Virus record (IMG/VR): IMGVR_UViG_3300023180_005599
Location: 1-33,539 of that record
Origin: a virus
DNA: 33,539 bases
Reading direction: 5' to 3' (one strand)
Part shown: piece after piece, positions 1-33,539 of the stretch
How positions within the stretch are numbered: the stretch's first letter is position 1
How the letters are laid out: each line of letters opens with the position of its first letter
Notes under the pieces: generated by a model
Databases searched by the model: none
What the model was told of the DNA's origin: nothing
What the model saw: the letters and a program-made list of their open reading frames with translations, nothing else
Translations under genes and position numbers: made by a program

Positions 1-1157
1 TGAAACTCTTTTACAAATCTATTAAACACTGCATGAAACGAAACTATTGTGGTTACCAATAGTATCCAACTCACATCCCATAACTGTAAATGTCTTGTGA
101 ACACAAAGTATGAAGCATAACTTGAACTTGCCCATAATAAAATCACAGTCGCACCTATCAGCCAATATGGTGCAAACGCCGCCATTACAATTAATAATAC
201 TGCTAATATACCTGCTGTGACATATTCAACAAATGTTGCATAGTCTGTTCGCACAATAGAGTCACCATTTATAATTGTTTGCAAACTCACTGCTATTGGA
301 GTGTGACTGTATGCTTCACCGTTGGGTGTTGCTATGATAGATCCTATTCCTTCTGCTGTGATACCAAGTATCACTGTTTTGCCTTGCACAGATTCAAAAC
401 TGTCTGTAACACTTATTGTTTCAAACTGTTTGTTCCAACGCAACCATATCTGTCCGTTAGCATCTGTGTTGATCACAGGATATCCAGGAACACGAACTGC
501 TTGTACACCACCTGATCCTGCTTTGACTTGATAACTTGGAGCACCTGTGGCCACACGTATTGTTTCAATGGCTATGGCAGGATATGTTTCACCATCAACT
601 GTAACAATCAAAGGCACACGTCTTACCACACCATCTATCTCTGGTGCTGTATTGATCACTCCTACACCATCTGCATTTAATCCAAACAATTCTATAGGTC
701 CCAACATGCCTGGCCATTCAAACAACCAAGACAGCGGATCTCCTATTTTGGCAACACCACGTGGCACTGCATTTTTATTTGTTTGTGTTGTACCTACCTG
801 TGCTATCACAACACCATTGTCAACTAGTGCTTCTGCAAGATCCATATCACCACCCAGTCTGTCTTGTTCTGAAAAAAGTATAGGTAAAATAATAAGTCCT
901 GCACCTGCTTCACGCAATTGCCATATAATGTCTGCTAGGATTGTTCGTTTCCATGGCCATTGTCCGTATTGTTCAATTGACTTTTCATCCAGCTCAACTA
1001 TCACAACATCATTACTAACTGTTGGTGTGTCATATTTTTGAATTAGATCAAATGTTTTTAATCTAGCAGTCTGCTTTACAAAAGGATCTGAAAATCCCCA
1101 TAGCATTAAAACTGCAAGTGTTAAAAATGCTACAGTCCAGTGTGTTAAATATTTCAT
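1..1157 (-). CDS. CHASE2-domain membrane protein, C-terminus cut by window edge
   Basis: The reading frame is open from an ATG at 1157 to the window edge (385 complete codons). Residues about 8-22 form an N-terminal membrane anchor. Residues about 35-300 match the CHASE2 extracytoplasmic sensor pattern, with VVIVELDEKSIEQYGQWPW near residue 51, then a GAGLIILPILF segment and a PNGEAYSHTPIAVSLQ segment. Three closely spaced hydrophobic helices follow (about 310-380), the usual CHASE2 arrangement before a cytoplasmic output domain. That output (cyclase, kinase or phosphatase in known relatives) would lie to the left and cannot be seen. The start lies 1 nt after the stop of the 108-residue membrane protein, so the two are probably co-translated from the late promoter at 1491-1498. 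CHASE2 is well established as a periplasmic sensory domain; its ligand is unknown. CHASE2 proteins often sit beside FecR proteins, as here. Confidence 0.85.
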   Translation of the reverse strand, partial: MKYLTHWTVAFLTLAVLMLWGFSDPFVKQTARLKTFDLIQKYDTPTVSNDVVIVELDEKSIEQYGQWPWKRTILADIIWQLREAGAGLIILPILFSEQDRLGGDMDLAEALVDNGVVIAQVGTTQTNKNAVPRGVAKIGDPLSWLFEWPGMLGPIELFGLNADGVGVINTAPEIDGVVRRVPLIVTVDGETYPAIAIETIRVATGAPSYQVKAGSGGVQAVRVPGYPVINTDANGQIWLRWNKQFETISVTDSFESVQGKTVILGITAEGIGSIIATPNGEAYSHTPIAVSLQTIINGDSIVRTDYATFVEYVTAGILAVLLIVMAAFAPYWLIGATVILLWASSSYASYFVFTRHLQLWDVSWILLVTTIVSFHAVFNRFVKEF

Positions 1158-1158
1158 A

Positions 1159-1485
1159 CTAGCCTATTAGTACTAGTGTTGTTTCACCTGAAATTAAACT
1201 GACTAACACACTTACAATTAACCAAACTAAAAGTGTATAACCAACCCACCAATACCATTTTTTACCTGTTAAGAATTTTTTAGTTGCACGTTTTGTGCCT
1301 AATGGATCTTTTGATGCCGCCCAGCCAAATACTCTGTCACTGCCTGAAAACGGAGGCGTCTTCCACCATACCACAGGAATCATCAGCCAAAATATCCAGC
1401 CTTCTCCTGTGCCCCATGCGGCCCATATTCCTACAGCAAGTATGCCCAGCAAATACCATCCAATGTTTTGTTTTAGATGTTCCAT
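1159..1485 (-). CDS. small three-helix membrane protein
   Basis: This protein has 108 residues, is Trp-rich, and has hydrophobic segments at about 9-24, 29-41 and 77-98. A basic cytoplasmic-type loop (GTKRATKKFLTGKKW) lies before the last helix. I do not recognise a family. A longer reading frame extends to 1554, but the ATG at 1485 is preferred because a perfect TATAAATA late promoter lies exactly 5 nt before it; the longer form would run through the promoter and the end of the curlin-like gene. No Shine-Dalgarno is visible, consistent with a leaderless message. It sits between a curlin-like gene and the CHASE2 gene, so a role in assembling or anchoring that system is possible but unproven. 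Confidence 0.75.
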   Translation of the reverse strand: MEHLKQNIGWYLLGILAVGIWAAWGTGEGWIFWLMIPVVWWKTPPFSGSDRVFGWAASKDPLGTKRATKKFLTGKKWYWWVGYTLLVWLIVSVLVSLISGETTLVLIG

Positions 1486-1490
1486 ACTAG

Positions 1491-1498
1491 TATTTATA
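1491..1498 (-). promoter_or_regulatory. T4-type late promoter, perfect TATAAATA, leaderless position
   Basis: The minus strand reads TATAAATA, then CTAGT, then ATG at 1485. In T4 the late motif spans -13 to -6, so the predicted start of transcription is the A of the ATG. It would drive the 108-residue membrane protein and the CHASE2 gene separately from the curli-like genes upstream. Confidence 0.8.
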
Positions 1499-1505
1499 TG
1501 ATGTT

Positions 1506-2993
1506 TTAATTTTGTGTTACTGTGGTTGTGCCACAACCTGACGAATTCACACAACTTTGTGTTAATGAATATGTTTGATTACTGGAACCTGTTTGATCTA
1601 GATCCAGTGTTGATGAATAACCACTCATGTCAATGGTTGCTGACATGTTGCCAGAACCGTCTTGGTTTACATCTATGATTTGATTACTGCCTGCTGTGAC
1701 ATCTAAAAAATGTTCACCAGTGCCTTGCTGTACAAGATCAATGTCATTTGAAGAACCATTTATGTCCACAAACATGATCTTGTCGCCATCATCTTTTTGA
1801 TCCATATACATGATATTGCTGTTGCCATCAACATCAACACTCATAAAATGACCTTCATCACCAACACCCATACCATCGTTTTCCTGTAGAACACCTACTG
1901 TGTTGTAATTACCTGTGACATCAAGTATCAATCTAGAATCACCAGCATCGTCTACATTGTCACCTTGTCTCACAGTTAAATTATTATTATTACCATTCAC
2001 ACCCATTAACACCACATTGTTGTCACTAGTTGAACCAGCATTGTTACCTTGTGTGATTGACACAGTGTTGTCATCACCTGATATCACAGCATCAGCAATA
2101 GTAGAACTTGTGGATGCGGTACCTGCCACAAGATTGTCATTGTCATACTGCACAATGTCCAAATCCAAATTGTCACCTGCTTGATCTATATAAATTGCAT
2201 TACCATTTGATGTGATGTTTCTTGTGTTGTTGACCGTGGTTTGTTGTGCTGAACTTATGCTTGATGTATATGTAGGAGTTGAAGAATACAATCCTTCTTC
2301 TTCCGCTATGCTTGTCAACAACGCATCCATATTATTATTGGCAGTAGAGCCGCCTAGAGTTCCTAAAAACTGTCCGTAACCAAATGTCACATAAACTGCA
2401 CCGCCATTTGAACCATAATCCCATTTGTGCCACATTGAAAGGCTAGTATTGTTAGCAGTGTTTGTTGCCACGATTTCACCGCCAGTTATAGAATACATAT
2501 ATCCGTCTACACCAACCAAATAGTTTTCACTTGATGTGCCTGAAGCATAATCACCGTATCTGATGCTTTGATAGAGATCATTGGCATTAACCGTAGCAGT
2601 ATATGATCCTACCTGCATCTTGTTTTCAATCAATGATTCAATGTTACCGATTCTGTTGGTTGCTCCATTTTCTGCGGCAATAATTAATATGCCGCCGCCA
2701 CTCACAAATGAGTCATAGTTTGTTCTACAGGTGCTACCACAGTTTGAGTTACCAACAATATCAATTACCATTTCTTTACCTGATAACAATGATGAACTAA
2801 CTGTGCCACTTGTGCTACCTGTTACAGTAAAACCTAAACCTTCGTAATGACTCTTGAGGTTGCTGTACTGAGAACTTTCGTTATTAGAGTAAAATATGAG
2901 TAGATCATTGGCTCGGGCAGTGTTGCTAATTGCCATAAAAACAACAATGCCAAACAGTATAAAAGCCAATCTTGTTATAAATCTTTCAAACAT
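1506..2993 (-). CDS. curlin-repeat protein with N-terminal Rossmann/GATase-like domain
   Basis: This secreted protein has 495 residues. A signal peptide ends near residue 28 (ISNTARA before ND). Residues about 30-232 look like an alpha/beta domain of the glutamine-amidotransferase-like or ThuA-like type: a strand-rich LLIFYSNN start, MVIDIVGN, a GGGILIIAAENG loop and a closing GGAVYVTFGYGQFLG. No catalytic Cys-His pair is obvious. From about 265 to the end there are curlin-like repeats: Q-x-G-x-x-N-type units such as IYIDQAGDNLDLDIVQ, VSITQGNN, LTVRQGDN, IDVNQDGSGN and LDLDQTGSSN. The C-terminus has a Cys pair (SCVNSSGCG). Its first repeat is nearly the same as one in the 236-residue protein encoded at 4090-4800, suggesting that they co-assemble. 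The start ATG overlaps the FecR gene stop (TAATG). Role as fibre subunit or fibre cap is inferred. Confidence 0.75.
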   Translation of the reverse strand: MFERFITRLAFILFGIVVFMAISNTARANDLLIFYSNNESSQYSNLKSHYEGLGFTVTGSTSGTVSSSLLSGKEMVIDIVGNSNCGSTCRTNYDSFVSGGGILIIAAENGATNRIGNIESLIENKMQVGSYTATVNANDLYQSIRYGDYASGTSSENYLVGVDGYMYSITGGEIVATNTANNTSLSMWHKWDYGSNGGAVYVTFGYGQFLGTLGGSTANNNMDALLTSIAEEEGLYSSTPTYTSSISSAQQTTVNNTRNITSNGNAIYIDQAGDNLDLDIVQYDNDNLVAGTASTSSTIADAVISGDDNTVSITQGNNAGSTSDNNVVLMGVNGNNNNLTVRQGDNVDDAGDSRLILDVTGNYNTVGVLQENDGMGVGDEGHFMSVDVDGNSNIMYMDQKDDGDKIMFVDINGSSNDIDLVQQGTGEHFLDVTAGSNQIIDVNQDGSGNMSATIDMSGYSSTLDLDQTGSSNQTYSLTQSCVNSSGCGTTTVTQN

Positions 2994-4087
2994 TACTTTT
3001 GTATGATGTTGATATCATTACCACCACCTTCTCCTATAATAAAATCTCTTGTAGTAAAATCATCTTGTTGTAGATCAAGTGTGTAACTGTAATTTTTATT
3101 CAGTCTTAACTGTACCACACTAGACGATCCTTCACGTCTAAAAAACCAATTTGATCCTTGATCTAGCAATATGATATTGCCTGGTAGTTGTCCTACTTTT
3201 TGTTCTTTTTTTACAAACACATCAGTTAGTTCACTCAAAAATTCTGCCGCTAATATTTTGTTTAATTGTGCTAGTACATCTCCCAAAAAGTCACCTGCTA
3301 AAAAATCAATGTCTAGTTCTGTTTGCCACTGCTGATCATCTTGTGCCAGTAGGTCTTGGTCTAGCACATCAATTTCTAAAAAGTCTAATCCTAATATGTC
3401 TGCTACAGATCGAACAGATTGTTCATCTTCTTGTTCGTCTATTTCTCTTGGTGGAGACACAATCAACAGATTACTCAACAGTGATTCATCTATTTCTAAT
3501 GTTATTGCAGGTGTGGGTCTGCGTTCTGCTACTTCAACTCTGGTGGCTTGAAATGCTTGATTTAGTATGACCTGTCCCATGTCTGAATCTACTGTGATTT
3601 CACCTACCACACAGTTGCCATTTGAATTACAACTGGGCAATAAAATAATTGTTGATCCGCCTAACTCGTCCACAATCATAGCAAAGTCTGTGCCTCTCAC
3701 ACCAATTGTTGCTGTGGGTGTTTTGATTTTAACATTGTCTTTGTAGTCTTTGGCAATTTGACCTGATGCGTATCTCACTGTGCCCAATGCGGCTGTGAGT
3801 GTTAGTCCACCTTGATTGTTGGCTGGATCATACACAAACTCGTCTATGATCAGTTTTGAATGTTCTGTGACTTCTACTCTGGTGTTGTCAATAAAGTCAA
3901 TGGCTGTTCTGCCTTGACCTGTCATTACTTCATCATAGGAAAACACATCAAGACTCTGCTCAAGATCAATTTTAGCACCATCTGTGCGTTTGATCTTGCC
4001 TTTGCCTTCTAGCTCGCTCACAGCACCAATACTGGCATATGCTGACCAAGATACTAGAATCAGAACTATTGTTAACAAAGATCTCAC
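2993..4087 (-). CDS. secreted FecR-domain protein
   Basis: This protein has 364 residues with a signal peptide (cleavage near SWSAYA, residue 19). Residues about 25-160 form a FecR domain: GKGKIKRTDGAKIDLEQSL, then FSYDEVMTGQGRTAIDF, LTAALGTVRYASG, and the hallmark TPTATIGVRGTDFAM around residue 130. The rest is acidic, with a DEQEDEQS stretch, and has no family I recognise. FecR domains are periplasmic; in iron uptake they act as anti-sigma regulators, but stand-alone secreted versions beside CHASE2 proteins are common in bacteria. There is no cytoplasmic anti-sigma part and no adjacent sigma factor. The start is GTG, just after the stop of the 236-residue curlin-like gene; no ATG lies nearby. 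Translational coupling is likely, because no good Shine-Dalgarno is visible. Confidence 0.8.
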   Translation of the reverse strand: MRSLLTIVLILVSWSAYASIGAVSELEGKGKIKRTDGAKIDLEQSLDVFSYDEVMTGQGRTAIDFIDNTRVEVTEHSKLIIDEFVYDPANNQGGLTLTAALGTVRYASGQIAKDYKDNVKIKTPTATIGVRGTDFAMIVDELGGSTIILLPSCNSNGNCVVGEITVDSDMGQVILNQAFQATRVEVAERRPTPAITLEIDESLLSNLLIVSPPREIDEQEDEQSVRSVADILGLDFLEIDVLDQDLLAQDDQQWQTELDIDFLAGDFLGDVLAQLNKILAAEFLSELTDVFVKKEQKVGQLPGNIILLDQGSNWFFRREGSSSVVQLRLNKNYSYTLDLQQDDFTTRDFIIGEGGGNDINIIQK

Positions 4088-4089
4088 TG

Positions 4090-4800
4090 TTAGTCACTTT
4101 GTGTTATGTCTACATCAAAACTGTCGCCATTAACTGTTAAGTCAACTGTGTTGTCGTAGATACCACTTTGAGTGATATCAATTGTTCCACCTCCACCATC
4201 TACATCTAATGTGATAGTGTTTCCTGCTGAATCACCGTTGCCAGTTTGTGAAGTTGTTAGTGCAACACCTTCATCTGAATTAGCACTGGTTGTGGCCAAT
4301 GAAGAACTATTGTTGATGTCAACTGTTAGTGCGGCACTTTGACCGTTAACTGTTGAATTTATAATACTGTTGTCACCTGTGACTGTGAAAGCCACTGTTG
4401 AGCTGTCTGAGTCAGCAGTTTCACCTATACGTATTGTATAGTCGTTGCTGTCACCAGTATTAGTAATATTCAGTGTCACAGTGTCACAGTTTCCTGCTGA
4501 TGTGCTAGAACATAACAAGTCTACTGTGTTTGATCCACCGGTAAATGTCCAAGTACCTGTATATGTGTCACCTTTGATTGTTGCATCAATTGTGTTGTAA
4601 CTACCAGTTTGTGTAATTGCAAACGTCATACTGTCACCTTGCAGTGTGGCATCAGTTGTTGAATCACCAAATTCGTTATCTTGACCATCTTGTGTGATAT
4701 CTAAATCCAAATCATCGCCTATCTGATCAACATAAATGTCATTGGCTAACGATAATGTGCTAACAAAAGATAACAGTAATATCATTATCCATTTTTTCAT
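4090..4800 (-). CDS. curlin-repeat (CsgA/CsgB-like) secreted fibre subunit
   Basis: This protein has 236 residues with a signal peptide ending LSLA before NDIYVDQ. The mature protein is very rich in Thr, Asn, Asp, Ser and Gly, almost free of Lys and Arg, with alternating beta-strand patterns. Repeat units resemble curlin Q-x-G-x-x-N: IYVDQIGDDLDLDITQ at 22-37, FAITQTGSYNTIDATI near 64, TSQTGNGDSAGNTI near 185 and IDITQSGIYDNTVDLTV near 205. Two Cys occur near residue 97-105. It lies directly downstream of csgG with a strong Shine-Dalgarno (GAGAGG, 7 nt from ATG), so high expression is likely. In curli, such proteins are exported through CsgG and polymerise as amyloid. Repeat spacing is less regular than in E. 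coli CsgA, so amyloid formation is inferred, not shown. Confidence 0.75.
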   Translation of the reverse strand: MKKWIMILLLSFVSTLSLANDIYVDQIGDDLDLDITQDGQDNEFGDSTTDATLQGDSMTFAITQTGSYNTIDATIKGDTYTGTWTFTGGSNTVDLLCSSTSAGNCDTVTLNITNTGDSNDYTIRIGETADSDSSTVAFTVTGDNSIINSTVNGQSAALTVDINNSSSLATTSANSDEGVALTTSQTGNGDSAGNTITLDVDGGGGTIDITQSGIYDNTVDLTVNGDSFDVDITQSD

Positions 4801-4812
4801 AATTTTCCTCTC

Positions 4813-5625
4813 TTAACGACTTGGGTACTCTACCAAACTTGGTTGAGTTTGATATTTCCATAAGCCTTTTTTCTCTCCTTGTTCAACTAATTCGCAAACT
4901 GCCTGTTCAATTGCGGCTCTTACTGCATAGTTGACTGGTTCATTGATTGCTATACCAGATTCAATCTCAATTACTTTGGTTCCTAAATCTAGAAATTTAA
5001 AAACATCAGCACCTGATGAATGACTGGCAATGTCTTTTTGTGTGGCAACAGAAAGAAGAACTTCTCCTGTGCTTACTGAAACAATACGCATAGACACTGT
5101 TACTGTGTCAACACGATACTGTGTTTTGGCGCCAATACCTAAATATCGTGCACCGGATCCTCCAGTGACTACGTTTGAATCATAGCCTACTACAGCACCC
5201 TCTAAGATTAAACCAGCAAACAATAAAGGTTTTAACTTTTTGTCTTTTTCTTGTTCATACTGCTCTCTAGTTGATCTAATTAGTTGTCGTTCCTTTACAA
5301 GATTGTCTAAACCTATACGTTCTACAACTTGGAACCATGTGTTGTTTCCAATTTCTTGTAAAGCCTGAATTACCCAAACTTCAGCACCTTGTGTGACTGC
5401 TGAGCTGAGCTGACTGAAATTTGTGTTTGGTTTACGTTGGCCAGTTTTATCTTGAAAACTGTAAACTGCTATTGTAATCTTTGGTCCATCCAAAGATGGA
5501 AATTTTTCAAATTCTTGTTGTAATGGCGCTGGTGAAATTGCTGGCTCTGTGTATCCCGACAGTCCGGCATGTGAAGCACAACCGGCCAAAAGTGCCAGCA
5601 TCATGAGTAAGAACAAATGTCTCAT
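4813..5625 (-). CDS. csgG: CsgG-like outer-membrane lipoprotein channel
   Basis: This protein has 270 residues, close to the 277 of E. coli CsgG. It has a lipoprotein signal with lipobox LLAGC (Cys 16). Family landmarks are visible: TIAVYSFQDKTGQRKPN near 50, SSAVTQGAEVWVIQAL, WFQVVERIGLDNLVKERQ, LLFAGLILEGAVVGYDSN, RYLGIGAKTQYRVDTVTVSMRIVS and GEVLLSVATQKDI, the last two corresponding to transmembrane beta-hairpin regions. CsgG forms a nonameric outer-membrane channel that exports curlin subunits. It is downstream of csgF (2-nt gap) and upstream of a curlin-like gene, giving a compact export operon. CsgG homologues are known in some marine phages. The function here could be fibre export or, alternatively, permeabilising the outer membrane for lysis or solute entry. 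Confidence 0.93.
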   Translation of the reverse strand: MRHLFLLMMLALLAGCASHAGLSGYTEPAISPAPLQQEFEKFPSLDGPKITIAVYSFQDKTGQRKPNTNFSQLSSAVTQGAEVWVIQALQEIGNNTWFQVVERIGLDNLVKERQLIRSTREQYEQEKDKKLKPLLFAGLILEGAVVGYDSNVVTGGSGARYLGIGAKTQYRVDTVTVSMRIVSVSTGEVLLSVATQKDIASHSSGADVFKFLDLGTKVIEIESGIAINEPVNYAVRAAIEQAVCELVEQGEKKGLWKYQTQPSLVEYPSR

Positions 5626-5627
5626 TC

Positions 5628-6104
5628 TTAAAATCCAAAATCTCCAACTGGTACTGTTAGAGTAGTAATTGTTCCATCTGCTTCTGTGATTCTAATTGAT
5701 ATTTCACCTAGGTCTACATCTTTTTCCCAGTAGATTGTGGCACCTTCAATTTCAGCAGTGCCTGTGGTTTGTCCGCCTGATGCAAACATGTTGTCCACTA
5801 ACTGTTTGGATAGATTGGCGTAGATTCTAGATTCCACATTGGCAATAAATTTATTGATAACTTCGTTTTCTTCATCTCGAGCCGCATCTTTTAATGCTCG
5901 TGCTATGTCATCTTCTATTTCTTTTTTTCTTGTGTATTGCAATTGCTCTAGAGCCAACACATGATTTGAATAGCCGTTACCTGAAAAACTAGGGTTTGAA
6001 AATTCTTGTGTGAGTTCACTGGCTGTTACAGACCCAGTCAGAGATATAGACAATAAAAAACAAGTCATGTGCTTGTATAAATTATGTTTAATTTTGTTTG
6101 TCAT
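5628..6104 (-). CDS. csgF: CsgF-like curli assembly protein
   Basis: This protein has 158 residues. After a signal peptide (about 1-28, ending VTASE) the mature start LTQEFSNPSFSGNGYSN resembles the CsgF N-terminus (F-x-NP-x-F-GGN), the segment that inserts into the CsgG channel and forms its second constriction. The middle is a helical charged region and the C-terminus is a beta region ending TTLTVPVGDFGF, as in CsgF. E. coli CsgF is 138 residues, so this one is slightly longer. An alternative start at Met13 (6068) would give a tighter signal peptide. It is the first gene of the csgF-csgG-curlin run. A candidate late promoter lies at 6146-6153, giving a leader of about 36 nt. Confidence 0.9.
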   Translation of the reverse strand: MTNKIKHNLYKHMTCFLLSISLTGSVTASELTQEFSNPSFSGNGYSNHVLALEQLQYTRKKEIEDDIARALKDAARDEENEVINKFIANVESRIYANLSKQLVDNMFASGGQTTGTAEIEGATIYWEKDVDLGEISIRITEADGTITTLTVPVGDFGF

Positions 6105-6145
6105 TTGTATTCTTTGCTCTGCTCATAGGTTTGTTAATATAACTG

Positions 6146-6153
6146 TATTTAAA
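6146..6153 (-). promoter_or_regulatory. candidate late promoter TTTAAATA for the curli-like operon
   Basis: The minus strand reads TTTAAATA followed by CAGTTAT, the same downstream bases as at the 11811-11818 promoter. Predicted transcription start is near 6140, 36 nt before the csgF ATG. No sigma70 promoter was seen in this gap (6105-6183), which otherwise holds nothing recognisable. Confidence 0.55.
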
Positions 6154-6183
6154 GTAAAAGTTGCGTTTTTTATATACTATGTT

Positions 6184-6381
6184 TTAAAAAGCACAAGACA
6201 CAGAAGCTTTAGGAGAGACTTCTATGCTGTCTGTGATCTGTTCTACTGTGCTTTGATTTTGAGGTTGTTGTTGAGTTTTTTCTTTTTGTTTGATGTCTAC
6301 ACCAGGATCAAAATCACACTGGTTTTTAGTCACACATCCTGTGACAAATAGTATTAGAAATAATAAAACAAGTTTTTTCAT
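6184..6381 (-). CDS. small lipoprotein (possible o-spanin)
   Basis: This protein has 65 residues with a lipoprotein signal MKKLVLLFLILFVTGC (lipobox VTGC, Cys 16). The mature part is short, Gln/Lys-rich and has a second Cys near each end. The gene begins 9 nt after the tRNA-Ala CCA end, so it is probably cleaved from a tRNA-containing transcript. No Shine-Dalgarno is visible. Small outer-membrane lipoproteins of phages are often the outer subunit of a two-gene spanin, but the partner is not evident; the neighbouring membrane protein at 6487-6726 is not of the usual i-spanin type. It could equally be an accessory of the curli-like operon that follows. Confidence 0.7.
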   Translation of the reverse strand: MKKLVLLFLILFVTGCVTKNQCDFDPGVDIKQKEKTQQQPQNQSTVEQITDSIEVSPKASVSCAF

Positions 6382-6389
6382 AAAAATAT

Positions 6390-6465
6390 TGGTGGAGGAT
6401 AGCGGGATCGAACCGCTGACCTCCTGAATGCAAATCAGGCGCTCTCCCAGCTGAGCTAATCCCCC
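6390..6465 (-). tRNA. tRNA-Ala (anticodon TGC)
   Basis: The full cloverleaf is readable on the minus strand: acceptor GGGGGAT pairs with ATCCTCC, D arm TTAGCTCAGCTGGGAGAGC, anticodon loop TTTGCAT with TGC, T arm with GGTTCGATCC, and encoded CCA. The G3-U70 wobble that identifies tRNA-Ala is present. It sits alone between a membrane-protein gene and a lipoprotein gene. Confidence 0.95.
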
Positions 6466-6474
6466 AACAGTGTG

Positions 6475-6482
6475 TATTTACT
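6475..6482 (-). promoter_or_regulatory. candidate late promoter AGTAAATA before tRNA-Ala
   Basis: The minus strand reads AGTAAATA then CACACTGTT before the tRNA 5' end at 6465; the predicted start is near 6469, giving a 4-nt leader. If used, tRNA-Ala and the lipoprotein gene would be expressed late. Confidence 0.5.
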
Positions 6483-6486
6483 AGTT

Positions 6487-6726
6487 TTAAGATTTTTTGT
6501 AGAAATGTTTCCATGTTCGATGAAGCACATAAAACCATACTCCATTTATAACTGGTTCAACTATGGCATCAATTGCCGCTAAACTAAAATCTGCACCAGT
6601 GATCAAATTATTGCATATCATTGCAATAACAATGTGTCCTAGAGTATAAACTACTGCTAGGGTAACAGAACTACCACCAATTAACTTTTGTAAAAGGTGA
6701 TATATTCCTTGTGTAAATTCAGACAT
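6487..6726 (-). CDS. DUF2061-like small membrane protein
   Basis: This protein has 79 residues with two hydrophobic helices (about 20-42 and 50-70) and a C-terminus VWFYVLHRTWKHFYKKS. The pattern of a helix, a TG turn, AxxxIxEPxxNxxxYxxHxxxW and a basic tail matches DUF2061 membrane proteins, whose function is unknown. The ATG lies exactly 6 nt after the -10 of a sigma70-type promoter (6733-6761), and there is no Shine-Dalgarno, so a leaderless early message is predicted. Confidence 0.75.
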   Translation of the reverse strand: MSEFTQGIYHLLQKLIGGSSVTLAVVYTLGHIVIAMICNNLITGADFSLAAIDAIVEPVINGVWFYVLHRTWKHFYKKS

Positions 6727-6732
6727 TGTTGT

Positions 6733-6761
6733 ACTTTAACACAGAATTGTGTTTTTGTCAA
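6733..6761 (-). promoter_or_regulatory. sigma70-type promoter, leaderless position
   Basis: A consensus -35 TTGACA (6756-6761), 17-nt spacer and -10 TAAAGT (6733-6738) are followed by 6 nt and then ATG at 6726, so +1 falls on the start codon. The stop codon of the upstream sulfotransferase-like gene (TGA, 6758-6760) is embedded in the -35 box. Confidence 0.65.
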
Positions 6762-7498
6762 GCATTTAAACTTGATGGTTTTTGCAAAGGATATCCTAAT
6801 CTTTCCAACAAGGCTTTGTCTATGATTTGATCAACAATGTCTATCTGTTGTTGTGTTAGAGTTTTACAGCGATTAAAATCTAAATAGTCTTGTGTTTTGG
6901 CTGTTTTTGTGTTGGAGTCCCAGTGTCCTGTCATGCTGACATTTGATGGTATAATCCAATTTGGGTAAGTTTTAGACAATTTATATGTGTTCTGTAACAT
7001 ATATAAAAAGTGATAACAATCTTGTTCTATTAGCAGATTTTCATATTTACATATGCCCCAATACTTTAGTTGTGTTTTTAAATCTAACCAGTTGTTATAG
7101 AACTCATTATATAGTTTTACAAGTTCAACAAGATTTATTGCAGAAATTTTCCAAGTTCTGTTTTTTTGATGAGTTGTATCTAAATCAATAATATATTTTG
7201 AATCCACATTAACATTTAAAACTTCCGGTCTTCTAACTTTGATATCAACTGGTTTTCTAATAATGCTTTCAATCCATTTATAAGGATTTTTGGTTACAAC
7301 CAAATGTAAATGATTTTGAATATTTGTACCACGATATTTTTGTAAAATTAAATGAGAATTTGGTTCATGCTTCCATAGATATTGTTTATCAGTATTAAAA
7401 CATCTGATTTTTTCAAAATTTTGTGTAATTAATTGCTGTAGAAAATTAGTTCCACTTCGTTGAGGTGCAAATGCTGTAAATGTGTTAATACTTGACAT
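6758..7498 (-). CDS. sulfotransferase-like protein
   Basis: This protein has 246 residues from the ATG at 7498. The N-terminus FTAFAPQRSGTNFLQQLI is the sulfotransferase phosphate-binding loop (PxRSGTNFL) for the 5'-phosphosulfate of PAPS, and LHLVVTKNPYKWIESII resembles the 3'-phosphate-binding strand (VxKNPYxW). The rest is poorly conserved, helix-rich and rich in Lys, Asn and Ile, AT-richer than the structural genes. A longer frame to 7564 exists but overlaps the ferredoxin gene; the chosen ATG lies 8 nt after a late motif (7507-7514). Phage sulfotransferase-like enzymes may modify glycans or cell-surface molecules; the substrate is unknown. Confidence 0.75.
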   Translation of the reverse strand: MSSINTFTAFAPQRSGTNFLQQLITQNFEKIRCFNTDKQYLWKHEPNSHLILQKYRGTNIQNHLHLVVTKNPYKWIESIIRKPVDIKVRRPEVLNVNVDSKYIIDLDTTHQKNRTWKISAINLVELVKLYNEFYNNWLDLKTQLKYWGICKYENLLIEQDCYHFLYMLQNTYKLSKTYPNWIIPSNVSMTGHWDSNTKTAKTQDYLDFNRCKTLTQQQIDIVDQIIDKALLERLGYPLQKPSSLNA

Positions 7499-7506
7499 AA
7501 CACTTG

Positions 7507-7514
7507 TATTTACG
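7507..7514 (-). promoter_or_regulatory. late promoter CGTAAATA, near-leaderless
   Basis: The minus strand reads CGTAAATA, 8 nt, ATG at 7498. The predicted message leader is about 3 nt. The TAA stop of the ferredoxin gene (7510-7512) lies inside the motif. Confidence 0.55.
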
Positions 7515-7818
7515 CTATTTTGACTTTGAGACCGTTGTGCTGTTCTGTGAGTTGTACTTGACAACTAAGTCTACTGTGCTCTGTTCTGTCAGCACTGTCT
7601 AGAACTGCATCTTCATCATCTTCCATGGTTGGTAATTTGTCAATCCATTCAGGATCAACTTCCACATGGCATGTGGCACATGCACAACAACCACCACAGA
7701 TCATAAATGAATCCGGTGATACATTTTGTTTTATAGCACTGGCTAATGTTAAATTAGCTTCTGCTTCTATCTCATGAGATTGATTATCTCTGTCTATAAC
7801 TGTAATTTTAATTGTCAT
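7510..7818 (-). CDS. adrenodoxin-type 2Fe-2S ferredoxin
   Basis: This protein has 102 residues. Cluster ligands follow the adrenodoxin/ISC ferredoxin pattern C-x5-C-x2-C...C: Cys41, 47, 50 and 86, within CGGCCACATCHVEVD and HSRLSCQV. The acidic stretch TMEDDEDAVLDSADRTEHS resembles the partner-binding helix of this family. Such ferredoxins pass single electrons to oxygenases, desaturases and radical SAM enzymes; the window encodes two desaturases and two radical SAM proteins, so a supporting role is plausible (inference). The ATG lies exactly 6 nt after the -10 of a near-perfect sigma70 promoter, with no Shine-Dalgarno, so early leaderless expression is predicted. Confidence 0.92.
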   Translation of the reverse strand: MTIKITVIDRDNQSHEIEAEANLTLASAIKQNVSPDSFMICGGCCACATCHVEVDPEWIDKLPTMEDDEDAVLDSADRTEHSRLSCQVQLTEQHNGLKVKIA

Positions 7819-7824
7819 TTTTAA

Positions 7825-7853
7825 ATTTTAACTAGTATTTTAGGTATTGTCAA
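7825..7853 (-). promoter_or_regulatory. strong sigma70-type promoter, leaderless position
   Basis: Consensus -35 TTGACA (7848-7853), 17-nt spacer, -10 TAAAAT (7825-7830), then TTAAAA and ATG at 7818. The predicted +1 is the A of the ferredoxin start codon. Confidence 0.75.
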
Positions 7854-7861
7854 CCTTAAAG

Positions 7862-7936
7862 TGGCTCCTTGGGCAAGATTCGAACTTGCGACCGATCGAT
7901 TAACAGTCGATTGCTCTACCGCTGAGCTACCAAGGA
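7862..7936 (-). tRNA. tRNA-Asn (anticodon GTT)
   Basis: The cloverleaf is readable on the minus strand: acceptor TCCTTGG pairs with CCAAGGA, D arm GTAGCTCAGCGGTAGAGC, anticodon loop CTGTTAA with GTT, T arm CAAGTTCGAATCTTG, discriminator G and encoded CCA. It lies 4 nt after tRNA-Thr and is probably co-transcribed with it. Confidence 0.95.
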
Positions 7937-7940
7937 ATAG

Positions 7941-8016
7941 TGGTGCCGGCAGAGAGATTCGAACTCCCGACCTGACGATTACAAATCGCCTGCTCTACCA
8001 ACTGAGCTACGCCGGC
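7941..8016 (-). tRNA. tRNA-Thr (anticodon TGT)
   Basis: The cloverleaf is readable on the minus strand: acceptor GCCGGCG pairs with TGCCGGC (last pair G-U), D arm GTAGCTCAGTTGGTAGAGC, anticodon loop TTTGTAA with TGT, T arm GGGAGTTCGAATCTCTC and encoded CCA. It is the first tRNA of a two-gene unit behind its own sigma70 promoter. Confidence 0.95.
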
Positions 8017-8025
8017 ATTTTTATA

Positions 8026-8054
8026 ATAGTAAACTAAACAACTAGAGTTGTCAA
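8026..8054 (-). promoter_or_regulatory. sigma70-type promoter for the tRNA-Thr/tRNA-Asn pair
   Basis: Consensus -35 TTGACA (8049-8054), 17-nt spacer and -10 TACTAT (8026-8031) place +1 about 3-4 nt before the tRNA-Thr 5' end. The short inverted repeat ACAAC-TCTA-GTTGT inside the spacer may be incidental. Confidence 0.7.
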
Positions 8055-8342
8055 CTATTTTTCTTGTTGTTCTGCGTTAACTGTACGCTCTGATTCCATG
8101 TAGTCAGCAACTACAGAAATGTTTTCTTTGGCTTTGGTAATTTTTGATGCTACCCAACCTTCAAGATTGTCACCTTTGTCAATCATTTTGATTAGGTTGA
8201 TTGCATCTTTGGCAATATGATACAGTTGTCCTCTGGCCATAGATGCTTCATGATCATGCTCACCGGCATCATCTTTTGGATGATCGTGTTCATGATGATC
8301 GGGCATTCCAGCTAACTGTTTCATTCTTTCTAGATCATCCAT
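8055..8342 (-). CDS. His-rich protein with LAG motif, conserved marine T4-like phage type
   Basis: This protein has 95 residues. It opens with DDLERMKQLAGM, a motif also found at the N-terminus of the dismutase (8795-9436) and inside the 788-residue protein (9439-11805). A His/Asp cluster follows at 15-31 (HHEHDHPKDDAGEHDHE), seven His that look metal-binding. The C-terminal half (MARGQLYHIAKDAINLI, then GWVASKITKAKENI) resembles a helical module I recall from structural or internal proteins of T4-like cyanophages, function unknown. The start overlaps the upstream stop (TAATG) with a good AAGGAG Shine-Dalgarno. Probably a virion or head-assembly protein, by neighbourhood. Confidence 0.75.
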   Translation of the reverse strand: MDDLERMKQLAGMPDHHEHDHPKDDAGEHDHEASMARGQLYHIAKDAINLIKMIDKGDNLEGWVASKITKAKENISVVADYMESERTVNAEQQEK

Positions 8343-8524
8343 TATGCTTTCTCCTTGGCTTGTTTTGTTATGGTTGCAAAGTAAGCCTGCTCACCTCTCT
8401 CTGCTCCGTACTGTTTGACAAAATTCTTTTTCATATCTGAGTCATCGTACTTCTTTTTTAACTGTTCACGTTTTTTGTATTCTGCTTTGGTGAGCTTACG
8501 TTCTGTGACTTCTTTGATTAACAT
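8342..8524 (-). CDS. small basic protein with capsid-targeting-like N-terminus
   Basis: This protein has 60 residues and is highly basic (RKLTKAEYKKREQLKKKYDD). The N-terminal MLIKEVTE is followed by Arg, a [LIV]-x-E site at residues 6-8 like those cut by the T4 prohead protease. Part of the body (NFVKQYGAERGEQAYFATITKQAKEKA) resembles conserved small proteins of marine myophages. It starts exactly 5 nt after the late motif at 8530-8537. A packaged DNA-associated internal protein is the most likely role (inference). Confidence 0.7.
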   Translation of the reverse strand: MLIKEVTERKLTKAEYKKREQLKKKYDDSDMKKNFVKQYGAERGEQAYFATITKQAKEKA

Positions 8525-8528
8525 ACAG

Positions 8529-8795
8529 TTATTTAGTTGGATAAATGTCTTTTACTTTGTTTCTATATGCCAATGTGTCAGCACTGTGACCCATTTTGTA
8601 AGGTTTTGCTCGAAGCTTTTTGCCTTTGAATATCTTGCCCATTGGATCTATAGCACGTCTGGCCGCAACATGATGTGCTGTGCCTTTTCTACCTGTGAAC
8701 ATGGGCATGGCAATTGATGCCATCACTGCTGAGCTAGTAGCACCCGCAGTAGCGGATTCTTTTATCTGAACATTGTAAATTTCTGCTATTAACAT
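8529..8795 (-). CDS. small basic protein, probable head-associated
   Basis: This protein has 88 residues from ATG 8795. A longer frame to 8828 starts inside the dismutase gene and is not needed, because the ATG overlaps the dismutase stop (TAATG) with an upstream GAAGGA. The N-terminus MLIAEIYNVQIKES carries an I-x-E site at 11-13. A small-residue stretch (ATAGATSSAVMASIAM) and a basic body (FKGKKLRAKPYKMG) follow. I do not recognise a family. The position in the run of capsid-targeting-like genes suggests an internal-head or virion protein. Confidence 0.65.
   Translation of the reverse strand: MLIAEIYNVQIKESATAGATSSAVMASIAMPMFTGRKGTAHHVAARRAIDPMGKIFKGKKLRAKPYKMGHSADTLAYRNKVKDIYPTK
8530..8537 (-). 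promoter_or_regulatory. late promoter ACTAAATA, leaderless position
   Basis: The minus strand reads ACTAAATA, ACTGT, ATG at 8524; predicted +1 is the start codon. The upstream gene's TAA stop (8529-8531) overlaps the end of the motif. Confidence 0.7.
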
Positions 8796-9436
8796 TATAC
8801 TTCTATCCTTCTGTTGATTGCGTCCCAATTGATTAGGTCAACAATGCTTTTTATATACTTAGCTTTTGCGTCTTTGTCTGGTACATAATCCATAAAACTG
8901 TGTTCCCACATGTCAATAGGCATCACAACATCTGACTGCCAGGTTTGATTTGGTGTGGTTTTGATTGTGCCTGTAGCAGTCATATACACCCATCCTGAAC
9001 CTTGTATGGTTTTGGCTTGTTCTATCAATGCTTCTGTTAAACCTTCTGTGTTGCCAAAGTTTGCTATCACAGTCTGTTCAATTGGTCCATCCAGTGTGGA
9101 TTTTTCCGCGGCAGGTTTCAGTTGTTGCCAAAACAAATTGTGCAACTTGGCACCACCATAGTTAAAAGCAGGATCACCTTCTTGATTGTTGTATCTGTTG
9201 ACATAACCTGCACTCAGTACATTATAATGGTAGTCAACATTTTCTTTTGACAGTGCAGGAGCCAGTGCATCTAATTTGTATGGTAAAGGTTCTAATTCAA
9301 CTTTTTCAGGTTTGTCTTCACGCATGACATTTTTCATAGCTTCACGTCTGCGTTCTGCTAGTTCTCTTTCAACACTTTTAAATGTGGTTGGCGTATCTGT
9401 GATCCCAGCGAGAATTTTCAATCTCTCAAGATCCAT
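8795..9436 (-). CDS. Fe/Mn superoxide dismutase with N-terminal phage extension
   Basis: This protein has 213 residues. Residues about 47-213 match the iron/manganese dismutase family: LPYKLDALAPALSKENVDYHY, AKLHNLFWQQL, GSGWVYM, MPIDMWEHSFMDY and DLINWDAINRR. The four metal ligands are present at His70, His99, Asp175 and His179, and the active-site Tyr at 78. The two His usually found after the first ligand (KHH) are replaced (VLS). Residues 1-46 are an added, charged extension that opens MDLERLKILAGI, the motif shared with two neighbours. The enzyme converts superoxide to peroxide and oxygen. The ATG at 9436 follows the upstream TGA stop by 2 nt; a TTG at 9442 is possible. The extension and the head-gene neighbourhood suggest packaging into the virion (inference). 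Confidence 0.88.
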   Translation of the reverse strand: MDLERLKILAGITDTPTTFKSVERELAERRREAMKNVMREDKPEKVELEPLPYKLDALAPALSKENVDYHYNVLSAGYVNRYNNQEGDPAFNYGGAKLHNLFWQQLKPAAEKSTLDGPIEQTVIANFGNTEGLTEALIEQAKTIQGSGWVYMTATGTIKTTPNQTWQSDVVMPIDMWEHSFMDYVPDKDAKAKYIKSIVDLINWDAINRRIEV

Positions 9437-9438
9437 TA

Positions 9439-11805
9439 TCAATTCACTTTCTTGATAATGTTTCTCATCTGTGCAGATGTTTTTGGATCCTGCATGGCTT
9501 TTGCCATTGAACTCACATATGGTTCTACTGCTTTTACCTGTTGTGGTGTGGGTCTTTGACCTTTTGACAAAGCGTCTAAACCTTTTGCTGTCATCTGTGC
9601 CGATGTGTTTGTACCTACAACACCTCTCAACGGATTAAGTTGTCTGGTTAAATCTTGTGTGGCTTCTAACTGATCAACTCTAAATTGACCCATATCTGCA
9701 ATTGGAATTATTATTGCATTGATTTTTTGATTCAATTGAATTGCCTTTTGTGCTCGGTGTGTGCCGTCAGCAATCATTAGATCGTTGTTACCAAAGTCTA
9801 CCACAATAATAGGATAACTTAAATCTGCTTGAGCAACTCTGGCGCTTGATTTAGACTGATCTTCTTGTCTTGAATCAATCTGCTTTTGAAACTGTTTTGG
9901 ATCAATTGATTGAACTTTGTATTTTTTTGACAGTTGAATTAAATCTTTTATTTTGAATTTTAAATTGATGCCTTTGTGTCCAATGCCAGCTTCTTGATCT
10001 ACTGATTCATCAGTTGATGCTGTACTGATTCCTGCCAACTTGGCCATTCTTTCAATGTCTTTGCTGGCAGATCTACGATCTTTGTTGGCATCGTGTTTGA
10101 TTTGTTGTAAAACTTTATTCTTAGCTCTTGGTGTTAACACATCATGTTTGGCATCTCTACCTTTTTGTGTTGGCACATCATCTTGTTCTTTGAATGTTTT
10201 GCCATCTTTGAAATCTACTCGATGTACTCCACCTTCTCTGTCTTGATACTCAATTGAAATTCCTCTTGGACCTGCACCTTGGCTTAGAATTTTGTAACCT
10301 TGGTCTTGAATATAGTCAATAAAGTTTCTTGCTTCATCATCTAGATCTTCATTGACATCTTCGGATTTTACTACACCATATTTTTTGTTAGCAATTTTTC
10401 TGTAGTCTTCTTTGTCACCATAAGACATTCTTGACCACGTTTTGCCTTCTTTTTCAGCAAGTTCTTTGGCATACTGTTCAGCATACCAGGCATTTAAGTC
10501 TGCTTCGTTAACATCTTCTTGTTCTTCTTTGATGCCTTTGGATCCATCATAGTATCTTAACACGTCAGCAATTTCTTCCACTTCGTCCCCGTGTGGAATG
10601 TAGCCAAAGATTTTTTCAAGGTCTTTAAGGAAAGCATTTGTGATAGGGAAGTCATTTGGATTATCATGTACCTGTTCCATACTTAAATCACCTAACGCAT
10701 CGTCTCCATATTTGTCAACATATTTTTTTACTTCACCTGCTTCGATTGAGTCAGTTGGCACTCCAGTATTCAAATGATACTCTAAAAAACCTGCTGGTAG
10801 TGGGTCACCATTGTCGCCTTCGTATTTTTTATACTTGTTGGCCCAGGCTTTGATTTGTTGTTCTTTGTCTGCACCCAGTTCTTCTTTGATGCCTTTGATG
10901 TTTGCTGTTGCGGCTTTAAATTGTTGATACAGTGTTTTGATCTTTGATGCAAACTTTTTATCCACTAGCACAGCATCACCTTGTCCTGCAAACCCACCTG
11001 GTTGTGCTTGGCTGACTGCTGTGGACACAGTGTCAATAAAGTCCTCATAAAAATCGTAACCTGGAATACCGGACATATCCAAATATTGAAGAACATCACC
11101 ATATGAAAACATGTCGTCCTCTGAAACTTCTTCACCGGCCATTATGGTTTGATATATATCTTTCATGTTCCACAGTGCGGCATTCACCAATGCTGGGTGA
11201 TCTTCACCTTCGTTATGATTGTAAGGGTTATCATCAATACCTGTGGCTCTTCGGGTCTTGCCTTTTTTGCCATATCCCACAGTGCCTGTGCTCATGTTAT
11301 TTTCTTCAACTTCTATATTTTCTTTCTTTTCATCAGATGAATGTCCAAAAGTTTTATGTACAAGTTTATCTAATTTTTTATGAAACCGATCAACTGTTTT
11401 ATAATCAACTTGTTCTGCTAATCCTAGATCTGCTAACTTGTCTGCAATCCACACATATGGATCTCCATCTCTAGCCTTGGCTGTACCGTACGGCATTTCA
11501 CCTGTTTCAAAATGAAAATATGCAAATAATTTTTCATACACACTAGGAGCATCCATTAAGTCTCCTGTGTCTAAAAACTTCTTATATTCATCTGAGTGCT
11601 GTGCAATAACTTTTTTTACATAAGCAGTGTCAACATCTGTGCTTTCATCTACTTTGTTTTTGTGCTTTTGATAGCCTTTTTTGACTTCTTTTTTCTTGTC
11701 AATTTCGGTTTTTGACTTGAACTGTGGATTTGCTCGTAGCTCCTGTGCCACAGGATTACGCTGTTTAGCTTCTTTTTTGCTTTCAAATAACTGTGTTAAC
11801 TTCAT
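9439..11805 (-). CDS. large internal-head-type protein with ParB-like C-terminal domain
   Basis: This protein has 788 residues. The N-terminal MKLTQLFE followed by Ser looks like a T4-type capsid-targeting peptide. Most of the body is charged, Glu/Lys/Asp-rich and helix-prone, with several segments ending in E-rich sites (VDESTD, IKEEQEDVNEAD, VNEDLDDE) that look like linkers or further protease sites. DIERMAKLAGI at 583-593 repeats the LAG motif of two neighbours. The C-terminal part (about 610-740) resembles a ParB/Srx-like fold: YPIIVVDFGNNDLMIADGTHRAQKAI, with DGTHR at 680-684 equivalent to the ParB D-G-x-H-R motif. ParB-like domains bind CTP or act as nucleases; which applies is unknown. 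It starts exactly 5 nt after a late motif. A packaged, injected multi-domain protein is likely (inference). Confidence 0.7.
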   Translation of the reverse strand: MKLTQLFESKKEAKQRNPVAQELRANPQFKSKTEIDKKKEVKKGYQKHKNKVDESTDVDTAYVKKVIAQHSDEYKKFLDTGDLMDAPSVYEKLFAYFHFETGEMPYGTAKARDGDPYVWIADKLADLGLAEQVDYKTVDRFHKKLDKLVHKTFGHSSDEKKENIEVEENNMSTGTVGYGKKGKTRRATGIDDNPYNHNEGEDHPALVNAALWNMKDIYQTIMAGEEVSEDDMFSYGDVLQYLDMSGIPGYDFYEDFIDTVSTAVSQAQPGGFAGQGDAVLVDKKFASKIKTLYQQFKAATANIKGIKEELGADKEQQIKAWANKYKKYEGDNGDPLPAGFLEYHLNTGVPTDSIEAGEVKKYVDKYGDDALGDLSMEQVHDNPNDFPITNAFLKDLEKIFGYIPHGDEVEEIADVLRYYDGSKGIKEEQEDVNEADLNAWYAEQYAKELAEKEGKTWSRMSYGDKEDYRKIANKKYGVVKSEDVNEDLDDEARNFIDYIQDQGYKILSQGAGPRGISIEYQDREGGVHRVDFKDGKTFKEQDDVPTQKGRDAKHDVLTPRAKNKVLQQIKHDANKDRRSASKDIERMAKLAGISTASTDESVDQEAGIGHKGINLKFKIKDLIQLSKKYKVQSIDPKQFQKQIDSRQEDQSKSSARVAQADLSYPIIVVDFGNNDLMIADGTHRAQKAIQLNQKINAIIIPIADMGQFRVDQLEATQDLTRQLNPLRGVVGTNTSAQMTAKGLDALSKGQRPTPQQVKAVEPYVSSMAKAMQDPKTSAQMRNIIKKVN

Positions 11806-11810
11806 AACTG

Positions 11811-11818
11811 TATTTACC
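11811..11818 (-). promoter_or_regulatory. late promoter GGTAAATA, leaderless position
   Basis: The minus strand reads GGTAAATA, CAGTT, ATG at 11805; predicted +1 is the start codon of the 788-residue gene. Confidence 0.7.
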
Positions 11819-12300
11819 TAACTTGCCCAAATATGAGTAGCGCCGGCTTGTTTGCCCACCCTAGCAATGTGATTCATCTGTTTGATTACAGAATTAAAAT
11901 AACCTTCTGGCTTGCCACCTCTGATCATTGTTGCACCGCCCGGTGTAGCATCAACTTCTGGTTCTTGCTCCGGTGATGGTTTGCCAATTGCTTTTTGCAA
12001 CCACTGTGTGGTTTTTGCTATAAATTCATCAATGGGTATATTAGGCATGTCTTCTAGATCTGTGCCATACCCTAGTTCATCAAAAACTTCTCTCATATTT
12101 GCATTGGAAAGAGTAAGATCTAGCTCAGGTTTGTAATCCGGATTTGGCTTGGGATCTGCACCATAGGGCCAATCTGCTTTGTACACATCCGGATGATATC
12201 TATCACCAGAGTCAATCATTGCTCTCCAATAACCTTTTTCTGGATCTTTGGCGCCTGCCATAAAACTCATTGATTCTTTTATCAGTTCTTGATAACGCAT
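11818..12300 (-). CDS. conserved marine-phage protein with capsid-targeting-like N-terminus
   Basis: This protein has 160 residues. The N-terminus MRYQELIKES is strikingly like the T4 internal protein start MKTYQEFIAEA, with an I-x-E site before Ser10. The middle (SNANMREVFDELGYG, MPNIPIDEFIAKTTQWLQ) resembles conserved hypothetical proteins of T4-like cyanophages, as far as I can recall. It ends with a Gly-rich, basic part. No catalytic motif is apparent. It starts exactly 5 nt after a GATAAATA late motif, with no Shine-Dalgarno. Probably an internal-head protein. Confidence 0.7.
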   Translation of the reverse strand: MRYQELIKESMSFMAGAKDPEKGYWRAMIDSGDRYHPDVYKADWPYGADPKPNPDYKPELDLTLSNANMREVFDELGYGTDLEDMPNIPIDEFIAKTTQWLQKAIGKPSPEQEPEVDATPGGATMIRGGKPEGYFNSVIKQMNHIARVGKQAGATHIWAS

Positions 12301-12304
12301 ACTG

Positions 12305-12916
12305 TTATTTATCTATAAAAGCACCTATACGCCCGTGCAGTTCAGGATCTTCAATGTAACGATATCCTTTTGGTGCTGTTGTAGAGTCTCCTTTAAACAC
12401 AGGAATATATTCTGTGTTGCCATAAACAAAGTCCGGATTAGTTCTCATATGTACTTCAATCAGTTTATCGCCAATAAATTCACAGTTGAAATATCTGTAT
12501 TTGTCTTTGTAAGGTTGTAATATTTCTGGAAATGATATATGGTCTTCAATTTTTATCCATTTTTTCCATTTGGTTAAATCTTTGTCATCTCTAATGCCTT
12601 GCACAGTGAGAATAGGTTTTCCATACTCATAGTCAACGCTGTGATGATCACCTTCAAATATTTCACACCAAAAATGTCCTGGTGACAGATGATCTGTGGA
12701 TCTAATGATGTTTAATTTTTCAGCACCCAGACCTAATCCCATAGGATTTACACAAGGTCTTACTATGTATTTTCCTGGCTCTGGTACAACAGTGCCTACC
12801 GGACCACAACGATATCCTAATTTTTTTGAAAGTAGCAGTTTGTCAAACAGCCAAAGATCATCAACTTCAGTGTTTGACCAACAAAGATCTTCCCAGTGTT
12901 GTCTTACGTCTGCCAT
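12305..12916 (-). CDS. hypothetical protein, faint ATP-grasp resemblance
   Basis: This protein has 203 residues and is soluble. GKYIVRPCVNPMGLGLGAE near 47-65 and CEFIGDKLIEVHMRTNPDF near 145-163 loosely resemble the nucleotide-binding and metal-binding strands of ATP-grasp ligases, but no full motif set is visible, so this is only a hint. Unlike its neighbours it has no capsid-targeting-like start. Its start overlaps the upstream stop (TAATG) and has a good Shine-Dalgarno (GCAGGAAAG), indicating ordinary operon translation downstream of the 13218 gene. Confidence 0.65.
   Translation of the reverse strand: MADVRQHWEDLCWSNTEVDDLWLFDKLLLSKKLGYRCGPVGTVVPEPGKYIVRPCVNPMGLGLGAEKLNIIRSTDHLSPGHFWCEIFEGDHHSVDYEYGKPILTVQGIRDDKDLTKWKKWIKIEDHISFPEILQPYKDKYRYFNCEFIGDKLIEVHMRTNPDFVYGNTEYIPVFKGDSTTAPKGYRYIEDPELHGRIGAFIDK
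12306..12313 (-). promoter_or_regulatory. late promoter GATAAATA, leaderless position
   Basis: The minus strand reads GATAAATA, ACAGT, ATG at 12300. The TAA stop of the upstream gene (12305-12307) is formed by the end of the motif. Confidence 0.75.
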
Positions 12917-13218
12917 TACTTTCCTGCTTTAGTTGAAACTCTAATTGGCTTGTTGCCTTGACCTGATTGTTTTTTTCCGCCTCTGCCGGCTTTGTTTTGT
13001 GCTGATCGCTTACGTGATACTGCTGACTTCTTCTGTTTGCTTGACATTGATGCCGCCCTACTTGCTGGTACACATTTGGCATAGCCTTGTTTATCTCCAG
13101 ATGTTCCGCACTCAGGATGTGAGCCGTCTTTTTTCTTTTTGCCTATGTTGACCCATTTTTGGTCAAACCATTTTCTTAGGCCACCTTTGTATTCTTCTGT
13201 CAACTCGTATAAACGCAT
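12916..13218 (-). CDS. very basic protein with capsid-targeting-like N-terminus
   Basis: This protein has 100 residues, dominated by Lys, Arg, Ser and Gly. The N-terminus MRLYELTE before Glu carries an L-x-E site at 6-8. The middle (KKKDGSHPECGTSGDKQGY, then KCVPASRAASMS) contains a spaced Cys pair that resembles conserved small proteins of marine phages; the tail is KQKKSAVSRKRSAQNKAGRGG-like and would bind DNA nonspecifically. It starts exactly 5 nt after AATAAATA. The size, charge and N-terminus are those expected for a T4-style internal protein condensed with the genome. Confidence 0.72.
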   Translation of the reverse strand: MRLYELTEEYKGGLRKWFDQKWVNIGKKKKDGSHPECGTSGDKQGYAKCVPASRAASMSSKQKKSAVSRKRSAQNKAGRGGKKQSGQGNKPIRVSTKAGK

Positions 13219-13223
13219 ACAAG

Positions 13224-13231
13224 TATTTATT
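13224..13231 (-). promoter_or_regulatory. late promoter AATAAATA, leaderless position
   Basis: The minus strand reads AATAAATA, CTTGT, ATG at 13218; predicted +1 is the start codon. The upstream stop codon (13230-13232) touches the motif. Confidence 0.72.
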
Positions 13232-13430
13232 ATTGCATTGTGGGTTTGCTAAAATGTAATTCTACTGTGATACTAGCATCGTTGTTCATTTTATAAGTCA
13301 TAGAACCTTCAGTTTCAAAATCATCAATCAGATTTTCATCAGCTAGATAGTTTGCTAGTGCTTGAATCACTTGATCCATATCAAGTTTAATCGTTTTGTC
13401 AGCTTGTTCAGTGAGTTGTTTATTATTCAT
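13230..13430 (-). CDS. small acidic hypothetical protein
   Basis: This protein has 66 residues. The start MNNKQLTEQ contains an L-x-E tripeptide, but the protein is acidic (LADENLIDDFETEGS) and ends with an amphipathic beta segment. No family recognised. The ATG at 13430 has a strong AAGGAAGGA upstream and overlaps the end of the cupin gene by 8 nt, so it is translated as part of the operon. Confidence 0.6.
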   Translation of the reverse strand: MNNKQLTEQADKTIKLDMDQVIQALANYLADENLIDDFETEGSMTYKMNNDASITVELHFSKPTMQ

Positions 13431-13707
13431 TATTGGTTCCTTCCTTTATCTCAACTATCAAAGGCGATGTTCCTTTAATTATTCTGTGATAAGTGTTGGC
13501 TGGTATTTCAACTGTATCACCTTCTTTCAGTGAAGTTGGCAGTTGATTGTCAAACTGTATCAACCAATTTTTACCTTCTACTACTAAAACTTGTCTGTGT
13601 TCTCTGTCTCTGTGCCATACTAGTTCTTGTGATTCAACTGATTCTGAAAACACACGTCTAATAATACCTTTGGCTAATTTTTTATCTGTGTAAGGTTTTA
13701 CCACCAC
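13423..13707 (-). CDS. small single-domain cupin
   Basis: This protein has 94 residues. A single cupin barrel is visible: VWHRDREHRQVLVVEGKNW is motif 1, with His32 and the HRDxEHR pattern, and GDTVEIPANTYHRII is motif 2 with a late His. Small cupins of this kind are, as I recall, conserved in T4-like marine phages; function unknown. The start is GTG at 13707, overlapping the end of the upstream gene by 10 nt, with AAAGGTGG as a possible Shine-Dalgarno. Metal binding is likely from the His pattern. Confidence 0.75.
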   Translation of the reverse strand: MVVKPYTDKKLAKGIIRRVFSESVESQELVWHRDREHRQVLVVEGKNWLIQFDNQLPTSLKEGDTVEIPANTYHRIIKGTSPLIVEIKEGTNNE

Positions 13708-14525
13708 TGGCCACCTTTGACGCCTAGACTTTTATATCTTGGTGTACGACAAGCCCAGTAACCTGCTTTGGTTTTGTCATTTTTTTGTTTGCACTTGTGT
13801 CTAGCAACAAAACTTGCTACTGCACCTTTGTTACCAGTTTTGGTTTTTAATCCTGTAGTATCTCCCCAACTGACTTTTTTGATTTTGCCTGTTTTGGGAT
13901 TTTTTACATACACATAAAACTTTTTACTACCACCACGTTTTGGCTTGTTTAATTCTACTTTTTTGCCTTGATACTCTGCTTCTTTGACCTGTTTGTTTTT
14001 GTTGTAGCAATCACAGTGTTTGCAATCAGGACCACATTCACAGTCTTTGACTGGTGCACCGCAACATTCTTTTGAACACATTTCTACACCATCTTTGTAC
14101 CATGTTTCTTTTTCTTCAACAACAAAAGGCAAATCCAAAGGCAATTCACCTTCAGCAGTTTTTACTATTGCACCCAAATCAGTTTCTAGCAGTTCTGCAT
14201 CTTGCCAATCAACATCTAGTTCACCAGCATTGTACATGTCTCTGGCTAGATTGAACATTTCAAAAAATGCAGTTGAACCTGATCTATATACTGTTTCTCT
14301 TAGTGGCACTTCATTGTCAAAGTGCCATTGTAAACCTTCAACAGCTTCTTTGCTCATACGCCATCCGCCGCCGGCTTTTTTATACTGCTTGGCCGCCCAT
14401 GCATTGGCATAAGCCGAAGGATATACATCAAACTTTTTTTTGGCTTGAGATTTATAATAACTCCACTTCGAAGGATTGGTAGGTTTTGGAGATTTTTTCT
14501 CTGATAATAATTCTACAAGTTTCAT
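13698..14525 (-). CDS. probable internal-head protein: DUF5872-like, Cys-rich and basic domains
   Basis: This protein has 275 residues with three recognisable parts. The N-terminus MKLVELLSEK has an L-x-E site like a capsid-targeting peptide. Residues about 14-55 (KWSYYKSQAKKKFDVYPSA, YANAWAAKQYKKAGGGWR) match DUF5872-type proteins of marine phages and algae. Around 148-175 is a Cys cluster with nine Cys (CSKECCGAP, CECGPDCKHCDC) suggesting a metal site. The C-terminal third is basic (KFYVYVKNPKTGKIKKVSWGD, then FVARHKC and YWACRTPRY), a module often found in marine-phage structural proteins. It starts exactly 5 nt after CATAAATA. Role inferred. Confidence 0.72.
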   Translation of the reverse strand: MKLVELLSEKKSPKPTNPSKWSYYKSQAKKKFDVYPSAYANAWAAKQYKKAGGGWRMSKEAVEGLQWHFDNEVPLRETVYRSGSTAFFEMFNLARDMYNAGELDVDWQDAELLETDLGAIVKTAEGELPLDLPFVVEEKETWYKDGVEMCSKECCGAPVKDCECGPDCKHCDCYNKNKQVKEAEYQGKKVELNKPKRGGSKKFYVYVKNPKTGKIKKVSWGDTTGLKTKTGNKGAVASFVARHKCKQKNDKTKAGYWACRTPRYKSLGVKGGQWW

Positions 14526-14530
14526 AATAC

Positions 14531-14538
14531 TATTTATG
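14531..14538 (-). promoter_or_regulatory. late promoter CATAAATA, leaderless position
   Basis: The minus strand reads CATAAATA, GTATT, ATG at 14525. The TAA stop of the radical SAM gene (14534-14536) lies inside the motif. Confidence 0.72.
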
Positions 14539-15775
14539 ATATCCAGTATTCTCTTAGCTCTGGAAAATAATCAAATACATTTTTATTGTGTATTTTATCT
14601 AAACGACTGGTCATATCACAAAAAGCGATCCATTCATTTATATCTCCGGGTTGAGATAATTGTTTTATTGATAGATCTACTAAATTATCAAAAGCTGGAT
14701 CATTATGTTTGATTTTTGATTTTTCTAACCGTTTTATTAGAACTTTTTTAAGTTCTGGGTGTGCATTATCTAGTCTTAAATAATATGGTGTGTATATATC
14801 ACTAATAATAATATCTCTTTTCTTTAACGGTCTTTTTAGTATTTTAGCAAAATCTTTATATATGTCGTCTGCACGTAAACACTGAAACACCGTTGGTGAA
14901 ACACTAAAACTTATCCGAGTATCTGGTATAGCATGAGAAAGAGCAATTACTCCAGTAGTTGCTTGTTCCCAGTTACCATTCTGTCGAAAATATTCATAAA
15001 AGTTTTCACTAGCATCTAAACTCAAACATAACCACAACTTTCCAAACCCTGATAATAGTTTTTTTAAATCATAATTTTTAAAACGATTTGTTATTATACC
15101 ATTTGTTGTTACCGAAAACTCAATTCTTTTTTTATACTCAGGGTATTGATCTATTTGCTCAAGAAATTGATAAAGCTCTTTTTGAAAGAAAGGTTCTCCG
15201 CCAGTAAATTCTAAATAAAATAAAAGATCAGAATCTTGCTTAAAAATATCTGCATCAATCTGTTCTTTTATAAATTCTATCCAATCACTAATTGATATTT
15301 TTTTTGAAAGTGATATATCATTCGAGTCATCATGACTATAATAAGGATTTTCGCCTAATTTATCAATAATATTACTCCATTGAGTGCTGTATTCAGAACT
15401 ACAATGTCTACATGCTAAATTGCAACTGCTTCTAAATCTTAACTCTAAATTTATAATATTTTTTATACTTCCGTCTGGATTCATATTGTTTTTTAACCAA
15501 TTGGTAGTAGTTTCAGAAAGTCCTTCAATTGCTCGTGTCCTTGCTGATTTTCCGCTAATCTTTTCATTGCTAATACATGATAAACAGTTGTCATCCTTTG
15601 GCCATTTGCCACTTGCAAGATCTAATCTTGTTTGATTCATTGGTGGATTATTTAACAAATCATAAATTGTGTCATATTCTTTAACAAAATTTTTATTTTT
15701 ACTTTTAAAACACAATGCCGGTCTATTATGTTTTACATTTAAGGATCCTGTAGCATAAGGACAAAACTTACTCAT
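14534..15775 (-). CDS. radical SAM protein with N-terminal Cys extension (second of a pair)
   Basis: This protein has 413 residues. The SAM-cluster motif C-x3-C-x2-C is at Cys118, 122 and 125 (SSCNLACRHCSS), followed by the GGEPFF SAM-amino-binding motif near residue 190 and a VTTNG strand. The N-terminal 110 residues hold four more Cys (5, 22, 64, 67, the last two as CLSC), which could bind an auxiliary cluster or zinc. The start overlaps the upstream paralogue by 8 nt. Same length and layout as that paralogue point to an ancient duplication. Substrate unknown; peptide or nucleotide modification are both open. The gene is AT-rich (Lys/Ile/Asn codons) compared with the flanking head genes, which hints at separate acquisition. 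Confidence 0.9.
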   Translation of the reverse strand: MSKFCPYATGSLNVKHNRPALCFKSKNKNFVKEYDTIYDLLNNPPMNQTRLDLASGKWPKDDNCLSCISNEKISGKSARTRAIEGLSETTTNWLKNNMNPDGSIKNIINLELRFRSSCNLACRHCSSEYSTQWSNIIDKLGENPYYSHDDSNDISLSKKISISDWIEFIKEQIDADIFKQDSDLLFYLEFTGGEPFFQKELYQFLEQIDQYPEYKKRIEFSVTTNGIITNRFKNYDLKKLLSGFGKLWLCLSLDASENFYEYFRQNGNWEQATTGVIALSHAIPDTRISFSVSPTVFQCLRADDIYKDFAKILKRPLKKRDIIISDIYTPYYLRLDNAHPELKKVLIKRLEKSKIKHNDPAFDNLVDLSIKQLSQPGDINEWIAFCDMTSRLDKIHNKNVFDYFPELREYWIS

Positions 15776-17009
15776 TAATCCACTCCCAAAGTTCTAAATT
15801 TACATCTTTTAGTTTTGTATTTCTAATCTTATCCATAGCAGTTGTAAACTGTGTTAACTTGTTTTGAAATTTTTTTTGACTTTGACTATCTGCAGATACA
15901 TTTTCTAAAATACCAACTAACTCTTTTTTTATCTGTGGAATTTTTGAACTTTGAATTCTTTTAATACATTCAGTTAATTGTGGTTTAGTTAAACAATTTC
16001 TAGGATCTAAAATTTCTGGATCATAAACATATGCAACAACAACATTATGATTTAAGTTCATATCTAATAGCCATTCTTCAAAATCTAAAACTTTATTAAT
16101 GTTATAGACATTATTTGCCATATGTATTCTAGTCCATATGTTAGAATGTTCTTTAGCAATTTCTTGCCATTTTTTTATATTTTTTTGTAAAGTATTCCAA
16201 TTTAATCCTGTTCTAACATATTCTGCTAATTTATCTACAGCTTCTACACTTATTCTCAATTCAACTTCTTTAAATCTAGATAAAAGTTCAACAATTCTTT
16301 TATTAGGAATAACACTAGCATTGGTACTTATTTCTATTTTTATATTAGACAATGTAGATTTTTCATGTAATAGTTCAATAAACTGCTCCCAATGTCTCAT
16401 CATAAATGGCTCTCCACCAAAAACTCCTACTTCAAGCAAGTCAGTTAAATCTTGTTTTTCAAGTTGTCCAATAACCCACTTCTCATAGTTAAAAGTATCA
16501 AACTCATTCATTTTAAATGTAGAGTATCCGTAGTAGTCAAACAAATTATATACTGGTTGATTTTTAAATTTTTCCATTTCAGGAATATCTTTGTTCCAAG
16601 ATGTGCTGAATTTTGGAACACAGTATCTACATTTAAAATTACAAAAATTTCCAAAAGCAATACCTAAAAGTTGTATTTTACCTGGTTGTTTTATTTTATT
16701 ACCATATAAACTATTACTACCAATTCTCATACTTCTTTTTTGAGATTTTTCTTCACTGGCACAAATTCTGCAGACACTGTCTTTCAATTTTTGATAATTA
16801 TATTTTTGTTCATTTAACTTTGAAACATGTTCTGATATTAACTCAGAACTAATACTTAAATTTTGTAAATATTGATCTTGTTCTAAACTATGGAAAGAAA
16901 TCTTATCATGCTTGGCCCGGCAACAACTTTTGATATTGGAAATTTTGCCTTCTTTATCTTTAGGACTTATATATAGGCCATTTGTTAGCCAAACACAGTT
17001 ATTATTCAT
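15768..17009 (-). CDS. radical SAM protein with N-terminal Cys extension (first of a pair)
   Basis: This protein has 413 residues. The cluster motif is Cys123, 127 and 130 (NFCNFKCRYCVPKFS), followed by VFGGEPFMM near 198 and an EISTNAS strand. N-terminal Cys at 29, 30, 80 and 83 (SCCRAKH and CRIC) mirror those of the paralogue. Radical SAM enzymes cleave SAM to a 5'-deoxyadenosyl radical and need a reduced ferredoxin or flavodoxin; the window encodes a ferredoxin. ATG 17009 follows a weak ACGGATAA and a candidate late promoter about 40 nt upstream. The gene is very AT-rich. Function of the pair unknown. Confidence 0.9.
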   Translation of the reverse strand: MNNNCVWLTNGLYISPKDKEGKISNIKSCCRAKHDKISFHSLEQDQYLQNLSISSELISEHVSKLNEQKYNYQKLKDSVCRICASEEKSQKRSMRIGSNSLYGNKIKQPGKIQLLGIAFGNFCNFKCRYCVPKFSTSWNKDIPEMEKFKNQPVYNLFDYYGYSTFKMNEFDTFNYEKWVIGQLEKQDLTDLLEVGVFGGEPFMMRHWEQFIELLHEKSTLSNIKIEISTNASVIPNKRIVELLSRFKEVELRISVEAVDKLAEYVRTGLNWNTLQKNIKKWQEIAKEHSNIWTRIHMANNVYNINKVLDFEEWLLDMNLNHNVVVAYVYDPEILDPRNCLTKPQLTECIKRIQSSKIPQIKKELVGILENVSADSQSQKKFQNKLTQFTTAMDKIRNTKLKDVNLELWEWINE

Positions 17010-17050
17010 TATTATTATCCGTTATTATGTATTATGTTTAATAATAAACT

Positions 17051-17058
17051 TATTTATT
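17051..17058 (-). promoter_or_regulatory. candidate late promoter AATAAATA for the radical SAM pair
   Basis: The minus strand reads TCTAAATAAATAAGTTT, containing two overlapping late-type octamers. Predicted start near 17045, leader about 36 nt. The TAA stop of the 66-residue gene (17054-17056) lies within. Confidence 0.5.
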
Positions 17059-17254
17059 TAGACTGTCTACCACTTTTCATGTTAGCACACCAATGATACA
17101 TTTTAGCACGTTCACCACTGGATTTTTTTGCTTTTGTTCTCAAACTTGTAACTGATCCTTTGCAACTGGCACCTGCACGTTTTACACGCCCTGGTCTGCT
17201 TTTGCCTTTTACTTTACCGTCAGCAAAGTTTTCTACTAGCTCAGCAAATCTCAT
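17054..17254 (-). CDS. small basic protein with capsid-targeting-like N-terminus
   Basis: This protein has 66 residues and is strongly basic. MRFAELVEN carries an L-x-E site at 6-8. The body (KVKGKSRPGRVKRAGASCKG, SVTSLRTKAKKSSGERAKMY, HWCANMKSG) is a Cys-containing module I recall from many marine T4-like phages, with the Cys pair probably structural. Its ATG overlaps the stop of the upstream fusion gene (ATGA), so it is translationally coupled, not leaderless. Probably a DNA-associated internal head protein. Confidence 0.72.
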   Translation of the reverse strand: MRFAELVENFADGKVKGKSRPGRVKRAGASCKGSVTSLRTKAKKSSGERAKMYHWCANMKSGRQSK

Positions 17255-19056
17255 TTTTTTCTACCGGAGCAGTGTGCTTTTTGTGAAAAACCTTTTGGGT
17301 TGCTACAGTTAATAGCATCTTTGTATTTTTTGCTCCATTTTTCAAGCAATTCTAAATTGTGTTGTATTGCTTCTAGTCTTTCTTTGACCGGAGGCATATA
17401 ATGATTTTTTCTGCCTTTGGTTAATAAAGGTAAAGTTTTCCAAGTTTTAAACCAGTCTAGTGTGCCTGGTTTTGAATTCTTTTTCATTTTTTGCCACTTT
17501 TTAGTTCCTGGCAATGTTGTCAAACTTAATTTTCCATCTTGGTTTTGAAATTTTAACTCATCTGATTCTAGCACATTGATTAACTTTTTTGTTTTTTGTC
17601 CACTTTGTAACTTTGGTGGTACACCATCTTTGGTTACATTGAATCCCATTTTTGCTGATTGTTTTTTGATAGCATCAACACCTACATCTACTGTGGTGTT
17701 AATTCCTTTAACAACTCTGCCACCATGCTCAACCATAGTGCCTGTGTTGACTGCTTGGTTAACTTTGGCAACTAGTTCAGGTGTCCACTCGTTGTGTTTT
17801 TCCATGTATTGCTGAACCAGTTTTAATGCTGTAGAAATTTTTGAAACTGAATCTTGATTTGCTTGATATCTTATGCCAATACCATTTTTGGCTTGCCATC
17901 TTTCTATGTTGCTTGGTTTGTCATCTATTAATATATTTGGTGCTCCGGTGGTTTTATCTTTAGCATAACTTTCTTTTCTGCCTGTGATAATAATATCTTT
18001 AGGATCAAACCCGTGCTCTTTGAGCCAAGCAATTTTATGCTTTTTGGAATTTTCATGATCATTTCTCAGCGGAGAACTGCATATGTTCCATGTGCCACCG
18101 GTAAAAGATTTCACTGCGGAAATCAATTGATTGGCTGTAGGAAATACTGGTAGTGTAGAAAAGAAATCAGTGCCGGCAATTGCTGTGATACTGTCTTCAA
18201 CATCAAATTTGCCGCCTGGTGCTTTCCAATGGTCTACACCTCTAAACTTTGCAAGAGCAGAAAAAAAGTCAGCAATAACACCATCCATGTCAACATAAAC
18301 CAATGGCTTGTTCTGTATATCTTCTTTTACTGTTTCAGGATTTTTATCCCAAGAGCCTGTTTTTCTATATTGCTGTAATCTGTCTTTGACTTTTTGATTT
18401 AGATTTGGTTCAATTTTTTCTGGTGGACGTTTTTTAACTGTGTAAGTTTTAGGTCGTGTTGTAGCAAATCCTAAAACTTCTGTTATACCCATACCAGCTC
18501 TAACATCGTTGTACATTTCTTTAGCAGAACTTTGATCAACAACACCTCTTTTAAAGCCTGGCTGTGTTTTACCATTTTTGTCTTTCCAATCTTCAAATTT
18601 TCCTTCAGCGGCAAGTTTCTTTAGTTTACTTGCACTCATACCAGCAACACCTTCTGCATCAGGATCTCTTTCTCCAGCACTGACTACTTTGATACTATCA
18701 AATTTAAAATCTTTTCCGTTGTATTTTGGTAAAAATTCTTGAAACTGTCCAACTCTATCTGATCCGACAACCATTATCACATGCGAATAGCCTTTTTTTT
18801 CTAAGGCTTGCAATGCTCCTATTATATTAGTAACGCCCGGATCTCCTATCTGCACTCCTGTAAAACTCTGTTTAGCATATTTGAGTTTTTGCTGAAATGA
18901 TAAAGGGTCAGTCTTTGGTTTTTGTGTATGGCTCAAAAACACATAAGGTTTTCCTGGTTGACGTTTGATCATGTCAACAAGTTTAGCATGACCCACAGTA
19001 GGTGGGTTCATTCTACCAAATGTAAAAACTGCTGTGTTTAAATCAGTGGCTTTCAT
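17251..19056 (-). CDS. nucleotidyltransferase / HAD 5'-nucleotidase fusion with basic C-terminus
   Basis: This protein has 601 residues in three parts. Residues 1-160 form a cytidylyltransferase-like domain: FTFGRMNPPTVGHAKLV with the T/H-x-G-H nucleotide-binding motif, and GMSASKLKKLA (139-149), equivalent to the ISxT/SK(M/L)R signature. Residues about 250-420 form a HAD phosphatase: VYVDMDGVIADFF with nucleophile Asp256 and Asp258, ICSSPLRND as the Ser/Thr motif, and ILIDDKPSNI as the Asp motif, resembling deoxyribonucleotidases. The C-terminus is basic with a Cys-containing tail (INCSNPKGFSQKAHCSGRKK) like those of the small head proteins nearby. Acting on nucleotides or cofactors such as NAD is plausible. 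A 19-nt leader with AAGGA is predicted from the late promoter at 19081-19088. Confidence 0.85.
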   Translation of the reverse strand: MKATDLNTAVFTFGRMNPPTVGHAKLVDMIKRQPGKPYVFLSHTQKPKTDPLSFQQKLKYAKQSFTGVQIGDPGVTNIIGALQALEKKGYSHVIMVVGSDRVGQFQEFLPKYNGKDFKFDSIKVVSAGERDPDAEGVAGMSASKLKKLAAEGKFEDWKDKNGKTQPGFKRGVVDQSSAKEMYNDVRAGMGITEVLGFATTRPKTYTVKKRPPEKIEPNLNQKVKDRLQQYRKTGSWDKNPETVKEDIQNKPLVYVDMDGVIADFFSALAKFRGVDHWKAPGGKFDVEDSITAIAGTDFFSTLPVFPTANQLISAVKSFTGGTWNICSSPLRNDHENSKKHKIAWLKEHGFDPKDIIITGRKESYAKDKTTGAPNILIDDKPSNIERWQAKNGIGIRYQANQDSVSKISTALKLVQQYMEKHNEWTPELVAKVNQAVNTGTMVEHGGRVVKGINTTVDVGVDAIKKQSAKMGFNVTKDGVPPKLQSGQKTKKLINVLESDELKFQNQDGKLSLTTLPGTKKWQKMKKNSKPGTLDWFKTWKTLPLLTKGRKNHYMPPVKERLEAIQHNLELLEKWSKKYKDAINCSNPKGFSQKAHCSGRKK

Positions 19057-19079
19057 GTATGTCCTTGTCTCTTATAATG

Positions 19080-20141
19080 TTATTTATTATAAGTAAGGTA
19101 TTGCTCATACAACTGTTCTGCTGATATATTTTTGCATTTTGTTTCTGTTTGTATATCAAAATTTTCACCAAAACTCAAAGCCCAATCGTTAACTGCTTTG
19201 TTAGGTAATAGATCACTGTGTGCTCTTAGTTTTTGCTTTTTACAGCCTCGATCAAGTAGTTCACGCATGTTATACATTTCATTGTGTAACCTGTTGCCAA
19301 GTTCTGCTGGTGCAAGTGCTTCGTCTCTGCTGTAAGAATAATGCAACGATGGACGTTGTCCTCGCCATGAATCAATTACTCTTTTGACTCTGTCATCTGT
19401 AGGATCAATGTATTCTTCAGCTCTAATCCAGTGATGATGTATATCTAACACCAATGCAAGATCATTAGCAAGTTCAAGTGTGCTTTCAAGACCCCAGCCC
19501 ATTTCATCATTTTCAATTGTGATAAGATTACGTGCTTCAGGACTCAATCTAGGTAGTACTTTACGAATACCTTCAGGACCTTGTTTGCCCGAAATGTGTA
19601 CATTCAGTTTACAGCCATCTTGAAATGTTTTACCAAATCCCATCCATCTGGCCATGTCTGCATGATATTCAAATTCAAGAATACTGCGTTCAACAATTTC
19701 AGGTGTAGCACTGGCCAATACACAAAACTGACCAGGATGAAAACTCACTTTGACATCTAAATGTCTTGCTGTTTCACCTACTGGTGCAAAAATCTTTGCT
19801 AAATGATCTTGAATGTTTGGCTGTTGCCACCAATCAATCCAATTAGGTTCAGTATAACCTTGTAGCATTTCTGAACCTAATCTAACCATTCTACGTTCAG
19901 GTGGTAGTGATCCAACCCGCTCAACCATTTTACGAGCCGCAGTTGCATTGTGATTCATAATATCCCATTGACGTTGCTCAGCATCATTAGGATGTTCTCT
20001 AAGCCAACGCATTGTGGTTGATCTACCATTGAGTTCTCTGTCTTTGGCATTTATCTTCATGCCTTTGGATTCAGAAACGTCATTGATCCACTTACAGCAG
20101 AAACCAATACGTTTAATTACTGAGGATTTTTCTGTAGACAT
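19080..20141 (-). CDS. uvsE: UV damage endonuclease (UvdE/UvsE family)
   Basis: This protein has 353 residues from ATG 20141. A longer frame to 20183 exists, but 20141 has GGAG at the right spacing and the family starts at the IGFCCKWI strand. Family landmarks: NHNATAARKMVERVGSLP, VKVSFHPGQFCVLAS, LNVHISGKQGPEGIRKVLP, LITIENDEMGWGLESTLEL, LVLDIHHHWI and PSLHYSYSRDE, covering the metal-binding His, Glu and Asp of the TIM barrel. The enzyme nicks DNA 5' of UV photoproducts; it would take the place of T4 DenV in a sunlit-ocean phage. It overlaps the exonuclease gene by 29 nt, so both probably come from the sigma70 promoter at 20668-20695. Confidence 0.93.
   Translation of the reverse strand: MSTEKSSVIKRIGFCCKWINDVSESKGMKINAKDRELNGRSTTMRWLREHPNDAEQRQWDIMNHNATAARKMVERVGSLPPERRMVRLGSEMLQGYTEPNWIDWWQQPNIQDHLAKIFAPVGETARHLDVKVSFHPGQFCVLASATPEIVERSILEFEYHADMARWMGFGKTFQDGCKLNVHISGKQGPEGIRKVLPRLSPEARNLITIENDEMGWGLESTLELANDLALVLDIHHHWIRAEEYIDPTDDRVKRVIDSWRGQRPSLHYSYSRDEALAPAELGNRLHNEMYNMRELLDRGCKKQKLRAHSDLLPNKAVNDWALSFGENFDIQTETKCKNISAEQLYEQYLTYNK
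19081..19088 (-). promoter_or_regulatory. late promoter AATAAATA with short SD-containing leader
   Basis: The minus strand reads AATAAATA, ACATT, then a 19-nt leader with AAGGAC before ATG 19056. This is a useful contrast with the leaderless sites: same motif, but set back to leave room for a Shine-Dalgarno. The TAA stop of the endonuclease gene (19080-19082) overlaps. Confidence 0.65.
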
Positions 20142-20661
20142 TTTGTACTCCAACTGTTTGTCGCCAACAATCAAATAGTGCATGATGGTGTTGTGCTTTT
20201 GGCATTTCGGGATCTGCTAAATCAAATATGGTTCTAGTATCTCTTAAATTATAAAACATCCATGGTGCACCTTTGTTTAATCTTTTAAAAATCTGTTCAC
20301 ATATCACAGTGTCAAATGCTACTCCTTGTGCCCAGAAATATTTTCCAGGCAAACAAAACTTGTAAAAATCTGTCATCACTTGTTCAATTGGATATCGTTC
20401 TTGTTCAGAAAATGCTTCTGCTTTGACATCATCATTTTGCTGAGCCCACCATGCCAGTGTGTCATCATCAATCTTTAATCCAATTGCTGAGCCCGATTCA
20501 GGATCAATTCTACGATAAAATACTTGAGAGATTGGAAAATTACCCCATTGCCAGTCTCTGTAATCAGCACGAGTGTCAAACTTTAATGCTCCAATTGTGA
20601 GAACGTTAGAATCAATGGTGGTGCCAAGAGTTTCCAAATCAATCATAATATGCTGAGTCAT
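20113..20661 (-). CDS. dexA: DexA-like 3'-5' exonuclease (DnaQ/RNase H fold)
   Basis: This protein has 182 residues. The ExoI motif IMIDLETLGT (Asp8, Glu10), a middle WAQGVAFDTVICEQIF (ExoII-type Asp) and a late HHALFDCWRQT (ExoIII H-x4-D) are all present, and NLRDTRTIFDL matches the T4 exonuclease A (DexA) family. T4 DexA is 227 residues, so this is a shorter version. In T4 it degrades DNA 3'-5'. Together with the overlapping UvdE gene it forms a repair/nucleotide-scavenging pair. The ATG lies exactly 6 nt after a TATAAT box with no Shine-Dalgarno, so an early leaderless message is predicted. Confidence 0.85.
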   Translation of the reverse strand: MTQHIMIDLETLGTTIDSNVLTIGALKFDTRADYRDWQWGNFPISQVFYRRIDPESGSAIGLKIDDDTLAWWAQQNDDVKAEAFSEQERYPIEQVMTDFYKFCLPGKYFWAQGVAFDTVICEQIFKRLNKGAPWMFYNLRDTRTIFDLADPEMPKAQHHHALFDCWRQTVGVQNVYRKILSN

Positions 20662-20668
20662 ATAAATA
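20661..20668 (+). promoter_or_regulatory. plus-strand late promoter, perfect TATAAATA
   Basis: A perfect late octamer on the plus strand, with predicted start near 20674 and a leader of about 30 nt to the ATG at 20704. It also covers the first base of the divergent exonuclease start codon. Confidence 0.6.
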
Positions 20669-20695
20669 TTATAACACTATTTTAAAATTAGTCAA
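20668..20695 (-). promoter_or_regulatory. sigma70-type promoter, leaderless position, overlapping a late promoter
   Basis: The -35 TTGACT (20690-20695), 16-nt spacer and -10 TATAAT (20668-20673) place +1 on the A of the exonuclease ATG at 20661. The -10 abuts the plus-strand TATAAATA at 20661-20668. Confidence 0.72.
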
Positions 20696-20703
20696 GTTCA
20701 ATT

Positions 20704-21561
20704 ATGCATAAAAAAAATATAACTTATAAAACATTTGAAATAAAAGATTCTACTAAAGAAATTTGGAAAGAAGGCGATGAAACTTATCAAAATTGCACAT
20801 CTAATTGGAGTGCCGGTGACAATCAAGATCGCTGGGAAGAAAATATAAGTAATTCAGATACTAAAAAACTGCTTGATGATCTTGGGTGGACAGAAAACAA
20901 TATAACATATAAATTCAACGAGTACGGATATCGAAGTGACAGTTTTAACCAGTCTTGTGATATAGCATTTGCTGGCTGTAGTATGACATTTGGCGAAGGA
21001 GTGCCTTTGGAAAAATCATGGCCATATATGGTCGCTAATCAAATAAGTGCTAATTATCATAATTTAGCAGTAAACGGAAGTGATTGGAGTCATATGGTAC
21101 AACGAGTTTTTTCATGGATTGATACTATAAAACCAAAATGTCTAATTGTATTAAGTCCTCCTATTGAAAGATTTTCTTGGAAAAATAAAAACAAAGACTA
21201 TATAAGCATTAACACTATAACAAGAAAACATGTTAGAAAAATAAAAAAATCAAATAAATTGTTATTTTCAACATATCAGAGAAATAAAATAAGAGATAAC
21301 CTAACACTACTTGAAATAGTTGAAAACGAAGTAAATTATAACTGGTGGGCAACAAGCTATTACTTGTTATTAAAACTGTTATGTAAAGAAAAAAATATCA
21401 AACTTTTTGCTTTTGAAAAACAACCATTAATAATAAGCAATGGCACTTTTTGTTATTGTGACGAAAAAGGTAGAGACTTACAACACGACGGCATTGACGA
21501 ACACCAAAAAATTAGCCAATATGTGATTGATCAAATTAATCTAAATCGCCTTCTTGGATAG
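20704..21561 (+). CDS. SGNH-hydrolase-like protein, only plus-strand gene
   Basis: This protein has 285 residues. FAGCSMTFGEGVPLEKSWPY (near 89-108) fits the block I G-x-S of SGNH/GDSL hydrolases; NLAVNGSDWSH resembles the block III G-x-N region; HDGIDEHQKISQYV near the C-terminus fits the block V D-x-x-H. Members cut ester or acetyl groups from lipids, sugars and peptides; the substrate is unknown. The gene is clearly AT-richer than the neighbours and the only one on this strand, inserted between divergent and convergent partners; its last 26 nt overlap the end of the opposing 21536-21895 gene. These are signs of later acquisition. No clear Shine-Dalgarno was seen. Confidence 0.75.
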   Translation: MHKKNITYKTFEIKDSTKEIWKEGDETYQNCTSNWSAGDNQDRWEENISNSDTKKLLDDLGWTENNITYKFNEYGYRSDSFNQSCDIAFAGCSMTFGEGVPLEKSWPYMVANQISANYHNLAVNGSDWSHMVQRVFSWIDTIKPKCLIVLSPPIERFSWKNKNKDYISINTITRKHVRKIKKSNKLLFSTYQRNKIRDNLTLLEIVENEVNYNWWATSYYLLLKLLCKEKNIKLFAFEKQPLIISNGTFCYCDEKGRDLQHDGIDEHQKISQYVIDQINLNRLLG

Positions 21562-21895
21562 TACCTTGAAAATTGTTAAATTTATAGCGATTTTGTAGTT
21601 CAGATGCTTGAGCTGTCATTTCTAAAAAATAATCCCCATCAATTGCCTTATCAAGTGTTTCATACACAGTTTTACCTTCTTGTATTGACAGTTCTCTTGT
21701 GATTGGCATTTGATAGCAATGGTAACCCATAGATTCATGATAAGACACATTATAGTCAGTTTCTACACCATCTGATGTGATAACTTTGTTTTCAGTATAC
21801 AAATCCGAAGGTAGAATTGTTGCTAGTGTGTCAAACAAACTTTCAAGTGATTCTTCTGACAATGGTGATTCAAATTTTAATGTTATAGCATTCAT
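21536..21895 (-). CDS. hypothetical protein
   Basis: This protein has 119 residues, acidic, with SPLSEESLESLFDTLATIL at the start and mixed alpha/beta character; no family recognised. It overlaps the convergent SGNH-like gene by 26 nt at the 3' end. The ATG at 21895 lies 6 nt after an AATAAATA late motif, with no Shine-Dalgarno. No functional link to neighbours is evident. Confidence 0.6.
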   Translation of the reverse strand: MNAITLKFESPLSEESLESLFDTLATILPSDLYTENKVITSDGVETDYNVSYHESMGYHCYQMPITRELSIQEGKTVYETLDKAIDGDYFLEMTAQASELQNRYKFNNFQGTIQEGDLD

Positions 21896-21900
21896 TATAG

Positions 21901-22779
21901 TTATTTATTTAAAATAATTTCGTATGCTGGCGTTAAACAAACTCTATTAACACCATTTTCTCGTTTGAATCTATCCCATTCTTTGTTCTGTGTTGTAGCA
22001 ACTAAACAAGAATCACTAGGTACTAAATCAAACTGTTTGCATATTTTTTCTTGTACGCTTTTATATTGTTGACTTTTAGCAAAAACTGAGCTGTGTTGTG
22101 TTACTTGATTGAATACATCAATAATGGCAGGATTAAAGTATCCAGCACCTTGAATTTCTTTTTGTAAAGGTTCTTCTTTTCTAGAAAAACGAATACCAGA
22201 TCTAAGTAAATTTAAACCATATGGTTTAGAACAACTCCAAAAAACCTGCTGAACATTTTCATACATCTCAATCTTGTGCTCAGCTGTTGTTCCAACAAAT
22301 GCTAAATCTAAATAAATTGGACATTGCAGTCTTATACCAACTTCATCATATCTTTTATCAAAGTTACCTGTAGCACTAAAAGGATTGCTCATATACAATG
22401 GCATATGAGGTATTAGATCTATTACATTATCAGCAACATGATTTGGTTGCTTTAATATAGTAGGATATCTGTATTCTCCAGTAAACACCTGGTAATGTTT
22501 TGTTTTTGCAAGAAAACAATCAATACTTTCATGTATTCCATTTGTTGGATAAGCATATTTAAATTCACTTAGATCTACTACAGGTTCTAAGTATTTTCTC
22601 ACTTGCTGTTGGCATACTTCCCATAATTTGTTTTTTCTTTTTTCAATAGATATATTGCTTTGATCAGTGCTTTGTACATAATCACTTAGTTTGTTGGTTA
22701 AATTTGCAGTTATTTGCTTATCAATTGGCGAATGAATGGCTTTACTTACACCAAAATCTTTATTTGTAATATCAATCAT
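21901..22779 (-). CDS. short PLP aminotransferase-like protein (fold type I)
   Basis: This protein has 292 residues. Although short for the family (usually 350-400), it keeps the order of fold-type I aminotransferase landmarks: YPTNGIHESI near 77, LYMSNPFSATGNFD near 128 (like L-x-NPxxPTG), CPIYLDLAFVG with Asp158 (the PLP pyridine partner), VFWSCSKPYGLNLLRSGIRF with candidate Schiff-base Lys185 and Arg193. The C-terminal small domain appears reduced. If active it would transfer amino groups; it could also be a degenerate family member. It lies in a run with GNAT-like, flavoprotein, methyltransferase and oxygenase genes, separated by 1-2 nt or overlapping, so a shared pathway is likely. Confidence 0.7.
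   Translation of the reverse strand: MIDITNKDFGVSKAIHSPIDKQITANLTNKLSDYVQSTDQSNISIEKRKNKLWEVCQQQVRKYLEPVVDLSEFKYAYPTNGIHESIDCFLAKTKHYQVFTGEYRYPTILKQPNHVADNVIDLIPHMPLYMSNPFSATGNFDKRYDEVGIRLQCPIYLDLAFVGTTAEHKIEMYENVQQVFWSCSKPYGLNLLRSGIRFSRKEEPLQKEIQGAGYFNPAIIDVFNQVTQHSSVFAKSQQYKSVQEKICKQFDLVPSDSCLVATTQNKEWDRFKRENGVNRVCLTPAYEIILNK
21902..21909 (-). promoter_or_regulatory. late promoter AATAAATA, near-leaderless
   Basis: The minus strand reads AATAAATA, ACTATA, ATG at 21895; predicted leader 1 nt. The upstream TAA stop (21901-21903) is embedded. Confidence 0.6.
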
Positions 22780-22780
22780 T

Positions 22781-23410
22781 TTAGTGAATTATGTTTCCTT
22801 CTTTTAGTGCCAATTGTGAATCAAGTTGTTTTCCATTGTGCTGATAATAGACAACATTTTTCTTTGGTTTCCATTTGTAATTTTGATCTTGTAAATTGAT
22901 ACTGTAAAAATACTGCAAGTAATCTGCTTTTGGTGAAACTTTAAATAAGCAATCTGGTTCTAGTTTTAGATTTGTGTACCACTCTGTTTGTGTCCATTTT
23001 TTGAAAGCAGGATCAATCATTTTTTTCTTACGTTGATACAATGCGTTAATGGCTCTGTTTTTAACATCTACTGTGATGTACAGTATTTTATATCCGTGTT
23101 CTCTTGCCCAAGCAATTTGATGATCAGCAACCATAAGCCCGCAGTGTGTATGACGCCATGGCTTTAATATATGATAACGACAAACTCTGGCCGCAACATC
23201 TTCATCTCCAGTGTAGTGCGATGGCTCTACTGCTGAAATTGATATTAACTTGTTGCCAGCAAATACCATCCAGGTTTTTATGTCTGGGTTGTCTGGATCA
23301 TACTTGTCATACGCAAGACTTTCATTGCCTTCTAAAAAGGTCTGTTCTCTAAACTCTTCAATTTGATTTTTATAACTAATATCGTAAACTTTTACTTCAA
23401 GTTTTTCCAT
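22781..23410 (-). CDS. GNAT-like acetyltransferase
   Basis: This protein has 209 residues. KTWMVFAGNKLISISAVEPS and AARVCRYHILKPWRHTHCGL followed by ADHQIAWAREHGYKILYITV and NRAINALYQRKK follow the GNAT strand-helix order, with RHTHCG at the acetyl-CoA-loop position, although the usual Q/R-x-x-G-x-G/A is not exact. The last 60 residues are not typical. Acyl transfer to an amine is the usual activity. It overlaps the flavoprotein gene by 19 nt and has a GGA upstream of ATG 23410. Confidence 0.65.
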   Translation of the reverse strand: MEKLEVKVYDISYKNQIEEFREQTFLEGNESLAYDKYDPDNPDIKTWMVFAGNKLISISAVEPSHYTGDEDVAARVCRYHILKPWRHTHCGLMVADHQIAWAREHGYKILYITVDVKNRAINALYQRKKKMIDPAFKKWTQTEWYTNLKLEPDCLFKVSPKADYLQYFYSINLQDQNYKWKPKKNVVYYQHNGKQLDSQLALKEGNIIH

Positions 23411-23994
23411 TTGTTATTCCAATCAATATATTTTTGTTGCCACTTATTACTTGTGCTGTTGTCATATGACAAATAACGCTGTATAATTTCTGCATCTTGC
23501 TTGTAAAACTCTTCATTGTCTGGTACTACATTTTTCCAACTGTTATTAAAACATTTTGTATAAACAACATTAGCACCAAGTTTGACTAGGATTTCTTTTG
23601 TTGCAGGAAAATGCCTGTTACCACCTTCTTTAAAACTTGGTGTAAAAGTCAACAACAATGTTACACAGTTACTGAAAGGATACTGTGTACCTAAGTTAGA
23701 ATTCATATAACCTTTTACTACTAACCAGTCTAAAAAGTTTTTAAATGCGGCACCCATTTGTCCAGTCATTTCTGGTACAGCAAACACAAACTGATTGTAT
23801 TCGTATAACTTTGTAATAAGTTTATCTACTTCTTGTGGTACTACCCCATCTGATGCATTTGAGTTTATTACCGGTATGTCATAGTTCGCCAAACTGTCTA
23901 CATCAAATACACAGTGTTTGCTTAGTAATTGTAATCCTCTATAATTGATGCTGTCAGGTGAGGCACTGCCACTTAATGCGATTGTTTTTGTCAT
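23392..23994 (-). CDS. NADPH-dependent FMN reductase-like flavoprotein
   Basis: This protein has 200 residues. IALSGSASPDSINYRGLQLL is the phosphate-binding loop of the FMN-reductase (flavodoxin-like) family, and FAVPEMTGQMGAAFKNFLDWL matches the P-E-Y-N-G-S-x-P-x-x-L-K-N-x-x-D-W region, with Tyr replaced by Met. These proteins reduce FMN or quinones using NAD(P)H. Here it could supply electrons to the oxygenases or reduce a pathway intermediate. It is preceded 2 nt earlier by the methyltransferase stop, with AGGA before ATG 23994. Confidence 0.8.
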   Translation of the reverse strand: MTKTIALSGSASPDSINYRGLQLLSKHCVFDVDSLANYDIPVINSNASDGVVPQEVDKLITKLYEYNQFVFAVPEMTGQMGAAFKNFLDWLVVKGYMNSNLGTQYPFSNCVTLLLTFTPSFKEGGNRHFPATKEILVKLGANVVYTKCFNNSWKNVVPDNEEFYKQDAEIIQRYLSYDNSTSNKWQQKYIDWNNKWKNLK

Positions 23995-23996
23995 TG

Positions 23997-24650
23997 CTAT
24001 ATCCTAACATCCATAACAACTCTGTGACCTAACCACATATCTAAATCAAACTCATACCAGTCATGATCAAAATTTTTATAATAAGTAAGATCAATTGTTT
24101 CATGTGCATTGTCTTTGTGTACATGAGTCTGTTCTTTTAACGTTTCTTGTATAATAACTCTTTTTGGTTTGTAATAATCTACAAGTCTATCAAACAAGTC
24201 TGTATGATATCCTGACTCAGCATAAAATTCTTCATGACATGGCTGACAGTAAATCAATACTCCACTCATAATTAGTGTGTCAACTGCAAAATTAACTTTT
24301 AGCACTTGTTCATCATTCCATGTTCCTACACGATATTCTACATTAGAATGATCCTTCCAATCTTGTACTGCTTTTGCAATTGGCAAAGGTGAAGTATCAA
24401 AACCCATATAATTATAATTTTTATAACCTCTTTTGTAAATTAAATGATTTACCATGCCCATTCTACAACCAATATCAACAATACCTGTACAGTTGTTATC
24501 AACAATTATATCTGCTTGTTTATTAAAAATTGGCCTTGCTACCATTGAATCTAAATAGTTCATATCTTCTACAAGATATTCTTTTTTCATTTTAACTTTC
24601 CAAGTAACCGGTTTACCTTGATACTCAGGCCATAAAATATTTTTTGTCAT
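23997..24650 (-). CDS. class I SAM-dependent methyltransferase
   Basis: This protein has 217 residues. IVDIGCRMGMVNHLIYKRG is motif I (D-x-G-C-R-x-G), followed by YMGFDTS as motif II and FAVDTLIMSGVLIYC as motif IV. The start ATG 24650 overlaps the preceding stop (ATGA); an in-frame TTG at 24659 is less likely. The target is unknown. Its place between a flavoprotein and a 2OG oxygenase suggests methylation of a small molecule or peptide rather than DNA; no DNA-methylase D/N-P-P-Y motif is present. Confidence 0.82.
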   Translation of the reverse strand: MTKNILWPEYQGKPVTWKVKMKKEYLVEDMNYLDSMVARPIFNKQADIIVDNNCTGIVDIGCRMGMVNHLIYKRGYKNYNYMGFDTSPLPIAKAVQDWKDHSNVEYRVGTWNDEQVLKVNFAVDTLIMSGVLIYCQPCHEEFYAESGYHTDLFDRLVDYYKPKRVIIQETLKEQTHVHKDNAHETIDLTYYKNFDHDWYEFDLDMWLGHRVVMDVRI

Positions 24651-25216
24651 ACAGAGCAAACCTCATCAATAGAAATCACTGGAATATCTTTTTGTTCAAT
24701 TCGATTTTGTGGTATATTTGGATAGCCTGTTATGGCTCTTTTGTTACCTTTTGATAGTAGATTTCCAGAATGTGATATTTGAGTGTTATTTAAAACTATT
24801 ATATCTCCGGTAGTGTAAACAACTTCATCAAATACTTTTCCTGCTGTGTCATGAAAACGTAAATTAAAATCTCCTTCTAAGTTGATAAATGCACATATTC
24901 TAGCAGTAACATTATCAAAACTTTGTTTTTTTACCGGATCAATATGAGGTTCTAACACTGTTGTTGACTTACGCCAATCCCATAAAAAAAAGTAATCCAT
25001 AAATGTACAATTTACATATTTTTCAAAAATGTCTTTTATATCAGTTGGCAAGTCTAAAATATTTTTATGATATGTGGGAGATAGTGGAAATGAAGTATAA
25101 TCAGAAACCTGCGACTGATCAAGATCATAAGTGTCTAAAGGATACAGTGTATCTAGTCTATCAACTAGATTTGGTATATCAATGTCAGTTTTTATAATTT
25201 TATAATATGTTGGCAT
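24647..25216 (-). CDS. 2OG-Fe(II) oxygenase-like protein, H-x-D...H...R type
   Basis: This protein has 189 residues. The candidate facial triad is His91, Asp93 (VLEPHIDP) and His149 (NTQISHSG), with Arg160 for 2-oxoglutarate (KGNKRAITGY). The jelly-roll strand pattern (ARICAFINLEGDF, TTGDIIVLNN) fits the superfamily. The protein is at the short end of the superfamily range and its substrate cannot be told. It sits between the methyltransferase gene (4-nt overlap) and another oxygenase gene (7-nt gap). Confidence 0.72.
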   Translation of the reverse strand: MPTYYKIIKTDIDIPNLVDRLDTLYPLDTYDLDQSQVSDYTSFPLSPTYHKNILDLPTDIKDIFEKYVNCTFMDYFFLWDWRKSTTVLEPHIDPVKKQSFDNVTARICAFINLEGDFNLRFHDTAGKVFDEVVYTTGDIIVLNNTQISHSGNLLSKGNKRAITGYPNIPQNRIEQKDIPVISIDEVCSV

Positions 25217-25223
25217 TAATAAT

Positions 25224-25871
25224 TTACCATACCCAACTTACAAATGTGTATCTTACTCCTTTGGTTATTTCTGTAACTCTATGAGGATACAAAAAATTAC
25301 TAGGAAAGAATATAACTTCACCTTTATCTAAGTAGTAGTTTTCTTTATCCCAAAATCTTAAATAACCACCTTCGTAATCACCACTTAAACTTCCTACCAT
25401 TGAAACTGTTGGTATACCTTTTCTTTTACCATCAAACACATGTCTTACATGATCACAGTGTTCAGTCATATCATTGGTTTGATGATATTTTATAAACTTA
25501 GGATCAGTAAAACCTCTGTAATAATCATACCATGGTAAGTCTTTTAAATGTTCTTTTACATAATAATCTAAACCAGTTTTTAAACTAGATCTTACTTTTT
25601 CTAATGTTTTTTGATTTTGTAATAGAGCTAAACTGTAATTTTCTTCTAGCCCGGTAAAATCTTTGTTGTTAAACAGATCATTCCAGTCAACACTTAAAGT
25701 TGACCCTGCAAGTCCGTCAGTTTGTTTTTTAGTATCTTCATAAGCATTTACTTCATCTTTAGGAAATGCTTTCCATGTGCTTTCATCATCAAGCATGTTT
25801 CGAACTTCATCACAAACGTCGTCATCAATAAATTTTGCTTTGTAAACATAATGCTCGATATTATGATTCAT
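25224..25871 (-). CDS. prolyl-4-hydroxylase-like 2OG-Fe(II) oxygenase
   Basis: This protein has 215 residues. Ligands are His138, Asp140 (MTEHCDHVRHVF), His197 (NFLYPHRV) and Arg207 as the 2-oxoglutarate anchor (KGVRYTFVSW). The strand SMVGSLSGDYEGGYLRFWD and GEVIFFPSNFLYPHRVTEIT are characteristic of the P4H-type subfamily widespread in marine phages. Such enzymes hydroxylate prolyl or other side chains. GGAG lies 7 nt before ATG 25871. Confidence 0.88.
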   Translation of the reverse strand: MNHNIEHYVYKAKFIDDDVCDEVRNMLDDESTWKAFPKDEVNAYEDTKKQTDGLAGSTLSVDWNDLFNNKDFTGLEENYSLALLQNQKTLEKVRSSLKTGLDYYVKEHLKDLPWYDYYRGFTDPKFIKYHQTNDMTEHCDHVRHVFDGKRKGIPTVSMVGSLSGDYEGGYLRFWDKENYYLDKGEVIFFPSNFLYPHRVTEITKGVRYTFVSWVW

Positions 25872-25873
25872 TA

Positions 25874-26686
25874 TTATTCTCCAATCTTTGCATAATCACT
25901 TGCTAGTCTCCATAGCAATCTATTATTGTCTAGAACTGGTGTTCTACGATGTAAACTTGTAAATTGATCCATCATTAACAAATCACCTTCTTTAAAAATA
26001 TGATGATATTGATATTTTGATCTAAAGATTATTGGTTTTAAACGCTCAATCATTTTTTCATGATCAATTAATTTTTTATCTTCCCAGGCTTTTATGATAA
26101 AATGATAAGGAAAATAAAAATAATATTCTCCAGTGTGCGGATGCTGATCTACCAATTTACGAATACTGCCTTTGTTTTTGCTCATAAACTCTAGTTCAGG
26201 ATCATCATCTTCCAAATCGTATATGGTATTATTTTTGAATTTTAGTCTAATATTAATTGATTTCCAATACTCTTGTTCATCTTTAGACAAGTCATAAAAT
26301 GGCATACTGGTATGACACACACTGAGTGTGGTATTAATATCTTCTTTGACACAATATAAACTGATTAAAATTTTATCAATCAAGTGTCTCGAATTACCAT
26401 TTGAATGCCAACCTAATTCAGTATCTCCAAACATACCAATTTTGTTTCCGTCTTTGTCACGTTTACCTGTTACTAAAAACAGTTCTGGATGATCTTTCGG
26501 ATTCATAAACAAACCAGGCGCTTCACAATCGCCAAACCGTTTCTGCATCAAAACAATCTGTGATTCAGTAAATTTTTGATCATAAAAAACAGCAACACCT
26601 TGTTTTTGAATTTGCGTTGCAATTTCTTTTAATCTCTGATCAGATACTTCTAATATGTTTTCTGTACTCTTAAAAGGTGTTATCAT
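25874..26686 (-). CDS. TauD-like 2OG oxygenase with Asn in the Fe triad
   Basis: This protein has 270 residues. The TauD/TfdA fold is indicated by TELGWHSNGNSR (His94) and, near the C-terminus, GDLLMMDQFTSLHRRTPV (His246) and RLLWRLASDY (Arg260). The iron motif is normally H-x-D or H-x-E; here the third residue is Asn96. The same change occurs in the other TauD-like protein (29066-30019). Either iron is bound by two His and another ligand, chemistry differs, or the enzyme is inactive. AAGGA precedes ATG 26686. Confidence 0.82.
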   Translation of the reverse strand: MITPFKSTENILEVSDQRLKEIATQIQKQGVAVFYDQKFTESQIVLMQKRFGDCEAPGLFMNPKDHPELFLVTGKRDKDGNKIGMFGDTELGWHSNGNSRHLIDKILISLYCVKEDINTTLSVCHTSMPFYDLSKDEQEYWKSINIRLKFKNNTIYDLEDDDPELEFMSKNKGSIRKLVDQHPHTGEYYFYFPYHFIIKAWEDKKLIDHEKMIERLKPIIFRSKYQYHHIFKEGDLLMMDQFTSLHRRTPVLDNNRLLWRLASDYAKIGE

Positions 26687-26695
26687 GCTGTTTCC

Positions 26696-27430
26696 TTATT
26701 TTACAGTTTCAAGTGTTTGAATATCTTCTTGTGTTGGCAGTGAAAACATCAATGCAATTCTATCTTCAGTGCCTCTATGTTCAACTGAGTGTTTTAGTCC
26801 AACGTTTAAAAAGTATGCTGAACCATCAGATGGCATTTGATATTCTTCTTCTACACCTCTACGCCATATTTTGTTATAAACATTTTCTGTACCTTGAATT
26901 GGCACAATAATTCTTATTGCATATTCAGGACCATAGTCAATGTGAGGAGTGAGATATTTGCCTGCTCTAATTCTTGACAGTCTAACTCTGATAGGCGTTG
27001 CATTAAATTGCCCTTCAATTGCTTCTTTTAGATAAGAATTTTGATAAATTGGTAAAGGATGATGCCAATTGTGTTCATTCATTGGCGCCGGTAATCCTTC
27101 AAGTCTACGAGTTTTTGTTCTGTACTTTTGTGTCTTTGATACTCCCAACGACTCGCTGTTTGCTGTAATCTTACATTCTTCTCTTAATTGTGTTAAATCC
27201 AATACATCATTTAAAGATTGTTCGTAGTAAGTTAAATTGATTTGATCAAAATGATGATAGTTATCTGAAGCAAGATCTTCATGTACAGCACACAGACCTC
27301 TGTTTGCCTGATACACATTAACCCATTCTTCATTCAAACGTTTTACTTCTTGTCTAAGTTTTTCAATGTCAAATTTAATACCTGGAATAGGTGCTACACT
27401 TGGTAATTGATATTTTGTTCTTGTTTCCAT
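26696..27430 (-). CDS. aspartyl/asparaginyl-hydroxylase-like 2OG oxygenase
   Basis: This protein has 244 residues from ATG 27430, chosen over ATG 27439 because AAGGA lies 8 nt before it and abuts the other. Triad: His163, Asp165 (YLTPHIDYGPE), His214 or His218 (GLKHSVEHRG) and Arg224 (DRIALMFSL). The IRIIVPIQGTEN strand and FLNVGLKHSVEHRG segment are typical of the AspH-like branch. It is the first gene after a sigma70 promoter and heads a tightly spaced run down to 21901. Confidence 0.85.
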   Translation of the reverse strand: METRTKYQLPSVAPIPGIKFDIEKLRQEVKRLNEEWVNVYQANRGLCAVHEDLASDNYHHFDQINLTYYEQSLNDVLDLTQLREECKITANSESLGVSKTQKYRTKTRRLEGLPAPMNEHNWHHPLPIYQNSYLKEAIEGQFNATPIRVRLSRIRAGKYLTPHIDYGPEYAIRIIVPIQGTENVYNKIWRRGVEEEYQMPSDGSAYFLNVGLKHSVEHRGTEDRIALMFSLPTQEDIQTLETVK

Positions 27431-27450
27431 TGTCTTCATCCTTCTGCATT

Positions 27451-27479
27451 ATTATATATGTATTATAATGCACATGCAA
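27451..27479 (-). promoter_or_regulatory. sigma70-type promoter for the oxygenase/methyltransferase run
   Basis: The -35 TTGCAT (27474-27479), 17-nt spacer and -10 TATAAT (27451-27456) fill the gap after the desaturase stop. Predicted start near 27444 with a leader of about 14 nt carrying AGAAGGA. Confidence 0.6.
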
Positions 27480-28196
27480 TCATTTTCTTAATAAAGGTAC
27501 CACGTATTTTCCACCCACATCCCATGGACCAAGTATTAATCTACTAACATCATCATGATGATTATCGTGATATCCTTCTCCCCACATGATCATATTGCTT
27601 ATAAAATCAATAGTAGTTGGTTCTGCTTCTTTACCATTGTGGCCAAAATAGTTTAGATAAGTCAAAAAGAACCATGCATGAGTAAAATTAAATGCCATCC
27701 ACACAACCAACCAAGGATTAATCAATGCATGAAGTACTACTGCCGCACTGTAAAGTTTCCAATAGTGTTTGGTTGTAAACACAGCATCTCTTTTACGTAA
27801 AAATCTTCTCATAGGTATAGCACCACTTGGTGTTTGATATCTACCCATCAGCATCTTCCACCAACCTAGATGTTTAGGTGAGTGTGTGTCTAGTTCAGTA
27901 TCACTGTACTTGTGATGATTTAGATGTGCAACAACATTATGTCCCGGAGGTCCTACTGCACTTATTACAGTTGATGCCAATAATATTTTTCTACCTATCC
28001 AGCTTGGTTCAAACTGATCATGACACAGCCATCTGTGATAGGCAATCTGTGCCAAGTTGTTTGTGATGTGACCTGCTAACGTAAAAATCAATGCAAGTTC
28101 CCATGACCCGCCCATAATAAAGTAAGCAGGAATACCTACAATTGCGATGACAAACATCGCTATAATTTTTAATGTTACCCAGTCTATGTATTTCAT
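27480..28196 (-). CDS. fatty-acid desaturase (second of a pair)
   Basis: This integral membrane diiron enzyme has 238 residues. All three His boxes are present: HRWLCH (54-59), HLNHH (91-95) and YHDNHHDD near the C-terminus, with hydrophobic helices around 10-28, 33-50 and two between boxes 2 and 3. It is shorter than typical acyl-CoA or acyl-lipid delta-9 desaturases (about 300). It introduces a double bond in an acyl chain using electrons from ferredoxin or cytochrome b5. ATG overlaps the stop of the first desaturase (ATGA). The two are divergent enough to suggest different substrates or positions. Confidence 0.88.
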   Translation of the reverse strand: MKYIDWVTLKIIAMFVIAIVGIPAYFIMGGSWELALIFTLAGHITNNLAQIAYHRWLCHDQFEPSWIGRKILLASTVISAVGPPGHNVVAHLNHHKYSDTELDTHSPKHLGWWKMLMGRYQTPSGAIPMRRFLRKRDAVFTTKHYWKLYSAAVVLHALINPWLVVWMAFNFTHAWFFLTYLNYFGHNGKEAEPTTIDFISNMIMWGEGYHDNHHDDVSRLILGPWDVGGKYVVPLLRK

Positions 28197-28960
28197 TTTG
28201 TTACATTAACTTTCTTGTCTTTTACAGAGAGCAATTTGATAAACCAACCACCTAAATCAAATTCCCACCATTTGTGTTTGAAACTTGGATTGTTAGGGTC
28301 AGCATGATGATTGTTGTGCCAACCTTCTCCCCACATTAAGATACCAAGCAAAGGTATGTTGGTTGAATTGTCTGTTGTTTCATGATTTCTGTAACCAAAC
28401 ATGTGTGTCAATGTGTTGATAAATGATCCTGCATTCCATAGTATCATTGCAGGAAACAAGTATGCCGCAACTAGCAACATTGGATCAATCAACAACCATA
28501 ATACTGCTATTACTAAATGTATTTGAAAATACCATTTGTGTAAAAACATGTGAAAAGAATCTTTAATCAAATGCATGGCATATTTAGGATGTGGTGATTC
28601 AAACATGCTTAACCATTGCACTCTAAAAAATCCTTGATGTTGAGGTGAATGAGGATCACGTTCTTGGTCAGTAAAATGATGGTGCTCTCTATGAACTGCT
28701 ACCCATCCTATTGTTGATCCAGTTAAACCGTAAGTACCTGCTAATGATCCAAAATAATAAAACCACTTTGGTGCTGGCCAACTCTTGTGTGATAAAAGCC
28801 TGTGAAATGTCATAGTCATTCCAAAGCAACCGGTGACAAAATATACAAAAACTGCTATGATCCAATGATACCATTCACCGTACATTATCATAGGAATAAT
28901 ACTCAGATGTGCTACAATCTGACTAAAAAGCAATAACCATTTAAAATAATTTTGTTTCAT
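28193..28960 (-). CDS. fatty-acid desaturase (first of a pair)
   Basis: This protein has 255 residues. His boxes: HRLLSH (53-58), HREHH (90-94) and WHNNHHADP near the C-terminus. The DQERDPHSPQHQGFFRVQW segment after box 2 is standard for delta-9-type desaturases. Four helices are visible. With its partner it could remodel host membrane fluidity or make a lipid used elsewhere. ATG 28960 lies 5 nt after a TATAAT, near-leaderless; a late motif lies farther upstream, so both early and late expression are possible. Confidence 0.92.
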   Translation of the reverse strand: MKQNYFKWLLLFSQIVAHLSIIPMIMYGEWYHWIIAVFVYFVTGCFGMTMTFHRLLSHKSWPAPKWFYYFGSLAGTYGLTGSTIGWVAVHREHHHFTDQERDPHSPQHQGFFRVQWLSMFESPHPKYAMHLIKDSFHMFLHKWYFQIHLVIAVLWLLIDPMLLVAAYLFPAMILWNAGSFINTLTHMFGYRNHETTDNSTNIPLLGILMWGEGWHNNHHADPNNPSFKHKWWEFDLGGWFIKLLSVKDKKVNVTK

Positions 28961-28965
28961 ACTTT

Positions 28966-28994
28966 ATTATACATTGTTTTAGTTTAAAAATCAA
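28966..28994 (-). promoter_or_regulatory. sigma70-type promoter, near-leaderless, for desaturases
   Basis: The -35 TTGATT (28989-28994), 17-nt spacer and -10 TATAAT (28966-28971) are followed by AAAGT and ATG. The gap 28961-29065 holds nothing else but the late motif at 29016-29023. Confidence 0.55.
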
Positions 28995-29015
28995 AGTTTT
29001 TATAAGTTTTATTTG

Positions 29016-29023
29016 TATTTATT
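29016..29023 (-). promoter_or_regulatory. candidate late promoter AATAAATA upstream of desaturases
   Basis: The octamer has predicted start near 29010 and a 50-nt leader without a clear Shine-Dalgarno. Weaker than the other late sites by position. Confidence 0.4.
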
Positions 29024-29065
29024 AATGATCTTTAAACCACTGATCTATATCAAAGTTAGAATACA

Positions 29066-30019
29066 TTACAAAACATAATCATAGTGCTTTCGTAAATCAG
29101 TTTTATACCAACACGCAGTTCTTAATAGTTCTCTAGGTTTGTCTTTTAGTATTGTTGGTCTTCTATGAATTGTGAGAGTTTGATCCATTAAACAAATATC
29201 ACCCTGCTTCCAAAGATGCTTATATGTATATCTATCAGATTCAATCCATTCTTTATATATTTTCCAATACAGTTCTTCACTGTTTGCTTCATCTGAAAAT
29301 TTATGAACTTCATACGGAGTAAAAAAGATACCTTTTGTGCCTAGCGGATGATTTGGCACAAAATTGTGTTCTTCAATTATGCCTCTGGATTTTTTATATA
29401 ATCCTTTATGATCTTCACTGATGTTTTTGGTGTTTTTTATATCTCTTGTGTTTCTGTTTCTGCTAATGTCTTCAAAAACATTTTTTCCATATATTTCTTC
29501 AAATTTTGGTTCCCATGTTGTTTGAATTCTGCCCAATCTTCTAGTTGGGTCTAAAACTATTTTTAATTGTTCGTAGTAGTCTTTGGTTTGTTGATCCAGT
29601 GTTTGCCAATATGGAACACTGTTACAAAACCAGGTTTCAGTGTCGTAAGTGATTGTTTTAGCAAATAAGCCAACCATTTCTTCAGCATCACCAACTGGTG
29701 TAACATTTGTGTGCCAATCTAGTTCATAATCAGCAAACAGTCCTTGGTTGTTTTCATCAACTTTTTCATTAGTGACACGCCAGAACAAATCGCTGTGTTC
29801 ACTGTCCGTACACCAAATATCAGGTGACAAATGATAACCATATTCCAATGACCATTCAGCAAATTGTTCTGGCGTTGCTCCGCTGTTTTCTATAACCACA
29901 ACACCATATGTGCCAGTTTCTTTTGCTGTGTTTACTGGATCAATTTGATCAATTGAAGTATCTTTGTATTTGACACCAAGTATTTGATTATGATCATTTG
30001 TTATAAATTGTCTATTCAT
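29066..30019 (-). CDS. TauD/gamma-butyrobetaine-hydroxylase-like oxygenase with Asn in the Fe triad
   Basis: This protein has 317 residues. YELDWHTNVTP (His103, Asn105) occupies the place of the TauD W-H-T-D motif; GDICLMDQTLTIHRRPTI (His285) and LLRTACWY (Arg300) complete the C-terminal part. As in the 25874-26686 protein, the metal-binding acid is Asn. A central, poorly conserved, charged insert (about 150-230) makes it longer. It is driven by a sigma70 promoter with an AAAGG Shine-Dalgarno. Substrate unknown. Confidence 0.82.
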   Translation of the reverse strand: MNRQFITNDHNQILGVKYKDTSIDQIDPVNTAKETGTYGVVVIENSGATPEQFAEWSLEYGYHLSPDIWCTDSEHSDLFWRVTNEKVDENNQGLFADYELDWHTNVTPVGDAEEMVGLFAKTITYDTETWFCNSVPYWQTLDQQTKDYYEQLKIVLDPTRRLGRIQTTWEPKFEEIYGKNVFEDISRNRNTRDIKNTKNISEDHKGLYKKSRGIIEEHNFVPNHPLGTKGIFFTPYEVHKFSDEANSEELYWKIYKEWIESDRYTYKHLWKQGDICLMDQTLTIHRRPTILKDKPRELLRTACWYKTDLRKHYDYVL

Positions 30020-30040
30020 TTTTTGCCTTTATTATTATAA

Positions 30041-30070
30041 ATTGTACAGTCAAACAACTGTTTTAGTCAA
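30041..30070 (-). promoter_or_regulatory. sigma70-type promoter
   Basis: The -35 TTGACT (30065-30070), 18-nt spacer and -10 TACAAT (30041-30046) give a leader of about 15 nt with AAAGG before ATG 30019. A direct repeat of TTGACT lies inside the spacer. Confidence 0.6.
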
Positions 30071-30071
30071 G

Positions 30072-30665
30072 TTAAAATTTGTGTGTCTTTTCACCAGGTT
30101 TGCCCCACCATGGCACATACCCGTCCCAATGATCTCTAAAAGGATCTGTTGGATGATCATTATAAACTGCTAGTGCTAACCTATAATCAGTTAATGTTTC
30201 GCCATCGTGATATCTTCTATGGCCGCATTTTAAAGCAAACACTTCCCCGGGCTTGTAGACGTAACTGCCTAGAGCCTGATCCGGAAATTTAAAATCATAT
30301 GTTGTGATTTTAAACTCGCCTTCAAGTACCACCATAAAAGTAGTACCTCTGCCTTCGCCATCGCTGTGTTTGTTTAATCTGCCACCTTCTGGTGATTCCC
30401 AAACATATGTGTTCCAGTCTTGGTCGTTGCCATAATCATTGTTGCCCATGGGTCTAACGGGACATATCTTTTCTAATCGCTGTTTTAAAACAGGATGGCA
30501 TTCAGTTCCCCACCAATAGGCATAATCGTGTTCACCCGATGTGATTCTGTTGCCCGGTGATGCCTTCATAACAGTCTTGGCCCATTGTTTGAGTAGATCT
30601 ATATCACACTCTAGTGGAAAGCTCACATACCAATCTTGTTCACTTATTATTTTATGCTTGGACAT
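30072..30665 (-). CDS. 2OG oxygenase/cupin-like protein
   Basis: This protein has 197 residues. RLNKHSDGEGRGTTFMVVLE contains H-x-D (His100, Asp102), followed by YKPGEVFALKCGHRRYHDG with candidate His149 or His153 and Arg162 (TDYRLALAVY). The double-stranded beta-helix order fits the 2OG superfamily, AspH/PHD2-like, but the distal His is ambiguous. The N-terminus is Trp-rich (YAYWWGTE). Overlaps the upstream oxygenase gene by 14 nt. Confidence 0.7.
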   Translation of the reverse strand: MSKHKIISEQDWYVSFPLECDIDLLKQWAKTVMKASPGNRITSGEHDYAYWWGTECHPVLKQRLEKICPVRPMGNNDYGNDQDWNTYVWESPEGGRLNKHSDGEGRGTTFMVVLEGEFKITTYDFKFPDQALGSYVYKPGEVFALKCGHRRYHDGETLTDYRLALAVYNDHPTDPFRDHWDGYVPWWGKPGEKTHKF

Positions 30666-31269
30666 ACTTTTGTTCTCTAGTACTGCTTAGTGTTTTTTCT
30701 ACATGATCTTTAAAAGAATCAAACGTAAAAGTACCTGGAATATCAATCCATCTAGTACACCATGCATTTCTTGGTGCTTCTGTGATGTGTACTCGGTGTA
30801 GTATATTAGTGTTTAACAGAACCGGACGATCTACAACAACTGTTTTTACTTCTTCCAAATTGGCATTGTTGTTTTTTGGTACCATAAAATGACTCTTGTT
30901 GTGTCTATATTCTAAATCGTTGATAACTGTTTTATACACTGTAATTTTAGCACATCCTGTGATAGGAAGCAACAAATTAAAGAACAATGGTTTATCTAAA
31001 TCTATATGAGCAGGAATATGATAAGGCACTCTGGCTTCTGGACTGTAATTAAATCCAGTTGCTAATGGACATATGTCTGGATGTACTTTTTTGTGTTCTT
31101 GCAATATTGGTTGCATTATACCTTCGTATTTGGGATGACTTTTGATAAGCCAACTGCTAATATCACATTCAACAAAAGTGCTAAATCTGGTTTTTTTTAA
31201 ATCTTCATAGATTGACTGATACATTTCTACATCATAATCTACATCAACGTATTCTATTGTTCCTGTCAT
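30652..31269 (-). CDS. 2OG oxygenase-like protein
   Basis: This protein has 205 residues. Candidate ligands are His88 and Asp90 (HIPAHIDLDKP), His158 or His161 (NILHRVHITEAP) and Arg167 or Arg173. The strand FFNLLLPITGCAKITVY is typical of the superfamily. The gene is the first of a two-gene oxygenase unit behind a late promoter with a GAGG Shine-Dalgarno. No substrate can be inferred. Confidence 0.7.
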   Translation of the reverse strand: MTGTIEYVDVDYDVEMYQSIYEDLKKTRFSTFVECDISSWLIKSHPKYEGIMQPILQEHKKVHPDICPLATGFNYSPEARVPYHIPAHIDLDKPLFFNLLLPITGCAKITVYKTVINDLEYRHNKSHFMVPKNNNANLEEVKTVVVDRPVLLNTNILHRVHITEAPRNAWCTRWIDIPGTFTFDSFKDHVEKTLSSTREQKYVQA

Positions 31270-31294
31270 GGTTACTGTTCCTCTATTTTTTTTA

Positions 31295-31954
31295 TTACAA
31301 GTATTTATCGTTTATGTATTTGGCTTGCCAATCACACCCATCTTGACCAAAGTGCAATCCAGAATCCTTAATGTATTTGTAATACTGTTCATCGCCAAGT
31401 ATTCGATGAATTGAAGGTATATCTGTTTTATACTGTTCTAGACCATGATGCCAGAATATCAAATTGGCTTTTGAATGTATTTTACTGATGATACTTTGAT
31501 ATTCTAGCTCTAGTATTTCTAACGGCATATATTTGAAATATTTGTGAGCAAAATCAATTTCATCAGGTGTTTTGGCTTTGAATATATAACTCTTTTTTTC
31601 TGGATCCGCTATTGCTGAAGCATTGGTAGAAAATATATATGGATCAAGATCATCAAACTGCAAAAGATTACTATCGAATTTGATCAAATGTTTTTCAAAA
31701 TCAAATTGATCTGGCCAAAAACACAGTCTACTAGATCCTGTGATTTGAAATACAGTGTAATCAAAATCTTGTGCAAACTGTTCAAACAAATAAGCACTGA
31801 ACTGTAGATTGGTTCCTGAATGTGAAAAGTTTGTGACGGATATATCCGGTCTTAGTCTAGCCAGAGACCTAACCCAATTGGGTTGACTTTGATTGACGTC
31901 TTGATGTTGACTGGTGCCATAACTCCAACTACAGCCAAATACTGCCAGTTTCAT
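31295..31954 (-). CDS. SGNH-hydrolase-like protein
   Basis: This protein has 219 residues. LAVFGCSWSYGTSQ at the N-terminus is block I (G-x-S), FSHSGTNLQFSAYLF is the block II/III-like part (G-x-N), and DSGLHFGQDGCDWQAKYI near the end resembles block V, though the catalytic Asp-x-x-His spacing is not exact. It is shorter than, and only distantly like, the other SGNH-like protein (20704-21561). It directly follows the small membrane protein gene. It may act on surface glycans, or be non-catalytic. Confidence 0.72.
   Translation of the reverse strand: MKLAVFGCSWSYGTSQHQDVNQSQPNWVRSLARLRPDISVTNFSHSGTNLQFSAYLFEQFAQDFDYTVFQITGSSRLCFWPDQFDFEKHLIKFDSNLLQFDDLDPYIFSTNASAIADPEKKSYIFKAKTPDEIDFAHKYFKYMPLEILELEYQSIISKIHSKANLIFWHHGLEQYKTDIPSIHRILGDEQYYKYIKDSGLHFGQDGCDWQAKYINDKYL
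31302..31309 (-). promoter_or_regulatory. late promoter GATAAATA with SD-containing leader
   Basis: The octamer lies inside the last codons of the SGNH-like gene; predicted start near 31296, 27-nt leader with AGAGGAAC before ATG 31269. Confidence 0.6.
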
Positions 31955-32248
31955 TTATTTGCTTTTGGCTCTTGTGCCTGTGTACAAACCAAACCAGGCC
32001 GCACCTGCACCTACCACAATTGACACAAGACCTGACTGTTCCATTGAGGGTGATGGTAAAGCCATGTACCAGATCACCACTTTGTACAGTAGGTAAATGT
32101 AAGTTGTGATAAACACTCTGGGAAAAATTCTCCAGGCATCAACTGCTCTGGCCAAATGAATCAACCATTGAAAAGGATTCTTTGATGAATCTGTTGTTGT
32201 GGTATCAACTTCTAGTTCTAGTTCTATTTTTTTCTTTATGTCTGCCAT
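31955..32248 (-). CDS. small membrane protein, possible holin
   Basis: This protein has 97 residues. After a charged N-terminus (KKKIELELEVD) come helices at about 45-62 (VFITTYIYLLYKVVIWYM) and 73-90 (GLVSIVVGAGAAWFGLYTG) and a short basic tail. This pattern resembles small conserved proteins next to tail genes in T4-like marine phages that have been called holin-like; I cannot confirm the activity. AAGGA lies before ATG 32248, just after the tail-fibre stop. Confidence 0.7.
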   Translation of the reverse strand: MADIKKKIELELEVDTTTTDSSKNPFQWLIHLARAVDAWRIFPRVFITTYIYLLYKVVIWYMALPSPSMEQSGLVSIVVGAGAAWFGLYTGTRAKSK

Positions 32249-32257
32249 TTTTTATCC

Positions 32258-33539
32258 TTATAAATCAGCTATCCTTGTCTTAAAGTCTGCAAAATCAGTA
32301 CTTGCTGACACTACTGCTTTTAATTCTGTTAAACTTATATATGAATCTATAATACCAAAATCTTTTACCAGTCCCACAAATGTGTCGCCAGATGCAATAG
32401 ATCCTAGATCTGGACCTAGGCCTAAATGATCAGTTGTTGCACCTGTAATCAAACCTAGATCAGTTGGAAATCCTATATTACCGCTGAGATAACTTGTTAG
32501 ATCACTTGTCAACGCAACTGTGCCTGTTGAGTCTGGTAATGTGATTGTTCTGTCTGCTGTGGGATCTGTGACTGTTAGAGTGGTTTCAAACCCATCATCT
32601 GTGGCACCTTCAAACACAAATGCGTTTTGTACGTTAATTTCTGTTGAATTAACAGTTGTGGTTGTACCATTAACTGTCAAATTACCTGTGACTGTTACAT
32701 TACCTGAGAACGCACCATCACCAGTGACATCTAGTTCCACTGAAGGTGATGTGTTATTTCCAATACCAACTTTACCAGTGTTGTCAATGTACAGTCTAGC
32801 ACTTGTATTGGTAGAATTGTAAACAGTGAAACTGCCATTGGCTCCACCTACTCGCACATAACCATCTGAGTTACCTAAGTGTATCTGTCCTGATCCAGAA
32901 TTATTGCCTCTGATAAATGATGCCACATCTGCTGATGTTCCTTCTACACTTAATTTAGTTGATGGTGCAGTTGTTCCAATACCTACTCGATTGTTTGTTG
33001 AATCAACATAAAGAGTATTGGTGTCAACTGTTAAACCTCCTGTAATTGTTACATTTTGAGATGAATCAATTGTCATGGCAGTCGTAGCACTATTAGTTCT
33101 AAAGTACATAGACCCACCTAATCCACTACCATCTGTGTCTATAAAAAGATGTTGACCGTTTAGTCCTCCAGTTGCGATATTGGCATAATTGAGTGTGCCA
33201 ATATTGTCTGTAATTCTTATGCCACCATTTGAATCTTCAATATGTAATGTTGTTGCTAGTGAACTTGATCTTCCAATACCAACTTTATTATTTGTTGCAT
33301 CAACATACAGTGTATTGGTGTCAACTGTTAAATCACCAGAGAATGTACCACTACCTGTAATATTGATGTTACCTGTGCCTGTTATATTGTTTGAATTTAA
33401 ATCTAAGTTTCCACCTAATTGGGGTGTGGTATCTTCGACAACGTTTTCAATATACGAACCTAAGTCGGAAATATCTGCTTCAACAATGGTAATCGTATTG
33501 TTCGCAGTATCAATTGTTTTATTCGTTAAAGTTTCTGTA
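32258..33539 (-). CDS. tail-fibre or tail-associated structural protein, N-terminus cut by window edge
   Basis: The frame stays open from the right edge to a stop at 32258 (427 residues visible). It contains fibre repeats: NTLYVD(A/S)TNN(K/R)VGIG twice and RLYIDNTGKVGIGNN once, with beta-strand modules (SGDLTVD, NVTVTGNLTVNGTTTTVN), the TETLTNKTID and TPQLGGNLDLNSN motifs common in marine-phage fibres, and DPTADRTITLPDSTGTVALTS. The C-terminal 80 residues (GLITGATTDHLGLGPD...) are unlike the rest and could be a trimer tip; no S74 peptidase domain is visible. It likely contributes to host recognition. Confidence 0.88.
   Translation of the reverse strand, partial: TETLTNKTIDTANNTITIVEADISDLGSYIENVVEDTTPQLGGNLDLNSNNITGTGNINITGSGTFSGDLTVDTNTLYVDATNNKVGIGRSSSLATTLHIEDSNGGIRITDNIGTLNYANIATGGLNGQHLFIDTDGSGLGGSMYFRTNSATTAMTIDSSQNVTITGGLTVDTNTLYVDSTNNRVGIGTTAPSTKLSVEGTSADVASFIRGNNSGSGQIHLGNSDGYVRVGGANGSFTVYNSTNTSARLYIDNTGKVGIGNNTSPSVELDVTGDGAFSGNVTVTGNLTVNGTTTTVNSTEINVQNAFVFEGATDDGFETTLTVTDPTADRTITLPDSTGTVALTSDLTSYLSGNIGFPTDLGLITGATTDHLGLGPDLGSIASGDTFVGLVKDFGIIDSYISLTELKAVVSASTDFADFKTRIADL
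32991..33333 (-). repeat. two near-identical 40-nt segments in the tail-fibre gene
   Basis: Copy A (32991-33034) and copy B (33291-33333) differ at few positions and encode the same VDTNTLYVD-x-TNN-x-VGIG unit, about 100 codons apart in phase. Such repeats allow recombination that swaps the module between them. Confidence 0.75.

Follow-up and report, generated by a model that had tools for sequence, protein, structure and literature searches.

A phage-borne curli-type export module with an exchangeable curlin-repeat cargo gene

A 33,539-base fragment of a marine bacterial virus from IMG/VR (the window) encodes a curli-type export module together with its own curlin-repeat cargo, as the first-pass annotation had claimed and as Pfam and PHROGs matches and synteny now support. 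The module is real, conserved and already described; the window instance is a variant whose second curlin-like protein carries an amidotransferase-like head, and the gene between those of the FecR and CHASE2 proteins is an exchange slot. We propose, with a probability of roughly 0.55, that the module is a late phage operon through which the infected cell exports a curli-type fibre with exchangeable cargo, the FecR protein serving as its cell-side partner. Relative to the available portions of the three papers that describe such modules, the exchange slot, the FecR architecture, a bacterial operon counterpart and the position of the late promoter are new.

The module comprises seven nearly abutting genes, all on the minus strand, within positions 3 to 6104 of the window (Table 1). 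This co-directional run had been called from the open reading frames and is borne out, with Pfam supporting CsgG, CsgF, FecR, CHASE2 and the second curlin-like protein. An Rfam scan returned tRNAs only.

Table 1 Features of the curli-type module, in window coordinates
Feature	Position	Strand	Description and support
csgF	5628..6104	-	158 aa, signal peptide; Pfam PF10614 E=1.1e-14; HTVC008M orthologue annotated CsgF
csgG, outer-membrane pore lipoprotein	4813..5625	-	270 aa, lipobox LLAGC; Pfam PF03783 E=5.6e-56
Curlin-like protein 1	4090..4800	-	236 aa; signal peptide, curlin-type strands directly after
FecR-domain protein	2993..4087	-	364 aa, GTG start, signal peptide; Pfam FecR 5.8e-9; phrog_37870 4.6e-117
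FecR domain (aa 21-184)	3536..4027	-	AF2 block, pLDDT mostly >90
FecR low-confidence acidic tether (aa 205-297)	3197..3475	-	AF2 block, pLDDT 34-64
FecR C-terminal curlin-like beta domain (aa 299-364)	2996..3193	-	AF2 and conservation
Curlin-like protein 2, exchangeable cargo slot gene	1506..2993	-	495 aa; Curlin_rpt 1.7e-5; slot exchange
Curlin 2 head (aa 30-242), glutamine-amidotransferase/GIFT-like fold	2268..2906	-	Foldseek
Curlin 2 curlin-repeat beta-solenoid (aa 264-495)	1509..2204	-	AF2 strands; profile matches
Small membrane protein	1159..1485	-	108 aa; no Pfam match
CHASE2 sensor-cyclase, cut by window edge	3..1157	-	385 aa shown; Pfam CHASE2 3.1e-41
CTTTAAATA, degenerate T4-type late-promoter-like site, 5' of csgF	6146..6154	-	Motif comparison with relatives

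A CsgG pore, a CsgF accessory protein and curlin-repeat subunits within one operon place the locus among curli or type VIII secretion systems, and in profile comparison the solved E. coli CsgG matches residues 1-261 of the window CsgG (1.2e-51). The two proteins initially called curlin-like fare differently. Curlin 2 passes the Pfam Curlin_rpt cut-off, whereas curlin 1 falls below it (E=0.0019, 18.5 bits against a cut-off of 20.7) and has a motif count within the range of shuffled sequences (P=0.11); we take curlin 1 as curlin-like because its orthologue in Methylophilales phage Melnitz exceeds the cut-off at 26.0 bits and because of synteny. The reported absence of CsgE and CsgC holds, as neither was detected in the window and four relatives by searches with a positive E. 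coli control, and neither window curlin has an evident N-terminal targeting segment of the CsgA type. These three absences set the window apart from E. coli curli, with which it shares the CsgG and CsgF families and curlin repeats and to which it adds FecR, a CHASE2-cyclase and cargo with heads. CsgE is not required for curli membership, as five other alphaproteobacterial genomes with CsgF lack it too (G187, G352, G070, G308 and G099).

The same genes in the same order make up the type VIII module of pelagiphages (PMC9599517), as seen in Pelagibacter phage HTVC008M and in Melnitz, whose CsgG proteins are 58% and 54.5% identical to that of the window (tblastn) and whose FecR proteins are 51-53% identical. 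The window differs in having an extra small membrane gene ahead of CHASE2, in showing no histidine kinase gene beside csgF and in its slot head, which is amidotransferase-like where HTVC008M has PA14 and Melnitz has none. Three papers have described this phage module, so the central inference of the first-pass annotation was already in print. One reported CsgF and CsgG with unassigned neighbours and proposed sibling capture (PMC7029224); another, on Melnitz, read the pore as a lysis device and saw no clumping of infected cells, which counts against a fibre (PMC9004378); the third, from 2022, listed for pelagiphages csgF, csgG, csgA/B, FecR, another csgA/B and adenylate cyclase, and suggested roles in superinfection defence, sibling capture and import (PMC9599517). 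The latter report also removes the supposed novelty that such phage genes are usually discussed without fibre subunits.

In both HTVC008M and Melnitz the module adjoins tail genes, which would suit a reading of the curlin-like proteins as virion or tail parts. The N-terminal signal sequences, the lipoprotein pore and the membrane cyclase point instead to the cell envelope, and we consider this the least probable of the readings weighed here.

Two scans of viral contigs yielded about 160-165 loci, which match the window best and so do not sample phage curli modules at random. The order csgF-csgG-cur1-fecR-cur2-CHASE2/AC is complete in 81 of them, while most of the others are truncated contigs or have no recognised cur2, and in one the cyclase lies on the other strand. 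This recurrence in independent contigs and two cultured phages rules out an assembly artefact. It also upholds the proposed gene order on relatives, apart from the small membrane protein gene, which was detected only in the window and in its near relative L088 among the viral loci compared.

From csgF to the slot gene, median gaps between genes are about -30 to +1 bases. Of 88 non-redundant relatives, 58 carry the canonical T4-type late-promoter motif NATAAATA 5' of csgF, mostly 10-30 nt ahead of the start, where shuffles give 12.8. Among these relatives it is not found upstream of csgG, fecR or cur2, and a smaller excess appears ahead of the cyclase gene (20/69 versus 6.0); the window itself has only the degenerate form. 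The small gaps and the motif at the head of the run suggest that the module may be transcribed late as one unit. The near relative G583 encodes a T4-like polymerase and clamp loader; capsid and terminase genes were not found in that contig.

The first-pass annotation missed that curlin 2 is built from two domains, with an exchangeable head. In its C-terminal half we count seven curlin motifs against 0.84 in shuffles (none of 2,000 shuffles reaches seven), the Curlin_rpt match spans residues 440-469, and the predicted solenoid places strands at steps of 11-12 residues. Its repeat profile matches the solved curlin-repeat protein 8c50 and, weakly, CsgA (8enq). The head is modelled as a beta-alpha-beta fold (mean pLDDT 72) for which Foldseek returned the N-terminal domain of IFT52 (1.2e-4) and class I glutamine amidotransferases. 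All 84 members of this amidotransferase-like head family in IMG/VR adjoin curli genes; no member away from curli genes was found in IMG/VR or in phage records, apart from a single structural hit, 18% identical, to an autotransporter protein of a phage.

Across relatives, the position between the FecR and CHASE2/cyclase genes is occupied by head-less curlin repeats, by a mini form of 112-146 aa, by PA14-headed proteins (Pfam 2.7e-6 in HTVC008M and 4e-10 in contig L010) or by the amidotransferase-like-headed form of the window, and some relatives have no recognisable slot gene. PA14 is not mentioned in PMC9599517, and nowhere do the available portions of PMC7029224, PMC9004378 and PMC9599517 speak of the second curlin gene being exchanged. 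On both sides of the slot, the DNA of contigs L077 and L071 is 97.5-98.7% identical over thousands of bases. The slot proteins of these two contigs are the same up to residue 51, signal peptide included, and differ thereafter, one body combining PA14 with curlin repeats and the other having curlin only. The window and contig L008 display the same pattern of exchange between flanks that are 82-89% identical. Furthermore, in 79 pairs with FecR identities of 70-85%, which are not independent of one another, median identity is 0.70 for csgF, 0.66 for csgG, 0.76 for cur1 and 0.76 for the cyclase, against 0.13 for the slot.

Such swapping indicates that diversifying exchange acts on the exported product itself; it therefore speaks for a function in display towards the outside and makes a bare pore less likely. 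For Melnitz, CsgG and CsgF were proposed to form a timed, pinholin-like lysis device (PMC9004378), with which a late-promoter motif is in keeping. A lysis pore, however, would leave unexplained why diversification is so much faster in the cargo slot than in the pore, and curlin-like cargo is nearly always present in the module; we regard this reading as improbable.

The first-pass annotation grouped the FecR and CHASE2 products as sensor proteins. That label suits the CHASE2 protein, which is part of a membrane cyclase: relatives carry a Pfam Guanylate_cyc domain, and the window copy ends at the window edge before that domain. Its counterpart in L088 is complete, with 675 aa and a cyclase domain whose catalytic motifs are intact, and FxD(I/L)xGFT and KYxGDxxM (or close variants) occur in all viral cyclases compared, L088 included. 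The label suits the FecR protein less well, as its modelled architecture looks more like that of a fibre anchor or partner than that of an iron regulator.

After its signal peptide, the FecR domain is the only family match in this protein. No anti-sigma part or further transmembrane segment was found in it and no sigma gene among the module genes, so the protein lacks the hallmarks of a FecR anti-sigma regulator. The full model (mean pLDDT 78) ends in a domain with strands near residues 313, 324, 335, 346 and 357, an 11-residue period predicted at pLDDT 80-92. Q341 and Q363 are present in all 44 non-redundant sequences and N357 and G352 in 42, and a curlin-type motif lies within the last 14 residues of 144 of 149 sequences, compared with 3% of windows from the protein body. 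In hhalign comparisons with curlins the tail scores above 100 of 100 column shuffles at low probability, with other FecR segments nearly equal. As this profile homology is not significant, we claim a similarity of architecture and not shared descent.

These features bear on proposals that nutrients or cofactors are taken up through the pore and that FecR is a regulator linked to iron (PMC7029224, PMC9599517). The FecR family name and the lack of a CsgE gate fit uptake; the missing anti-sigma and transmembrane parts and the conserved curlin-like tail do not, and the cargo slot is left unexplained, which makes this reading highly improbable.

Part of the FecR domain superposes on 5ix9 (Foldseek probability 1.00, rmsd 1.0 A, 28% identity over 61 columns, E=7.2e-3), with a weak sequence match over residues 18-90 (E=0.088). 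The entry is a cell-surface anchoring domain deposited under an antifreeze protein, and we take it to be the N-terminal region that anchors the Marinomonas ice-binding adhesin. Adhesins of the LapA type are held in their pore by a periplasmic retention module (PMC13090378). By analogy, FecR may play a role similar to such a module. The window module differs from LapA-type adhesins in lacking type I secretion and an RTX adhesin, and the proposed pore is CsgG.

FecR and cyclase were reported not to be part of bacterial T8SS operons (PMC9599517). Two Caulobacteraceae MAGs (L279 and L280) contain csgF-csgG-curlin-curlin-FecR-CHASE2/cyclase in one run, with other genes flanking both sides, and outscore the other alphaproteobacterial operons examined on every phage module profile. 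As in the window, their genes form a single run and their FecR proteins end in a curlin-like motif; unlike the window, they lie on bacterial contigs, with both curlins before FecR and no slot between FecR and cyclase. Among FecR proteins of bacterial contigs (L167 onward), 7 of 81 match a looser tail pattern, and the ending is clean in just the two proteins with a link to curli genes. CsgF scores above its cut-off in 6 of 385 sampled genomes of the same class as the Caulobacteraceae MAGs. The G187, G352, G070 and G308 regions hold csgF-csgG with curlin-like genes and lack FecR and cyclase, and the G099 region has no profile matches to the phage module. The idea that FecR and CsgE exclude each other in bacteria is unsupported, given that all five of these CsgF-positive genomes lack CsgE, and FecR is not a simple CsgE substitute, because CsgE is also missing where four regions show the operon without FecR.

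FecR genes beside CHASE2-cyclase genes and away from curli are common in bacteria, and in Burkholderia a FecR-LysM protein and a CHASE2 histidine kinase form a biofilm operon (PMC5192318). This widespread adjacency, together with the absence of the usual periplasmic partners CsgE and CsgC, would fit a FecR that is wholly a periplasmic monitor or chaperone, its strands binding curlin before export and its domain reporting to the CHASE2 cyclase, with the fibre exported but not anchored by FecR. On the other hand, anchoring accounts better for the long tether and for the resemblance to an adhesin anchoring domain, and the bacterial genomes that lack CsgE, four of them with regions devoid of FecR, weaken the argument from missing partners. 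We consider a purely periplasmic FecR possible, though rather unlikely.

In our preferred reading, a late-expressed operon for an exported fibre, the steps of export, polymerisation, display, anchoring and signalling that we infer from these features would run as follows. The operon would be expressed late in infection, CsgG and CsgF would form an outer-membrane pore, and curlin 1 would be the conserved fibre subunit. The slot protein would join the fibre through its curlin repeats, with or without a head, and a PA14 or amidotransferase-like head would be displayed outside by the fibre. FecR is probably the cell-side partner that holds the fibre: its folded domain would be kept in the periplasm in the manner of an adhesin retention module, its tether could reach through the pore, and the curlin-like strands at the C-terminus may join or nucleate the fibre. 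With FecR, the CHASE2-cyclase may read the state of the fibre or anchor and make cAMP. A fuller version, in which marine T4-like phages deploy a curli display with swapped head cassettes, FecR as both retention anchor and curlin nucleator, and signalling by the CHASE2 cyclase, is offered tentatively and at less than even odds.

The most likely benefit to the phage would be an altered surface of the dying cell, through competitor exclusion or the capture of neighbouring cells. Near-identical phages that differ in the cargo gene only provide a ready natural test. Should FecR act as an anchor, the label 'iron regulator' that this family routinely receives would have to be reconsidered in fibre operons.

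The secreted-looking proteins of three of the compared loci (L039, L059 and L074; 636-664 aa), encoded in the interval from the exchangeable curlin slot gene to the cyclase, had no match in Pfam and carry F as the C-terminal residue, as in outer-membrane beta-barrels. The lipoprotein-like ORF adjoining csgF in the window is weakly matched to Rz-like spanins (E=0.014).

Coordinates of additional features in the window and compared loci
Feature	Location	Detail
Secreted-looking protein	L039:14017-15924	curlin slot gene/cyclase interval
Secreted-looking protein	L059:8786-10759	curlin slot gene/cyclase interval
Secreted-looking protein	L074:13957-15948	curlin slot gene/cyclase interval
Lipoprotein-like ORF, 65 aa	window 6184-6381	directly upstream of csgF
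tRNA-Ala gene	window 6390-6465	
tRNA-Asn gene	window 7862-7936	
tRNA-Thr gene	window 7941-8016	
601-aa protein	window 17251-19056	cytidylyltransferase-like and 5'-deoxynucleotidase parts
TauD-type dioxygenase	window 29066-30019	Pfam 2.4e-22
CsgG-family protein	L004:6866-7756 (Brevundimonas phage Kabachok)	Pfam 1.5e-17

Jumbo phages, exemplified by Kabachok, encode a distant and separate CsgG-family protein; the two nearby genes searched in Kabachok had no Pfam match. The phage-type module is also present on three short contigs (L165, L166 and L169) within MAGs named Flavobacteriaceae, Pirellulales and Pelagibacter; these contigs are probably of phage origin and placed into bacterial bins. The 1.5-kb record OR851715.1, labelled 'Salmonella phage' and encoding a csgG 42% identical to that of the window, probably represents host DNA.
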